DNA of 64,000 bases, from contig NZ_JARHTQ010000027.1 of NCBI RefSeq assembly GCF_029223525.1, positions 1-64,000 on the forward strand. Direction: 5' to 3'. Positions 1 to 64,000 of the stretch are shown here, one piece after another (the first letter of the stretch is position 1; every line of letters starts with the position of its first letter). Below the pieces are notes generated by a model. That model was not told the DNA's origin, made no database searches, and worked only from the letters and a program-made list of their open reading frames with translations. This stretch comes from Streptantibioticus ferralitis (lineage in GTDB: Bacteria; Actinomycetota; Actinomycetes; Streptomycetales; Streptomycetaceae). A program made the translations under genes and the position numbers.

Positions 1-414
1 GACCGGATGATGCGCGAGGCCGAGCAGTACGCGGAGGAGGACCACAAGCGCCGCGAGGCCGCCGAGACCCGCAACCAGGCCGAGCAGCTCGTCTACCAGA
101 CCGAGAAGTTCCTCAAGGACAACGAGGACAAGGTCCCGGGCGAGGTCAAGACCGAGGTCGAGGCCGCCATCGCCGAGCTGAAGGAGAAGCTCAAGGGCGA
201 GGACATCGCCGAGATCCGCACCGCCACCGAGAAGGTCGCGGCGGTCAGCCAGAAGCTGGGCCAGGCGATGTACGCCGATGCCCAGGGCGCCGGCGCGGCC
301 GGTGCGGGCGCCGGTGAGAACGTCAACATGTCCAAGGACGAGGCGCACGACGATGTCGTGGACGCCGAGATCGTGGACGAGGAGCCGAAGAAGCGTGAGG
401 GTGGTGCCGCGTGA
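1..414 (+). CDS. dnaK: Chaperone DnaK (Hsp70), C-terminal end only
   Basis: Partial gene; the reading frame is open from the first base and only the last 137 residues are present. The visible part is the helical lid of the substrate-binding domain (a charged Lys/Glu-rich helix bundle) followed by a Gly/Ala-rich linker and an acidic tail ending near EIVDEEPKK, typical of DnaK. Identity rests on this tail plus the neighbours: grpE, dnaJ and hspR follow on the same strand in the classical actinobacterial order. Its TGA stop overlaps the GTG start of grpE (GTGA), indicating translational coupling. The ATPase domain and the operon promoter lie outside the window. Confidence 0.95.
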
Positions 415-1082
415 CGGAGGAGTCACAGGGCTTCCCGCAGAAGCCTGCTGACGTCCCCGTCAACGCCGCGACGGCTGACGCAGACGACGCGGCGCAGGGC
501 GCCGGGCCCGCCGAGCAGGCGGGCCCGGGCGGCCCGGCCGGGGACGCAGAGCAGAGCGCGGACCAGGACCTGAGCAAGCAACTGGAGTCGGTGCGCGGCC
601 AGTTGGCCGAGCGCACCGCCGATCTGCAGCGCCTCCAGGCGGAGTACCAGAACTACCGCCGCCGGGTGGAGCGGGACCGGATCGCGGTCAAGGAGATCGC
701 GATCGCCAATCTGCTGGGCGAGTTGCTGCCGGTGCTCGACGACATCGGGCGGGCGCGGGAGCACGGCGAGCTGGTCGGCGGCTTCAAGTCGGTCGGCGAG
801 TCGGTGGAGACGGTGGTCGCCAAGCTCGGTCTGCAGCAGTTCGGCAAGGAGGGCGAGCCCTTCGACCCGCTGGTGCACGAGGCGCTGATGCACAGTTACT
901 CGCCGGACGTTTCCGAAACCACGTGCGTGCAGATTCTTCAGCCGGGGTATCGGATCGGCGAGCGGACCATCCGCCCGGCCCGGGTCGCGGTCGCAGAACC
1001 GCAGCCCGGCGCGCAGGGCAAGGAGCCCTCGGCGGATACGGATGCGTCGGACGAGGAGAGCGGTGGCCCGGAACAGGGCTGA
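411..1082 (+). CDS. grpE: Nucleotide exchange factor GrpE
   Basis: 223 residues. GrpE accelerates ADP release from DnaK in the cytoplasm. The first ~60 residues are Ala/Gly/Pro-rich and low complexity, as in actinobacterial GrpE. A long coiled coil follows (about residues 50-100, containing [15 protein letters not shown]), then the C-terminal beta domain with the family pattern [13 protein letters not shown] and the end stretch [18 protein letters not shown]. The GTG start overlaps the dnaK stop by four bases. dnaJ follows after 39 bp. The C-terminal tail beyond ARVAV is acidic and unremarkable. Confidence 0.97.
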
Positions 1083-1121
1083 CGCGTCGACAGTTGAGGT
1101 AGGAGAGGAGGGACGCCGGGG

Positions 1122-2303
1122 ATGAGCACCAAGGACTTCGTCGAGAAGGACTACTACAAGGTTCTCGGTGTCCCCAAGGACGCGACCGAGGCGGAGATCA
1201 AGAAGGCGTACCGGAAGCTCGCCCGCGAGTTCCACCCGGACGCCAACAAGGGCGACGCCAAGGCCGAGGAGCGCTTCAAGGAGATCTCCGAGGCCAACGA
1301 CGTGCTGTCCGACCCCAAGCGCCGCAAGGAGTACGACGAGGCGCGGGCCCTGTTCGGCAACGGGGGCTTCCGCCAGGGCGGTGCCACCGGACCCGGCGGG
1401 TTCGGCTTCGACCTCGGCGACCTGTTCGGCGGTGCCCAGACCGGCACCGGCACGGGCACGGGCGGCGGGGGCTTCGGCGGCGGGATCGGGGACGTCTTCG
1501 GGGGGTTGTTCGGGCGTGGCGGTACGACACGTACCCAGCCGCGCCGCGGCCAGGACATCGAGTCCGAGGTGACGCTGAGCTTCACCGAGGCGGTGGACGG
1601 GGCCACGGTCCCGCTGCGGATGTCGAGTTCGGCGCCGTGCAAGGCCTGTGCGGGAACGGGCGACAAAAACGGTACGCCGCGGGTCTGTCCGACCTGTGTC
1701 GGCACCGGGCAGGTCTCGCGGGGCTCCGGCGGCGGGTTCTCGCTGACCGATCCCTGTGTGGACTGCAAGGGCCGCGGCATGATCGCCCAGGACCCCTGCG
1801 ACAACTGCAAGGGCAGCGGTCGGGCCAAGAGCGCGCGCACCATGCAGGTCCGGATTCCGGCGGGCGTCAGCGACAGCCAGCGGATCCGGCTGCGCGGCAA
1901 GGGCGCGCCGGGTGAGCGGGGCGGTCCGGCCGGCGATCTGTACGTCGTCGTCCATGTCGATCCGCACCCGGTGTTCGGGCGCAAGGGCGACAACCTGACG
2001 GTCACCGTGCCGGTCACCTTCCCGGAGGCGGCGCTCGGCGCGGAGATCAGGGTGCCGACGCTCGGCGGCCCGCCGGTGACGTTGAAGCTGCCGTCGGGCA
2101 CCCCGAACGGCCGTACGCTGCGGGCCCGTGGCAAGGGCGCCGTGCGCAAGGACGGCACCCGCGGGGATCTGCTGGTCACGGTGGAGGTCGCGGTGCCGGC
2201 GTCGGTGGACGGCAAGGCGCTGGACGCGCTGGAGTCGTACAGAGAGGCGACCGCGGACGAGGATCCGCGGGCGGAGCTGTTCAAGGCCGCGAAGGGAGCT
2301 TGA
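1122..2303 (+). CDS. dnaJ: Chaperone DnaJ (Hsp40), type I
   Basis: 393 residues; co-chaperone that stimulates the DnaK ATPase and delivers unfolded clients. It has an N-terminal J domain with the HPD motif (in EFHPDANKG, near residue 38) and a Gly/Phe-rich linker (about residues 85-140). Four CxxCxGxG zinc modules follow, readable as CKACAGTG, CPTCVGTG, CVDCKGRG and CDNCKGSG (about residues 173-235), and then the client-binding C-terminal domain. The start ATG has GGAGAGGAGGGA upstream. hspR begins one base after the stop, so the two are probably co-translated. Confidence 0.97.
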   Translation: MSTKDFVEKDYYKVLGVPKDATEAEIKKAYRKLAREFHPDANKGDAKAEERFKEISEANDVLSDPKRRKEYDEARALFGNGGFRQGGATGPGGFGFDLGDLFGGAQTGTGTGTGGGGFGGGIGDVFGGLFGRGGTTRTQPRRGQDIESEVTLSFTEAVDGATVPLRMSSSAPCKACAGTGDKNGTPRVCPTCVGTGQVSRGSGGGFSLTDPCVDCKGRGMIAQDPCDNCKGSGRAKSARTMQVRIPAGVSDSQRIRLRGKGAPGERGGPAGDLYVVVHVDPHPVFGRKGDNLTVTVPVTFPEAALGAEIRVPTLGGPPVTLKLPSGTPNGRTLRARGKGAVRKDGTRGDLLVTVEVAVPASVDGKALDALESYREATADEDPRAELFKAAKGA

Positions 2304-2304
2304 G

Positions 2305-2751
2305 ATGGACGGCCGGGGCGCACGCCGCAATCCGTACGAGCTGACGGACGAGTCACCGGTGTATGTGATCTCGGTCGCCGCTCAGCTGTCGGGGCTGCAC
2401 CCGCAGACCCTGCGGCAGTACGACCGGTTGGGGCTGGTCTCCCCGGACCGTACCGCTGGGCGTGGCCGCCGGTACTCGGCGCGGGACATCGAACTCCTGC
2501 GGCAGGTGCAGCAGTTGAGCCAGGACGGCATCAACCTCGCCGGAATCAAGCGCATCATCGAACTGGAGAACCAGGTGTCCGCGCTTCAGGCGCGGGTCGC
2601 CGAGCTGCAGAGCGGACTTGAGGGCGCCGCTGCCGCGATGCGGCAGCGCGAGGCGGCGGTGCACGCCTCGTACCGCCGGGACCTGGTCCCGTACGAGGAC
2701 GTGCGGCAGGCCAGTGCGCTGGTGGTGTGGCGGCCGAAGCGACCGGACTGA
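2305..2751 (+). CDS. hspR: Heat-shock repressor HspR (MerR family)
   Basis: 148 residues. HspR is the MerR-type repressor that binds HAIR operators before dnaK and clpB, using DnaK as co-repressor in Streptomyces. The N-terminal winged helix-turn-helix is clear (VYVISVAAQLSGLHPQTLRQ, then the wing with GRGRRYSARDIELL). A coiled-coil dimerisation segment follows (about residues 85-115). ATG at 2305 was chosen because it lies one base after the dnaJ stop and gives the usual HspR N-terminus; an upstream in-frame extension inside dnaJ is spurious. It closes the dnaK operon, and a strong hairpin follows. Confidence 0.96.
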   Translation: MDGRGARRNPYELTDESPVYVISVAAQLSGLHPQTLRQYDRLGLVSPDRTAGRGRRYSARDIELLRQVQQLSQDGINLAGIKRIIELENQVSALQARVAELQSGLEGAAAAMRQREAAVHASYRRDLVPYEDVRQASALVVWRPKRPD

Positions 2752-2775
2752 CGCCGCGGCGTCGGCTCTTCGGAC

Positions 2776-2802
2776 GGGCCCGGGGGCTTTGCCTCCGGGC
2801 CC
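2776..2802. terminator. Bidirectional hairpin terminator between hspR and the PPOX gene
   Basis: GGGCCCGG at 2776-2783 pairs with CCGGGCCC at 2795-2802, with further GC pairing inside. TTCGTTT follows. It sits between two convergent genes, so it can serve both. Confidence 0.75.
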
Positions 2803-2821
2803 CTTCGTTTGGCGGAGGTGT

Positions 2822-3223
2822 TCAGCGGAAGTGGCCCATCGCCGAGGTGAGCGCCACCTCGATCACCACCCGGTCCGGGTTCGGGGAGGGCCTGCGCTGG
2901 TAGCGCTCCTCGTAGCGGCGCACCGCCTCCGCCACGGCGGCCGGATCGGTGGAGACCGTGGCCACGCCCTCCAGGGTGGCCCAGCGGCCGCGGTCGACCT
3001 GGCAGAGGGCGACGCGGGCACCCGGGGCACCCGCGTCGAGGACGTTGCGCACCTTGACGCTCTGCTTGCGGGTGATCACGCGGGCCAGACCCGCTTCCGG
3101 GTCGTACGTCGAGCCCACCGCGACGACGTGGGGGGTGCCGTCGGGGCGCGGGGTGGTCAGCGTGCAGTAGTGCGCCTCGCGCCAGAAGTCCAGCAGGGCG
3201 GGGTGCAGGGGGTTGATCGGCAT
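2822..3223 (-). CDS. PPOX-class (pyridoxamine 5'-phosphate oxidase-like) flavin/F420-binding protein
   Basis: 133 residues forming a single split-barrel domain. The pattern HYCTLTTPRPDGTPHVVAVG near the N-terminus, the TRKQSVKVRNVLDAG segment and GRWATLEGVATV in the middle are typical of small actinobacterial FMN- or F420-binding oxidoreductases annotated as the PPOX family. Many of these are F420H2-dependent reductases; the actual substrate cannot be read from sequence. It is convergent with hspR and divergent from clpB, whose HAIR operator lies ~70 bp upstream of this start. Confidence 0.85.
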   Translation of the reverse strand: MPINPLHPALLDFWREAHYCTLTTPRPDGTPHVVAVGSTYDPEAGLARVITRKQSVKVRNVLDAGAPGARVALCQVDRGRWATLEGVATVSTDPAAVAEAVRRYEERYQRRPSPNPDRVVIEVALTSAMGHFR

Positions 3224-3291
3224 TCGGTGATTTTCCCACCCGCCCGCCCCATGGGGCGGCGACCCGGACGTCGCTCTGGCACGGGTGGAAT

Positions 3292-3312
3292 GTTGAGTGG
3301 TACCGACTCAAC
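3292..3312. promoter_or_regulatory. HAIR operator for HspR before clpB
   Basis: Perfect inverted repeat GTTGAGT-N7-ACTCAAC, matching the HspR-associated inverted repeat (CTTGAGT-N7-ACTCAAG) except for the outermost pair, where the compensating change keeps the symmetry. A TATGCT -10-like hexamer follows at 3319-3324, so bound HspR would overlap the clpB promoter. The start codon is 58 bp downstream. Confidence 0.9.
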
Positions 3313-3370
3313 TTGTCTTATGCTTGATGGGGCAGGGACGATGGCAAGGCCATAGAGGAGGTCCGCGCAC

Positions 3371-6013
<2,643 letters not shown>

Positions 6014-6083
6014 GGACAGGGCTTGCCAGACCGGGGCCGGGATGGGGGAGGATGGCGGCAATCGTCGCGAAGGGAACCACACG

Positions 6084-6635
6084 GTGAGCATCGACCCGTC
6101 CTCCATCCCGAACTTCGGCCAGGGCCAGGGGCCGTCCGACCAGCCCCCCGCAGGCCCGCCGGGAGGAGGAGTGATCCGGCCGGACCAGGACCTGGTGAAG
6201 CAACTGCTTGACCAGATGGAGCTGAAGTACGTGGTGGACGACGAGGGCGACCTCGCCGCGCCGTGGGAGGACTTCCGGACGTACTTCATGTTCCGCGGCG
6301 AGGGGGAGCAGGAAGTGTTCGCGGTCCGCACCTTCTACGACCGCGCGTACTCCATCGAGGAGAAGAACAAGCTGCTGGAGATCGCCGACGGCTGGAACCG
6401 GCAGACGCTGTGGCCGAAGGTCTACTCGCACACCCACGACGACGGCTCGGTCCGCCTGATCGGCGAGGCGCAGATGCTGCTCGGCCTGGGAGTCGGCCTG
6501 GAGCACTTCGTCTCCTCCACCGTGAGCTGGGTGCGCGCCTCGATCGACTTCGACCGGTGGGTCACCGAGCAGCTCGGTCTGGAGAAGGACGCCGAGTCCG
6601 ACGGCGAGGACGGCGACGAGAACGACGAGGGCTGA
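6084..6635 (+). CDS. YbjN domain-containing protein
   Basis: 183 residues with GTG at 6084, preceded by AAGGGA; an ATG 42 bp upstream (6042) is in frame but has a weaker ribosome site. The product begins with a short Pro/Gly linker and then a YbjN-type fold (from about DLVKQLLDQMELKYVVDDEGD) containing YFMFRGEGEQE and VSWVRASIDFDRW. YbjN proteins resemble type III secretion chaperones and are widespread stress-related factors without a defined biochemical activity. It ends in an acidic tail. The downstream mannosyltransferase-like gene is convergent. Confidence 0.85.
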   Translation: MSIDPSSIPNFGQGQGPSDQPPAGPPGGGVIRPDQDLVKQLLDQMELKYVVDDEGDLAAPWEDFRTYFMFRGEGEQEVFAVRTFYDRAYSIEEKNKLLEIADGWNRQTLWPKVYSHTHDDGSVRLIGEAQMLLGLGVGLEHFVSSTVSWVRASIDFDRWVTEQLGLEKDAESDGEDGDENDEG

Positions 6636-6661
6636 GTTCCAGCTCTCGTCGGGACACGGCG

Positions 6662-6692
6662 GTTGCGGCGGAGGGATTCCCTCCGCCGCAAC
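6662..6692. terminator. Bidirectional hairpin terminator
   Basis: Perfect 14-bp inverted repeat GTTGCGGCGGAGGG (6662-6675) / CCCTCCGCCGCAAC (6679-6692) with a 3-nt loop, between the convergent YbjN and mannosyltransferase-like genes. There is no clear T-run, as is common in Streptomyces. Confidence 0.75.
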
Positions 6693-6698
6693 GGCGTC

Positions 6699-7973
6699 TC
6701 AGAGCGCCAGCGGCGCGATGGCGAGCAGATACGTTCCGTAGAAGAACGAGAACCCGCCCAACGAGATGACCGCCACCCAGGCGGTCCGCGGCCTGGCTCT
6801 GGCCAGCGCGATCGCGGCCGGGATCAGCAGCGGGAAGGCGGGCATCAGGAAGCGCGGCTTGCACTGGAAGAAGCCCGCGCCGCCGATGCCGATCAGCATC
6901 AGCACCCCGCAGTAGGCCAGCAGCGCCACCGGAATGCGGTCGGTGATGCACAGCGCCAGCAGGATCACTGCGGCGGCCACGATGGCGGCCGCGACGTAGT
7001 ACGCGAAGTAGTCGGTGCCGGTCACCAGGTGCTTGAAGAAGCGCAGTGCGCTCCACCCGAAGTCGAAGCGGGAGCCCCAGCGCGCCTGGACCTTGAAGTA
7101 GCCCTTGATGTCACCGGTCTGCCAGCCGACCCACAGCACATAGCCGAACCAGCCGAGCGGCGCGATGGCCGCGCCGAGCCAGGCCCGCCAGTCGACGGTC
7201 CCGCCCGTCACCCGCCACCGCCCCAGTGGCGCTCCGCTCTGCTCCGCCCTCTTCCTTACCGCCTTGCGGCGGCGCCAGAAGTCCATCGCCACGCCCGCGA
7301 CCACGGCGGCGGCCACCGCCACGCCGTTGGGCCTGGTGCAGCCCGCCAGGGCGGCCAGCACGCCCGCGTAGAGCCAGCGGCGGGTCAGTACCGCGTAGAG
7401 CGCCCAGGCGGCCAGCGCGGTCATCACCGGCTCGGTGTAGGCCATGGTCTGGATGATGGCGTGCGGCAGCAGTCCGTAGAGCAGCACCAGGGCGATGCCG
7501 ACCCGGCGGCTGTACAGCCGGGCGCCGATCAGGTAGATCGCCCACACCGACAGCAGCGTGGCGATCCAGGCGATCAGGATCGCGACGTTGATCACGCCGA
7601 TCGGGATGACGTACGAGACCACCCGCACGGTCATCGGATACAGCGGGAAGAACGCCAGGTCGTTGTAGAGGATCGTGTGCTGGGTGGCGGACGGGATCAG
7701 CGTTCCGTAGCCGTACTCGGCCACCCGGAAGTACCACCGCGCGTCCCAGGCGAGGCCCAGGATGCTGCGCGGATGCTGGCCCGCGTACCACGCGTACGCG
7801 GACAGGAACAGCAGACCGGTTGCCCGCACCGCCGCGTACACCATGAGCGCGGGCGCCGCACGCCGCAGTGAGGCCCTCGCCCGCTCAAGGCGGGAGCGGA
7901 CCTCGGGTCTTGGGGCGGAGGATCCTCCCGTCGTGGGACGAGGAGGGGTCGAGACCGGCTCGGCCGTATACAC
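6699..7973 (-). CDS. Multipass GT-C / mannosyltransferase (PIG-V-like) family membrane protein
   Basis: 424 residues with about nine to ten predicted membrane segments after a ~40-residue cytoplasmic Pro/Ser/Arg-rich leader. The first extracytoplasmic loop carries WDARWYFRVAEYGYG followed by LAFFPLYPM, matching the WDxxWY...PLYP signature of PIG-V-type GT-C glycosyltransferases that use polyprenyl-phosphate sugars. Sugar donor and acceptor are unknown; mannosylation of lipids or secreted proteins is a plausible inference. It is convergent with the YbjN gene and reads away from the aminotransferase. Confidence 0.8.
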   Translation of the reverse strand: MYTAEPVSTPPRPTTGGSSAPRPEVRSRLERARASLRRAAPALMVYAAVRATGLLFLSAYAWYAGQHPRSILGLAWDARWYFRVAEYGYGTLIPSATQHTILYNDLAFFPLYPMTVRVVSYVIPIGVINVAILIAWIATLLSVWAIYLIGARLYSRRVGIALVLLYGLLPHAIIQTMAYTEPVMTALAAWALYAVLTRRWLYAGVLAALAGCTRPNGVAVAAAVVAGVAMDFWRRRKAVRKRAEQSGAPLGRWRVTGGTVDWRAWLGAAIAPLGWFGYVLWVGWQTGDIKGYFKVQARWGSRFDFGWSALRFFKHLVTGTDYFAYYVAAAIVAAAVILLALCITDRIPVALLAYCGVLMLIGIGGAGFFQCKPRFLMPAFPLLIPAAIALARARPRTAWVAVISLGGFSFFYGTYLLAIAPLAL

Positions 7974-8140
7974 CTGTTCCGCTCCTCCCGGGGCGACCGT
8001 TCATCGGCACCGTACTTGACGACAAGCTTGAATGAGTCTGTTCTTGCGCGCATTGTCGGGTCGTACGGGTCCGTCGTGCCGAGTAGCGCCGCAATCCACC
8101 CCCACGGGTGAAAGACGATCGAAAGTCAGGATGGGTTGCC

Positions 8141-9310
8141 TCAGGAGCGTAGCTGCTTCAGACGCGAGATCGCATCGTTGAGCACCTCTGTTCGCTTGCA
8201 GAACGCGAAGCGTACGAAGGGAGTTCCCCTTTCCTTCGTGTCGTAGAACACGGCGTTGGGGATCGCGACCACTCCGCAACGTTCGGGCAAGGACCGGCAG
8301 AAGTCGAATCCGTCCGTTGCGCCGAGTGGGCGAATGTCCGTGGTCACGAAGTAGGTCCCGGCCGGGCGGAAGACCCCGAAGCCGGCCTCGGTCAGACCGG
8401 CCGACAGCAGGTCCCGCTTGGCCCGCAGACCGTCCGCGAGGTCGCGGAAATAGCTGGTCGGCAGCCGAAGCGCCGCGGCCACCGCGTATTGGAACGGCCC
8501 CGCGGAGACGTACGTCAGGAATTGCTTCACCGTTCGCACGGCGTTCACCAGATCGTGTGATCCGGTAACCCAGCCGACCTTCCAGCCGGTGAACGAAAAC
8601 GTCTTGCCCGCGGAGCCGATGGTCACAGTTCGGTTGCGCATTCCTGGGAATGCGGCGATCGGCAGGTGTTCACCGTCGAAGATCAGATGCTCGTACACCT
8701 CATCGGTGACCACCAGAAGATCGCGTTCGACGGCCAGTTCGGCGATGGCGGCCAGCTCGGGGCGGGTCAGCACGGTGCCGGTCGGATTGTGCGGCGTGTT
8801 GAGCAGGATCAGCCGGGTGCGGTCGGTGACCGCGGAGCGCAGCTCATCCAGATCCAGGACGAACCTGGAGTCTTCCGGACGAAGCGTGACGGGCACCCGG
8901 GTGCCGCCCGCCATCGCGATGCAGGCGGCGTACGAGTCGTAGTACGGCTCCAGCGCGATCACCTCGTCGCCCGGCTCGACCAGGGCGAGCAGTGCGGCCG
9001 CGATCGCCTCCGTGGCGCCCGCCGTCACCAGTACCTCGGTGTCCGGATCGAACTCCAGCCCGTAGTAGTTGCTCTGGTGCTCCGCGATGGCGGTGCGCAG
9101 TTCGGGGACGCCGGGGCCCGGCGGGTACTGGTTGCCGCGGCCGTCCCGCAGCGCCCGTACGGCCGCCTCGCGCACCTCCTCGGGACCGTCGGTGTCGGGG
9201 AAGCCCTGGCCCAGGTTGATGGACCCGGTGCGGAGGGCGAGAGCGGACATCTCCGCGAAGATCGTCGTGCCGAAACCGTCAAGGCGCCGATTGAGCAGTG
9301 GCCGAGTCAT
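8141..9310 (-). CDS. PLP-dependent class I/II aminotransferase (DapC / kynurenine aminotransferase-like)
   Basis: 389 residues, fold type I. Visible landmarks: INLGQGFPDTDGP at the N-terminus, TAGATEAI (phosphate contact), NTPHNPTGT (conserved Asn), VTDEVYEHL (Asp to pyridine N) and the Schiff-base lysine in IGSAGKTFSFTGWK (K236). An RFAFCKRTEVL arginine near the C-terminus binds the substrate carboxylate. Relatives include the putative N-succinyldiaminopimelate aminotransferase of mycobacteria and glutamine-type kynurenine/methionine aminotransferases, so the substrate is unresolved. It is divergent from the His-rich membrane protein gene. Confidence 0.88.
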   Translation of the reverse strand: MTRPLLNRRLDGFGTTIFAEMSALALRTGSINLGQGFPDTDGPEEVREAAVRALRDGRGNQYPPGPGVPELRTAIAEHQSNYYGLEFDPDTEVLVTAGATEAIAAALLALVEPGDEVIALEPYYDSYAACIAMAGGTRVPVTLRPEDSRFVLDLDELRSAVTDRTRLILLNTPHNPTGTVLTRPELAAIAELAVERDLLVVTDEVYEHLIFDGEHLPIAAFPGMRNRTVTIGSAGKTFSFTGWKVGWVTGSHDLVNAVRTVKQFLTYVSAGPFQYAVAAALRLPTSYFRDLADGLRAKRDLLSAGLTEAGFGVFRPAGTYFVTTDIRPLGATDGFDFCRSLPERCGVVAIPNAVFYDTKERGTPFVRFAFCKRTEVLNDAISRLKQLRS

Positions 9311-9441
9311 GCCAGCTATCCTCCGGCGAACCTCTGGACTTCCTCAACTCCTCATTACCGGCGCGCCGTCCCGGGCATGAGCTGAATCACACGACGGAGC
9401 GCCTTCGCTTCGGGGGAGCAGGGGAAGGTGAGGTGGGCGGT

Positions 9442-9753
9442 ATGCCCTTCCTGGTGGGACTGATCATCTGTGGGTGCATCGCGTTCGTGGTGATCGCGGC
9501 CATCGCGTCGGCCTCCCGGCCGGAGGCCGGGGGCGCGCGGACCCGGGTGGGGCGCGGCGGATCGCCGGGTGCCGCGTCGGGTGCGAGCTGGTGGGCGGGC
9601 GACGGGGGCGGCACCGCTGACCCGGGAAGCTCCGGCGGGCAGCATCACCACCCGCCCCACTCCTCCTCCTGCGGCGGCCACCACCACGCGTCATGTGGCG
9701 GCGGGCACCACTCCTCCTGCGGCTCGTCGTGCGGTGGAGGCGGTCACCTCTAG
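9442..9753 (+). CDS. Small membrane protein with His/Cys-rich tail
   Basis: 103 residues from ATG 9442; upstream in-frame codons lack a good ribosome site and run into the divergent gene. An N-terminal transmembrane helix (MPFLVGLIICGCIAFVVIAA) is followed by a short Gly/Arg-rich linker. The C-terminal ~37 residues contain ten His and four Cys separated by Ser/Gly (HHHPPHSSSCGGHHHASCGG and similar). This composition suggests binding of a transition metal (Zn, Ni, Cu or Co), but no family function is known to me. The codon use looks native. Confidence 0.7.
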   Translation: MPFLVGLIICGCIAFVVIAAIASASRPEAGGARTRVGRGGSPGAASGASWWAGDGGGTADPGSSGGQHHHPPHSSSCGGHHHASCGGGHHSSCGSSCGGGGHL

Positions 9754-10126
9754 AGCCGGACGGGCCGGTACGCGGGGGAATCGGGGCGCGGCGCAAGGTG
9801 TAGGTGGCACAACTGCTCGCGGCGCATGCCGCTTCGCATATGCGCAGGGCGGGGCACGGACCCGACCGGGAGCGGATGTGGTGAACACCTGAACTGGTAC
9901 GTGCCCGTGGGGATGTAAACCGCACCTGAATGGGTAAAACGGCTACGCGCGCTACGAAATTCATGATTCCGTATTGATTCCCGGACCCCCCGTGGACACG
10001 AACCGGCGGACGTTCCCTTGGGCCGGTCCTCCACATGCCGGCTCTCGCGTTCCCGCGGGGGAGCCAGGGGGGCGGGCCGGCCCACCAGCCCCTGCGTGAA
10101 CCCTCGCGTGCTTGCGGAGCCGACCC
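9754..10126. other. 373-bp intergenic region with a direct repeat
   Basis: No convincing gene. It holds an A+T-richer island (about 9890-9990) and two copies of CACCTGAAnnGGTA (9886-9899 and 9923-9936), 37 bp apart. These could be regulator half-sites for the DUF2617 gene downstream, but no regulator is identifiable. Confidence 0.5.
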
Positions 10127-10687
10127 ATGCTCAGGACTCTTGAGACTGCCTTCATCGACACCCGCGCCGGGGACCTCGCCTGGCGGCTGGGCAAGGAACC
10201 CCTGCCCGCGCTGGCCGTCGTCAACCTCGAACTCGATCTGGGGCCCAGCCCGTCGCGTGCCACTGGCAATTGCCGAATTGAGGTGCAGATGCGGCTGCTT
10301 GGGGCCTCGCACCAGGTGTTGCTGAACGCCTCCGACGGCGGCTGTTCGGAGACCGTGGCCTGTATGCCGGGGAGCAGGACGCCGCTGCCGCTGGGCGTCG
10401 CCGAGCGGATAGGGGACTGGGAGTACGAGTTCGCGGCGCGCGTGGAGACGCTGTCCCGTGGCTCGTTCGCCGGGCGCGCCCAGGAGTTGCTGGCGCTGGT
10501 CGCCGACCATCCGCACGGGCTCGCCGGGCGCTTCCCCGGCGATCCCAACGCGTTCACCGCGATGCTCGTCCAGCGCAACCCGGACAGCGGCGGGAGCGGC
10601 GGCGAGGTGCACTGGCGCACCTGGCACGCGTACCCGACGGAGGGACGGCTGGTGACCACGAGGTCACGGGTGACGGGGCTGCGGTGA
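10127..10687 (+). CDS. DUF2617 family protein
   Basis: 186 residues from ATG 10127 (a TTG 15 bp upstream is in frame but less likely). A cytoplasmic actinobacterial orphan family; motifs such as LALVADHPHGLAGRFPGDP and GEVHWRTWHAYP match DUF2617 as I know it. No biochemical function is established. The spermidine-synthase-like gene follows on the same strand 131 bp downstream with its own -10 box. Confidence 0.75.
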   Translation: MLRTLETAFIDTRAGDLAWRLGKEPLPALAVVNLELDLGPSPSRATGNCRIEVQMRLLGASHQVLLNASDGGCSETVACMPGSRTPLPLGVAERIGDWEYEFAARVETLSRGSFAGRAQELLALVADHPHGLAGRFPGDPNAFTAMLVQRNPDSGGSGGEVHWRTWHAYPTEGRLVTTRSRVTGLR

Positions 10688-10806
10688 GCGCGCCTTCGCC
10701 GGGTGTGGCGCGGGGGCGCGGCCGGTGTTGCGGCCGACCGTCAACGCGCCGTTGTGGGCGAGGAATTGCACCCCTGTGGGTGACCGGAGCGGCGCGCAGA
10801 GTGACG

Positions 10807-10812
10807 TAGCGT
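10807..10812 (+). promoter_or_regulatory. Leaderless-type -10 box before the spermidine-synthase-like gene
   Basis: TAGCGT, ending 6 nt before ATG 10819; no Shine-Dalgarno between box and start, so the transcript probably starts at or near the ATG. Confidence 0.5.
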
Positions 10813-10818
10813 GCACTC

Positions 10819-12357
10819 ATGATCGACGTGCCCCCGTCCCTTGCCCGGCTGCCGGTACCGGTCAGCCTCGGGCGCGCGCTGGTGCTTGGCTCGGTCTTCG
10901 TCTGCGCCGCCTGCGGTCTCGTCTATGAACTCGAACTCGTCGCCCTCGCCTCGTACTTGGTGGGTGACTCGGTCACCCAGGCGTCCGTCGTGCTGTCCGT
11001 CATGGTCTTCGCGATGGGGGTCGGCTCGCTGCTGGCCAAGAGCATCCGGTGCCGGGCGGCCGTCGGGTTCGCGCTGATCGAGTCACTGCTCGCGCTGATC
11101 GGCGGGCTGTCCGCGATGGCGCTCTACGCGAGCTTCGCATGGCTCGGGCAGTCCAGTTCCGCGATCACCACCTTCGCCTTCGCGATCGGGCTGCTGATAG
11201 GTGCCGAGGTGCCGCTGCTGATGACGCTGATCCAGCGGATCAGACGGCAGGACGCGGGCGGTGCGGTGGCCGAGCTGTTCGCCGCCGACTACGTGGGTGC
11301 GCTGGTCGGCGGGCTGGCCTTCCCCTTCGTCCTGCTGCCGTTCCTCGGCCAGGTGACGGGCGTGCTGCTGACCGGGGTGGTGAACGCGGGGGCGGGCGCG
11401 GCGACGGTGCTCGGGCTGTTCCGCCGTGATCTGAGCGGACGGGCGCGCGGCTGGCTGATCGGCGTGAACATCGCGGTGCTCGTGGGGCTGGCGACGGCCG
11501 CGGTGTTCGCGGGACCGTTCGAGCGCGCCGCGCGGCAGGCGGTCTACGGCGGCGACGTACGGCTGGCGGTCCGCACGGACGTGCAGGAGGTCGTGCTCAC
11601 CGGCTCGCCCGCGGGCCGTCCGCTGCGACTCTTCCTGGACGGACGGCTGTCCGACTCCGGCCGTGACGAGTACCGCTACCACGAGGCGCTGGTCCACCCC
11701 GCGATGGCGGGCCCGCGCCGCAGGGTGCTTATCCTCGGCGGCGGCGACGGGCTGGCGCTGCGCGAGGTGCTGCGGTACGCGGACGTGGCGTCGGTGACGC
11801 TGGTCGAGGTCGATCCCCAACTGGTCGACCTGGCGCGTGGCGACCCCGGTCTGGCCGGGTTGAACCGTCACTCCTTCGCCGACCGCCGGGTCCGGGTGGT
11901 GACGGCGGACGCCTTCGACTGGCTGTGGGAAAGGCGCCAACCCGGCGTGTACGACGTGGTCATCGAGGACCTGCCGGATCCGGGCATCTCCCGTAGCGCC
12001 AAGCTGTACTCGCAGGAGTTCTACGGGCTGGCCGCGGCCGAACTGGCCCCCGGCGGAAGGCTCGCGGTGCACGCGGGCACCCCGTGCGGCCGCACCACGC
12101 AGTTCTGGACGGTCGATGCGACGATCCGCTCGGCGGGCCTGGACACCAGCGACTACTGGATCCTGTCCAACGGCACGTTCTGGGGCTTCCTCCTGGCGGC
12201 CCGCGATCCCGTCGAAGTACGTCTGCCCGACGCCGCACCACCCCTGCGCTCCCTGACCCCCCAGTCCCTGCACGCGGCCGTCCGCACGGCCGCACTGTCC
12301 CGGGGCGCCGCTCCAGTGCCGCCCTCCACCTTGATGCGGCCCCGGTACGGGCAGTAG
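10819..12357 (+). CDS. Membrane-fused spermidine synthase-like (SpeE) protein
   Basis: 512 residues. The first ~215 residues form six or seven membrane helices. The second half is a Rossmann-type aminopropyltransferase/methyltransferase domain with [16 protein letters not shown] (binds decarboxy-SAM or SAM) and [15 protein letters not shown]. The polyamine-site region reads [11 protein letters not shown] where classical SpeE has the DSSDP-type Asp, so chemistry may differ. Such fused proteins are common in actinomycetes, and whether they make spermidine in vivo is uncertain. Expressed from its own leaderless-type promoter. Confidence 0.85.
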
Positions 12358-12438
12358 TGCGGAGCCCCGTGGGAAAACGAGCCGGACCCTGGTCCCGGCA
12401 GAAGCGCCGGGACGCTGCCCACCCCAGCGGCGTCCCGG

Positions 12439-12444
12439 TAGGCT
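12439..12444 (+). promoter_or_regulatory. Leaderless-type -10 box before the SRPBCC gene
   Basis: TAGGCT, 8 nt before ATG 12453, with no ribosome-binding site in between. Confidence 0.45.
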
Positions 12445-12452
12445 CCGACAAT

Positions 12453-13313
12453 ATGGAGCACGAGGCGTACGTCCCCTTCCCGGTTGAGACCGTGCGGCGG
12501 GCACTGAGCGAGCCCGATCGGGTGGCGCGCTGCGTCTCGGCGCTGCAGCGCGACGCGGCAGCCGCCGTGCCCGGCGGGCTCGCGGGGCGGCTGCGGCTGC
12601 GGATCGGCGGCTCCACCATCACCTACCGCGGCAGCCTGCGGATCGCCGCCTGTGACGGCGGCTTCGAGATCGAGGGCGAGGGCGCGGAGGCCCGCGGCGG
12701 CGGCACCGTGAAGCTGGCGCTGGTCATCGGGCTCGACCCGGAGGGCAGCGGCACCCGGCTCGGCTTCTCCGGCGCCGTACAGGCGGAGGGGCGGCTGGCC
12801 GAGTACGACCAGCCGACGGCGGAGGCGGCCGGCCGCCGTCTGCTGGACCGTTTCGTCTCCGACCTCACCACCGACCTGGAGGCCGAACCGCCCGCCGAGT
12901 TCGCCCCGCCCGCGCAGGAGGCCTCCGCGCAGGGCGTCCTGCTGCCGGACGACGTCGACGACATGGACGAGTCCGAGGACGCCGAATTCGTCGAGCTGCC
13001 CGAACTCCCCGAGGCCGAGGCCGAGGAGGAGGTGGAACTGGTCGAGGTCGACGTGCCGGAGACGCCCGCCGGTCTGGAGGACGATCCGCATCTGCGGGAA
13101 TCCGTCCCCGCCGAGGCCGCGCACGCCCGCCGCACCATGATCGGCCGCAGTGCGGAGGAGGTCGACCACGCGCCGCCGCGCGGCCGCTACGCCCCGGTGC
13201 CCGCACCGGCGACCGGCTCGGCCGCCGATACCCTGCGCTGGGCCGCACCGGCTGCTGCCGCGCTGCTCGCGTCCGCGGTCGTGGTCGGCCGGGTACTGCG
13301 CCGCCGCCGTTAG
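12453..13313 (+). CDS. SRPBCC/CoxG-like ligand-binding protein with C-terminal membrane anchor
   Basis: 286 residues from ATG 12453. Residues 1-150 look like a START/SRPBCC (CoxG-type) fold: an opening VPFPVETVRRALSEPDRVARCV, alternating strands, then a long C-terminal helix with AAGRRLLDRFVSDL. Next come a strongly acidic Glu/Asp/Pro linker (about 150-235), a basic patch and a single C-terminal helix (PAAAALLASAVVVGRVL) followed by Arg residues, suggesting tail anchoring with the domain in the cytoplasm. CoxG relatives help assemble molybdenum hydroxylases or bind hydrophobic ligands; no such enzyme is nearby, so the role is open. Confidence 0.75.
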   Translation: MEHEAYVPFPVETVRRALSEPDRVARCVSALQRDAAAAVPGGLAGRLRLRIGGSTITYRGSLRIAACDGGFEIEGEGAEARGGGTVKLALVIGLDPEGSGTRLGFSGAVQAEGRLAEYDQPTAEAAGRRLLDRFVSDLTTDLEAEPPAEFAPPAQEASAQGVLLPDDVDDMDESEDAEFVELPELPEAEAEEEVELVEVDVPETPAGLEDDPHLRESVPAEAAHARRTMIGRSAEEVDHAPPRGRYAPVPAPATGSAADTLRWAAPAAAALLASAVVVGRVLRRRR

Positions 13314-13472
13314 CGCCGTTCCGGCGGACCCTGGTCGGTTGCGGTGGGTTCGGGCCGCCGGTCCCCGTCGCGCGGGTTGCTCGCCGCCCCGGCGGGTCTT
13401 CTGTGGGGGCAAGCCCCCAGACCCCCAGCGGTGCGAACCCGCCGCAAGCGGCCGAGAGCTGTCGGCAGGGCC

Positions 13473-13478
13473 TAGATT
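13473..13478 (+). promoter_or_regulatory. Leaderless-type -10 box before the aldose epimerase gene
   Basis: TAGATT, 7 nt before ATG 13486, with no Shine-Dalgarno sequence. Confidence 0.5.
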
Positions 13479-13485
13479 CGTGCGT

Positions 13486-14289
13486 ATGCACCAGACACCA
13501 CAACCGGTCCGCCTCACGGCCGGAGACGCCGAACTGACAGTGCGGCCGGACGCGGGCTGCGGTATCAGCAGCCTGCGCGTCGGCGGGACCGAACTGCTGC
13601 GGCAAGGGCCGCGTTACGGCTCCTTCGTCATGGTCCCGTGGTGCGGCCGCACCGAGAACGGGCGATTCCGCAACGGCGGCGTGACCCATCAACTGCCGGT
13701 CAACGCCGCCCCGCACGCCATTCACGGCACCGGCCGTGACGGGTCATGGACGCGGTCGACACACGGGGACGGCACCGCCTCGTTCTTCCACGACCTCACC
13801 GACCCCTGGCCGTACGCGGGCCGCGTCACCCAGGTGTTCGAGCTCACCGAGGACGAACTGCGGATCACCATGGGGGTGGAGACGGCCGAGGAGTCCTTCC
13901 CGGCACAGGCCGGTTGGCACCCGTGGTTCCTGCGCAACCTCGGCCAGGGCGGCCAGGACGCGGTCATCGACTTCACGCCCGGCTGGCAGGAGGAGCGCGG
14001 TGACAACCACCTGCCGACCGGACACCGGATCGACCCCGAGCCGGGCCCCTGGGACGACTGCTTCGGCATGCCGGACGGCGTCGACGTGGCCTTGACCTGG
14101 CCCGGTGAGCTGCGGGTCCGGGTGACCAGTCCGGCCGAGTGGCTGGTGGTCTACGACGAGCAGCCCGAGGCGATCTGTGTGGAGCCGCAGTCGGGACCGC
14201 CGAACGGCCTCAACACCCTGCCGCGGTTGGTCACCCTGATCGACCCACTGGAGATCACGACGGTCTGGGCGTGGGAGCGGCTCGGCTAA
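13486..14289 (+). CDS. Aldose 1-epimerase (galactose mutarotase-like) family protein
   Basis: 267 residues, a single beta-sandwich domain. Family features: YGSFVMVPWCGRTENGRF (substrate Arg/Asn loop), the catalytic-type His in HAIHGTGR and a second in AGWHPWFLR, and the conserved acid in EAICVEPQSGPPNGLN. It interconverts sugar anomers; the exact sugar is unknown. ATG 13486 was chosen because the TAGATT box lies 7 nt before it; a GTG at 13480 is the alternative. pyrE begins within 11 bp of the stop. Confidence 0.85.
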   Translation: MHQTPQPVRLTAGDAELTVRPDAGCGISSLRVGGTELLRQGPRYGSFVMVPWCGRTENGRFRNGGVTHQLPVNAAPHAIHGTGRDGSWTRSTHGDGTASFFHDLTDPWPYAGRVTQVFELTEDELRITMGVETAEESFPAQAGWHPWFLRNLGQGGQDAVIDFTPGWQEERGDNHLPTGHRIDPEPGPWDDCFGMPDGVDVALTWPGELRVRVTSPAEWLVVYDEQPEAICVEPQSGPPNGLNTLPRLVTLIDPLEITTVWAWERLG

Positions 14290-14292
14290 TCT
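14287..14292 (+). promoter_or_regulatory. Leaderless-type -10 box before pyrE
   Basis: TAATCT, overlapping the epimerase stop codon and ending 7 nt before ATG 14300. This spacing favours 14300 over the ATG at 14294 as the pyrE start. Confidence 0.45.
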
Positions 14293-14299
14293 CATGGGC

Positions 14300-14839
14300 A
14301 TGACTGACGCCCGTGACGCCCTGCTGCAGCAGATCAAGGACAAGGCCGTGGTGCACGGCAAGGTGGTCCTCTCCTCCGGCAAGGAGGCCGACTACTACGT
14401 CGATCTGCGCCGGATCACCCTCGACGGTGAGGCGGCCCCGCTGGTCGGCCAGGTGATGCTCGATCTGACCGCCGACCTCGACTACGACGCCGTGGGCGGC
14501 CTGACCCTCGGCGCCGACCCGGTCGCCACCGCGATGCTGCACGCGGCCGCCGCGCGCGGGCGCACGCTCGACGCCTTCGTCGTACGCAAGACGGGCAAGG
14601 CGCACGGCCTGCAGCGCCGTGTCGAGGGCCCGGACGTCAAGGGCCGCCGGGTGCTGGCGGTGGAGGACACCTCCACCACCGGCGGCTCGGTGCTGACCGC
14701 GGTGGAGGCGCTGCGCGAGGAGGGCGCCGAGGTCGTCGGTGTCGCCGTGATCGTCGAGCGCGGCGCCGCCCCGGCGATCGCCGACACGGGGCTTCCGTAC
14801 CTGCAGGCGTACAGCCTGGAGGACCTTGACCTGGCCTGA
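14300..14839 (+). CDS. pyrE: Orotate phosphoribosyltransferase
   Basis: 179 residues. It joins orotate and PRPP to form OMP in pyrimidine synthesis. The N-terminal SSGKEADYYVDLRRITLDG segment is the OPRTase orotate-site signature. The PRPP loop reads RVLAVEDTSTTGGSVLTA. The start at 14300 (MTDARDALL) is preferred to 14294 because of the -10 spacing and the usual family N-terminus. It sits apart from the main pyr cluster, as in other Streptomyces. The gene is followed by the parS palindrome. Confidence 0.95.
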   Translation: MTDARDALLQQIKDKAVVHGKVVLSSGKEADYYVDLRRITLDGEAAPLVGQVMLDLTADLDYDAVGGLTLGADPVATAMLHAAAARGRTLDAFVVRKTGKAHGLQRRVEGPDVKGRRVLAVEDTSTTGGSVLTAVEALREEGAEVVGVAVIVERGAAPAIADTGLPYLQAYSLEDLDLA

Positions 14840-14901
14840 CCGGCGTCGCCAGGGCATCCGGTGTCACAGCCGCCGCGCGCCTGTGACCTGCGCTTATCGA
14901 T

Positions 14902-14937
14902 GAGGGGTTGCTGTTTCACGTGAAACGGCAACCCCTC
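14902..14937. promoter_or_regulatory. parS: parS centromere site (ParB binding) inside a 36-bp palindrome
   Basis: The 14-bp core GTTTCACGTGAAAC at 14913-14926 is the exact bacterial/Streptomyces parS consensus. It is embedded in a larger inverted repeat: GAGGGGTTGC (14902-14911) and GCAACCCCTC (14928-14937) flank it symmetrically, so the full 36 bp can fold as one long hairpin. It lies between pyrE and fba, where it could also act as the pyrE terminator. Streptomyces parS sites cluster around oriC, so this places the window in the origin-proximal core. Confidence 0.9.
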
Positions 14938-15048
14938 GCGCGTAAGTGTGATAGATGCCGTGTGGAGCTTGGGCCGGAGTCTGCGAAGATGACGACGATG
15001 ACGTAGACACGTCTGTACGCCACCCGCGGACTCCCAAGGAGCGGACAC

Positions 15049-16071
<1,023 letters not shown>

Positions 16072-16077
16072 GCGGTA

Positions 16078-16097
16078 TCCGGGGGCCCGCCCCCGGA
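16078..16097 (+). terminator. Hairpin terminator after fbaA
   Basis: TCCGGGGG-CCCG-CCCCCGGA: a perfect 8-bp stem with a 4-nt loop, 6 bp after the stop codon. Confidence 0.7.
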
Positions 16098-16169
16098 CCC
16101 CACGGGGCGATGCCCGGCCCCCTCAGGGCACCTCCCGAGGTCCCCGGCCGCATGCGGCCGGGGACGCGG

Positions 16170-16175
16170 CAGACT
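16170..16175 (+). promoter_or_regulatory. Leaderless-type -10 box before the DUF3151 gene
   Basis: CAGACT, exactly 7 nt before ATG 16183, the same spacing seen at several other genes in the window. Confidence 0.4.
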
Positions 16176-16182
16176 GGGACCC

Positions 16183-16596
16183 ATGGGAATTCACGAGAAC
16201 CTGCTCGGGGGGCCGCCCCCGACCCAGCTGCCCGACGATCCCGAGCCGCGCGAGCTGCTCGCCTCGGGAACCGCGCCGGCCGATGTCGCCGCGAAGTACC
16301 CCGCCTCCTCGCTGGTCTGGGCGCAACTCGCCGACGACGCCTTCGAAGCGGGCCGGGTCGTCGAGTCCTACGCCTACGCCCGCACCGGCTACCACCGCGG
16401 GCTTGACGCGCTGCGCCGCAACGGCTGGAAGGGCCACGGGCCGGTGCCGTGGGAGCACGAGCCCAACCGCGGATTCCTGCGCGCCCTGCACGCCCTCGGC
16501 CGCGCCGCGCAGGCGATCGGCGAGGACGAGGAGCACGAGCGCTGCGCGTCCTTCCTGCGGGAATCCTCCCCGACGGCCGCCGACACGCTGACCTGA
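16183..16596 (+). CDS. DUF3151 family protein
   Basis: 137 residues, a small cytoplasmic, all-helical tetratricopeptide-like protein conserved next to fba in Actinobacteria. Recognisable segments are ENLLGGPPPTQLPDDPEP at the N-terminus and RTGYHRGLDALRRNGWKGHG / VPWEHEPNRGFLRALHAL in the middle. The function is unknown. A separate leaderless-type promoter and a very strong downstream hairpin make it a monocistronic unit. Confidence 0.85.
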   Translation: MGIHENLLGGPPPTQLPDDPEPRELLASGTAPADVAAKYPASSLVWAQLADDAFEAGRVVESYAYARTGYHRGLDALRRNGWKGHGPVPWEHEPNRGFLRALHALGRAAQAIGEDEEHERCASFLRESSPTAADTLT

Positions 16597-16601
16597 TCCG
16601 A

Positions 16602-16646
16602 ACGGCAAGACCTGCCTGGCCGAAGCCGCCAGGCAGGTCTTGCCGT
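16602..16646 (+). terminator. Strong hairpin terminator after the DUF3151 gene
   Basis: Perfect 19-bp inverted repeat (16602-16620 and 16628-16646) with a 7-nt loop, immediately after the stop codon. Confidence 0.85.
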
Positions 16647-16784
16647 ATCGCGGCTGTTCACCGCATGATGCGGATGGGCCGGGCGGTACGTCGATCGTGT
16701 GCGCGGGCCCGAGGGGACCGGGGCTCCGACGCCGACAGGGAAGGAGCGGACCGCTACCCGGTAGTGCAGATCGAGGAGACAGCG

Positions 16785-17627
16785 ATGTCCCACCACCCGG
16801 GGTCCGACGCAGCCGGTCCCGAGACTCCGAACCTCGACTTCGAGGGCACCACCCCCTACGAGGACTACGTACAGGCCGATGTCCTCACCCATCTGCAGCA
16901 CCCGCTCTCCGACGACCCGGGTGAGATGGTCTTCCTGGTCACCACCCAGGTCATGGAGCTGTGGTTCACCGTCATCGTGCACGAGTGGCAGACCGCGGCC
17001 GAGGCGCTCCGCCAGGACGACCTGCCGACGGTCCTGTCGGCGCTGCGGCGCAGCTGCTACGAGCTGGAGTCGCTGAACGCCTCCTGGAAGCCGCTGGCCC
17101 ATCTCACGCCCGCCCAGTTCAACGCCTACCGCAGCGCCCTCGGTGAGGGCTCCGGATTCCAGTCGGCGATGTACCGGCGCCTTGAGTTCCTGCTCGGCGA
17201 GAAGTCCAGCTCGATGCTGGTACCGCACCGCGGCGCGCCGCGGGTGTACGCCGAACTGGAGAAGGCACTCCAGGAACCGAGCCTGTACGACGAGGTGCTG
17301 GGCTTCCTGGCGCGCCGCGGCCACCCGGTCCCCGGTGGGGTACTCGACCGCGACCTCTCGCAGCGCTACGACGCCGATCCCGCGGTGGAGCGGGTCTGGC
17401 AGCAGATCTACTCGGGCCCGCAGGACAGCGACGAGGCGCGGCTCGGCGAGGCGCTGACCGAGGTCGCCGAACTGGTGTGGCGCTGGCGCAACGACCACCT
17501 GGTGGCGACCCGCAGAGCGATGGGCGCCAAGGCGGGCACCGGCGGGTCGGCAGGTGTGGCCTGGCTGGAGAAGCGCGCCCAGAAGAACGTCTTCCCCGAG
17601 CTGTGGACGGCCAGAAGCCATGTCTGA
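16785..17627 (+). CDS. kynA: Tryptophan 2,3-dioxygenase
   Basis: 280 residues; haem enzyme that opens the indole ring of L-tryptophan to N-formylkynurenine, the first step of the kynurenine pathway. Family landmarks: the early TTPYEDYVQADVLTHLQHP, the helix MVFLVTTQVMELWFTVIVHE, SLNASWKPLAHLTPAQFNAYR, the GEGSGFQSAMYRRLEFLLG substrate loop and, near the C-terminus, WRWRNDHLVATRRAMG with the proximal haem His and GTGGSAGVAWL. The ATG has GAGGAGA upstream. Its stop overlaps the kynU start by 8 bp. Confidence 0.95.
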   Translation: MSHHPGSDAAGPETPNLDFEGTTPYEDYVQADVLTHLQHPLSDDPGEMVFLVTTQVMELWFTVIVHEWQTAAEALRQDDLPTVLSALRRSCYELESLNASWKPLAHLTPAQFNAYRSALGEGSGFQSAMYRRLEFLLGEKSSSMLVPHRGAPRVYAELEKALQEPSLYDEVLGFLARRGHPVPGGVLDRDLSQRYDADPAVERVWQQIYSGPQDSDEARLGEALTEVAELVWRWRNDHLVATRRAMGAKAGTGGSAGVAWLEKRAQKNVFPELWTARSHV

Positions 17628-18834
17628 CGCACTCCTTCGACGGGCCGAAGAGCTTGACGGCGACGACCGACTGGCCAAGATCCGCGACCGGTTCGCCCTC
17701 GACACCTCGCCTGACCGCCCGGCCGGCGCCGCGGAGGTCTACCTCGACGGCAACTCCCTCGGCGCGCTGCCGCACGGGGTGGCCGCCCGGCTGCAGGACG
17801 TGGTGGAGCGCGAATGGGGGCGGCTGCGCATCCGTTCCTGGGACGAGAGCGGCTGGTGGACCGCGCCGGAGCGGGTCGGCGACCGGATCGCCCCGCTGAT
17901 CGGGGCCGCGCCGGGACAGGTGGTGGTCGGCGACTCCACCAGCGTGAACGTCTTCAAGGCGCTGGTCGCCGCGGTACGCATGGCGCCGGACGGCCGGGAC
18001 GAGGTGCTGGTCGACGCGGCCACCTTCCCGACCGACGGCTACATCGCCGAGTCGGCGGCGCGGATGACCGGCTGTACGGTCCGCCCGGTGGCGGCGGTCG
18101 ACATGGCGGCCGAGGTCGGGCCGCGTACCGCCGTCGCGCTGGTCAACCATGTGGACTACCGCACCGGACGGCTGCACGATCTGCCCGGCACCACCGCCGC
18201 CGCGCACGCCGCGGGTGCGCTGGTGGTCTGGGACCTGTGCCACAGCGCAGGCGCGCTACCGGTGCGACTCGACGAGCACGGGGTGGACCTGGCCGTCGGC
18301 TGTACGTACAAGTACCTCAACGGCGGCCCGGGTTCGCCCGCGTACCTCTACATCCGCCGTGATCTGCAACCGAGGTTCGACTCGCCGCTGCCCGGCTGGA
18401 ACTCGCACACCGATCCGTTCGGCATGCGGCCGCACTACGCACCGGCGGACGGTGTGCTGCGCGGCCGGGTCGGTACGCCGGAGATCCTGTCGATGCTCGC
18501 GTTGGACGCGGCGTTGGAGGCGTGGGACGGGGTGGCGATCGAGGACGTGCGCCACAAGAGTCTGGCGCTGACCGACTTCTTCCTGGAGTGCGTGGCCGAG
18601 CTGGTTCCCGACGGCCTGGTCGAGTCCATCACGCCCGCTGAACACGCGCTGCGCGGCAGCCAGGTGTCGCTGCGCTGCCGCGGTGCGGGCGAGGTGATGG
18701 CGGCGCTGATCGAGCGCGGCGTGGTGGGCGACTTCCGCCGCCCTGACGTGCTGCGTTTCGGCTTCACCCCGCTCTACACGCGCTACGTGGACGCGCTGCG
18801 GGCGGCGGACACGCTTGCGGACGTACTGCGGTGA
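17620..18834 (+). CDS. kynU: Kynureninase
   Basis: 404 residues; PLP-dependent hydrolysis of kynurenine to anthranilate and alanine. Fold type I with AEVYLDGNSLGALP at the N-terminus, WDLCHSAGALPV (Asp contacting the cofactor) and the Schiff-base lysine in TYKYLNGGPGSPAY (K231), followed by the kynureninase-typical WNSHTDPFGM. The start ATG lies inside the end of kynA and the stop overlaps the next gene as GTGA, so all three kyn genes appear translationally coupled. Confidence 0.95.
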   Translation: MSDALLRRAEELDGDDRLAKIRDRFALDTSPDRPAGAAEVYLDGNSLGALPHGVAARLQDVVEREWGRLRIRSWDESGWWTAPERVGDRIAPLIGAAPGQVVVGDSTSVNVFKALVAAVRMAPDGRDEVLVDAATFPTDGYIAESAARMTGCTVRPVAAVDMAAEVGPRTAVALVNHVDYRTGRLHDLPGTTAAAHAAGALVVWDLCHSAGALPVRLDEHGVDLAVGCTYKYLNGGPGSPAYLYIRRDLQPRFDSPLPGWNSHTDPFGMRPHYAPADGVLRGRVGTPEILSMLALDAALEAWDGVAIEDVRHKSLALTDFFLECVAELVPDGLVESITPAEHALRGSQVSLRCRGAGEVMAALIERGVVGDFRRPDVLRFGFTPLYTRYVDALRAADTLADVLR

Positions 18835-19544
18835 CCCCGGAGGAAGAGGAGGCGGCGCTGTTGGCGCTGCCTCCCGCCCCGCCGGAGGAGACCCTCCGCT
18901 ATGGTCCGCACCCGTCGCAGGTCATCGACTACTACGGGCTGGGCGGTGCGCGGCGCCGGGTGACCGTGCTGCACGGCGGCTTCTGGCGCGAGGCGTACGA
19001 CCGCACCCATCTGTCGCCGCTCGCCGCCGAGTTGGCGCGACGCGGCTTCGCGGTGGCACTGGTCGAGTACCGGCGGGTCGGCGGTGGTGGCGGCTGGCCC
19101 GCGACGTTCGACGATGTGGCGCGGGCGGTGGCCACCGCTTGGGGCGACGCCGACCAGGCGCTGCTCGGCCACTCGGCGGGCGGCCAGCTGGCGCTGTGGG
19201 CGGCGGCGCACGGCGAGGTCACCGGTGTGGTCGCCGTCTCGCCGGTCGCCGATCTCGGCTACGCGCTGGAGCTGGGCCTCAGCGATGGCGCCGTCGCTGA
19301 ACTTCTCGGCGAGGGGGGCGAGTTGGCGTCGGTCGACCCGATGCGGCTGCCGCGGGTGACCGCGCCGACGGTCATCCTGCACGGGACCGACGATCTCGAC
19401 GTCCCGGTCGAGATCTCGCGCCGGTACGCGGTCGCCTGCGGCGCGCGACTACGCGAACTGGCCGGCGTCGGCCACTACGCACCGCTGATCCCCGGCTCCG
19501 CGGCCTTCCCGGAACTCCTGGCGGCCCTGGCCGATGCGCGGTAG
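18831..19544 (+). CDS. Alpha/beta hydrolase, probable kynurenine formamidase
   Basis: 237 residues. The oxyanion motif HGGFW (48-52) is the signature of arylformamidase-type hydrolases. The nucleophile elbow GHSAGG (Ser115), an acid in HGTDDLDVP (about residues 187-190) and His215 in GVGHYAPL complete a triad. Position in the coupled kynA-kynU operon makes N-formylkynurenine the natural substrate, giving a complete tryptophan-to-anthranilate route. Classical KynB of other bacteria is a different (cyclase-like) fold, so the assignment relies on motif plus context. Confidence 0.8.
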   Translation: MTPEEEEAALLALPPAPPEETLRYGPHPSQVIDYYGLGGARRRVTVLHGGFWREAYDRTHLSPLAAELARRGFAVALVEYRRVGGGGGWPATFDDVARAVATAWGDADQALLGHSAGGQLALWAAAHGEVTGVVAVSPVADLGYALELGLSDGAVAELLGEGGELASVDPMRLPRVTAPTVILHGTDDLDVPVEISRRYAVACGARLRELAGVGHYAPLIPGSAAFPELLAALADAR

Positions 19545-19632
19545 GCCTGGCCGGCGGATCTTGGGCGCGGTGGCGGCCTCGGAACCACCGCTACCCGGAA
19601 TCGCAGCGCCCACCGGCACCAAGGAGCACCAG

Positions 19633-20832
19633 ATGGAATTCGACCCCTGGTCACCCGGCTTCGTCGCCGACCCGTACCCGGCCTACCGGCGGCTGCGTGA
19701 GCGTGGGCGTGCGATCTGGTGTGAGCCGACCAACCAGTGGTTGATCCCGCACTACGACGACGTCAGCGCGGGGCTGCGGGACCGGCGCCTGGGCCGGACG
19801 TATCTGCACCGCTTCACGCACGAGGAGTTCGGCCGCACCCCGCCGCCCGCCGAGCACGAGCCGTTCCATGTCCTCAACGGGAACGGGCTGCTCGATCTCG
19901 AAGCCCCTGACCACACCCGGATCCGTCGGCTGGTCTCCAAGGCCTTCACGCCGCGTACGGTGCAAAGTCTGGTGCCGACGGTGCAGAAGCTCGCCGCGGA
20001 ACTCGTCGACGACCTGTGCGCCGAAGGCGGCGGTGATCTGCTCGCCCGGGTCGCAGAGCCGCTGCCGGTCGCCGTCATCGCCGAGATGCTGGGCGTGCCG
20101 CCCGCCGACCGGGGGCTGCTGCGCCCGTGGTCGGCGGCGATCTGCGGGATGTTCGAGCTGAACCCGGACGAGGAGACGGCCACCGCCGCCGTCCGCGCGA
20201 GCCGTGAGTTCTCCGGGTATCTGCGGGAGTTGATCGCCGAGCGGCGTAAGGACCCGGGCGAGGACCTGATCAGCGCGCTGATCGCCGCGTACGACGAGGG
20301 AGACCGGCTCTCCGAGCAGGAGATGGTCTCGACCTGCGTGCTGCTGCTGAACGCGGGCCACGAGGCCACCGTCAACACCACCGCCAACGGCTGGTGGACG
20401 CTCTTCCGTCATCCGGAGCAGCTGGAACTGCTGCGCGCCGAGCCGGGGTTGCTGCCCACCGCCATCGAGGAACTGCTGCGGTACGACACTCCGCTGCAGA
20501 TGTTCGAGCGCTGGGTGCTGGACGACGTCGAGATCGGCTCGACGACGATCCCGCGCGGCAGCGAGGTCGCCCTGCTGTTCGGCTCGGCCCACCGGGACCC
20601 GGCCCGCTTCGCCGACCCCGACCACCTTGACCTGGCCCGCGCCGACAACCCTCATCTGGCGTTCGGCGCGGGCATCCACTACTGCCTCGGCGCACCGCTG
20701 GCCCGCATCGAACTGGCCGCGTCCTTCGGGGCGTTGCTGCGTTCCGCCCCGGGCTTGCGGCTGGTCCGCGAACCCGAGTGGAAGCCGGGCTATGTCATCC
20801 GGGGCCTGCGGGAGCTGCCGGTCGAGATCTGA
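19633..20832 (+). CDS. Cytochrome P450 (CYP107-like)
   Basis: 399 residues, a soluble class I bacterial P450. The start ATG 19633 has AAGGAG at 19621-19626; an in-frame upstream extension overlaps the hydrolase gene and is rejected. Motifs: I-helix LLLNAGHEATVN (AGHEAT oxygen-activation region), ExxR in EELLR, and haem loop FGAGIHYCLG with Cys351 as haem ligand. The substrate is unknown. It follows the kyn hydrolase by 88 bp and could be co-transcribed, which would hint at an indole or anthranilate-type substrate, but in other Streptomyces such P450s are of unknown role. No ferredoxin gene is adjacent. Confidence 0.9.
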   Translation: MEFDPWSPGFVADPYPAYRRLRERGRAIWCEPTNQWLIPHYDDVSAGLRDRRLGRTYLHRFTHEEFGRTPPPAEHEPFHVLNGNGLLDLEAPDHTRIRRLVSKAFTPRTVQSLVPTVQKLAAELVDDLCAEGGGDLLARVAEPLPVAVIAEMLGVPPADRGLLRPWSAAICGMFELNPDEETATAAVRASREFSGYLRELIAERRKDPGEDLISALIAAYDEGDRLSEQEMVSTCVLLLNAGHEATVNTTANGWWTLFRHPEQLELLRAEPGLLPTAIEELLRYDTPLQMFERWVLDDVEIGSTTIPRGSEVALLFGSAHRDPARFADPDHLDLARADNPHLAFGAGIHYCLGAPLARIELAASFGALLRSAPGLRLVREPEWKPGYVIRGLRELPVEI

Positions 20833-20833
20833 G

Positions 20834-22426
20834 TCAGCCGAGATCGCGGCGGCGGAACGCGACGAGTCCGGCCGCCGTCAGCACGGCGGCCAGCGCCGTG
20901 AGCCACACCAGTGGTGCCGCGGTCACCGGCGCCGACGGCACCTTGGGCAGATGGGCGAAGGCGGACAGGTCCAGTGCCCACTGGCTGAGCTTCAGCAGCG
21001 GCCCGTACAGCCCGATGGCGAGGGTCACCGAGGCCACGCTCCAGCTCGCCATGGCCATCCTCGGCGCCGCACCGAAGATCAGCACGGCGCTGGCCGCGAC
21101 GAACAGCACCGCGGGCAGCTGCACCAGCCCCGCCCCGGCCATCCGCGGCAGCTGACCGCTCACATCACCGACCGTCGCCCCGTAGCCGATGCCGAGCGCG
21201 ATGCCGCCCACGGTCAGCAGTGCGGCCGAACCGGCCGTGGCGACCACCAGATGCGCGGCCGCCCAGCGGATCCGTCCGACCGCGGTGGCGAGCACCGGCT
21301 CCGCTCGCCCGCCCGACTCCTCGCCGCGCAGCCGCAGCACCGCCTGAACGACGTAGACGGCGGCGAGCATGCCCAGAAAGCTGATCATGGCGGCCAGGAA
21401 GGAGTCGACCAGGTTGTGCGTACCGCCGAGGTTGTTGATCTCGTCGGCGACGGTCCGGTTGCCGTTCCCCAGGTCCGCCGCGCCCTTGGTGATCGCCCCG
21501 AGTACCAGGCCCGCGGCCGCGTAGCCGAACGCCCAGCCGTACAGCGCGCCGCGCTGCAGCCGCCAGGCCAGGCCGTACACACCGGCCAGCCGCCGCCCTG
21601 CCCCCTGCGGCCCGGGCCGGGAAGGCAGTAGACCGGCGTCCAGGTCCCGCCGGGCGACGAGCGCGTGCGCCGTCGCGACCAGGATCAGGGCCGAGCCCGC
21701 GAAGAGCGCGAGCACCCACCAGCGCTCGTCCGCGTACGGGCGTAGCCGCTCCGCCCAGCCCAGCGGGGAGAGCCACCCGACCCAGCCGGGGCCGCCCGGC
21801 CCCGCGGCGTCACCGGTGGCGCGCAGCAGATAGCCGACCCCCAGCAGCGCTCCCGCGATGCCCCTGGCGGCCCGCGCGGTCTCGGTCAGCTGCGCGGTGA
21901 CCGCCGCGACGGCCGCGAAGACGCACCCCGCACCGCCGAACGCGAGCCCGAGCGCCAGCGCCCCGGCCGCGCCCTGTGCGAGCAGACCGAGTGTGATGAA
22001 CACGGCGAGGACCAGCGAGGCGCCGAAACCGGTGATCAGCGAGGCGGCCAGCGGCGCCCGCCGCCCGACGGCCCCCGCGCCCACCAGCTCCAGCCGCCCG
22101 GCCTCCTCTTCCTCGCGGGTGTGGCGCACGACGAGCAGCAGCGCCATCAGCCCGGCCAGGGCCGGGCCCGTCGATCCCATGCGCCACGCCGTCAGACCGC
22201 CGATGCCGGTGTCGTACACCGGGCCGTAGAGCGCGCGCAGCGAGCCGTTCGTGGCCATGCTCGCGGCGAGTGCGGCGCGGCCGGCCCCGGTGGGGTACAG
22301 GCCGCTGATGGTGGTCCGCGTCGCGATGACGAGCAGGCCCAGCGGCAGCACCCAGGCCGGGATCATCACCCGGTCGCGCCGTAGCGCGAGCCGGAGCAGG
22401 GTGCCGGTGCCGGTGAGGTCGTTCAT
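20834..22426 (-). CDS. ABC-2 type exporter permease (antibiotic/polyketide transporter family)
   Basis: 530 residues with twelve or so predicted membrane helices in two similar halves, each starting with an amphipathic stretch ([34 protein letters not shown]). This is the large two-repeat permease type found with DrrA-like ATPases in actinomycetes. Its ATG overlaps the stop of the upstream ATPase by four bases (ATGA), so the two form one exporter. The substrate is unknown. It converges on the P450 gene with a single base between stops. Confidence 0.85.
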
Positions 22427-23319
22427 CGGGCCACCGCTTCGCTCTGGTAGTGGCGCAGGAAGAGTTCTTCGAGCGTGGGCGGGGCGCAGTTGAGGCCGCG
22501 TACGCCGGATTCGCTGATCTGCCGCAGCACGGCGTCGAGTTGGTCGGTGTCGACCTGCAACTTGACCCGGTTGCCGCGGACATCGAGGTCATGGACGCCG
22601 GGCAGCCGGGCCAGTCCGTTGGGCGGCCCGGCGAGTTCCGCGGTGATCGAGGTCCGGGTCAGATGGCGCAGCTCGGCGAGCGTGCCGGTCTCCACGGTCC
22701 GGCCGCCGCGGATGATGCTGACCCGGTCGCAGAGCGCCTCGACCTCGCTGAGGATGTGGCTGGAGAGCAGGACGGTCCGCCCCCGGTCGCGCTCCTCGGT
22801 CACGCACTCCCGGAAGACCTCCTCCATCAGCGGGTCGAGGCCCGAGGTCGGTTCGTCGAGGATCAGCAGTTCCGCATCGGAGGCGAGGGCCGCGACGAGG
22901 GCGACCTTCTGCCGGTTGCCCTTGGAGTAGGTTCGGCCCTTCTTCGTGGGGTCGAGTTCGAAGCGCCGCAGCAGCTCCTGCTTGCGGCCCTCGTCCAGGC
23001 CGCCGCGCAGTCGGCCGAGCAGGTCGATGACCTCACCGCCGGACAGGTTGCGCCACAGGGTCACGTCTCCGGGGACGTACGCCAGGCGTGAGTGCAGCCG
23101 TACCGCGTCGCGCCACGGGTCGCCGCCGAGCAGCCGGGCCTCGCCGCCGTCCGCCCGCAACAGCCCGAGCAGTACCCGGATCGTGGTGGACTTCCCGGCC
23201 CCGTTCGGCCCGAGGAAGCCGTGGACCTCGCCGCGGGCGACGGTGAGGTCGAGGCCGTCCAGTGCGTGGGTGCGGCCGAAGGACTTGTGCAGGCCGGTCA
23301 CCTCGATTGCGGAGTTCAT
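22423..23319 (-). CDS. ABC transporter ATP-binding protein (DrrA-like)
   Basis: 298 residues with Walker [10 protein letters not shown] (about 37-45), a Q-loop region, signature [12 protein letters not shown] and Walker [15 protein letters not shown]; the C-terminal ~80 residues form the accessory domain typical of drug-export ATPases. Energises the permease encoded immediately downstream. It is divergent from a GbsR/MarR-type regulator across a 61-bp spacer that contains an imperfect palindrome, suggesting local control. Confidence 0.92.
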
Positions 23320-23334
23320 GTTTTTGAAGCTACG

Positions 23335-23360
23335 CTACTTTCATAAACTTGTGAAGCTAG
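23335..23360. promoter_or_regulatory. Candidate operator between the ABC exporter and the GbsR/MarR regulator
   Basis: Imperfect 26-bp palindrome: CTACTTTCATAA and TTGTGAAGCTAG separated by 2 bp, 9 of 12 positions symmetric. A second copy of TGAAGCTA lies at 23325-23332. The 61-bp divergent spacer must contain both promoters, so a protein bound here could control both. Confidence 0.5.
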
Positions 23361-23380
23361 TGAACCGTATAGTGATCGCC

Positions 23381-23863
23381 ATGGGAGAGCAGCAGCGGGA
23401 CGAAGAAGCGGTGGACCGCTTCGTGGAGCGGTTCGCCTCGGAACTCGTCGAGGCGGGTATGCCGCGGATGCCGTCCAGGGTCTTCGGCGCCCTGCTGGTG
23501 TCGGCGGAGGGCGCGCTGACCTCCGCGGAACTCGGCGAACGCCTCCAGGTCAGCCCGGCCGCCGTCTCCGGCGCGGTGCGCTACCTCGCCCAGGTCGGCC
23601 TGATCTCCCGGGAGCGCGAGCCGGGCTCCCGGCGCGAGCGGTACCGGGTGCACAGCGACCAGTGGTACGAGACCTTCGCCCGCCGCGACCAGTACCTCAC
23701 CCGCTGGGAGAGCACCCTGGCCTCCGGCGTCGAGGCGGTCGGCAGGACGACCCCGGCCGGGGAGCGCATCGCCGAGACCGCCGAGTTCTTCGCCTTCCTG
23801 CAAGGGGAGCTGCCCGCGATGATGGAGCGCTGGCGGGCCCGTCGGCTAGCGGGGAACGGTTAG
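23381..23863 (+). CDS. GbsR/MarR family transcriptional regulator
   Basis: 160 residues from ATG 23381. A winged helix-turn-helix is visible in LTSAELGERLQVSPAAVSGAVRYL, followed by the wing with REREPGSRRERYRV; the C-terminal half is helical. The pattern matches the GbsR-like branch of MarR regulators often paired with drug exporters. It is divergent from the ABC exporter genes, so the likely target is that operon. The 3' end overlaps the convergent diacylglycerol-kinase-like gene by 18 bp. Confidence 0.82.
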   Translation: MGEQQRDEEAVDRFVERFASELVEAGMPRMPSRVFGALLVSAEGALTSAELGERLQVSPAAVSGAVRYLAQVGLISREREPGSRRERYRVHSDQWYETFARRDQYLTRWESTLASGVEAVGRTTPAGERIAETAEFFAFLQGELPAMMERWRARRLAGNG

Positions 23864-24652
23864 CCGCCAGGCGTCCGCCTGCACCGTCCAGGTGCGGGTG
23901 CGCACCGGGCCGGTCAGTGACTCGTCGGCGTGGTAGCGGTAGTCCCGGCCGGAGATGGTGACCGCCTGCGCGCGTACCCGCAGCGGGCGGCCGTCCTCGG
24001 GATGGTGGACGTAGACATCCGCCAGGCCGCCGGCCGGGGACCGTACGGACACCTCGTGCACCGGGCGGTCCAGATCCGCCAGCACCACCCCGTCCGCCTC
24101 CACCCGCAGCCGCTGGCCCAGGGCATGCCCGTTCGCGCCGGTCAGGGTGCGGGCCAGGGAGCGGGCGCCGCGCTCAAGCCAGTTGCCCTTGGCGACCGGG
24201 GCCGGGCGCGAGGGGATCCGCAGCGCGCCGAGCACGATTCCGCCGCTTTCGTCCAGCAGCAGGTCCAGATCACGGTCCGCGCCGTCCAGCGCCGCCCGCG
24301 CGGCGGCCACCGCCGACTGCGGTACGCCGAGCCGTCGCGACAGCGCCAGCGCGGACCGCTGGCCCACCGGCACCATGGACAGCGCCGCCTCGCCCAGCGC
24401 GCCCTGCAGGTGCAGGATCCGTACCGTACGCAGCAGTGAGTGATCGTCGCCGATCACCACCGGGCGGCGTCGACCGCGGTGTGCCAGCGCCCGCTGGAGT
24501 TCCTCGCCGTTGTCCGGAAGGCAGATCTTCAGTGACGACGCGCCCGCCCGCAGGACGTCTTTCGCGATCCGCACCGATTCGCCGTCCATCGTGCGGGCCG
24601 CGGGGTCGATGACCACCAGCAGCGGAAGCCCGGCCGAGGCTTGAGCCGACAC
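23846..24652 (-). CDS. Diacylglycerol kinase-like protein with degenerate catalytic motifs
   Basis: 268 residues with the two-domain lipid-kinase layout: an N-terminal nucleotide-binding-like domain and a C-terminal beta-sandwich (from about residue 130). The family's ATP loop GGDGT is replaced by GDDHS (VVIGDDHSLLRTVRIL), and the second conserved motif, normally PxGTGN, reads PVGQRS. Kinase activity is therefore doubtful; a lipid-binding or regulatory role is an inference. It is divergent from purA (137 bp spacer). Confidence 0.7.
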   Translation of the reverse strand: MSAQASAGLPLLVVIDPAARTMDGESVRIAKDVLRAGASSLKICLPDNGEELQRALAHRGRRRPVVIGDDHSLLRTVRILHLQGALGEAALSMVPVGQRSALALSRRLGVPQSAVAAARAALDGADRDLDLLLDESGGIVLGALRIPSRPAPVAKGNWLERGARSLARTLTGANGHALGQRLRVEADGVVLADLDRPVHEVSVRSPAGGLADVYVHHPEDGRPLRVRAQAVTISGRDYRYHADESLTGPVRTRTWTVQADAWRLTVPR

Positions 24653-24686
24653 CTTCGTCCTTCCTCAGGTAAAATCTCGGTGCAAG

Positions 24687-24714
24687 AGCCCCTTGCGCCT
24701 TTGCGCCAGGGGCT
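24687..24714. terminator. Hairpin in the purA upstream region
   Basis: AGCCCC (24687-24692) pairs with GGGGCT (24709-24714) and TGCGC/GCGCA-type pairing extends inward with one mismatch, loop CTTT. It lies ~75 bp before purA in the leader; it may be an attenuator-like element or terminate upstream transcription. Confidence 0.45.
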
Positions 24715-24789
24715 TCGTCTATTCCGGGGCACCGGTTCGACGGCTCTTACGCACGTTGGACATGCCCCGCCCGGAAGGGGTGTACGCCT

Positions 24790-26073
24790 GTGCCCGCACT
24801 TGTGCTGCTCGGTGCTCAGTGGGGTGACGAGGGCAAGGGGAAGGCCACCGACCTGCTCGGCGGCTCGGTCGACTACGTGGTGCGCTACCAGGGCGGTAAC
24901 AACGCCGGTCACACGGTGGTGGTAGGTGACCAGAAGTACGCGTTGCACCTGCTTCCCTCCGGAATCCTGTCCCCCGGGTGCACTCCGGTCATCGGCAACG
25001 GAGTGGTGGTCGACCCCGCGGTCCTGCTCTCCGAGCTGAGCGGGCTCCAGGCGCGCGGTGTCGACACCTCCAAGCTCCTGATCAGCGGCAACGCCCATCT
25101 GATCACGCCGTACCACCAGACCCTCGACAAGGTCACCGAGCGCTTCCTCGGCAAGCGCAAGATCGGCACCACCGGTCGGGGCATCGGCCCGGCCTACGCC
25201 GACAAGATCAACCGGGTGGGCATCCGGGTGCAGGACCTGTTCGACGAGTCGATCCTGCGGCAGAAGGTCGAGGCCGCGCTGAACGACAAGAACCAGATCC
25301 TGGTCAAGATCTTCAACCGCCGGGCCATCTCCGCGGAGAAGGTCGTCGAGGAGTACCTCGGCTACGCGGAGCAGATCCGGGACTACGTCACCGACACCAC
25401 GCTGGTGCTGAACCAGGCGCTGGACGACGACAAGGTCGTCCTGCTGGAGGGCGGCCAGGGCACGCTGCTCGATGTGGACCACGGCACGTACCCCTTCGTG
25501 ACCTCCTCGAACCCGACCGCGGGCGGTGCGTGCACCGGCTCCGGCATCGGCCCGACGCGGATCTCGCGGAGCATCGGCATCCTCAAGGCGTACACCACGC
25601 GGGTCGGCGCGGGTCCGTTCCCGACCGAGCTGTTCGACGAGGACGGCGAGAAGCTGCGCGCCATCGGCGGCGAGCGGGGTGTCACCACCGGCCGCGACCG
25701 GCGCTGCGGCTGGTTCGACGCGGTGATCGCGCGGTACGCGACCCGGGTCAACGGTCTGACCGACTTCTTCCTCACCAAGCTGGACGTCCTCACCGGCTGG
25801 GAGGAGATCCCGGTCTGCGTGGCGTACGAGATCGACGGCCAGCGGGTCGAGGAACTCCCGTACAGCCAGAGCGACTTCCACCACGCCAAGCCGGTCTACG
25901 AGACGCTGCCCGGCTGGAGCGAGGACATCTCCAAGGCCAAGTCCTTCGACGAACTGCCGAAGAACGCCAGGGCGTATGTGAAGGCTCTGGAGGAGATGTC
26001 CGGCGCCCCGATCTCCGCGATCGGCGTGGGCCCGGGCCGGGACGAGACGATCGAGATCAACTCGTTCCTCTAG
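24790..26073 (+). CDS. purA: Adenylosuccinate synthetase
   Basis: 427 residues; GTP-dependent condensation of IMP and aspartate, the first committed step to AMP. The GTP loop QWGDEGKGK (about 10-18), NNAGHTVV with the catalytic His, [29 protein letters not shown] and [14 protein letters not shown] are all present. GTG 24790 with GGAAGGGG upstream gives the standard N-terminus [15 protein letters not shown]. Transcribed alone, with a long hairpin after the stop. Confidence 0.98.
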
Positions 26074-26092
26074 GCCGTCCAGGAATGATGAT

Positions 26093-26131
26093 GGGCCACT
26101 CCCGCTGACAACATGTCGGTGGGAGTGGCCC
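26093..26131 (+). terminator. Hairpin terminator after purA
   Basis: GGGCCACTCCC (26093-26103) and GGGAGTGGCCC (26121-26131) form an 11-bp perfect stem with additional pairing inside the 17-nt loop; it starts 20 bp after the purA stop. Confidence 0.8.
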
Positions 26132-26174
26132 AAGCCATACAGGCTGACCATTCCGGCCCGAACGGGGGCATCCC

Positions 26175-26180
26175 TACGCT
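26175..26180 (+). promoter_or_regulatory. Leaderless-type -10 box before the class III aminotransferase gene
   Basis: TACGCT, exactly 7 nt before ATG 26188; it decides the start in favour of 26188 over the in-frame ATG at 26113. Confidence 0.5.
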
Positions 26181-26187
26181 GGGCTCC

Positions 26188-27540
26188 ATGACGCCCCCTC
26201 TCGTAGAACCCGAACGCGGCGCCGCCGTCAAGGCCGCGGACCGCGCGCATGTCTTCCACTCCTGGTCCGCGCAGGCGGTCATCGATCCGCTCGCGGTGGC
26301 CGGGGCCGACGGTTCGTACTTCTGGGACTACGAGGGCAATCGCTATCTGGACTTCTCGTCCCAGCTGGTGAACACCAACATCGGCCACCAGCACCCCAAG
26401 GTCGTCGCCGCCATCCAGGAGCAGGCCGGGAAGCTGGCCACCTTCGCGCCCGCGTTCGCGATCGACGTACGGTCCGAGGCGGCGCGGCTGATCGCCGAAC
26501 TCACCCCGGGCGACCTGAACAAGATCTTCTTCACCAACGGCGGCGCCGAGGCGGTGGAGAACGCGGTCCGGATGGCCCGACTGCACACCGGCCGCCACAA
26601 GGTGCTGTCCACCTATCGCTCGTACCACGGCGCGACCGCCGCCGCGATCAACCTCACCGGCGACCCGCGCCGCTGGCCGTCCGACACCGGCTCGGCCGGG
26701 GTCGTGCACTTCTGGGGGCCGTTCCTCTACCGCTCGCCGTTCCACGCCGGCACCGAGGCCGAGGAGTGCGAGCGAGCGCTGAAGCACCTGGAAGAGCTGA
26801 TCGCCTTCGAGGGCCCACAGACCATCGCCGCGATCATCCTGGAGACAATTCCCGGCACCGCGGGGATCATGGTCCCGCCGCCCGGCTACCTGGCGGGGGT
26901 ACGGGAGATCTGCGACCGCTACGGGATCGTCTTCATCCTGGACGAGGTCATGGCGGGCTTCGGCCGCACCGGCAAGTGGTTCGCCGCCGACCACTGGGGG
27001 GTCACCCCGGACCTGATGACCTTCGCCAAGGGCGTCAACTCCGGTTATGTACCGCTCGGTGGGGTCGCGATCTCCGAGCGGATCGCGGAGACCTTCGCCC
27101 ACCGCCCGTACCCCGGTGGACTCACCTACTCCGGTCACCCGCTGGCCTGCGCCTCGGCCATCGCGACGATCAACGCGATGCGCGAGGAGCGGATCGTGGA
27201 GAACGCCGCCGAGATCGGCGAGCGGGTACTCGATCCCGGCCTGCGCGAGATCGCCGCCCGGCACGACTGCGTGGGCGAGGTGCGCGGCATGGGCGTCTTC
27301 TGGGCGCTGGACCTGGTCAAGGACAAGGCGACCGGCGAACCGCTGGTCCCGTACAACGCGGCGGGCGCCGACAACGCGCCCATGGCCGAGTTCGCCGCCG
27401 CGTGCAAGCGGGGCGGGCTGTGGCCGTTCGTCAACATGAACCGGACGCATGTCGTTCCGCCCTGCACCGTGACCGAGGCCGAGGCCAAGGAGGGCCTGGC
27501 GATCCTGGACGCGGCACTGGGGGTCGTGGACGCACTCTGA
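26188..27540 (+). CDS. Class III PLP-dependent aminotransferase
   Basis: 450 residues. Fold type I omega-aminotransferase with TNGGAEAVENAVRMAR (phosphate loop), YRSYHGAT (His stacking the cofactor), FILDEVMAGFGRTG (Asp252) and the Schiff-base lysine in TFAKGVNSGYVPLGG (Lys281). Relatives are annotated variously as taurine-pyruvate, beta-alanine or aspartate-family aminotransferases, so the amino donor cannot be named. Start at 26188 rests on the TACGCT box; the longer ORF from 26113 overlaps the purA terminator. Confidence 0.88.
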   Translation: MTPPLVEPERGAAVKAADRAHVFHSWSAQAVIDPLAVAGADGSYFWDYEGNRYLDFSSQLVNTNIGHQHPKVVAAIQEQAGKLATFAPAFAIDVRSEAARLIAELTPGDLNKIFFTNGGAEAVENAVRMARLHTGRHKVLSTYRSYHGATAAAINLTGDPRRWPSDTGSAGVVHFWGPFLYRSPFHAGTEAEECERALKHLEELIAFEGPQTIAAIILETIPGTAGIMVPPPGYLAGVREICDRYGIVFILDEVMAGFGRTGKWFAADHWGVTPDLMTFAKGVNSGYVPLGGVAISERIAETFAHRPYPGGLTYSGHPLACASAIATINAMREERIVENAAEIGERVLDPGLREIAARHDCVGEVRGMGVFWALDLVKDKATGEPLVPYNAAGADNAPMAEFAAACKRGGLWPFVNMNRTHVVPPCTVTEAEAKEGLAILDAALGVVDAL

Positions 27541-27585
27541 CGCTCGCGCTCAGCGGTCGCGCCGGCGCTCGGCGGTGCTGCTCGT

Positions 27586-27631
27586 GACCAGCGGTTCCGG
27601 GTGAGGAGCTCCTTGCCCGGAACCGCTGGTC
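27586..27631. terminator. Bidirectional hairpin terminator
   Basis: Perfect 16-bp arms (27586-27601 and 27616-27631) around a 14-nt loop, between the aminotransferase gene and the convergent gene remnant. Confidence 0.8.
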
Positions 27632-27634
27632 TGG

Positions 27635-27829
27635 TCAGTGGAGGCGGGCGAGGCCGGCGGTCAGGTCGTCGAGGTTCATCACGGGGCACATGGACACCCT
27701 GGCCTTCAGCTCCCGGAAGGCGGGCTCCGTGAGCCGGGGCAGTTGCGAGGTGTCCGCCGGGTCGAAGACGAACAACGCCGTGCGCATCCCGTCCAGGGAG
27801 AAGAAGTAGGCCGCCTCCGGCTGCATCTG
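27635..27829 (-). pseudogene. 3' remnant of a small conserved protein gene
   Basis: About 65 codons remain, containing PEAAYFFSLDGMRTALFVFD, then ADTSQLPRLTEPAFRELKA and CPVMNLDDLTAGLARL. This matches the C-terminal two-thirds of a small single-domain family I know in which a ~30-residue beta strand/helix segment precedes LKPEAAYF. Here the upstream sequence on the same strand is Arg/Pro-rich and unrelated, with no start codon or ribosome site in the right place. The gene therefore looks truncated at its 5' end. The open frame nominally continues to 27949 but that part overlaps the GntR gene's promoter region. Confidence 0.6.
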
Positions 27830-27981
27830 CGGGCCGAACGGGTGGTGGCCCCGGTCACGTGGAGGACTACCGGCGGTCGAGCGGGGTAGCCGCCTCGCAT
27901 ATCTTGTCCCGGGACCCAAACCGGTCTGCGTGGCCGCGATGCCCCGCAAAACGCCACAGACAGCACCATCGAGGAGGCGGT

Positions 27982-28698
27982 ATGCCCGGCAGTACGCCGG
28001 TTCGGCGCAGCAGTCTGCGCCAGCAGATCGCCGATGCCCTCCGCGATGAGGTCCTGACCGGGCGGCTGCCCGCCGGACAGCACTTCACGGTGAAGGAGAT
28101 CGCCGAGCTGTACGGGGTCTCCGCCACCCCGGTGCGCGAGGCCCTGGTCGACCTCGCGGCACAGGGCCTGCTGGACGTCGAGCACCATCGCGGCTTCCAG
28201 GTACGGCAGTTCACCCACGACGACTACCGCGGTCTGATCGAGGCCCGCACGCTGGTGACGGAGGGGATCTTCCGCCGGCTGGCGGCGCGTGGTCCGCTGG
28301 TGCCGCCGGAGGAGGGCATGGCGTCCGTCCGTAGGCGGGCGGAGGCCGCGTCGAGCGCCGCGCGGGCCGGTGCGCTCGATGTGCTGATCGGCTGTGATCT
28401 GCGCTTCTGGCGGGAGCTGGCGGTGCTCACCGCCAATGCGCACGTCTGCGAGTTCCTGGATCGGCTGCGGGTGCAGTCCTGGGTGTTCGCGGTGCCGCTG
28501 CTGCGGGGCGTGCCGGATCTGGCGGGGGTGTGCTGGGCCGAGCACGTCTCGCTGGTGGACGCGATACGGGACGGGGACACCGCGGGTGCGAAGCGCATCG
28601 TCGAGGCGTACAACGAGCACTCGCTGTCGCTGATGCGCGGGCTCGTCGATCGGCGCGGACAGGCCGGGACCGCTGACGCCTGGCTGACGGGCCTCTGA
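27982..28698 (+). CDS. GntR family transcriptional regulator (FadR/FCD subfamily)
   Basis: 238 residues from ATG 27982 with GAGGAGG upstream (27971-27977). An N-terminal winged helix-turn-helix is visible (LRDEVLTGRLPAGQHFTVKEIAELYGVSATPVREAL) and the C-terminal all-helical FCD effector domain carries acidic and His residues that usually bind a metal and a carboxylate ligand (e.g. DLRFWRELAVLTANAHV, AEHVSLVDAIRDGD). The target is unknown; the neighbours on both sides are a gene remnant and an unrecognised gene. Confidence 0.85.
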   Translation: MPGSTPVRRSSLRQQIADALRDEVLTGRLPAGQHFTVKEIAELYGVSATPVREALVDLAAQGLLDVEHHRGFQVRQFTHDDYRGLIEARTLVTEGIFRRLAARGPLVPPEEGMASVRRRAEAASSAARAGALDVLIGCDLRFWRELAVLTANAHVCEFLDRLRVQSWVFAVPLLRGVPDLAGVCWAEHVSLVDAIRDGDTAGAKRIVEAYNEHSLSLMRGLVDRRGQAGTADAWLTGL

Positions 28699-28790
28699 CG
28701 TAGGGGACCGTACCCGTCACGTACCCCTGACGGGACGGAGGCGGGCGGTTACGCTGGCGGCCCTGCCTCCTACCACCTCCTGGAGCGCCC

Positions 28791-29441
28791 GTGGCCTGCG
28801 ACCTATGGTTGGTCCCTCTGGTCGACGTGCTGTGTCACAGCCCGGAAAACCCCTTCGCGGAAGAAATCGGCGCGTACAACAAGGCGCTTGGCGAGGCCGG
28901 TCTACCGCCGGTTCCCATTCATGGCTATATGCCCGGACTGTCGGGAGATGTGGCTCCGGTCGCGGGCTTCGACTACGCGGCGCTGCACTTCCTGCGCCGC
29001 GCCCACATGCTGATGCTGTGCGGGCTTGAGGTGACGCCGGTCGATGAACTCGGCGGCGACTACGAGCAGTTGCTGGAGATGTTCGAGTCCGCGGCGCAGC
29101 AGTCGCACCTCGTCTGGCACTACGACCACGCGGGCGCCTACGTACCGCTGGACTTTCCGGTTCCGGTGGTGAACGAGGAACTCCTGGCGGGCGGCGGGCC
29201 GTTGGGGTCCAGCCATGGGCTGCTGCGGGAGTTGGAGTCGGTCGCTCCGGCGATCGGCATCGACCCGGCCACCCCGCCGCTGCCGCCCGCGCCGCCGGAC
29301 CGGCCGACCAGCCTGGACGAACCGGCCGCCCAGATCCCGTACGAGAACGACCCGTTCGCCCGGGAGCGGCATGTCTGGCTGGGGCTGCACGCGGCGGCGA
29401 CACGCAGTCTGGCCCAGGGCTCGATGATCATGTTCAGCTGA
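28791..29441 (+). CDS. Conserved hypothetical protein, unrecognised
   Basis: 216 residues from GTG 28791. Soluble, no signal peptide or membrane segment, rich in Leu/Pro with a long Pro-rich loop near residues 160-185. Aromatic-His clusters such as VWHYDHAGAYVPLDFPVPV and GFDYAALHFLRRAHMLMLCG suggest a folded globular domain. I do not recognise the family. It is flanked by the GntR gene and, convergently, by the SLATT protein gene. Codon use is ordinary for the window, so it is very likely a real gene. Confidence 0.7.
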   Translation: MACDLWLVPLVDVLCHSPENPFAEEIGAYNKALGEAGLPPVPIHGYMPGLSGDVAPVAGFDYAALHFLRRAHMLMLCGLEVTPVDELGGDYEQLLEMFESAAQQSHLVWHYDHAGAYVPLDFPVPVVNEELLAGGGPLGSSHGLLRELESVAPAIGIDPATPPLPPAPPDRPTSLDEPAAQIPYENDPFARERHVWLGLHAAATRSLAQGSMIMFS

Positions 29442-29490
29442 GCGCGTCCCGGCGGGGGGTTGGGAGGCCTGCCCCCCCAAGAAGAGCCCT

Positions 29491-30324
29491 TTACCTCCCA
29501 GGACCCTCCGGCGGCCGCTGCCGCGGCATATTGGGGCGGTTTCCGGGCGGCAACGGAAACCGCCCCTGCTGCTGCCCGCCCTCGCCGCGCCGCCAGGACA
29601 CCAGCGCCTGGGTGCGCAGCGGCGCGGTCCCGGCGCCGAACTCCACCATCCACTCCGCCGTCTCCCCGCGCACCAGCTCCGAGATGTCCTCGCTGAACCG
29701 GCGCAGCACGGCGAGGCACCGCTCCGCGGCCTCGCTCGCGGTGCCCTCGGTCGGGCCGAGCACCTCCCGTACGCTCTCCGACGCCCAGTCGAAGCGCAGC
29801 TGCTCCAGCCGCCGTTGCACCGCCTGTGCGGTCGCGACATCGCGCATCCACCCCGAGGTCAGACCGAACCACCGGTCGACTCCCACGCAGACGGCGGCCG
29901 CCAGCAAGCCCAGGTACCCCCAGCCCGCCAGGTTGTTCGCGGTGTGCGTCAACTCCACCAGCGGCAGCGCGAGCCCGGTGCCCACGCCGAGCACGGTGGT
30001 GACCCGCAGCGCACGGGCCCAGCGGCGCTTGCGCACCCGGTCCGCCAGGTACCAGTCGGCGGTGCGCAGCGCGCTGTCCTCCGCCCAGCGGTACAGCTCA
30101 CCGAGGCGGGCCGCCGGATCGCCCCAGTCGCCGAGCGGGAACGGGGCGCCGCGCAGGTCCTCGTGCGGCGGGCCGCCGCGCCGGGATGTGCCGTCGACAC
30201 GTCCCGGGGACTGCCAACCGGGCGGCGCCGCGTCGCCGCTCGTCCGGCCGAGCGGCCACAGGCCCCGCCCCGGCCCGTTTCCCTCCTGAGGGGTCCCCTC
30301 GGGGTGCTTGTCCGGTTGGCTCAC
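29491..30324 (-). CDS. SLATT domain protein (two-TM effector-type)
   Basis: 277 residues. A disordered Pro/Gly-rich N-terminus (~1-75) is followed by helix AARLGELYRWAEDSALRTAD, two closely spaced membrane helices (about TTVLGVGTGLALPLVEL and WGYLGLLAAAVCVGV), the stretch DRWFGLTSGWMRDVATAQAV and a helical C-terminal domain. This layout and the FGxxSGWMR pattern match the SLATT families described as pore-forming effectors in bacterial conflict systems. No nucleotidyltransferase (SMODS) or SLOG partner is adjacent, so it is an orphan. Divergent from purD. Confidence 0.65.
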   Translation of the reverse strand: MSQPDKHPEGTPQEGNGPGRGLWPLGRTSGDAAPPGWQSPGRVDGTSRRGGPPHEDLRGAPFPLGDWGDPAARLGELYRWAEDSALRTADWYLADRVRKRRWARALRVTTVLGVGTGLALPLVELTHTANNLAGWGYLGLLAAAVCVGVDRWFGLTSGWMRDVATAQAVQRRLEQLRFDWASESVREVLGPTEGTASEAAERCLAVLRRFSEDISELVRGETAEWMVEFGAGTAPLRTQALVSWRRGEGGQQQGRFPLPPGNRPNMPRQRPPEGPGR

Positions 30325-30574
30325 CCGTCGAACTCCCTCGCACTCGTGCTCACGCCCACCCGAAATCCCCTTCTTACCGCCGAACGGCTGACCATGGGGG
30401 CGCGGTCAGAGGAATTCCGCCCGAAAGTGCCGTGTCGTTGGGTATGTGCCCGCCGCTTCGTTACCCGAAAGAGTGACCTCTGGACAAGGGACGGCGGGTG
30501 GGAGGGACCGACCGCAACCACGACGAACCAGGCACCGCGCAGCGCCCCCAGGAAGTCGGCCCCGGCACGCGCCG

Positions 30575-30580
30575 TAGGCT
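30575..30580 (+). promoter_or_regulatory. Leaderless-type -10 box before purD
   Basis: TAGGCT, 6 nt before GTG 30587, with no Shine-Dalgarno sequence. Confidence 0.5.
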
Positions 30581-30586
30581 GACCCC

Positions 30587-31837
30587 GTGAAGGTCCTCGT
30601 TATCGGCGGTGGCGCCCGCGAACACGCCCTGTGCCGCGCCCTCTCCCTCGACCCCGATGTCACCTCCCTGCACTGCGCGCCCGGCAACGCCGGTATCGCT
30701 CAGATCGCCGAGCAGCACGCGGTGGACGCACTCGACGGCGAGGCCGTCGCCGGCCTCGCCGCCCGACTGGCGGCCGACCTGGTCGTGGTGGGCCCGGAGG
30801 CCCCGCTGGTGGCGGGCGTCGCAGACGCGGTACGGGACCGCGGCATCGCGTGCTTCGGACCGTCCCGCCAGGCGGCCCGGCTGGAGGGGTCCAAGGCGTT
30901 CGCGAAGGACGTGATGGCCGCCGCCGGAGTACCCACCGCCCGCTCCTACGTCTGCACCACGCAGGAGGAGATCGACGAGGCGCTCGACGGGTTCGGTGCG
31001 CCCTACGTCGTCAAGGACGACGGGCTCGCGGCGGGCAAGGGCGTCGTGGTGACCGAGGACCTCGCGACCGCCCGCGAACACGCGCTGGCCTGCGGCCGGG
31101 TGGTCATCGAGGAGTTCCTCGACGGCCCGGAGGTCTCGCTCTTCGCGATCACGGACGGCACCACCGTGCTGCCGCTGCAGCCAGCGCAGGACTTCAAGCG
31201 GGCGTACGACGCCGACGCGGGCCCGAACACCGGTGGCATGGGGGCCTACTCGCCGTTGCCGTGGGCCGACTCGTCGCTGGTCGACGAGGTCATGGCGACC
31301 GTGCTGCAGCCGACGGTGGACGAACTGCGTCGCCGCGGCACGCCGTTCGCCGGTCTGCTCTACGCGGGTCTGGCGATCACCTCGCGCGGTGTGCGGGTCA
31401 TCGAGTTCAACGCCCGCTTCGGCGACCCGGAGACCCAGGTCGTGCTCGCCCGGCTGAAGACCCCGCTGGCGAGCGTGCTGCTGAACGCGGCGACCGGACG
31501 GCTGGACGAGGAGCCGCCGCTGCGGTGGAGCGACGGCGCCGCCGTGACCGTCGTCATCGCCTCGCACAACTACCCGGGGACGCCCCGCACCGGTGACCCC
31601 ATCGAGGGCCTGGAGGCGGTGGCGTCTAGCGACGCTCTGACGTATGTACTGCACGCGGGTACGAAGCTTGATGCAGAAGGACGCGTGGTGAGCGCGGGCG
31701 GACGGGTACTGTCCGTGACCGCGACGGGTCCAGATTTGGCCAAAGCTCGGCGGCGCGCATACGCCGGGGTCGACCTGATTCACCTTGACGGCGCCCACCA
31801 CCGGACGGACATCGCGAAGGCGGCAGCGGAGGGGTAA
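30587..31837 (+). CDS. purD: Phosphoribosylamine-glycine ligase (GAR synthetase)
   Basis: 416 residues; ATP-dependent joining of glycine to phosphoribosylamine, second step of purine synthesis. ATP-grasp fold: the N-terminal [20 protein letters not shown]-loop region [30 protein letters not shown] and the metal-binding end [14 protein letters not shown] are all present. Begins with GTG in a leaderless-type context. It is the first of the pur genes in this part of the window and is divergent from the SLATT gene. Confidence 0.97.
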
Positions 31838-32115
31838 CGCGGGCGAAAGGGGTGGGCGGGCGGTAACCGCCCGCCGTGGGCGCAACCACCCCGCGCCCGG
31901 CCCGCTTCCGCCATTCCATCGGGTGAGGGCTTAGCCATCCGGCTGACGCGGCCACCCGCCGCAACTAGGGTGCCCGGCATGCGGACTCCAGCCGCCACCG
32001 TGCCCTTAAGGCAACTGGCCGCACCACATTGCGATGTCAGTGGGCGATGCCACAGTGGGGGGATGAAGCAACGCCGTCGGCGGCTCGTTGGTCGCAGGGC
32101 CTTCTCAGCTTGGGG

Positions 32116-33834
32116 GTGAACAGCTCGGTGGCCGGTGAAGACGCAGCACGCACCCGCGCCCTCGCGGTGCTCCGCATCCGCAGCACCGCGCTGGCGGTCG
32201 CCCTGCTGCCCGCCGCCTTCGCGGTGGTGCTGCTGGTCGCCGGTGCCACGGGCCGGATCGGCGGCGGGGGATGGGACGCGCTGCGCTGGGCCGTGGTGGG
32301 CGGCGCCCTGGCGGTGCTGGTCCTCGCGGGCGGCGTGGCCGCGGTGATCGTACGGGCCCGGCCCGCCGTGAGCCCGACCGTCCCGGTGACCGAGGCATCC
32401 GCGCCCGAGCTGTACCGCATGGTGCGTGACCTGGCCGGACGGCTTCAGGTACCGGTGCCGTCGGCGATAGCGCTCACCCCGGACTGCGACAGCTGGCTGG
32501 AGGACCGCAGCCATCAGCGGCGCCGGACGGACCGGGGCGCGCGGCCGGCGGACCGCGGCGCCGGCCGTCGGCTGGCGCGGCGCGCGCCGCAGGCTCCGGT
32601 GCTGGTCATCGGGTCGCCGTTCATGTGGTGGATGCGGGTCGCCGAGCTACGCGCGCTGCTCGCTCCGGTCGTGGCGGGCACCGGACCGTCCGCCGACCCG
32701 GACATAGCCGCGGCCCGCCGCTTCGTACGCGGCCTGGACGCCGCCGTCGCGGTATCGGCGCAGGGCAGCGCCACATCGGGCGACCCCGGTGGGCTCGCCC
32801 GACTGGTCCGGCGCCCGGCGCTGGGGTTCATCGGCTGGGTGGCCCGGCTGCTGCTGCGCGGCTGCCGGGCGCACATCGCGGAGATGGAGCGCGCGGTCGC
32901 GGCCGCCGCCTCCGAGCGTGCGCAGGCGGTGGACTACGGGCTGCGGATCGTCGCCCAGGAGCAGGTCGGCCTGGCCTACGCCGGTTGGGACCGGCTGCTG
33001 ACCCGGGTGGCGCTACCCGCCTGGCGGATGGGCCGCTGGCCGTCCCGGCTGGACGCGGGCGTGGTCTCGGCCCTCACCGAGCTGTCCCGCCGGGACCGGC
33101 TGGCCGAGGGATTCGAGAGCAGGCTCGGCGAGAGGCCCGCCTGTGACCTGCTGGAAGAGCCCGGTGTGATCGACGAGGCCGCCTCGCTGCTGGCCGCCCG
33201 GCTCTTCCACGGTGTCCCGGCGCGCCCCGCCACCGGCTGGTCGCCGGTCGCCTGGGAGGCGTACCCCGAAGAGGTGGTCGACCGCATATGGCGCAGCGAC
33301 GCCGCGCGGCTGCACCGGGTGCTCGACGAGCTGTCGCCGCCCGCCGGGGTGCCCGGAGCGTCCGGGATCGTCGACGGGCCGGGGCCCGCCAAGGCGACCC
33401 TCGCCCGGGTCCTCGACCGCCTCGCGCGGGGCGGCAGTGAGGAGCTCGCGGCCCGGATCAGCGTGCTGCAGGCGCGGGAGGAACGCGAGCAGGCGCACAC
33501 CGAAGCACTCGTGCCGACGACCGTGCCGACCGCCGCCGTTGGCCCGGAGGGCGACCCGGCCACCCCCGTCTACCAGCTGCTTCCCCCGCGTACCGGCCGT
33601 GAACTGCTCACCGACCATGTCACCGCCATGGTGTGCTGCGCCGCCGTGGACACCGCGGGCGCCGCCCCCGGGCTGGACTGGCTGGACGGCCCGGCGCTGC
33701 TGGTCGGCGGCACCCCGCGGTCGGACCTGTCCTGGCCCGTGCTGCGCCTTGTGGAGAACGGGGACCCGGCGCCACTGCGTTCCTGGCTGAACGCGGTCGG
33801 AGTCCGCCTTGAGAAGCCGGTGCGCCTTGTCTGA
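32116..33834 (+). CDS. M48 peptidase-like membrane protein lacking the HExxH zinc motif
   Basis: 572 residues if the GTG at 32116 is used; GTG 32131 and ATG 32047 are alternatives. Two N-terminal membrane helices (about 20-75) precede a domain laid out like M48 zinc peptidases: VPVPSAIALTPDCDSW, VLVIGSPFMWWMRVAELRAL, then LAPVVAGT exactly where these enzymes read LAHExxH. The usual third-ligand helix (ExEAD) is represented by AQAVDYGLRIVAQEQVG. The zinc ligands are gone, so it is probably catalytically dead. It lies between purD and the dimethylformamidase-like gene on the same strand. Confidence 0.65.
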   Translation: MNSSVAGEDAARTRALAVLRIRSTALAVALLPAAFAVVLLVAGATGRIGGGGWDALRWAVVGGALAVLVLAGGVAAVIVRARPAVSPTVPVTEASAPELYRMVRDLAGRLQVPVPSAIALTPDCDSWLEDRSHQRRRTDRGARPADRGAGRRLARRAPQAPVLVIGSPFMWWMRVAELRALLAPVVAGTGPSADPDIAAARRFVRGLDAAVAVSAQGSATSGDPGGLARLVRRPALGFIGWVARLLLRGCRAHIAEMERAVAAAASERAQAVDYGLRIVAQEQVGLAYAGWDRLLTRVALPAWRMGRWPSRLDAGVVSALTELSRRDRLAEGFESRLGERPACDLLEEPGVIDEAASLLAARLFHGVPARPATGWSPVAWEAYPEEVVDRIWRSDAARLHRVLDELSPPAGVPGASGIVDGPGPAKATLARVLDRLARGGSEELAARISVLQAREEREQAHTEALVPTTVPTAAVGPEGDPATPVYQLLPPRTGRELLTDHVTAMVCCAAVDTAGAAPGLDWLDGPALLVGGTPRSDLSWPVLRLVENGDPAPLRSWLNAVGVRLEKPVRLV

Positions 33835-34073
33835 TTCGGCGGCTGGCGGCCCAGCGGATGGCCCGCTACACGTTGACTCAACTACAGCCACACGCCCCAT
33901 CCAGCTCATCGGTCTCGTACGAGTGCGCGGCACAGATGACCGGAATTGGACCCTTCATCGCGAATCTGTTCCGATAATTAGCCACTAAGGGTGATGGACG
34001 GACCGCATTGTGTGATGTGCTGGGGCAAACAGCAGGCGCACCGCCGGCAGGACAGGGCGGGGAGGGGATTTTC

Positions 34074-35591
34074 GTGGGGACGGACCAAATCCGGCGCTGG
34101 GACTCTGGAGCCCTCGCGCACGCCGTGACCGACCCCTTCGGCCAGGGACCGCTTCCCTGGCTGCGCGGCCGGGAGTACTACCTGGACGACTCGGGGCAGT
34201 TGCTGCCCTGGTACGTGGAGCTCGCCGCCATCGACGCCCTCGACGATGAACGGGTACCGGTGCAGCGCTCGGTGCGCAGGCATCTGTCGGGTCCTCGCAA
34301 CGCCGACGACGTCCGCCTCCAGATCAAGGGCTTCGCCTCGTCCGGCTCCGTCGTCCCCGGCGGGAGCGTCGACTTCCACATCACCGTCGACCCGCCGCAG
34401 CAGTTCAGTGTCGACGTCTACCGGATCGGGCACTACGGCGGTGACGGCGCCGCCCACATCACCACCAGCCCCCGGCTGTCCGGCATTGTGCAGCCGCCCC
34501 CGCTGGCCGCGGGACGCACCGTCTCCTGCCACCACTGGTGGCTGTCCTGGCGACTGCAGATCCCGTCCTACTGGAACACCGGCGCGTACGTCGCGGTGCT
34601 GACCACCGCCGACGGCTACCGCAGCCACATTCCGTTCACCGTCCGGGACGGCCGCCCCGCCGATCTGCTGCTGGTGCTGCCCGACATCACCTGGCAGGCC
34701 TACAACCTCTACCCCGAGGACGGCAGCACCGGCGCCAGCCTGTACCACGCGTGGGACGAGGAGGGCCGACTGCTCGGCGAGGAGGCGGCCGCGGTGACGG
34801 TCTCCTTCGACCGCCCCTACGCGGGCGCGGGACTGCCGCTGCACGTGGGCCACGCCTACGACTTCATCCGCTGGGCCGAGCGCTACGGATACGACCTGGC
34901 GTACGCCGACACCCGCGATCTGCACGCGGGCCGTATCGACCCCGGCCGCTACCGGGGGCTGGTCTTCCCCGGGCACGACGAGTACTGGTCGGCGGACATG
35001 CGGCGGGCCGTCGAGCGGGCCCGGGAGCAGGGCACCTCGCTGGTGTTCCTGTCCGCCAACACCATGTACTGGCAGATCGAGTTGGGCTCGTCACCGGCGA
35101 TGGCCCCCGAGCGGCTGCTCACCTGCCGCAAGCGCCGCCGCGACCCCGGCGACCAGCGCGGCCGCACCGCCCTCTGGCGGGACATGGGCGAGCCAGAGCA
35201 GCAACTGCTCGGCGTGCAGTACGCGGGCCGGGTGCCCGACCCGTCGCCGTTGGTGGTCCGCAACGCCAACCACTGGCTGTGGCAGGCCACCGGCGCGGGG
35301 GAGGGCGACGAACTGCCCGGGCTGGTCGCGGGCGAGGCGGACCGGTACTTTCCGCGTACCGCCCTGCCGGAGTACACCGACCGGATCCTGCTCGCCCACT
35401 CCCCGTACGAGGACACCCAGGGCATGCGGGTGCACCAGGAGACCTCGCTCTACCGGGCGCCGAGCGGTGCGTATGTCTTCGCCTCCGGCACCTTCGCCTG
35501 GTCCCCGGCGCTGGACCGGCCGGGCCATGTCGACCCGCGGGTGCAGCGGGCGACCGCCAATCTGCTGGACCGTATCTGCAAGCGGGACTGA
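34074..35591 (+). CDS. N,N-dimethylformamidase large-subunit-like protein
   Basis: 505 residues from GTG 34074, chosen because GGAGGGG lies at 34061-34067. The sequence shows an Ig-like N-terminal half (GSVVPGGSVDFHITVDPP, VDVYRIGHYGGDGA) followed by a glutamine-amidotransferase-like half: DLLLVLPDITWQAYN, LVFPGHDEYWSADMRRAVERA and SANTMYWQIEL. This corresponds to the DMF-ase beta (large) subunit family. In true DMF-ases a small subunit and an iron site are required, and no small-subunit gene is present. Its natural substrate in streptomycetes is unknown. Confidence 0.78.
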   Translation: MGTDQIRRWDSGALAHAVTDPFGQGPLPWLRGREYYLDDSGQLLPWYVELAAIDALDDERVPVQRSVRRHLSGPRNADDVRLQIKGFASSGSVVPGGSVDFHITVDPPQQFSVDVYRIGHYGGDGAAHITTSPRLSGIVQPPPLAAGRTVSCHHWWLSWRLQIPSYWNTGAYVAVLTTADGYRSHIPFTVRDGRPADLLLVLPDITWQAYNLYPEDGSTGASLYHAWDEEGRLLGEEAAAVTVSFDRPYAGAGLPLHVGHAYDFIRWAERYGYDLAYADTRDLHAGRIDPGRYRGLVFPGHDEYWSADMRRAVERAREQGTSLVFLSANTMYWQIELGSSPAMAPERLLTCRKRRRDPGDQRGRTALWRDMGEPEQQLLGVQYAGRVPDPSPLVVRNANHWLWQATGAGEGDELPGLVAGEADRYFPRTALPEYTDRILLAHSPYEDTQGMRVHQETSLYRAPSGAYVFASGTFAWSPALDRPGHVDPRVQRATANLLDRICKRD

Positions 35592-35694
35592 CCCGGTGGA
35601 TCCGGGGCCGGTGCGGTGGGTGACCCCGGGCCGCGCGCCCGGATGGCGGGTACGGGAGAATCAGGGCACTTGGACCAACCTACGTGGAGGAACC

Positions 35695-36594
35695 GTGTCC
35701 GGATTCGTTGAGAAGCCCGAGCCCGAGCAGGTCCCGGGCCTGGTGCATCTGCACACCGGAAAGGTCCGTGACCTCTACCAGGACGCCGAGGGGCGGCTGG
35801 TCATGGTCGCCAGCGACCGGATGTCGGCGTACGACTGGGTGCTGCCGACCGCCATCCCGGACAAGGGGCGGATCCTCACCCAGCTCTCCCTGTGGTGGTT
35901 CGAGCAGCTCGCCGACGTCGTCGCCAACCACGTCATCTCCACCGACCTGCCCGAGGGAGCGCCCGCCGACTGGGCGGGCCGCACGATGATCTGCAAGTCG
36001 CTGCGCATGATCCCGGTCGAATGCGTCGCCCGCGGCTACCTGACCGGTTCCGGCCTCCGGGAGTACGAGCGCGACCGCACCGTCTGCGGGCTCGCCCTCC
36101 CGGAGGGGCTGGTCGACGGATCCGAGCTGCCCGCCCCGATCTTCACCCCGGCGACCAAGGCCGAGGTCGGCGAGCACGACGAAAACGTCTCGTATGAGGA
36201 GGTCGCCCGCCGGGCGGGCACGGAGACGGCCGCGCTGCTGCGGCAGACGACGCTGGCGGTGTACGGGCGGGCGCGCGACCTTGCCCGCGAGCGCGGCATC
36301 ATCCTCGCCGACACCAAGTTCGAATTCGGTTACGACGGCGACGAGTTGGTGTTGGCGGACGAGGTGCTCACCCCGGACTCCTCGCGGTTCTGGCCGGCGG
36401 ACCTGTGGCAGCCCGGACGCGCCCAGCCGTCCTTCGACAAGCAGTTCGTCCGGGACTGGTTGACGTCCGACGCCTCCGGCTGGGACCAGCACGGGGAGGC
36501 TCCGCCGCCCGAGCTGCCCGCCGATGTGGTCGAGCAGACCCGGGCCAAGTACGTGGAGGCCTACGAGCGGCTCACGGGTACGGCCTGGGTGTAG
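35695..36594 (+). CDS. purC: SAICAR synthetase
   Basis: 299 residues from GTG 35695 with GGAGG at 35686-35690. ATP-dependent ligation of aspartate to CAIR. Shows HTGKVRDLYQ (start of the ATP lobe), SDRMSAYDWVLPTAIPDKG, IPVECVARGYLTGSG, DTKFEFGYDGDELVLADEVLTPDSSRFW and RDWLTSDASGWDQ, all SAICAR-synthetase hallmarks. The length fits the long actinobacterial/eukaryotic-like type rather than the short enterobacterial type. The longer in-frame ORF upstream overlaps the preceding gene and is rejected. Confidence 0.96.
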   Translation: MSGFVEKPEPEQVPGLVHLHTGKVRDLYQDAEGRLVMVASDRMSAYDWVLPTAIPDKGRILTQLSLWWFEQLADVVANHVISTDLPEGAPADWAGRTMICKSLRMIPVECVARGYLTGSGLREYERDRTVCGLALPEGLVDGSELPAPIFTPATKAEVGEHDENVSYEEVARRAGTETAALLRQTTLAVYGRARDLARERGIILADTKFEFGYDGDELVLADEVLTPDSSRFWPADLWQPGRAQPSFDKQFVRDWLTSDASGWDQHGEAPPPELPADVVEQTRAKYVEAYERLTGTAWV

Positions 36595-36730
36595 GGGGTT
36601 TTCCCTCCCTCCTCCTGTTGCCATGGTCCGTATCTTGCCGTTGCGCGGGGCGGCCTCCGGCCCGGTTGGCGGTTCCGGGTACGGAGATTTCCCTCCCCGT
36701 TGCCGGTGCCCGCGGCTGCCGTGGGGTCGG

Positions 36731-36819
36731 GGGCGGGCCGGGGTGTCTCCTCACTCCGGCTATCACTGCACAGTTGCGGTGCGTCGCGGGGTCGCTGCGG
36801 GGACACCCCGGCCCCGCCC
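36731..36819. repeat. Long-range inverted repeat downstream of purC
   Basis: Arms GGGCGGG(-)CCGGGGTGTC at 36731-36747 and GGACACCCCGGCCCCGCCC at 36801-36819 are complementary apart from one inserted base. They enclose about 53 nt that contain TATCACTGCACAGTTGC. It occupies the 288-bp spacer between the convergent purC and MFS genes and can fold as one large structure on either strand; terminator or small structured RNA. Confidence 0.5.
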
Positions 36820-36882
36820 CACAGACGACCCAGCGCGACGGCGCCCATACGATCCCGGCAAGGGGTGGGAGGGCGGGAAGAG

Positions 36883-38124
36883 CTACGTCAGCCCCGATGG
36901 TGTGGCGGCCGAACCGAACCGCACGCCCCTTGCCTCCTTGCCGAAGGCGCTGAGCAGGATCACGACGGCCAGGATCGGGAAGACGGTCCCCATCAGCGCC
37001 GTCGGATAGCTGTAGTGCTTGGCCAGGGTCTCCTGGATCGGCAGGTTCAACGCGGCGATCAGATTGCCGAGCTGGTACGTGACCCCGGGGTAGAAGCCCC
37101 GGATCGCGTCCGGGCTGAGTTCGTTGAGGTGCGCAGGTATGACGCCCCAGGCGCCCTGGACACACAGCTGCATCATGAACGCGCTGAACGCCAGCCATCC
37201 GGCGGTCGTCGACAGCGCGAAGACCGGAACGACCAGCAGCCCGGCCGCCGCGGCGATGACGATCACCCGGCGGCGGCCCAGCCGCTCGGAGTACGCACCG
37301 AGCAGCGGTCCGCCGATCATCGCGCCGATGTTGTAGATGATGGCGATCACGATCGCGGTGTCCGCGGACATCCCCAACCCCTTCTTGATGAAGGTCGGGT
37401 AGACGTCCTGCGTGCCGTGCGACATCCAGTTGAAGGCGGTCATCAGCGCGACGAGGTACACGAAGCGCCGCAGCACGGCCGGGTCGCGGAAGATCTCGCG
37501 GGCCGGGGTGGCGTTGAGCCGTACCGTGCGCTCCCACACCTCGCTCTCCTCGACCCTGGTTCGTACGAAGAGCGCCACCAGCGCCGGGAGCAGGCTGAAC
37601 GCGAACAGGCCGCGCCAGCCGAAGGCCGGTTCGATGAAGAGGAAGGCGACCGCGGCCAGCAGATAGCCGAAGGAGTAGCCGCCCTGCAGCATTCCGGACC
37701 AGAAGCCGCGCTTCTCGGGCGGGATCTTCTCCATCGCCAGCGCGGCGCCCAGGCCCCACTCACCACCCATGCCGATGCCGTAGAGCAGCCGCAGCACCAG
37801 CAGGACCGTGTAGTTCGGCGCGAACGCGCAGGCGAAGCCGACCACCGAGTAGAACAGCACGTCGACCATGAGCGGTACGCGGCGCCCGCGCCGGTCCGCC
37901 CACAGCCCGAAGACGAACGCACCGACCGGCCGCATGATCAGCGTCACGGTGGTGAGGAAGGCCATGTCGGTCAGCGAGACCTTGAACTCGTCGGCGATCT
38001 CGCTGTAGACGAGGACCACGAGGAAGTAGTCGAAGGCGTCCATCGCCCAGCCCAGATAGGCGGCGAGGAACGCGTTGCGCTGGTCCTTGGTCAGGCCGCG
38101 CGCTTGCTCCCGTACCGTACTCAG
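36883..38124 (-). CDS. MFS transporter (metabolite:H+ symporter / sialate-transporter-like)
   Basis: 413 residues from ATG 38124 (a GTG at 38157 is the longer alternative). Twelve predicted membrane helices. After the first helix (FLAAYLGWAMDAFDYFLVVLVY) comes the MFS loop FGLWADRRGRR, with the second-half equivalent GAYSERLGRRR, and YGIGMGGEWGLGAALAMEKIP, which is characteristic of the NanT/metabolite:H+ symporter branch. The substrate is probably a carboxylate or sugar acid; it cannot be fixed from sequence. It is encoded alone, reading toward purC. Confidence 0.85.
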   Translation of the reverse strand: MSTVREQARGLTKDQRNAFLAAYLGWAMDAFDYFLVVLVYSEIADEFKVSLTDMAFLTTVTLIMRPVGAFVFGLWADRRGRRVPLMVDVLFYSVVGFACAFAPNYTVLLVLRLLYGIGMGGEWGLGAALAMEKIPPEKRGFWSGMLQGGYSFGYLLAAVAFLFIEPAFGWRGLFAFSLLPALVALFVRTRVEESEVWERTVRLNATPAREIFRDPAVLRRFVYLVALMTAFNWMSHGTQDVYPTFIKKGLGMSADTAIVIAIIYNIGAMIGGPLLGAYSERLGRRRVIVIAAAAGLLVVPVFALSTTAGWLAFSAFMMQLCVQGAWGVIPAHLNELSPDAIRGFYPGVTYQLGNLIAALNLPIQETLAKHYSYPTALMGTVFPILAVVILLSAFGKEARGVRFGSAATPSGLT

Positions 38125-38194
38125 CATTCTGCGGAAACTAGGCCCCACGTCAGGCACATGTCAATGTTTCGATCAAGAGCCGTGCGGCATGGAT

Positions 38195-38223
38195 AAGGCC
38201 CCGGCTGTGACAGCCGGGGCCTT
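38195..38223 (-). terminator. Terminator of tRNA-Gly(GCC) copy 1
   Basis: AAGGCCCCGGCTG / CAGCCGGGGCCTT with a 3-nt loop, 7 bp beyond the tRNA 3' end on the minus strand, followed there by ATCC. Confidence 0.8.
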
Positions 38224-38230
38224 TCGCTAC

Positions 38231-38306
38231 TGGAGCGGACGACGAGGCTCGAACTCGCGACCTCAACCTTGGCAAGGTTGCGCTCTACCAACTGAGCTAC
38301 GTCCGC
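38231..38306 (-). tRNA. tRNA-Gly (anticodon GCC), copy 1, CCA encoded
   Basis: On the minus strand it starts GCGGACGTAGCTCAGTTGGT, with the anticodon arm CAACCTTGCCAAGGTTG (anticodon GCC), TPsiC arm GAGTTCGAGCC-type and acceptor CGTCCGC, discriminator T and an encoded CCA. Identical, base for base, to the copy at 42153-42228. Confidence 0.96.
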
Positions 38307-38319
38307 GTGCTGTGCCCCA

Positions 38320-38961
38320 TCATAGCCAACCCTGGGACCGTGCGATGCGCACCGCCGCATGACGGTTCTCGGCGGAGAGCTTCGCCGCCGCCGAGGAGAG
38401 GTAGTTACGGACCGTTCCGGGCGACAGCGCAGCGCGCTGAGCGATCTCCGCGATCGGTGCGCCGTCCGCCGCGAACTCAAGGAGTTGGGTCTCCCGGGCG
38501 GTCAGCGGGGAGTCGCCCGCGCTGATCGCGTCCGCCGCCAACTCCGGGTCCACATAACGTCCTCCGGCGTGCACGGTACGGATGACCTCGGCGAGCCGCT
38601 GCGCCGAGACGGTCTTCGGTACGAAGCCGCGCACCCCGGCGGTCAGCGCCCGCTTGAGATGCCCCGGGCGGCCGTGCCCGGTGACGATCATGGTCCGGCA
38701 GTCCGGCAGCTCGGACCGCAGGGATGTGGCGACCGCCACACCGTCCGCGCCGGGCATCTCCAGGTCCAGCACCGCGACATCGGGCCGGTGCGCCCTGGCC
38801 ATCGCCAGTGCCTCGGGCCCCGAAGCCGCCTCCGCCACCACCCGTAGATCGTCCTCGAAGGACAGCAGCGCGGCCAGCGCCCCCCGGATGAGGTGTTCGT
38901 CGTCGGCGAGCAGCACCCGCACCGGCGCCGTGTCCATGACCGGTTCCAGCTGTGCGCTCAT
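38320..38961 (-). CDS. LuxR/NarL-type response regulator
   Basis: 213 residues. Receiver domain (about 12-128) with acidic pair ADDEH, phospho-acceptor Asp66 in VAVLDLEMPG and Lys in GFVPKTVS. A C-terminal LuxR helix-turn-helix follows (LTARETQLLEFAADGAPIAE, then LSPGTVRNYLSSAAAKL). Its ATG overlaps the stop of the sensor kinase gene (ATGA), so the pair is co-translated. The likely target is the ABC-2 exporter encoded just upstream on the same strand. Confidence 0.92.
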   Translation of the reverse strand: MSAQLEPVMDTAPVRVLLADDEHLIRGALAALLSFEDDLRVVAEAASGPEALAMARAHRPDVAVLDLEMPGADGVAVATSLRSELPDCRTMIVTGHGRPGHLKRALTAGVRGFVPKTVSAQRLAEVIRTVHAGGRYVDPELAADAISAGDSPLTARETQLLEFAADGAPIAEIAQRAALSPGTVRNYLSSAAAKLSAENRHAAVRIARSQGWL

Positions 38962-40217
38962 CCCGCTCTCCCTGTCGCGAACTCCCCGTGCGCCCGCTCC
39001 GCGCCCGGTTCGGCCACCGGCGGGACCTCGGCGGTCAGCCGGAAGGTCCCGCCCGCCCGGCGCTCGGCGGCGAGCGTGCCGTCGACCACCGTGAGGCGCT
39101 CGCGCAGCCCGTCGAGGCCGTTGCCCTTGCCCGGCGGCCGGTCCTCCACGCCGTCGTTCTCCATGGTCAGCACGGCCGCACCGTCCGGGCAGGCCCGTAG
39201 CCGTATCGCACAGTGCCCCGCGTCCCCGTGCCGCAGGACGTTCGTGGTGCCCTCCCGGACCACCCAGGCCAGCACCGACTGCGCCTCGGCGGGCAGCGCG
39301 GAGGCGTCATCGCCGTGCACCTGACAGTCGACCCCGGCTGCCCGCAGCACCGAGAGGGCTCCCGCCAGTTCGGTGTGCAGATCGGCGGTGCGGTAGCCGC
39401 GGACCACGTCGCGCACCTCGCCCTGCGACTCCCGTGCGATGCGCTGCACCTCGATCATCTGCTCCACCGCCTCCGGCCGCTCCCGGCGCGCCAGTTGGAC
39501 CGCCAGTTCGCTCTTGAGCGCGATGACCGACAGATTGCGGCCGAGCACATCGTGCAGATCGCGCCCGAACCGCAGCCGTTCCTCGGCGACCGCCAGCTGC
39601 CCCTGCAGATCGCGGGCCCGTTCCAACTCCCGCATGACGGAGAGGATCCAGCCGCAGCCCCTGGAGGAGAAGCCGAACGACCCACAGCCGACGGTGCCCA
39701 TGAACAGGGCCGCGGCCGACGCCCGCACCCCGGATCCGGACACACCGACCGCGACGCTCACCACCGCGACCGCCAGCGCGCAGACCCACACGGTGCGCCG
39801 GATCGGCATCAGCAGCGACAAGGGGCCGGTGAGCAGGGCCAGGCTGAACATCACGGTCTCCGACACCATCACCAGCGAAAGCACCCGGACCGCCTGCAAC
39901 ACCACCACGTAGGACAGCAACGCCACCGACACCGCCACCAGCCCGAGCGTCAACCGACGACCCGGAGCCCCCCGCAGCCCCAGGTAGTGGTCCAGCGCCT
40001 GCTTGTTCAGTGCGATGGCCAACCCGCCCTGGCACAGCAGCAGAACCACCGCGGGCAGCGCGAGCAGGAGGCCGTGCAGATGCCGATGGCCGCCGGCCGA
40101 TCCTCCGGCGAGCATCAGCGACCCGCCGAGGGTGAAGAGCGTGAACGACACGTACTGCGACCCGCGGCTGTAGAGCTCCACCCGCCCGGCCCCACTGCGC
40201 TTCCGCCAACCCCACAC
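38958..40217 (-). CDS. Membrane sensor histidine kinase (HisKA_3 type)
   Basis: 419 residues from GTG 40217, preceded by GAGGGGG with ~8-nt spacing; longer ORF starts would overlap the permease gene. About five to six membrane helices fill the first ~200 residues without a recognisable external sensor domain. The dimerisation/phospho-acceptor helix is FGRDLHDVLGRNLSVIALKSE (His222). The ATPase domain carries VVREGTTNVLRHG (N box) and GNGLDGLRERLTVVDG (G box). Partner of the adjacent response regulator; probably senses an exporter substrate or membrane state. Confidence 0.92.
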   Translation of the reverse strand: MWGWRKRSGAGRVELYSRGSQYVSFTLFTLGGSLMLAGGSAGGHRHLHGLLLALPAVVLLLCQGGLAIALNKQALDHYLGLRGAPGRRLTLGLVAVSVALLSYVVVLQAVRVLSLVMVSETVMFSLALLTGPLSLLMPIRRTVWVCALAVAVVSVAVGVSGSGVRASAAALFMGTVGCGSFGFSSRGCGWILSVMRELERARDLQGQLAVAEERLRFGRDLHDVLGRNLSVIALKSELAVQLARRERPEAVEQMIEVQRIARESQGEVRDVVRGYRTADLHTELAGALSVLRAAGVDCQVHGDDASALPAEAQSVLAWVVREGTTNVLRHGDAGHCAIRLRACPDGAAVLTMENDGVEDRPPGKGNGLDGLRERLTVVDGTLAAERRAGGTFRLTAEVPPVAEPGAERAHGEFATGRAG

Positions 40218-40230
40218 CAGAACTACCCCC

Positions 40231-41001
40231 TCAACGCCGCGGCTCCCAACGGAACCACCGTCGTACAGCAAACACCGCGAGCCCGGTCCAGGCGAACGCG
40301 GTCACCAGGTCGCGCACCACCCGCGCCGCGTCGGCGCCGCCGAGCCAGCCGGTGCGGACCAGGTCGACGACCGGTGTCAGGGGCAGCAGGCGGCAGACGT
40401 CAGCGAGCGTGTGCGGCAACACCTCCAACGGCGTGAACAGCCCTGAGCCGAAAAGGGAGATGAAGCTCAGCGGCATCGCCGTCAGTTGCGCCACCTCCGT
40501 GGTACGGGCCAGGGCGGACGACGCGGCGGCCAGCGCCACCATCAGCGGTATCCCCAACACCAGGCCCAGCAGGAACAGTTCGGGGCGCCGTGGCGCGGGC
40601 ACATGGAGCAGCGCGGACCCGGCGGCGATCATCACCACGCACTGCGCCAGCGCCACCGTCACCGCGGGCAGCGCGGTCCCGGCCAGGATCTCCAGATCGG
40701 TCGGTTCTCCGGTGCGCAGCCGTTTGAGCACCAACTCCTCGCGGCGGGTGACATATGCGGGCACCAGACCGCTGTAGACGACGAAGACCAGGGTTATACC
40801 GATGCCGCCGGTGATCGACACCGCGCTGGCGGTCATGCCGACCTTCCCCAGGTGCATGTGCGCGATTGCGGGACGCAGCGCCCACACCATGAACAGCGGC
40901 ATACACAGGGCGGTGAACGCCGCCGACCGGTTGCGCCACAGCAGTGTCGCCTCGGCCCGACCCAGTGCCGCCAACCGGGCGGTCATCCCTGCTGTGTTCA
41001 C
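40231..41001 (-). CDS. ABC-2 type transporter permease
   Basis: 256 residues from GTG 41001, whose GTGA overlaps the ATPase stop; ATG 40986 is the alternative. Six predicted membrane helices: ALCMPLFMVWALRPAI, GGIGITLVFVVYSGLVPAYV, LPAVTVALAQCVVMIAAGSA, LFLLGLVLGIPLMVALAAA, LTAMPLSFISLFGSGLFTPL and FAWTGLAVFAVRRWF. The FTPLEVLPHTLADVCRLLPL segment is typical of ABC-2 exporters. It forms a unit with the ATPase upstream and the two-component system downstream on the same strand. Confidence 0.88.
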   Translation of the reverse strand: MNTAGMTARLAALGRAEATLLWRNRSAAFTALCMPLFMVWALRPAIAHMHLGKVGMTASAVSITGGIGITLVFVVYSGLVPAYVTRREELVLKRLRTGEPTDLEILAGTALPAVTVALAQCVVMIAAGSALLHVPAPRRPELFLLGLVLGIPLMVALAAASSALARTTEVAQLTAMPLSFISLFGSGLFTPLEVLPHTLADVCRLLPLTPVVDLVRTGWLGGADAARVVRDLVTAFAWTGLAVFAVRRWFRWEPRR

Positions 41002-42017
41002 GCCGCTTCCTCCGTTACGTGCTCGCTCAGCTGGCCCGCCGCGATCTCCAGGAACGCCTCTTCGAGCGAGGCGGACCGGGCGTCGAGGCCGTCGAGTACG
41101 AGGTCCTTGTCCCGTGCCCACAGCAGTAGTTCGGTGAGCGCGTCCTGCAGCCGCAGGGTGCGGATCTCCACCCGGCGGCCGGTCACCGCGGCCGGTACGG
41201 ACAGCGGCAGTTCGGCCGGTGCGATGTGCTCCGGCAGTTGGAACCGGATGTGCGCCGGGCGCGCCGCCGTGACCTCGGCAGGGGTGCCGGACACCACGAT
41301 GCGGCCCGCCTGCATGATCGCCAGCCGGTCGGCGAGCGCCTCCGCCTCGTCCAGGTAGTGCGTGGTGAGCACGATGGTGGTGCCCTGCTCCCGGAGCCGC
41401 CGCACCAATTCCCAGGTCTCCCGCCGCACTTCGGCGTCCAGACCGGTGGTCGGCTCGTCGAGGAACACCAACTCGGGGTTGCCGAGCAGGGCCAACGCCA
41501 GGTCGAGACGGCGCCGCTCGCCACCGGACAGCTGCTTGACCCGCACCGCGCCGCGCGCCGTGAGGCCCACCATCTCCAGGGCCTCGCCGACCGGCCGGGC
41601 GCCGGTCGTACACCCGGCCCACATGCGTGCCGTCTCCATCACCGTCAGCTCGGAGGGGAAGCCGCCCTCCTGCAGCATGACGCCGATCCGCGACCGGACG
41701 GCGGCGCGGTCCCGGTACGGGTCGTGGCCCAGCACCCGCACCTGGCCGCCGGTAGGCGCGGCCAGTCCCTCCAGGACTTCAACGGTGGAGGTCTTGCCCG
41801 CGCCGTTGGTGCCCAGCAGGGCGAACAGTTCGCCCCGTGCGACGGTGAACGAGATGCCGCGCACGGCTTCGAAGCCCGGTGCGTTCTTCGCGCCCGGCGC
41901 GTTCTTGGCGTCCGTGGCGCGTTTGGCGGCCTTGGCGCCGGGCGGGCCGTAGCGGCGCCGTAGTGCGGTGACCTCGATCACATGCCGGTCAGTGTCCGTG
42001 TCCCTCTCGGTGTGCAT
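40998..42017 (-). CDS. ABC transporter ATP-binding protein
   Basis: 339 residues with Walker A GTNGAGKTS, signature LSGGERRRLDLALAL, Walker B LVFLDEPTTGLDAE and switch His in LTTHYLDEAEAL; an accessory C-terminal domain follows. Unusual is a low-complexity Ala/Lys/Pro insertion (about residues 25-48, with two copies of KNAPG) splitting the first beta strands of the nucleotide-binding domain. Co-translated with the permease. Four genes (ATPase, permease, kinase, regulator) form a classic self-regulated exporter module. Confidence 0.93.
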   Translation of the reverse strand: MHTERDTDTDRHVIEVTALRRRYGPPGAKAAKRATDAKNAPGAKNAPGFEAVRGISFTVARGELFALLGTNGAGKTSTVEVLEGLAAPTGGQVRVLGHDPYRDRAAVRSRIGVMLQEGGFPSELTVMETARMWAGCTTGARPVGEALEMVGLTARGAVRVKQLSGGERRRLDLALALLGNPELVFLDEPTTGLDAEVRRETWELVRRLREQGTTIVLTTHYLDEAEALADRLAIMQAGRIVVSGTPAEVTAARPAHIRFQLPEHIAPAELPLSVPAAVTGRRVEIRTLRLQDALTELLLWARDKDLVLDGLDARSASLEEAFLEIAAGQLSEHVTEEAA

Positions 42018-42110
42018 GTCCCAAGGGTTCCGCCGACGCGGGCCGGTGAACGGTGCACGGTGTCATCAGTGCCGATGACATTTGTCATCGAGGCATCGAG
42101 GGGACAGCAA

Positions 42111-42150
42111 AAGAAAGGGACCTGCTCCGGAAGGAGCAGGTCCCTTTCTT
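42111..42150 (-). terminator. Terminator of the tRNA-Gly(TCC)-Gly(GCC) unit
   Basis: Perfect 18-bp inverted repeat (42111-42128 and 42133-42150) with a GGAA loop, 2 bp beyond the tRNA-Gly(GCC) 3' end on the minus strand. Because it is symmetric, it could also stop plus-strand transcription. Confidence 0.9.
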
Positions 42151-42152
42151 GC

Positions 42153-42228
42153 TGGAGCGGACGACGAGGCTCGAACTCGCGACCTCAACCTTGGCAAGGT
42201 TGCGCTCTACCAACTGAGCTACGTCCGC
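42153..42228 (-). tRNA. tRNA-Gly (anticodon GCC), copy 2, CCA encoded
   Basis: Identical over all 76 bases to the copy at 38231-38306, with the same orientation. It lies 77 bp downstream (minus strand) of tRNA-Gly(TCC) and is probably co-transcribed with it. Confidence 0.96.
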
Positions 42229-42305
42229 AGGTTGCATCCGAGCGGCTTTCACCGCCCGGCGCGCTGACTACTCTACCTGATCGAATAGACCAGGAGGGCC
42301 GTCGG

Positions 42306-42377
42306 AGCGGGTGACAGGAATCGCACACTGCGCCTCCCCTTTGGAAAAGGGGCGCTCTACTACTGAGCTACACCCGC
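42306..42377 (-). tRNA. tRNA-Gly (anticodon TCC)
   Basis: On the minus strand: GCGGGTGTAGCTCAGTAGTA start, anticodon arm CCCCTTTTCCAAAGGGG with loop TTTCCAA (anticodon TCC), TPsiC loop GATTCCT-type and acceptor CACCCGC. The 3' CCA is not encoded. It reads GGA codons, complementing the GCC isoacceptor next to it. Confidence 0.92.
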
Positions 42378-42521
42378 GCGGTTCGGTGACTCGGCCTTTC
42401 GGCCTCGCCCCCGGCGCGCTTCAGACTTTAGCTGATCACCAGGGGTGCCTGTCCAATCGGCGCCCCAACTCCCCGTCCCCCAGGCCCTCATGGGTCCTAT
42501 GCCCCACTCTGTCCGGCCCTG

Positions 42522-43391
42522 GGTTCGGGGCGCGTTTGCCCCAGGAGAGCCGCACCCCTGCGCGGGACCGGGGTTCCACCCCAAGAAACCCGCACCCTGC
42601 GGAGGGCCGGGCCATGCCCCCGAGAAAACGCCGCCCCTCCACAGCGGGGGCGGGTGCGTGCGCCCCAAGAAAGTCGCGGCCCCGGTGGAGAGCCGGACCG
42701 CGCCCCGAGGAAAGCGCCCTTGTGAAGGTCTGGGGTGAGGCCCGCGAGAAAGCCCCCAGCCCGCAGCGGACCGGAGGCGCGCCCCCAGGAAAGCGTTGTC
42801 TCTTCCGTGGTGGGCCGGGGTGCGCCCCGAGAAACCGTTGTCTCTTCCGCGGTGGGGCGGGGGTGCGCCCCCAGGAAAGCGTTGTCTCTTCCGTGTGGGG
42901 CGGGGGTGCGCCCCCAGGAAAGCGCTTTCTCTTCCGCGCCGAGGCGGGGTGCGCCCCCAAGAGACCGTTGTCTCCTCCGAGCTGGGGCGGGGGCGTGCGC
43001 CCCAGGAAAGCGTCGTCTCCTCCGAGCTGGGGCCGGGGCGCGCGCCCAAGAAACCGTTGTCTCCTCTGCACTGGGCCGGGGTGCACCCCCGAGAAACTGT
43101 TGTCTCTTCCGCGCGTGGCCGGGGCGCGCCCCCAGGAAACCGTTGTCTCCTCCGAGCTGGGGCTGGGGGCGCATGCCCCAGAAAGCCGCGCCCCGGTGGA
43201 GGGCCGGGAGCGTGCCCCAAGAAAGTCGCGCCGCCGCGGAGTGCCGGGGGCGCGTCCCGAACAAAGAGCCCCGTGGGGTCTGGGGGCGAAGCCCCCGGGA
43301 AAGCCCCATGCCCGCAGGGGGCCGGGGGCATGCCCCCAGAAAGAGCCGCCCGCAGCGGGGGGGCTGGGGGCGAAGCCCCCAGAAAAGAACC
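42522..43391. repeat. Tandem array of 21 degenerate ~42-bp hairpin repeats
   Basis: Each unit is a G-run/C-run palindrome (for example GGGGGTGCGCCCCC at 42902-42915) followed by ARGAAA and a ~20-bp linker. The ARGAAA motifs fall at about 42543, 42583, 42622, 42667, 42708, 42746, 42787, 42829, 42873, 42916, 42959, 43004, 43048, 43091, 43134, 43179, 43219, 43260, 43297, 43338 and 43381, a spacing of 38-45 bp averaging 41.9. Units 7-15 share a linker close to CGTTGTCTCYTCCG; units 16-21 carry different linkers. The spacing is not a fixed multiple of three, so the long open frames across it on both strands are artefacts. It fills the spacer between lsr2 and tRNA-Gly(TCC). Confidence 0.9.
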
Positions 43392-43416
43392 CCTTACCTA
43401 TCCGCAGAGGAATCGT

Positions 43417-43734
43417 TTAGCGTGCGGCGTCGAACGCCTCGTACACCTTCTTGGGAATCCGCCCCCGCGGCGGCACATCGAAACCGTGCGACCGTGCCCA
43501 GGCCCGCACCGCCGCCGGGTCCGGAGCGACCGAGGTGCGCTTGTATGCCTTGCCCGAGCGGCTGCGGCGGCGGCCGGCCTTCAGGTAGGGCGTCAACGCA
43601 TCGCGGAGCTTGTCCGCATTCGCGGCGGAGAGGTCGATCTCGTAAGTCTTGCCGTCAAGGCCGAACGCGACCGTTTCCTCTGCTTCGCCGCCGTCGATGT
43701 CGTCGGAGAGGGTGACCACCACGCGCTGCGCCAT
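43417..43734 (-). CDS. Lsr2-family nucleoid-associated protein (LsrL-like paralogue)
   Basis: 105 residues. An N-terminal dimerisation domain (MAQRVVVTLSDDIDGGEAEETVAFGLDGKTYEIDLS) is followed by a basic linker and a C-terminal DNA-binding domain ending in an AT-hook-like PPRGRIPKKVYEAF. Lsr2 is the actinobacterial H-NS analogue that silences AT-rich DNA. Position next to purS matches the second Streptomyces Lsr2 (LsrL) rather than the main copy, from memory of S. coelicolor. AAAGGA lies upstream of the ATG. The repeat array begins 26 bp past its stop. Confidence 0.92.
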   Translation of the reverse strand: MAQRVVVTLSDDIDGGEAEETVAFGLDGKTYEIDLSAANADKLRDALTPYLKAGRRRSRSGKAYKRTSVAPDPAAVRAWARSHGFDVPPRGRIPKKVYEAFDAAR

Positions 43735-44100
43735 GGATATCGGTCCTTTCGTGCGGCAACGGCTGCACGGGTACGTATCGGTACCTATGTCGTCCGCCCT
43801 GACGTGCGGAGATGTGCCGTAGCCGACTGGTCGGGGTCAATGCGTTTTGATTTGCACAAGGGACGGTATTACGAGCGGAAGCTGTGGCATATTTCCCTGC
43901 CCCATCGCACCGCAATCGGGACCATACGGTTTTCCTTGCGTTTTCCACAGAGGTTACCCCGGTCGATGCCTAACCGTGATGGGGCAACCGGGATATCTAT
44001 GCGCGTAGATTTTCCGGACAGGTACGCTGAGAGCACTTCGGAGGTCGCCGCAGCCGCCGCCTTCGAGGTCACCTCACGCACCACACCACCGGGAGTGCAC
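43735..44100. other. 366-bp divergent spacer between lsr2 and purS
   Basis: No gene. It holds both promoters. A tandem 10-bp repeat (GGTACGTATC GGTACCTATG, 43770-43789) lies ~40 bp before the lsr2 start. A TACGCT -10-like box at 44023-44028 and GGGAG at 44091-44095 precede purS. The middle part is A+T-richer than its surroundings, a plausible target for Lsr2 autoregulation. Confidence 0.5.
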
Positions 44101-44346
44101 GTGGCACGCGTCGTAGTCGACGTCATGCTCAAGCCGGAGATCCTCGACCCCCAGGGCCAGGCGGTGCAGCGCGCACTTCCTCGCCTGGGCTTCGAAGGGA
44201 TCTCGGACGTCCGCCAGGGCAAGCGATTTGAACTCGAAGTCGAGGGGCCGGTCGACGACGACGCCCTCGCCCGTATCCACAAGATCGCCGAGAGTTTTCT
44301 CGCCAACACCGTGATCGAGGACTTCACCGTGAGGGTCGACTCGTGA
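44101..44346 (+). CDS. purS: FGAM synthase subunit PurS
   Basis: 81 residues from GTG 44101, with GGGAG 5 nt upstream. PurS bridges PurL and PurQ in the three-protein formylglycinamidine ribonucleotide synthase. The sequence [39 protein letters not shown] and [11 protein letters not shown] is the complete family fold. A much longer in-frame ORF upstream runs through the repeat array and is spurious. The stop overlaps the purQ GTG (GTGA). Confidence 0.95.
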
Positions 44347-45073
44347 CAGCCCACCCGTCGCCCGCCACCACCCTCGACGGGGGCCTTTCGGGCCGCGGTA
44401 ACACTCGGATCGGAGTCGTCACCTTCCCCGGTTCGCTCGACGACCAGGACGCCCTGCGCGCGGTGAAGCTCGCCGGGGCCGAGCCGGTCTCGCTGTGGCA
44501 CCGCGACAAGGATCTGCGGCAGGTCGACGCGGTCGTGCTGCCGGGTGGTTTCTCCTACGGGGACTACCTGCGCTGCGGCGCCATCGCCCGCTTCTCGCCG
44601 ATCATGGAGATGATCATCGAGGGCGCCAAGCAGGGCCTGCCGGTTCTCGGTATCTGCAACGGATTCCAGATCCTGTGTGAATCCCATCTGCTGCCCGGTG
44701 CGTTGACCCGCAACGACCATCTGCACTTCATCTGCCGCGACCAGAAGCTGCGGATCGAGAACGCCTCGACCGCCTGGACCGCCGACTACCAGCAGGGCCA
44801 GGAGATCACCGTCCCGCTGAAGAACGGCGAGGGCGGCTACGTCGCAGACGAGCGCACCCTGGACATGCTGGAGGCCGAGGGCCGGGTGGTGGCCCGCTAC
44901 CTCGATCTGAACCCCAACGGCTCGCGCCGCGACATCGCGGGCATCACCAACGAGGCCGGAAACGTGGTCGGTCTGATGCCGCACCCCGAGCACGCGGTCG
45001 AGCCGCTGACCGGCCCGACGACCGAGGGCCTCGGATTCTTCACCTCGATCCTGAAGCAACTGGTGAAAGCGTA

Positions 45074-45074
<1 letters not shown>
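44343..45074 (+). CDS. purQ: FGAM synthase glutaminase subunit PurQ
   Basis: 243 residues; class I glutamine amidotransferase that supplies ammonia to PurL. Nucleophile Cys105 in [11 protein letters not shown], His/Glu of the triad in [10 protein letters not shown], plus [16 protein letters not shown]. The first ~21 residues ([19 protein letters not shown]) are an extension before the usual [10 protein letters not shown] start; overlap of GTG with the purS stop supports this start. The TAA stop overlaps the purL ATG by one base. Confidence 0.96.
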
Positions 45075-47323
<2,249 letters not shown>

Positions 47324-47473
47324 CGCCCCTTCTTTCCGGGTGCGGCGGGCCTGGTACCGCCGGTCCGGTCGGGTGTGGTTGCTCGCCGTCGCGGCGAGGA
47401 ACCACGGCGGCGTGGCCCGGCGGCGCCGAACCGGCCGGTGCCCACCGCACCTCCCAGGCCCGCCGCAGGCGGT

Positions 47474-47479
47474 TACGCT
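47474..47479 (+). promoter_or_regulatory. Leaderless-type -10 box before the SCP-like gene
   Basis: TACGCT, exactly 7 nt before ATG 47487, with no Shine-Dalgarno sequence. Confidence 0.5.
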
Positions 47480-47486
47480 CACGATC

Positions 47487-48278
47487 ATGCCGCCGCGTAC
47501 CCGTAAAGCACGCTCCTACGATCCGGCCAGGACCCGCGCCGCCGTCAGCGCCCAGTTCGGGCACGTACGGGATGTGGTGCGCGGGCTCGGTACGGAGCGG
47601 CTCGCCGCGCCGACCCGGCTCGGCGACTGGACGGTGCGTGAACTGCTGGCGCACATCTCCATGGCCCTGCAGAGCGTGAACCGCGCCTTGGAGCAGCCCG
47701 CCCCGGCCGCACCGGAACTCGCCGTCGCCGACTGGGCGTTGGCGACGGCGGCGCGCGCCGGGGAGATCGGCGAGGACGCCCGCGCACTGGCGGCCGGCGC
47801 GGACCCGGCCGAACTGCTGGAACGTACCGCGGCCCGGTTCGCGGAACTGGCCCCCGCCGCACCCGACGACCGCCCGGTCGCGGTTCGGGTGGGCGCGATG
47901 CGCCTCGATGACTACCTGGTGACCCGCTGCGTCGAACTCGTCGTCCACACGGATGACCTGTCCGACGCGCTGGGCATCGAGATCCCGTACGACCGGCAGG
48001 CGCTGGCCATCACCACCCGTCTGCTCGCCGACGCGTTCGCCGGGAAGGCGCCCGGCAACGCGGTCGAGCTACGGGTACCGCCGTACGCGGCGGTGCAGTG
48101 CGTCGCCGGGCCGCGGCACACCCGCGGGACGCCGCCGAACGTCGTCGAGACCGCGCCGCTGACCTGGATCCGGTTGGCCACCGGCCGCACCTCCTGGGCG
48201 GACGCGATGAGTTCCGCCGAGGTGTCGGCAAGCGGCGAGCGGGCTGATCTCTCCGGCTATCTGCCGGTGCTGGGGTGA
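47487..48278 (+). CDS. Maleylpyruvate isomerase/DinB-type (mycothiol-related) protein with SCP-like C-terminus
   Basis: 263 residues from ATG 47487. The N-terminal half is a DinB-like four-helix bundle as in mycothiol-dependent isomerases: TRLGDWTVRELLAHISMALQS with the first His ligand, and YLVTRCVELVVHTDDLSDALG with the second. The C-terminal ~90 residues (from about AVELRVPPYAAVQC to WADAMSSAEVSASGERADL) resemble a bacterial sterol-carrier ortholog domain. Conserved next to purF in Streptomyces; no substrate known. It may use mycothiol, the actinobacterial thiol. Confidence 0.78.
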   Translation: MPPRTRKARSYDPARTRAAVSAQFGHVRDVVRGLGTERLAAPTRLGDWTVRELLAHISMALQSVNRALEQPAPAAPELAVADWALATAARAGEIGEDARALAAGADPAELLERTAARFAELAPAAPDDRPVAVRVGAMRLDDYLVTRCVELVVHTDDLSDALGIEIPYDRQALAITTRLLADAFAGKAPGNAVELRVPPYAAVQCVAGPRHTRGTPPNVVETAPLTWIRLATGRTSWADAMSSAEVSASGERADLSGYLPVLG

Positions 48279-48380
48279 ATCCCGCCGGGCCGGGCGGCCG
48301 GCCGGTGTGACCCCATGTCCCCGTCGGGTCACCCTGTGGTGAGGGGCGATCCCCGGTTCGGACCAGTTCCGGACCTGCCC

Positions 48381-48386
48381 TAGACT
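48381..48386 (+). promoter_or_regulatory. Leaderless-type -10 box before purF
   Basis: TAGACT, exactly 7 nt before GTG 48394, with no Shine-Dalgarno sequence. Confidence 0.55.
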
Positions 48387-48393
48387 CGGTGTC

Positions 48394-49911
48394 GTGCCAC
48401 GTGGTGACGGACGACTCAACCACGATCTCCTTCCCGGCGAGAAAGGCCCCCAGGACGCTTGCGGCGTCTTCGGCGTCTGGGCCCCGGGCGAAGAGGTCGC
48501 CAAGCTCACCTATTTCGGGCTGTACGCCCTGCAGCACCGCGGACAGGAGTCCGCGGGCATCGCAGTGAGCAACGGCTCCCAGATCCTGGTCTTCAAGGAC
48601 ATGGGCCTGGTCTCCCAGGTCTTCGACGAGACCTCCCTCGGCTCCCTCAAGGGACATATCGCCGTCGGTCACGCGCGTTACTCGACCACCGGTGCCTCGG
48701 TGTGGGAGAACGCCCAGCCGACCTTCCGGGCCACCGCGCACGGCTCCATCGCGCTGGGCCACAACGGCAACCTGGTCAACACCGCCGAGCTGGCCGAGCT
48801 GGTCGCCAAGCTCCCGCAGGGCGACGGCCGGGCCACCAATGTCGCGGCCACCAACGACACCGACCTGGTGACCGCGCTGCTCGCCGGGCAGGTCGACGAG
48901 GACGGCAAGCCGCTGCCCCTCGAGGACGCCGCACAGCGTGTGCTGCCGACCGTCAAGGGCGCCTTCTGCCTGGTCTTCATGGACGAGCACACGCTCTACG
49001 CGGCGCGTGACCCGCAGGGCATCCGACCGCTGGTCCTGGGCCGTCTGGAGCGCGGCTGGGTGGTCGCCTCGGAGACCGCCGCCCTGGACATCGTCGGCGC
49101 CACGTTCGTCCGCGAGGTGGAGCCCGGCGAGCTGATCGCCGTCGACGAGAACGGGCTGCGCTCCTCCCGGTTCGCCGAGGCCAGGCCGAAGGGCTGTGTC
49201 TTCGAGTACGTCTACCTGGCGCGCCCGGACACCGACATCGCGGGCCGCAATGTCTACCTCTCGCGCGTCGAGATGGGCCGCAGGCTCGCCAAGGAGGCCC
49301 CGGTCGAGGCCGATCTGGTGATACCCACGCCGGAGTCGGGCACCCCGGCCGCCGTCGGCTACGCCGAGGAGAGCGGCATCCCGTACGGCTCCGGCCTGGT
49401 GAAGAACTCCTATGTGGGCCGGACCTTCATCCAGCCGTCGCAGACCATTCGCCAACTGGGTATCCGCCTCAAGCTCAATCCGCTCAAGGAGGTCATCCGG
49501 GGCAAGCGCCTGGTGGTCGTCGACGACTCGATCGTCCGCGGCAACACCCAGCGGGCACTGGTCCGGATGCTGCGCGAGGCCGGTGCGGCCGAGGTCCATG
49601 TGCGGATCTCCTCGCCGCCGGTGAAGTGGCCCTGCTTCTTCGGCATCGACTTCGCGACCCGCGCCGAGCTGATCGCCAACGGCATGTCGGTCGAGGAGAT
49701 CGGCAAGTCGCTGGGCGCCGACTCGCTGGCCTACATCTCCATCGACGCCATGGTCGAGGCGACCACGATCGCCAAGCCCAACCTGTGCCGCGCCTGCTTC
49801 GACGGCGAGTATCCGATGGAGCTGCCCGACCCGGAGCTGTTGGGCAAGCAGCTGCTGGAGACCGAGCTCGCGGGCGGCCCGGACGCCGCGAACGCACTCC
49901 GTCGCCCCTAG
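48394..49911 (+). CDS. purF: Amidophosphoribosyltransferase
   Basis: 505 residues; commits PRPP to purine synthesis using glutamine. A ~22-residue propeptide (ends GEKGPQDA) precedes the catalytic Cys23 in CGVFGVW, as in Bacillus-type PurF that is processed and carries an FeS cluster. LYALQHRGQESAG, RYSTTG and the PRPP loop VVVDDSIVRGNTQRALVRML are all present. Cys-containing KWPCFFG and NLCRACFDGEYP fit the FeS ligands. GTG start in a leaderless-type context. Confidence 0.97.
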   Translation: MPRGDGRLNHDLLPGEKGPQDACGVFGVWAPGEEVAKLTYFGLYALQHRGQESAGIAVSNGSQILVFKDMGLVSQVFDETSLGSLKGHIAVGHARYSTTGASVWENAQPTFRATAHGSIALGHNGNLVNTAELAELVAKLPQGDGRATNVAATNDTDLVTALLAGQVDEDGKPLPLEDAAQRVLPTVKGAFCLVFMDEHTLYAARDPQGIRPLVLGRLERGWVVASETAALDIVGATFVREVEPGELIAVDENGLRSSRFAEARPKGCVFEYVYLARPDTDIAGRNVYLSRVEMGRRLAKEAPVEADLVIPTPESGTPAAVGYAEESGIPYGSGLVKNSYVGRTFIQPSQTIRQLGIRLKLNPLKEVIRGKRLVVVDDSIVRGNTQRALVRMLREAGAAEVHVRISSPPVKWPCFFGIDFATRAELIANGMSVEEIGKSLGADSLAYISIDAMVEATTIAKPNLCRACFDGEYPMELPDPELLGKQLLETELAGGPDAANALRRP

Positions 49912-49946
49912 GGCTCGTAACCCCTCACACGAAAGATCTCAAGGCA

Positions 49947-51029
49947 ATGTCTTCAGAGACCTCGACTGCCGCAGGCGGCGCGAGCTACGCAGCCGCGGGC
50001 GTCGACATCGAGGCGGGCGACACCGCCGTCGAGCTGATGAAGCAGTGGGTGCGCAAGGCCACCCGCCCCGAGGTCGTCGGCGGCCTCGGCGGTTTCGCCG
50101 GGCTGTTCGACGCCAGCGCCCTGAAGCGCTACGAGCGGCCGCTGCTCGCCTCGGCCACCGACGGTGTCGGCACCAAGGTGGACATCGCCCGGCGGATGGG
50201 CGTGTACGACACCATCGGCCACGACCTGGTCGGCATGGTGGTGGACGACCTGGTGGTGTGCGGCGCCGAGCCGCTGTTCATGACCGACTACATCTGTGTG
50301 GGCAAGGTCTACCCCGAGCGGGTCGCCGCCATCGTCAAGGGCATCGCCGAGGGGTGCGCGCTGGCCGGGTGCGCCCTGGTCGGCGGCGAGACCGCGGAGC
50401 ACCCCGGTCTGCTGGGCGCCGATGACTTCGATGTGGCGGGCGCCGGTACGGGTGTGGTCGAGGCAGACCGCCTGCTGGGCGCGGATCGCATCCGAACGGG
50501 TGACGCGGTCATCGCTCTTGAGTCCTCAGGACTTCACTCGAACGGGTACTCACTCGTTCGGCACGTGCTCTTCGACCGGGCGGGCTGGGCGCTGGACCGC
50601 GAGGTTCCGGAGCTCGGGCGGACGTTGGGCGAGGAACTGCTGGAGCCGACGAAGATCTACTCGCTGGACTGCCTGGCGCTCACCCGCACCACCGAGGTGC
50701 ACGCCTTCTCGCACATCACCGGCGGCGGGCTGGCCAACAACCTGGCCCGGGTCATCCCCGACCAGTTGCACGCCACCGTCGACCGCTCGACCTGGACCCC
50801 GGCCCCGATCTTCGACCTGGTCGGCAGGTTGGGCGAGGTCAGCAGGCCGGAGCTGGAGAAGACTCTGAACATGGGCGTCGGCATGATCGCCGTGGTGCCC
50901 CAGGAGTCGGTCGACGTGGCGCTGGCCACCCTCGGTGATCGCGGTGTGGATGCCTGGGTGGCAGGCGAGATCGACGACCGGGGAGACCGCGCCGAGGCGG
51001 TGACGCTGACCGGCGACTACGCGGCGTAG
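49947..51029 (+). CDS. purM: AIR synthetase
   Basis: 360 residues from ATG 49947. ATP-dependent ring closure of FGAM to AIR. Shows ASATDGVGTKVDIARRMG, YDTIGHDLVGMVVDDLVVCGAEPLFMTDYI, GGETAEHPG, VIALESSGLHSNGYSLVR and AFSHITGGGLANNLARVIP. Lies 35 bp after purF and is probably co-transcribed with it. The longer ORF starting inside purF is rejected. Confidence 0.97.
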   Translation: MSSETSTAAGGASYAAAGVDIEAGDTAVELMKQWVRKATRPEVVGGLGGFAGLFDASALKRYERPLLASATDGVGTKVDIARRMGVYDTIGHDLVGMVVDDLVVCGAEPLFMTDYICVGKVYPERVAAIVKGIAEGCALAGCALVGGETAEHPGLLGADDFDVAGAGTGVVEADRLLGADRIRTGDAVIALESSGLHSNGYSLVRHVLFDRAGWALDREVPELGRTLGEELLEPTKIYSLDCLALTRTTEVHAFSHITGGGLANNLARVIPDQLHATVDRSTWTPAPIFDLVGRLGEVSRPELEKTLNMGVGMIAVVPQESVDVALATLGDRGVDAWVAGEIDDRGDRAEAVTLTGDYAA

Positions 51030-51128
51030 CCACTCCGAAGAGGGGGCTCGCCCCGCTTCCGGCCGTGAGTGTGCCGCAGTGACATCAGCGGTCGGAGGCG
51101 AACGAACTCAAGGAGAGGGCGCGACGAA

Positions 51129-51158
51129 ACCCGGTCCGAGGCAGGCCCCGGACCGGGT
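51129..51158. terminator. Hairpin terminator between purM and the DUF3073 gene
   Basis: ACCCGGTCCG (51129-51138) and CGGACCGGGT (51149-51158) form a perfect 10-bp stem with a 10-nt loop between two convergent genes. Confidence 0.7.
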
Positions 51159-51174
51159 GAGCAAGACGGAATCG

Positions 51175-51429
51175 TCAAGCGCGACGACGCTGCTGCGACG
51201 AGTGCTCCTCGGAGTCCTCGTCTTCGTCGTCCTCGTCGTTGTAGAGATCCGCGTACCGTGCGTACGGGTCGTTGTTCCGCTCATCGTCCTCTACGGGCTC
51301 CGGCTTTGCCGGTCGTGACGACGATGCGCCCAGCTCCTCGGCCAGACGTGAGAGATCCGTTCCGCCGCTGTTGTACTTCAGCTGGCGGGCGACCTTTGTC
51401 TGCTTGGCCTTGGCCCGGCCGCGCCCCAT
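51175..51429 (-). CDS. DUF3073 family protein
   Basis: 84 residues. Very basic N-terminus (MGRGRAKAKQTKVARQLKYN), then a short helix RLAEELG and a strongly acidic tail (DLYNDEDDEDEDSEEH). This charge-polarised small protein is conserved near purM and vdh in Streptomyces. No function is established; the composition suggests nucleic-acid contact. Confidence 0.85.
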   Translation of the reverse strand: MGRGRAKAKQTKVARQLKYNSGGTDLSRLAEELGASSSRPAKPEPVEDDERNNDPYARYADLYNDEDDEDEDSEEHSSQQRRRA

Positions 51430-51680
51430 GGCTCGACCCCCTCAACGGCGGGGCTCGACGGCCCCGAGTCTTGACACGCGTTCATGAATGGGAACGGTCT
51501 CCATGGCGAAGACCGGTCCGTAGGGCTTCAACGGTACCTGCTTCCGCGCCCACACGGTACGTCGCCCGCACGACGCGCGTCGAAGCAGGGTCCGTTAACG
51601 GCCCCGTCCTAGCTGGTCAGCCACGATTTTACCTTCTTTCGCGACAAGACGGCCGCCGGGTCGTGGTACGGGTCACCCCG

Positions 51681-52793
51681 TCAGTCAACCGATGGGCGCA
51701 ACCAGCTCTCGGCCGGGGTACGGTCGGCCATCCGCTGCTCGGCCAACCGGTCGGCGGCAGCAGCTGGCGGAATTCCGTCGGCCGCGGCGCGTTCGAATAT
51801 TGCCAAAGTTGTGTCAAAGATCTTCGTGGCCTTTGCCTTCGCCCGGTCGAAATCGAACCCGTGCAACTCGTCGGCCACCTGGATCACGCCACCGGCATTC
51901 ACCACGTAATCCGGGGCGTAAAGGATTCCGTGATCAGCCAGGTCCTTCTCGACCCCGGGGTGCGCCAGTTGGTTGTTGGCGGCGCCGCAGACAATCGATG
52001 CTGTGAGGTTGCGCACACTCGTGTCGTTCAGGGCGCCACCCAGTGCGCACGGTGCGTACACATCGAGATCGGCGCTGATCAGAGCCTCGGTGGTGGCGGC
52101 CGCCGCAACCTCGGGGTGCGCCGTGCGGATCCGCTCCACGGCCTCCGCGCGGACGTCGGTGATCACCACGATCGCGCCGTCCGCCAGCAGGTGCTCCACG
52201 AGGTGGTGGCCCACCTTGCCGACGCCCGCGATACCCACCCGGCGACCGCGCAGCGTCGGGTCGCCCCAGCGGACCTGCGCGGAGGCCCGCATGCCCTGGA
52301 AGACGCCGTACGCGGTGAGCACCGACGAGTCGCCGGCCCCGCCGTTCTCCGGGGAACGGCCGGTGGTCCACGGGTTCTCGGCGGCGATGACGTCCATGTC
52401 CGCGACGTAGGTGCCGACGTCGCACGCGGTCACGTAGCGACCGCCGAGCGAGGCGACGAACCGGCCGTAGGCACGCAGGAGTTCGGGCGTCTTGTCGACC
52501 GCCGGGTCGCCGATGATGACGGCCTTGCCGCCGCCGTGGTCGAGCCCCGCGAGAGCGTTCTTGTAGCTCATGCCGCGCGCGAGGTTCAGCGCGTCCTCGA
52601 CGGCCGCCTCGTCGCTGGCGTACGGGAAGAAGCGGGTACCGCCGAGGGCGGGGCCCAGGGCGGTGGAGTGGATGGCGATGACGGCCTTCAGGCCGCTGTC
52701 GCGGTCCTGGCAGAGCACGACCTGCTCGTGTCCCCCCTGCTCCGATCGGAACAGCTTGGAGACCACGGAATCTGATGGACGTACGTCGGTCAC
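51681..52793 (-). CDS. vdh: Valine (branched-chain amino acid) dehydrogenase
   Basis: 370 residues; NAD-dependent oxidative deamination of valine and related amino acids, feeding branched acyl-CoA precursors. Glu/Leu/Phe/Val dehydrogenase fold: [10 protein letters not shown], catalytic Lys90 in [14 protein letters not shown], second conserved Lys78 in GMSYKNA, NAD loop [14 protein letters not shown] and NNQLAHPGV. Position beside bldC and purM matches the known Streptomyces vdh locus (from memory). Transcribed toward DUF3073. Confidence 0.93.
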
Positions 52794-53015
52794 GGTGGTG
52801 ACTCCCGAGGTCGGTGAATAAGCCCTCCGGGAGGGTAGGGGAGGGCCCGGTGAACAGAAGATTAGGCCCGTTCACACGCGGTAGCGCCCCCCGTGTCATG
52901 GATCACTCCCACGGCGGACGGAAGCCGTGGCCCAAGGGGGCGGTGGGTGGGAGACGGGAGGGCGGCTGGCGTGGCACGATGCGGCATACAGACGGCGACG
53001 AGGGAGCTGGTGGGC

Positions 53016-53888
53016 TTGTCTGCGGTTGCGGTGCCGTACGCCTCGTATCTGCGCGTCTACGAGCCTCTCGCGGCATTTCCCGAGCCCGAGCGCAGCCACT
53101 GGCGGCGGTACGCCGAGGCGGGCCATCTGCCCACCGCCCAGGACGAGTTGCGTCAGTCGCTGGCCGATCTGGTGCCGGTGCCGCCGGTGCCGGTGCCGGT
53201 GCACGAGAGCCGGGACGCGTTCGTCGCGGTGGTGGACGGGGTGACCCACGTCTGCCCGTGGCGCACCCGGCTGCGCGCCTGGCTGGCGCTGGAGCAGCTC
53301 CAGGAGGAACTGCCCGCGCCGGTTCTGGACGCGGTGCTGCCGCCGGTCGTACGGCGCCAGACGGCGGCGGACTACGAGCAGTGGCGGTCCGCCAACCCGG
53401 ACGCCCGGCCGTGGATCCGGTCGGCCACCTGGCATGTGCCGGTGCGCTGGTTCGTGCTCTTCGACGACTCGGAACGGGACTTCGAGCCGGGCAGCGTCGC
53501 CGAACCGGACGCCGACGGCGACGGCGACCAGAAGCAGTGCACCGCGCCGGTGCTGCGCTATCGCGCGGCGATGGTGCAGGCGCGGCGCCGGGTGGCGCGG
53601 GGACTGCGGGTGCTGCGGGACAGCCTTGAGGAAGGGCCGTTGATCGACGGCCTGGTGGACGTCGGCCGCTGGCTGGAAGAGTTCCACCCGCGCTCGTTGG
53701 TCGAGTTGGACTACGGCGGTTTGGTGCACGCCATTCCGGAAAGCCGACTGGCGGGCGATCACAGCGCGGCGGAGGTGGCGGAGGGGCTGGCGGCGCTGCG
53801 CGAAGGGGACGGTGCGCGGGCCGCTGAGACGTACGCCCGGTTGACCGCTCGCTGGCGCGGGGTGCGCGAGCTGCAGTACGCGAGCTGA
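53016..53888 (+). CDS. Conserved hypothetical protein between vdh and bldC
   Basis: 290 residues if TTG 53016 is used, which has AGGGAG at 53001-53006 (9-nt spacing); GTG 53010 is the alternative. Soluble and mostly helical. It contains PYASYLRVYEPLAAFPEPER, a WRTRLRAWLALEQLQEELP helix and RPWIRSATWHVPVRWFVLFDD. An acidic stretch with DADGDGDQ lies at about residues 160-170. I do not recognise a named family, but codon use and conserved-looking motifs support a real gene. Confidence 0.7.
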   Translation: MSAVAVPYASYLRVYEPLAAFPEPERSHWRRYAEAGHLPTAQDELRQSLADLVPVPPVPVPVHESRDAFVAVVDGVTHVCPWRTRLRAWLALEQLQEELPAPVLDAVLPPVVRRQTAADYEQWRSANPDARPWIRSATWHVPVRWFVLFDDSERDFEPGSVAEPDADGDGDQKQCTAPVLRYRAAMVQARRRVARGLRVLRDSLEEGPLIDGLVDVGRWLEEFHPRSLVELDYGGLVHAIPESRLAGDHSAAEVAEGLAALREGDGARAAETYARLTARWRGVRELQYAS

Positions 53889-54367
53889 ACGCGCGTTTGA
53901 CCATCACCGGGTGATGTGTACCCTTACCGAACGCTTATCCCGGGAACGGGATTTGGACTGGACCTGAGACCAGGCCCTTGGTCCCGATCCCGACCTATTG
54001 GTCAAGCGTGATGGAGAGCACGTTTCCTGACTCTTGCCTCCATAGCTAACCCTCGTGTCAAAATAGGACAACTCGCGTGTTCCTGTGTCGCCCCGGTCCT
54101 GTGATCCCACTGTGACTGATCGTCACGCCTGCGTAACTGTCCGTTATGGCCCGGTCCATCGGCTTCCGCCGAGCTTGAACACCTGAGAGGGCAATTCCAT
54201 CGGTTTGGCCGACACGGCTGGACAGATGGTGTAGTTGTAGTGCCGAGGACAAGCCGTTCGTCCTATTACCGACTCGGCTCGCGTCCGCCATTTCGGGCAA
54301 CGCGGGTCAAGGTGCAGAATTTAGAGGAAAGAACCGTGATGGTTCGGTTCTCCCGAGGAGGCCGCTC
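53889..54367. other. 479-bp bldC upstream region
   Basis: No convincing gene; the short minus-strand frames lack ribosome sites. It is A+T-richer than average and holds the bldC promoter and probably a long 5' leader. A BldD-like inverted repeat lies at 54124-54137. Confidence 0.55.
54124..54137. promoter_or_regulatory. Candidate BldD binding site upstream of bldC
   Basis: TCACGC-CT-GCGTAA: both half-sites fit the BldD consensus (TNACNC / GNGTNA), but the central spacer is 2 rather than 1 bp. It is ~230 bp before the bldC ATG. bldC is a reported BldD target in Streptomyces, which makes the match plausible. Confidence 0.4.
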
Positions 54368-54574
54368 ATGACCGCTCGCACCCCTGATGCCGAGCCGCTG
54401 CTGACCCCCGCTGAGGTCGCCACCATGTTCCGTGTGGACCCGAAGACGGTCACGCGCTGGGCAAAGGCAGGCAAGCTCACGTCCATCCGTACGCTCGGTG
54501 GCCACCGCCGCTACCGTGAGGCGGAGGTACGGGCTCTGCTTGCGGGCATTCCGCAGCAGCGTTCCGAGAGCTGA
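54368..54574 (+). CDS. bldC: Developmental regulator BldC (MerR-like single-domain)
   Basis: 68 residues; small DNA-binding protein needed for normal aerial hyphae timing in Streptomyces, binding direct repeats cooperatively. The whole product is a winged helix-turn-helix: LLTPAEVATMFRVDPKTVTR, then WAKAGKLTSIRTLGGHRRYR. Preceded by GAGGAGG. Followed by a classical intrinsic terminator. Likely under developmental control (see the BldD-like site). Confidence 0.97.
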   Translation: MTARTPDAEPLLTPAEVATMFRVDPKTVTRWAKAGKLTSIRTLGGHRRYREAEVRALLAGIPQQRSES

Positions 54575-54661
54575 AACACCCCAAATCAGCCGATCTCGGG
54601 TCCCCCAGCCCGGATCCCCTAAAGCACTTCCTGACCCCTGTCCCCATCAGGGTTCGCCTCT

Positions 54662-54701
54662 AGATCGCGTCGGACTCCGCCGGGTCCGACGCGATCTTTT
54701 T
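54662..54701 (+). terminator. Intrinsic terminator after bldC
   Basis: 13-bp perfect stem (54662-54674 / 54685-54697) with a 10-nt loop followed by TTTT, one of the few hairpins here with a real T-tract. Confidence 0.9.
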
Positions 54702-54871
54702 GCGTTCGAAAGCCGTTCGGTCGGGAGTGCAATTTCACATATTAAATTGACGGCATACGGCAGGGGCGGAAGTTCCACCTTCTCCGCAACTGTTCCCGTG
54801 ACTCCCGTCACATGTGGCAGTATTGCCGCCCGATGTAGGCATGCGGTAAAGGGGTCCGGGCCGCTTTGAGC

Positions 54872-55078
54872 TCAGGCGGACGGTGTGTTTTCGTCGGCCT
54901 GGTCCGCGCCGCGGGACTCCATCGCCAGCCGCAGCAGCCGGTGGCAGATCGGACAGTGCCGGGTCAGATGGCCGCGGCCCGCGGCGGCCGACAGATGGGC
55001 GCGCAGCAGCGCCCGTGTCTCGTGTTCCGGATAACGCGCTGTCCGGCGCTCCGCGCCTCCCGATACCGCTGTCGACAT
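54872..55078 (-). CDS. Small CPIC-motif protein (DUF6274-like)
   Basis: 68 residues from ATG 55078; the longer frame lacks a ribosome site. Core: HETRALLRAHLSAA, then HLTRHCPICHRLLRLAME, a CxxC plus flanking His arrangement able to bind zinc. I recall this as a small Streptomyces family located between bldC and hrpA (DUF6274), but the label is from memory. The tail is acidic. No known function. Confidence 0.65.
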   Translation of the reverse strand: MSTAVSGGAERRTARYPEHETRALLRAHLSAAAGRGHLTRHCPICHRLLRLAMESRGADQADENTPSA

Positions 55079-55322
55079 CGGAACCACCCGCCTTCCGCCG
55101 CCCCTACCGCCAGAGGTACTCGCCCCGGATGGGTGCGTCAAGACTCACCCGGGGTAAGCCACCCTTTCCGGGGGTACGCCGCGGGGGCGCGGTGGTTGGC
55201 GGTGGGCGCGACGAGGGACAGGCGTATCCGGATGAGCCCGCGGGGTCCGCGGCGCCCCAACTCCGGCGTTACCGACGTCACATAACACTGCGGCCCGCAT
55301 CCCAGAGGACGCGGGCCGTTGG

Positions 55323-55397
55323 CGGTCCTGACGGGATTTGAACCCGCGGCCTCCACCTTGACAGGGTGGCGAGCACTCCAAACTGCTCCACAGGACC
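55323..55397 (-). tRNA. tRNA-Asp (anticodon GTC), isolated copy
   Basis: Minus strand: GGTCCTGTGGAGCAGTTTGG start, anticodon arm CCACCCTGTCAAGGTGG (loop CTGTCAA, anticodon GTC), TPsiC arm GGTTCAAATCC and acceptor CAGGACC with discriminator G. CCA is not encoded. The same sequence recurs in the cluster at 61069-61143. Confidence 0.95.
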
Positions 55398-55481
55398 AGG
55401 TTTCGCGGCGCTCAGAACTTCCTGCGCTGCGAAGAAGACTGTACAGCAGGTCAGGCCCCCTGGTCGAACCCACGATCCGGC

Positions 55482-58400
55482 CTACGGCCAGGCCGCGTCG
55501 ATCGCCTTGAGGATCCGCTTGTCGGAGACCGGGTAGGCGGTGCCCAGGGCGTGCGCGAAGTAGCTGACCCGCAGTTCCTCCAGCATCCAGCGGATCTCCC
55601 GTACCTCCGGCGGTACTGGACGCCCCGGCTTGAGGGCGGCCAGCAACTGCGCGTACTCGTCCCGCATCTCGTGGACCTTCTCCATACGGGTGCGGTCCCG
55701 CTGGGCGCTGGTCGGCATCTGCTGCAGGCGCCGGTCCACGGCCACCAGATAGCGCAGCAGATCCGGCAGCCGGCGCCAGCCCGCGGCGGTGACGAAACCG
55801 GGGTGGACCAGCGCAGTGAGCTGCTCCTTGACGTCGGTGAGGTTCGCCAGCAGCACCGGACTCGTCGTCGCCTTCAGCCGCCGCTCACACGCCTGCCAGG
55901 CGGCCAGCACCTGCCGCACCTTGGCGACCGTGTCGAATGTGGTGTCGACCACATCGGCACGCACCTTGTCGAACAGCTTGCGGAACCCCTCCTCGTCCCA
56001 CGCCGGTCCGCCGTGGTCCGCGATGAGCTTGTCGGCGGCGGCGGTCACACAGTCGTCGAACAGCGCCTGGACGCTGCCGTGCGGGCTGCGGGAGAGCGCC
56101 AGCTTGTCGGCGTTGCCCAGCTTGGACTGGGCGAACTTGGCCGGATTGGACGGCAGGTTGAGCAGGATCAGCCGACGTGTGCCACGCCACATGGCCTCGG
56201 CCTGCTCGGCCTCGGTGTCGAAGAGCTTCACGGCGACCGACTCGCCCTCGTCCACCAGCGCCGGGAACGCCCTGACCGGCTGCCCGGCCCGCCGGGTCTC
56301 GAAGGTGGGCGGCAGCGTGCCGACCGTCCACTGGGTGAGGCCGCTGCGCTGCTCGATACCGATGGAGTCCGCGGCCTTGGAGATGGCCTCCCGGGTCTTC
56401 GGCTTGAGCTTCAGCTTGAGCGCTTCGAGGTCCTTGTCCTCGGCCAGCTTGCGCCTGCGCTCGTCGACCACCCGGAAGGTCATCTTCAGATGGTCCGGGA
56501 CCTTGGACAGGTCGAAGTCCTCGGGGTGGACGTCCACCCCGACCATCCGGTGCAGCTCGTCCGCCAGGACGGTGGTCAACGGATCGGGACCGGCCACCGC
56601 GCGGTCCAGGAACGCCTTGGCGTAGTTGGGCGCGGGCACGCACATACGGCGGATCGGCTTGGGCAGCGAGCGGATCAGCTCGGTGACCAGGTCCTCCCGC
56701 AGGCCCCGGATCTGCCAGTCGAAGCCGTTCGGGGTGACCTGGTTGAGCACCTGGAGCGGGATGTGCACGGTGACGCCGTCCGCGTCCGCGCCCGGCTCGA
56801 ACTGGTACGTCACCTTGAACTTGAGCTTCCCCTGCCGCCAGGAGTCGGGGTAGTCGTCCTTGGTGACCGTTTCCGCCGACTCGTTGATCAGCATGGAGTG
56901 CTCGAAGTTGAGCAACTCCGGTTCCTCCCGGCGCTTGTGCTTCCACCAGGAGTCGAAGTGCGCGCCGGAGACCACGTGGTCCGGCAGCCGCTCGTCGTAG
57001 AAGTCGAACAGCGCCTCGTCGTCCACCAGGATGTCGCGGCGGCGCGCCCGGTGCTCCAACTCCTCGACCTCGCCGAGGAGTTTGCGGTTGTCGTGGAAGA
57101 ACTGGTGATGGGTGCGCCAGTCGCCCTCGACCAGGGCGTTGCGGATGAACAGCTCGCGGGAGACCTCGGGATCGATCCGGCCGTAGTTGACCTTGCGCTG
57201 GGCGACCAGCGGGACGCCGTACAGCGTGACCTTCTCGTAGGCCATCACCGCGGCCTGCTTCTGCTCCCAGTGCGGTTCGCTGTAGGCGCGCTTGACCAGG
57301 TGCTGGGCGAGCGGTTCGACCCACTCCGGTTCGATCCGGGCGTTGACCCGGGCCCACAGCCGGGAGGTCTCGACCAGCTCCGCGGACATGACCCAGCGCG
57401 GTGGCTTCTTGAACAGCGCCGAGCCGGGGAAGACCGCGAACTTGGCGCTGCGCGCGCCCAGGTACTCGTTCTTCTCGGTGTCCTTCAACCCGATGTGCGA
57501 GAGCAGACCGGCGAGCAGCGAGGTGTGGACGCGCTGCGGGTCGGCGTCCGCCTCGTTGACGTGGATGTCCATCGACTTGGCGACGGTACGCAACTGGCTG
57601 TAGATGTCCTGCCATTCGCGTATCCGCAGGTAGTTGAGGAACTCCGTACGGCACATCCGGCGGAACGCCGACGAGGACAGGGTCTTCTGCTGCTCGCGGA
57701 CATACCGCCACAGATTGAGGTACGCCAGGAAGTCGCTGGTCTCCTCGGCGAACCTGCGGTGCTTCTCGTCCGCCTGCTGCTGCTTGTCGGAGGGGCGCTC
57801 ACGCGGGTCCTGGATGGACAGCGCGGCGGCGATGACCATGACCTCGCGTACACAGCCGTTGCGGTCGGCCTCCAGGACCATCCGGGCCAGCCGCGGGTCG
57901 ACCGGCAGCTGGGAGAGCTTGCGTCCGACCGGGGTGAGGCGCTTGCGGACGTCCTTCTGCCGCGGGTCCAGCGCCCCCAGTTCTTCGAGGAGTTGGATGC
58001 CGTCCTTGATGTGGCGGCTGTCCGGCGGGTCGATGAACGGGAACTTGGCGATGTCGCCGAGACCGGCCGCGGTCATCTGGAGAATGACGGAGGCCAGGTT
58101 GGTACGGAGGATCTCGGCGTCGGTGAACTCCGGCCGGGAGTCGAAGTCGTCCTCCGAGTACAGCCGGATGCAGACGCCGTCCGAGGTGCGGCCACAGCGG
58201 CCCTTGCGCTGGTTGGCGCTGGCCTGGCTGATCGGCTCGATCGGCAGCCGCTGCACCTTGGTGCGATGGCTGTAGCGGGAGATGCGGGCGGTGCCCGGAT
58301 CGATCACGTACCGGATACCGGGGACGGTGAGCGAGGTCTCGGCCACATTGGTGGCGAGCACGATGCGGCGGACCACTCCCTGGGCGGGCCGCTGGAACAC

Positions 58401-59429
58401 CCGGTGCTGCTCGGCGTGGGACAGCCGGGCGTACAGCGGCAGCACCTCGGTGCCCTGCCCGACAGCGCCTCCGGCGCGGGCGAGGTTCTTCTTGTTGAGC
58501 GCGTCCGCGGTGTCCCGGATCTCCCGCTCGCCGGAGAGGAAGACCAGGATGTCGCCCTGGCCCTCGCGCTGCAGCTCGTCGACGGCGTCGCAGATCGCGG
58601 TGATCTGGTCGCGGTCGCTGTCCTCCGAGCCCTCTTCCAGCAGCGGGCGGTAGCGCACCTCGACCGGGTAGGTACGGCCGGAGACCTCGACGATCGGCGC
58701 GTCGCCGAAGTGCCGGGAGAACCGTTCCGGGTCGATGGTCGCCGAGGTGATGACGACCTTGAGATCGGGGCGGCGGGGCAGCAGCTGCGCCAGATAGCCG
58801 AGGATGAAGTCGATGTTGAGGCTGCGCTCGTGCGCCTCGTCGATGATGATCGTGTCGTACTGGCGCAGCTCGCGGTCGGTCTGGATCTCGGCGAGCATGA
58901 TGCCGTCGGTCATCAGCTTCACCAGGGTGGAATCGCCCACCTGGTCGGTGAAGCGGACCTTCCAGCCGACCGCCGAGCCGATCGGAGTGTTCAGTTCCTC
59001 CGCGACTCGCTCGGCCACCGTGCGCGCCGCGAGCCTTCGCGGCTGGGTGTGACCGATCAGGCCTTTGACACCACGTCCCAGCTCCAGGCAGATCTTGGGG
59101 ATCTGGGTGGTCTTGCCGGAGCCCGTCTCGCCCGCGACGATCACCACCTGGTGGTCGCGGATCGCGGCCAGGATGTCGGCCTTCTTCTGGCTGACGGGCA
59201 GCTGCTCGGGGTACGTGACGGCCGGTACGGACGCTAGGCGCCGGGCGACCCGCGCCTCGGCCTCGTCGAGCTGCGCGGCGATCTCCGCGCAGACCGCCGC
59301 GCGGGCCTCGGGCTTGCGGATCTTACGGGCACCGTCGAGTCGGCGGCCGAGGCGCTGCTGATCGCGCAGCGTCAGTTCGGGCAGCCGCTCCAGGAGGGCT
59401 GTCAGGGCGGGGGCAGGCGCAGTGGACAT
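55482..59429 (-). CDS. hrpA: ATP-dependent RNA helicase HrpA
   Basis: 1315 residues, the full length of the HrpA family. DEAH-box helicase core with Walker A GETGSGKTTQ (100-108), DEAH at 197-200 (IIIDEAHERS), SAT in VITSATIDPERF and QRKGRCGRTSDG (motif VI). A ratchet/OB-type C-terminal region and a long HrpA-specific extension follow, rich in charged helices. HrpA rescues stalled ribosomes and processes mRNA in E. coli; the Streptomyces role is less studied. It occupies 4 kb with no close partner. Confidence 0.95.
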   Translation of the reverse strand: MSTAPAPALTALLERLPELTLRDQQRLGRRLDGARKIRKPEARAAVCAEIAAQLDEAEARVARRLASVPAVTYPEQLPVSQKKADILAAIRDHQVVIVAGETGSGKTTQIPKICLELGRGVKGLIGHTQPRRLAARTVAERVAEELNTPIGSAVGWKVRFTDQVGDSTLVKLMTDGIMLAEIQTDRELRQYDTIIIDEAHERSLNIDFILGYLAQLLPRRPDLKVVITSATIDPERFSRHFGDAPIVEVSGRTYPVEVRYRPLLEEGSEDSDRDQITAICDAVDELQREGQGDILVFLSGEREIRDTADALNKKNLARAGGAVGQGTEVLPLYARLSHAEQHRVFQRPAQGVVRRIVLATNVAETSLTVPGIRYVIDPGTARISRYSHRTKVQRLPIEPISQASANQRKGRCGRTSDGVCIRLYSEDDFDSRPEFTDAEILRTNLASVILQMTAAGLGDIAKFPFIDPPDSRHIKDGIQLLEELGALDPRQKDVRKRLTPVGRKLSQLPVDPRLARMVLEADRNGCVREVMVIAAALSIQDPRERPSDKQQQADEKHRRFAEETSDFLAYLNLWRYVREQQKTLSSSAFRRMCRTEFLNYLRIREWQDIYSQLRTVAKSMDIHVNEADADPQRVHTSLLAGLLSHIGLKDTEKNEYLGARSAKFAVFPGSALFKKPPRWVMSAELVETSRLWARVNARIEPEWVEPLAQHLVKRAYSEPHWEQKQAAVMAYEKVTLYGVPLVAQRKVNYGRIDPEVSRELFIRNALVEGDWRTHHQFFHDNRKLLGEVEELEHRARRRDILVDDEALFDFYDERLPDHVVSGAHFDSWWKHKRREEPELLNFEHSMLINESAETVTKDDYPDSWRQGKLKFKVTYQFEPGADADGVTVHIPLQVLNQVTPNGFDWQIRGLREDLVTELIRSLPKPIRRMCVPAPNYAKAFLDRAVAGPDPLTTVLADELHRMVGVDVHPEDFDLSKVPDHLKMTFRVVDERRRKLAEDKDLEALKLKLKPKTREAISKAADSIGIEQRSGLTQWTVGTLPPTFETRRAGQPVRAFPALVDEGESVAVKLFDTEAEQAEAMWRGTRRLILLNLPSNPAKFAQSKLGNADKLALSRSPHGSVQALFDDCVTAAADKLIADHGGPAWDEEGFRKLFDKVRADVVDTTFDTVAKVRQVLAAWQACERRLKATTSPVLLANLTDVKEQLTALVHPGFVTAAGWRRLPDLLRYLVAVDRRLQQMPTSAQRDRTRMEKVHEMRDEYAQLLAALKPGRPVPPEVREIRWMLEELRVSYFAHALGTAYPVSDKRILKAIDAAWP

Positions 59430-59518
59430 ACGGCTCCCAGGATCTCACCCGGCGCGCGCATGCCGCGAACGGGTTTCACGGGGTGCGCGATGCCCGGTTG
59501 GCAGCGAGGGTGGGCCGC

Positions 59519-60565
59519 ATGGACGAGCAACCGGAACGGGACCGGCCGCGCCGGGTGCCGAGGCCGGTGCGCTGGGCCCGGGAAGTGTGGCGGGCGTTCC
59601 GCGTGTCGCCGTTCCTGCCCGCGACCGTGATCACGCTCATCGTGGCGGTGGGCGCGGGCCTTTTCGCGGGCTCGTACACCTACGCCATGGCCAATCCGAC
59701 CCCGCGTCACATTCCGACCGCCGTCACCGGTGTCCCGGCGTCCGCCGTCAAACGCGCGCAGTTCGTCCGGGGCATGGAGAAGGCGCTGGGCGCGTCACTC
59801 GAACTGCACCCCTACCGGACCTACGCGCAGGCGCTGCAGGCCGTCAACGAGCAGAAGGTCTTCGCGATCCTGGAGGAGCGCAGGGACAGCGGCCGGCTCG
59901 ACCTGTCCAGCGCGTCCGGCGCCTCGGTCGCCCAGTTGCTGGCCGAGGCGGCGCCGCGGGTCGGCAGGTCGATCGGCGTGCCGGTCGTGGTGACCGACAT
60001 CAAGCCATTGCAGCGCGGTGATCCACGTGGTCTCGCCATCTTCTACATCTCGCTGGCCTCGGTGGTGGTCGGCTTCATCGGCGCGGTGCAGTTGAGCGTC
60101 CACGCGAAGGAGCTCAGGCCCGCAGAACGCATCGCGTTCACGGTCGTCTACGCACTGCTCGGCGGTTTCGCGATCTGCGCCGTCGTGGACTGGGGGCTCG
60201 GCGCGCTGCGGCTGCCGTTCATCGAGTCATGGCTGATTCTGGCGCTGACGATGTTCACCTCGGGCATGGTCTTCAGCATGTTCAACGCCCTGATCCGGCG
60301 TTGGGCGCTGTTGCCGACCTGGGGCCTGATGGTGATGCTCGGCAATCCGTCCTCGGGCGGCGCGGTCTCCTGGCCGCTGCTGCCGTCCCTGCTCGGCACG
60401 GTCGGCCGCTGGCTGCCACCGGGCGCGTCGGTGAACGCCCAGCACACGGCGGTCTACTTCCGCGGCTACCAGCACGCCTTCCCGTTCCTGGTACTCGCGG
60501 CGTGGGCGATCGGGGCCAGCACGATCTTCTGGATCTGGCGCCGCCGCCATCCGGGGGGCCGCTAG
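59519..60565 (+). CDS. ABC-2/YhgE-Pip-like membrane protein
   Basis: 348 residues from ATG 59519 with GAGGG upstream. An N-terminal membrane helix (PATVITLIVAVGAGLFAGSYTYAM) precedes a ~130-residue extracytoplasmic domain. Five more helices follow: IFYISLASVVVGFIGAVQL, IAFTVVYALLGGFAICAVV, SWLILALTMFTSGMVFSMF, the GLMVMLGNPSSGGAVSWPLL segment and FPFLVLAAWAIGASTIFWI. GNPSSGGAVSWPLLPSL...LPPGASVNA is characteristic of the DUF3533/YhgE-like ABC-2 family. No ATPase is adjacent. Its 3' end overlaps the coiled-coil gene by 4 bp. Confidence 0.78.
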   Translation: MDEQPERDRPRRVPRPVRWAREVWRAFRVSPFLPATVITLIVAVGAGLFAGSYTYAMANPTPRHIPTAVTGVPASAVKRAQFVRGMEKALGASLELHPYRTYAQALQAVNEQKVFAILEERRDSGRLDLSSASGASVAQLLAEAAPRVGRSIGVPVVVTDIKPLQRGDPRGLAIFYISLASVVVGFIGAVQLSVHAKELRPAERIAFTVVYALLGGFAICAVVDWGLGALRLPFIESWLILALTMFTSGMVFSMFNALIRRWALLPTWGLMVMLGNPSSGGAVSWPLLPSLLGTVGRWLPPGASVNAQHTAVYFRGYQHAFPFLVLAAWAIGASTIFWIWRRRHPGGR

Positions 60566-60855
60566 TCGGCGTTGCGGCCGACGAGATTGGTCAGCAGGTC
60601 GACCAGGGTGGCGTTGACGGAACGCTGCTCGGTGATGAAGGTGTCGAACTTGGCGTCCAACGCGTCGAACTTGGCGTCCTGCGCGTCGAAGCGTTGGCGC
60701 ACATCAGTCCTGAAGTTGTGCAGCTCCGTGCGGACAGTCAGCACATCGTGCTTGAGAGACAGCACATCGTGCTTGATCGTCTCAAGATCGGTGCGCGTGT
60801 CCTCGTAACGACGGGTCAGCGCGGCGAGCTCGTTCTCCGAGATGGGGTCGGCCAT
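60562..60855 (-). CDS. Small coiled-coil protein with internal repeats
   Basis: 97 residues predicted to be a nearly continuous coiled coil. Short internal duplications are visible: KHDVLSL/KHDVLTV and DAQDAKF/DALDAKF. No membrane segment or known domain. Resembles small alpha-helical proteins sometimes annotated as hypothetical or phage-tail-like, but no family is recognised. A 7-N7-7 palindrome (60902-60922) lies just upstream and may be its operator. Confidence 0.7.
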   Translation of the reverse strand: MADPISENELAALTRRYEDTRTDLETIKHDVLSLKHDVLTVRTELHNFRTDVRQRFDAQDAKFDALDAKFDTFITEQRSVNATLVDLLTNLVGRNAD

Positions 60856-60901
60856 GTGGGCGAGTCTATGGGCGCAGGGCCTGCCGGAGCCATGACGATC
60901 T

Positions 60902-60922
60902 ACTCGTACTACTCATACGAGT
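60902..60922. promoter_or_regulatory. Palindromic candidate operator upstream of the coiled-coil gene
   Basis: ACTCGTA-N7-TACGAGT, a perfect inverted repeat 47-67 bp upstream of the coiled-coil gene start. HAIR-like geometry but a different sequence, so the regulator is unknown. Confidence 0.5.
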
Positions 60923-60951
60923 GAACAGGAGAGCGATGCGATGCCCGAAAA

Positions 60952-60985
60952 CGATGAAGACCCCGCCGAGGCGGGGTCTTCATCG
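60952..60985 (-). terminator. Terminator of the Glu-Asp-Phe tRNA cluster
   Basis: Perfect 15-bp arms (60952-60966 / 60971-60985) with a 4-nt loop, 5 bp beyond the tRNA-Phe 3' end on the minus strand. Confidence 0.88.
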
Positions 60986-60990
60986 TGCGG

Positions 60991-61064
60991 TGGCTGGGGC
61001 CGGGGTCGAACCGGCGACCTACCGCTTTTCAGGCGGTCGCTCGTACCAACTGAGCTACCCAGCC
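60991..61064 (-). tRNA. tRNA-Phe (anticodon GAA)
   Basis: Minus strand: GGCTGGGTAGCTCAGTTGGT start, anticodon arm ACCGCCTGAAAAGCGGT (loop CTGAAAA, anticodon GAA), GGTTCGACCCC TPsiC arm and CCCAGCC acceptor, discriminator A. CCA is not encoded. Confidence 0.95.
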
Positions 61065-61068
61065 GCAG

Positions 61069-61143
61069 CGGTCCTGACGGGATTTGAACCCGCGGCCTCC
61101 ACCTTGACAGGGTGGCGAGCACTCCAAACTGCTCCACAGGACC
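61069..61143 (-). tRNA. tRNA-Asp (anticodon GTC), clustered copy
   Basis: Identical over its mature sequence to the tRNA-Asp at 55323-55397. It lies 4 bp upstream of tRNA-Phe on the same transcript; CCA is not encoded. Confidence 0.95.
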
Positions 61144-61149
61144 AAGCTT

Positions 61150-61170
61150 GTGCGAGAACCAGTCTCGCAC
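61150..61170 (-). other. Spacer hairpin between tRNA-Glu and tRNA-Asp
   Basis: GTGCGAGA / TCTCGCAC with a 5-nt loop in the 38-bp tRNA spacer; possibly a processing element for the polycistronic tRNA transcript. Confidence 0.45.
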
Positions 61171-61181
61171 ATGGTGATGCG

Positions 61182-61254
61182 TGCCCCCAACGGGATTCGA
61201 ACCCGTGCTACCGCCTTGAAAGGGCGGCGTCCTGGGCCACTAGACGATGAGGGC
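61182..61254 (-). tRNA. tRNA-Glu (anticodon TTC)
   Basis: Minus strand: GCCCTCATCGTCTAGTGGCC start, anticodon arm CCGCCCTTTCAAGGCGG (loop CTTTCAA, anticodon TTC), GGTTCGAATCC TPsiC arm, acceptor TGGGGGC with discriminator A. First gene of the Glu-Asp-Phe transcript; CCA is not encoded. Confidence 0.95.
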
Positions 61255-61374
61255 TGATGGCCCGCCTTGGCGTGTTTCTTGCCGCCGTCGGGGACGTGAG
61301 AAGCATATGGGATGCCGAGCGGTATCGCCAAAACGGTTCCGGGGCAGGGTCCGCACGCGGTGACGGGTGGGTTG

Positions 61375-61725
61375 TCAGCCCCAGCCCAGCTCGTGCAGCC
61401 GCTCGTCGTCGATGCCGAAGTGGTGGGCGACCTCGTGCACCACCGTGACGGCCACCTCGTGCACCACTTCCTCCGGCTCCTCGCAGCGGCGCAGGATCGG
61501 GCCCATGTAGATGGTGATCCGATCGGGGAGCACGCCCGCGTACCACTCGCCGCGCTCGGTCAGCGGCGTCCCCTCGTACAGGCCCATGAGCTCCGGGCCC
61601 GACGGGGCGGGCTCGTCGTCGACGAAGACCGCGATGTTGTCCATGGCCTGGGCCAGATCCGAGGGGATCCGGTCGAGAGCCGAACCGACCAGTTCCTCGA
61701 ACTCCTCGCGCGACATCTTCAGCAC
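61375..61725 (-). CDS. Minimal zinc metallopeptidase-family protein
   Basis: 116 residues from GTG 61725, which has GGGAGA upstream and overlaps the MFS stop; ATG 61716 is the alternative. Zinc motif HEVAH (97-101) in VVHEVAHHFG, followed by DDERLHELGWG with the likely third ligand Glu, and GLYEGTPLTERGEWYAGVLP in the middle. This is the small actinobacterial/proteobacterial minimal gluzincin-type family whose members lack a known substrate. It is the last gene of the fluoride-channel operon. Confidence 0.85.
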   Translation of the reverse strand: MLKMSREEFEELVGSALDRIPSDLAQAMDNIAVFVDDEPAPSGPELMGLYEGTPLTERGEWYAGVLPDRITIYMGPILRRCEEPEEVVHEVAVTVVHEVAHHFGIDDERLHELGWG

Positions 61726-62963
61726 GCCGCCATTCTCCCGGACCGGCGCGCCACGGCCAGCAGGACGAGCGCCGCGGCCTGTGTCGCGGCGACGGTGATG
61801 ATCAGCGCCCGGATCGAGTACCCGTACAGCGCGCCGGTGAGCGCGCCGCCGACCAGCGTCGCGGCGCCGGTCACACCGGCGAAGACGCCGTACGCGGTGG
61901 CCCGGCGCGCGGCCGGGACCAGGTCGGCGACGGTGGCCAGCAGCGTGGACTCCTGGACGCCGAGCGCCGCGCCCCATGCCACGGCGCCGCCGACCGCCAC
62001 CGCGACGTTGTCGGTGAACGCCAGCGCGGGCACCGCCGCGGTCAGCAACGGCAGCGTCACCAGCGCGCGCGACCCGAACCTGTCGTACGCCCAGCCGGTG
62101 GCCAACGCGCTCAGCGCGTCGGCCAGCATCACCCCCGCGTACAGCACCGGTACCGCCGCGACCGGCAGCAGAGCGTTGTGTACGAGGTGGAAGGAGAGCA
62201 CCCCGAAGGTGGCCAGCCCGCAGGTGGTGACTCCGGTGAAGGCCGCGTAGAGCCAGAAGGCGCGGGGCAGCGGCACGCCGGGGGCGGTGCCGCGGGTGCG
62301 GTGTGGTCCCGCGCCGGCGGTGCCGTCGGCGGTGAGCTCGGGCTCGGGCTCAGGCCGGACCGGCTCGTACGCCGCCGGGTTCGGGACCCTGGCCCGCAGC
62401 CACAGCAGTACGGCCAGCATGGCGGCGCCCGGTGCGGCCAGGGCCAGCAGGGCAGGCGCGTAGTCGCCGCCGGTGGCCGCGAGCACCCCGGCCACCGTGA
62501 GCGGCCCGATCAGCGCCCCGGTCTGGTCCAGTGCCTGGGCCACCGCGAAGCCGCGGCCGCGTCCGGTCGCGGCGGTGGCGTGCGAGAGCAGCGTGTCCTT
62601 CGCCGGGCTGCGTACCGCCTTGCCCACTCGCTCGGCGACCACCAGGACGCAGGCCGCCCACAGCGTGCCCACCACGCCCAGCGGCGGCACGCTCACCACG
62701 GTCAGCAGATACCCGGCGATGGTGAGCGTCCAGAACCGCCGGGTACGGTCGGCCAGCGGTCCCGACACCAGCCGCAGCCCGAGCGCGGCCGCGTCCCCGG
62801 CGCCGGTCACCGCTCCGATCACGGCGGCCGAGGCGCCGAGCGAGCCCAGCAGCGGCCCGGTGACCGAGCGGGCGCCCTCGTAGACGAAGTCCGCCAGCAG
62901 GCTGACGGTGCCGAAGGCCACCACGAAGCCCCACGGGCGCAGCGGTGCCCGGGCCGCGCTCAT
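61719..62963 (-). CDS. MFS transporter
   Basis: 414 residues from ATG 62963, overlapping the crcB stop as ATGA. Twelve predicted helices, with GPLADRTRRFW as the first-half MFS loop and GWAYDRFGSRAL in the second. ADFVYEGARSVTGPLLGSLGAS and AERVGKAVRSPAKDTLLSH match a branch of MFS permeases often annotated as putative drug or metabolite exporters. A ~35-residue Pro/Glu-rich cytoplasmic loop separates the halves. The substrate is unknown; operon context with fluoride channels suggests an export or stress role. Confidence 0.82.
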   Translation of the reverse strand: MSAARAPLRPWGFVVAFGTVSLLADFVYEGARSVTGPLLGSLGASAAVIGAVTGAGDAAALGLRLVSGPLADRTRRFWTLTIAGYLLTVVSVPPLGVVGTLWAACVLVVAERVGKAVRSPAKDTLLSHATAATGRGRGFAVAQALDQTGALIGPLTVAGVLAATGGDYAPALLALAAPGAAMLAVLLWLRARVPNPAAYEPVRPEPEPELTADGTAGAGPHRTRGTAPGVPLPRAFWLYAAFTGVTTCGLATFGVLSFHLVHNALLPVAAVPVLYAGVMLADALSALATGWAYDRFGSRALVTLPLLTAAVPALAFTDNVAVAVGGAVAWGAALGVQESTLLATVADLVPAARRATAYGVFAGVTGAATLVGGALTGALYGYSIRALIITVAATQAAALVLLAVARRSGRMAAC

Positions 62964-63334
62964 CCCCACCGGACCTGTGCCACACCGGCGCCCGCGAAGG
63001 CCGCGCCGAGACCGGCCGCGATGCTCGCGATGACGTTCGCCGCTGCGAGCAGCCGCGCCCCCTGCTCGGCCAGCCGGAGCGTCTCGTAGCTGAACGTCGA
63101 GTACGTCGTCAGTGCCCCGCACAGCCCGGTACCGAGCAGCAGTTGCAGATGCGAGGAGGCGGCCCCGGCCGCCGCTGCCCCGGTGAGCACCCCCAGGATC
63201 AGGCAGCCGACCACGTTGACGGTGAACGTCCCCCAGGGGAAGACCGTGTCGTGCCTGGTCTGGACCGTGCGGTCGGTCAGATAGCGCAGCGGAGCGCCGA
63301 CCATCGCTCCGACGACCACCAGTAGCCAGTTCAC
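62960..63334 (-). CDS. crcB: Fluoride channel subunit CrcB/Fluc (copy A)
   Basis: 124 residues from GTG 63334 (overlaps the DUF190 stop as GTGA). Four membrane helices with [16 protein letters not shown] (conserved Asn and Gly of the pore) and [16 protein letters not shown] (the STFS phenylalanine-box/Thr-rich helix), both diagnostic of Fluc channels. Fluc works as an antiparallel dimer; here it would pair with itself or with the second copy upstream. Confidence 0.93.
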
Positions 63335-63687
63335 CGCCGCTCCCCGCGCCGGCCGGGCCGTCCGACGTACCGGATGACCTCGCACTCGTCGAGCATCACC
63401 AGGCCCTCCGAGACCAGTTCGTCGAGTTGCGGGAGGAAGGCCCGTACCCGCTCCTCGGTGTCGACGATCACCACGGCCACCGGCAGGTCCTCGCTGAGCG
63501 ACAGCAGCCGGGAGGTGTGGATCAGCGAGGACGCGCCGAAGCCCTCAACTCCCTTGAAGACGGAGGCGCCGGCGAGTCCGGCGGCGTGTGCCCGGTGCAC
63601 GATCTCGCTGTGCAGCGGCTTGTGGTGCCAGGTGTCGTTCTCCCCGATGAAGATCGTCACCCGCAGCGCGGGACCGGTCAGCCTCAT
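63331..63687 (-). CDS. DUF190 family protein
   Basis: 118 residues from ATG 63687, overlapping the upstream crcB stop (ATGA). PII-like ferredoxin fold pattern: [37 protein letters not shown] followed by [31 protein letters not shown]190 proteins are frequently encoded with crcB and are thought to regulate fluoride export; the mechanism is unproven. Confidence 0.9.
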
Positions 63688-64000
63688 CGTCCCCGCCTCC
63701 AGCTGATCACCCGGCGGGTGAGCGCCGCCGCTGCCCACACCGACACCAGGGCGGCCACCGCCGTCCCGGCCAAGTAGACCAGCGCCGTACCGATCTGACT
63801 ACCCGTCAGAAGGTGCTGGGCGTCCACCGCGTAGGTGGAGAACGTGGTGAACCCGCCAAGCACACCGGTGCCGAAGAACGGCCGCACCAGGTGGTGTGCG
63901 GAGAGGCCCTCGGTGACCACGACCATGAAGACCCCGATCACCGCGCAGCCCACCGCGTTCACCAGCAGCGTGGTCCAGGGGAACGCGCCGTGCGCGGTCG
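63684..64000 (-). CDS. crcB: Fluoride channel subunit CrcB/Fluc (copy B), 5' end outside window
   Basis: Partial: the frame is open to the right edge, so the start lies beyond 64000. Visible: [20 protein letters not shown] and [17 protein letters not shown], the same pore Asn and FTTFSTY motifs as copy A. The two copies differ enough to form a heterodimeric channel, as known for paired crcB genes. It is the first visible gene of the operon; a fluoride riboswitch, if present, would be outside the window. Confidence 0.92.

Follow-up and report, generated by a model that had tools for sequence, protein, structure and literature searches.

The window analysed here, a stretch of 64,000 nucleotides from Streptantibioticus ferralitis, carries a long array of short GC-rich hairpin repeats between an lsr2 paralogue and a tRNA-Gly gene. 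Read from the paralogue towards the tRNA, the features of this locus are as follows.

43417-43734, minus strand: lsrL, an open reading frame for an lsr2 paralogue of 105 aa (Pfam Lsr2, 101 bits; Lsr2_DNA-bd, 61 bits)
43364-43382, minus strand: first hairpin behind lsrL, with an 8-bp stem and a 3-nt loop, 34 nt past the stop codon, no U-tract
42501-43380, no strand assigned: the whole array of 21 units, from Tandem Repeats Finder (TRF) and an anchor pattern; the left edge of unit 1 was placed arbitrarily 42 bp before its tail
43180-43380, no strand assigned: outer right units 17-21, mean identity 73%; units 19-21 are like hairpins dispersed in the genome
42787-43179, no strand assigned: core units 8-16 with the GTTGTCTCYTCC-type linker, mean identity 81%
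42501-42786, no strand assigned: outer left units 1-7, degenerate, mean identity among themselves 65%
42425-42456, minus strand: promoter-like block of the tRNA genes (TTGGACA, 19 nt, TAAAGT), seen by eye and found in the relatives too
42306-42377, minus strand: tRNA-Gly(UCC), lying downstream of the array and unusual in its D- and T-loops (Rfam RF00005, 56.5 bits; missed by ARAGORN)

The two Pfam domains bear out the identification of the flanking gene as an lsr2 paralogue, which a first-pass annotation of this DNA had made by inspection. That annotation had named a tRNA-Gly as the other flank, which holds with the precision that the nearest one is the tRNA-Gly(UCC) recognised by Rfam; tRNA-Gly(GCC), at 42153-42228, lies beyond it as seen from the array. 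These two tRNAs are the confident Rfam matches within 41900-44100. The promoter-like reading of TTGGACA and TAAAGT follows the promoter consensus, and a promoter scan of the region reported none at this putative tRNA promoter. Behind tRNA-Gly(GCC), a strong hairpin at 42107-42151 is followed by TTTT on the minus strand and probably terminates the tRNA genes; here Rfam returned nothing more than scattered sub-threshold matches.

The array is real and far above chance. A 21-unit tandem array had been proposed at 42522-43391, with tandem-repeat analysis as a way to check it, and TRF recovered the array without prompting, as rows at 42771-43186 (period 175, score 507, the best of the array), 42771-43172 (period 43, 9.3 copies, score 423) and 43167-43252 (period 40, 2.2 copies, score 107). 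When the dinucleotides of 42501-43400 were shuffled 200 times, no TRF row with a period of at least 25 and a score of at least 50 appeared. The units were counted with an anchor, a regular expression for a C-run followed by an ARGAAA-like tail, which was composed after the sequence had been read and which alone defines units 1-6 and 19-21, outside the TRF rows. TRF and the anchor count together confirm the 21 units, at the slightly corrected position of 42501-43380; the proposed mean spacing of 41.9 bp (SD 2.5) stands, and its range of 38-45 bp becomes 37-46 bp with the anchor. Each unit is built of a G-run, a short variable middle, a C-run and a purine tail, the array as a whole is 73% G+C, and it lies in the gap that separates the lsrL end from the tRNA-Gly(UCC) promoter block. 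The array is an intergenic tandem repeat, composed of head-to-tail copies in non-coding DNA.

The units are not equally alike. As the first reading had supposed, the centre is more uniform, at 81% identity compared with 65-73% for the outer units. The shared central linker is also there, although the motif near GTTGTCTCYTCC is present in units 8-16 (nine of 21), one unit off the 7-15 first given. Between groups, identity is 66% for left and core, 68% for right and core, and 68% for left and right, compared with 57% for shuffled units; unit 5 is closest to unit 17 (85%) and unit 7 to unit 20 (79%). The core contains a 175-bp higher-order repeat block. A resemblance of the right-hand units to dispersed hairpins, suggested at first, is supported by matches to hairpins elsewhere in the same genome, the best other match having an E-value of 4.9e-5 when 40 of the 114 first-look candidates were scored.

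Three genomes of the genus were compared, one per species: the array-bearing genome (G000) and two relatives (G001 and G002). In both relatives the two flanks align at 83-94% and the array is missing, the distance from promoter block to lsrL being 128 and 288 bp as against 965 bp in G000; G001 retains a single similar hairpin 5 nt behind lsrL. The copy number of the array thus varies between lineages, down to absence from the same site. In 394 Streptomycetaceae genomes, drawn evenly from a larger group and with two first-look candidates scored in each, only G000 matched at E of at most 1e-6, so that no homologous array was found in the other 393. A plasmid collection gave no match at 1e-5. Likewise, TRF (period at least 25, at least 2.5 copies) found no hairpin array in the lsrL-tRNA gap of any of 80 lsrL loci; L001 and G001, apparently one genome, were counted once. 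One of these gaps, in Streptomyces sp. AJS327 (L074, 5318-6418), has been enlarged separately and is 1.1 kb long and GC-rich, with 15 hairpins by a stem finder and no tandem row.

Tests for function came out negative. Since the mean spacing is close to four turns of B-DNA, the palindromes had been expected to sit on the same helix face, but the 21 anchor-defined units show no phase at 10.5 bp (resultant 0.06, p about 0.92). Over five periods tried the lowest p was 0.096, at 10.75 bp, and randomly drawn spacings did as well as the best period in the 10-11 bp range (p 0.50). Helical phasing, it appears, should not be read from a mean spacing near 42 bp. Covariation in the stems was assessed by swapping 3' arms between units, because a MAFFT alignment of the units misplaces some hairpins; with hairpins delimited by eye, the swapped ones were equally stable (P 0.66 on the plus strand, 0.17 in the lsrL sense). 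The first-pass annotation had held that loss of the spacing in close relatives, or palindromes without covariation, would point to neutral expansion of a dispersed repeat. The array is missing in both relatives and arm swapping shows no covariation.

We therefore think it probable that a dispersed GC-rich hairpin repeat expanded in tandem in this lineage to give the array, near-neutrally and with a possible incidental terminator effect. This reading rests on the well-aligned flanks of relatives that lack the array and the single match among 394 genomes; on a uniform core set within diverged outer units, its 175-bp repeat and the turnover of other arrays described below; and on the lack of phasing, of stem covariation and of a conserved lsrL 3' hairpin. 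Counting against it are the RNA folds and terminator-like sites considered next, and the state of G001, where no more than two of the five array sites are clearly empty. Near-neutrality is the most likely character of the expansion, and nothing shows the number of units to be under selection. The repeat would have grown by replication slippage or by unequal recombination between neighbouring copies. In the simplest history, an array would have formed first and become degenerate, after which one unit would have been re-amplified into the nine-unit core, and the array may persist because the intergenic gap tolerates changes in length. If lsrL transcripts enter the array, its first hairpins may act as a terminator lacking a U-tract or as a barrier to exonucleases.

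A selected device in the lsrL 3' UTR is an alternative that we regard as unlikely. According to it, a cluster of hairpins without U-tracts ends transcription, shields the lsrL mRNA and keeps readthrough off the tRNA-Gly promoter. The first hairpin, close behind the lsrL stop, is suitably placed, and RNA folding of both strands beats 20 of 20 shuffles (z -2.65 and -2.28), although a hairpin repeat gives such folding even without selection. The initial view that the hairpins are not ordinary U-tract terminators is supported, and the main G-run/C-run hairpins do lack a T-tract on either strand; in the lsrL sense, however, the tails read TTTC, and a terminator scan gave five weak terminator-like sites, all lsrL-sense and in linker hairpins, compared with 1.7 (SD 1.2) in shuffles. 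In addition, a crude gene caller that covers 66% of the DNA puts the density of GC hairpins at 0.36/kb between convergent genes and 0.31/kb between tandem ones, but at 0.12/kb between divergent ones, a distribution in line with 3'-end hairpins.

There is also precedent for such ends. U-lacking structured ends make up 353 of 1,427 mapped transcript ends in S. clavuligerus (PMC8269248), clusters of hairpins are proposed as transcription terminators (PMC8355165), and short palindromic 3' UTR transcripts of S. coelicolor and E. coli are taken as likely decay intermediates (PMC4681348). The array resembles the HS-U-lack ends or I-shaped terminators (PMC8269248) and the hairpin-cluster terminators (PMC8355165) in having GC stems without a U-tract, several in a row, within 50-80 nt behind the stop. 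It differs from them in its 21 copies in register and in its wider spacing, the main hairpins being mostly 25-34 nt apart. The distance of 34 nt from stop codon to 8-bp stem falls within the roughly 80 nt of such clusters, but their spacing of less than 15 nt is exceeded by the perfect-stem hairpins of the core, 24-34 nt apart where neighbours are listed.

Against a selected device stand the absence of the array from both relatives, the lack of covariation, and the consideration that a single hairpin would suffice. Moreover, with the promoter boundary set by a regular expression, a GC hairpin lies near the lsrL end in 26 of 80 related loci as compared with 25.7 in mononucleotide shuffles, which is no enrichment, and in many of these loci just 5-40 nt separate lsrL from the promoter block. 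A conserved lsrL 3' hairpin was accordingly rejected, and the early suggestion of RNA hairpins in the lsrL 3' region survives as a possible by-product of the array, not as a feature conserved at the locus.

The expansion at lsrL has counterparts elsewhere. A TRF filter on 1.26 Mb of G000 passed 11 rows, four of which, the window array included, were judged by eye to be GC-hairpin arrays. The others, with a looser array, are:

C22:371542-371889: GC-hairpin array (TRF and eye)
C22:45308-45624: GC-hairpin array (TRF and eye)
C66:301399-301550: GC-hairpin array (TRF and eye)
C22:429212-429475: looser GC-hairpin array (hairpin clustering)

A similarity search added two further G000 arrays, in L103 and L104. 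Linkers are unrelated from array to array, and the periods that TRF assigned lie between about 27 and 94 bp. The relatives were examined for five arrays (the window array, both C22 TRF arrays, C66 and L104). G002 lacks each of the five or has just one unit of it, and at the L104 site the gap additionally lacks further DNA that sits on another contig. G001 clearly lacks the window array and C22:371542, its C66 site holds other, longer DNA (268 bp versus 134), and two of the five sites could not be judged, owing to a contig break or to one flank only; G001 has arrays of its own elsewhere (L210, L211, L215). From these lookups in three genomes, hairpin arrays turn over between species of the genus.

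Counts of the hairpin core point both ways. GGGGC-N3-GCCCC occurs at 46 sites in 1.26 Mb compared with about 14.5 expected from the control GGGGC-N3-CCCCG, an excess that depends on this one control pattern because GGCGG-N3-CCGCC is commoner still than the hairpin core (134 versus 92, both-strand counts). In 26 of the 46 sites the loop is GCA, GGA or GAA on one strand. Against an excess, G-run hairpins at large are fewer (114) than local shuffles give (157). Mini-hairpins of the d(GCGNAGC) type are known for their great stability, which would favour slippage. With this in mind, one may speculate, at rather long odds, that in this genus GC hairpins, many with GNA-type loops, keep amplifying locally and, with no recognisable Y1 transposase, build arrays whose linkers are unrelated. 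On this tentative account they would be a self-templating repeat system: single-strand hairpins of very high stability would promote slippage and go on rebuilding intergenic DNA and the 3' ends of genes.

Bacterial genomes hold other repeats with which the array may be compared. The REP/BIME elements of enterobacteria are palindromes scattered over intergenic DNA and also grouped in tandem, as the hairpins here seem to be, and an element of this type, spread and multiplied by a RAYT transposase, would account for both dispersal and local clustering. Its transposase was not found: Y1_Tnp (PF01797) was detected in none of the three genus genomes, while the control search was positive in E. coli and in five of 14 controls overall. 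The linkers, moreover, differ among arrays. A REP system with a RAYT was rejected on these grounds and is highly improbable. VNTR/MIRU-type loci, the intergenic tandem repeats of bacteria, are similar in consisting of short, head-to-tail, non-coding units between genes that vary among lineages; they differ in that each unit of our array carries a GC hairpin, that the right-hand units are similar to hairpins found elsewhere in the genome, and that the comparison is across species. We found no account of such arrays in Streptomyces in the open-access papers searched.

Another early suggestion was a phased platform for protein binding, or a boundary element of the chromosome, to which the Lsr2 paralogue next door might bind; nothing was found for it beyond a mean spacing near four turns, and this reading is hardly credible given the missing phase, the relatives that have the same lsrL and no array, and a G+C of 73% where Lsr2 proteins prefer AT-rich DNA. 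A repeat-bearing gene, a structured RNA family or a CRISPR-like locus has next to no likelihood: long open frames do cross the array on both strands, but unit lengths are mixed modulo 3 and Pfam gives no match at 0.001 to either of the two longest, so a coding repeat was rejected; an Rfam RNA was rejected because all matches in the array fall below gathering scores; and the units, 65-81% alike with a core linker that repeats as well, are too degenerate for the near-identical repeats and unique spacers of a CRISPR, as had been said from the start.

The array looks like a repeat of a common type that expanded recently and locally, with no sign of a conserved function. It shows how fast short hairpin repeats can rebuild intergenic DNA at gene ends in a streptomycete.

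The tRNA-Gly(UCC) beside the array is unusual in its own right. Its D-loop is without GG (AGTAGTAG) and its T-loop has GTGC where TTC is usual; the T-arm motif was found in 79 of 80 lsrL loci. Apart from this gene, the same genome carries a canonical tRNA-Gly(UCC) at C15:175682. In Staphylococcus a non-proteinogenic tRNA-Gly serves the peptidoglycan bridge, which this tRNA recalls, and the peptidoglycan of Streptomyces likewise has a glycine bridge; a literature search for a peptidoglycan-type tRNA-Gly in Streptomyces returned nothing on the subject. In nine loci (L003, L005, L006, L008, L011, L025, L026, L032 and L044) the tRNA-Gly(UCC) is tandemly repeated behind lsrL, in 2.6-3.6 copies with a period of 117-128 bp.

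A different palindromic element lies nearby. At about 44349-44400, at the start of the purQ open reading frame, there is a copy of a dispersed element of some 50-57 bp that behaves somewhat like the Rickettsia palindromic elements, although a literature search for elements of that kind in actinobacteria returned nothing on the subject. The copy is present in G002, and the G001 alignment ends at 44346. In its own genome the element has 51 matches at E of at most 0.01, itself included; some copies seem by eye to lie inside coding DNA (L208, L213, L218), and others stand in runs, with six copies at C25:83401-83733 and three at C36:56900-57056.
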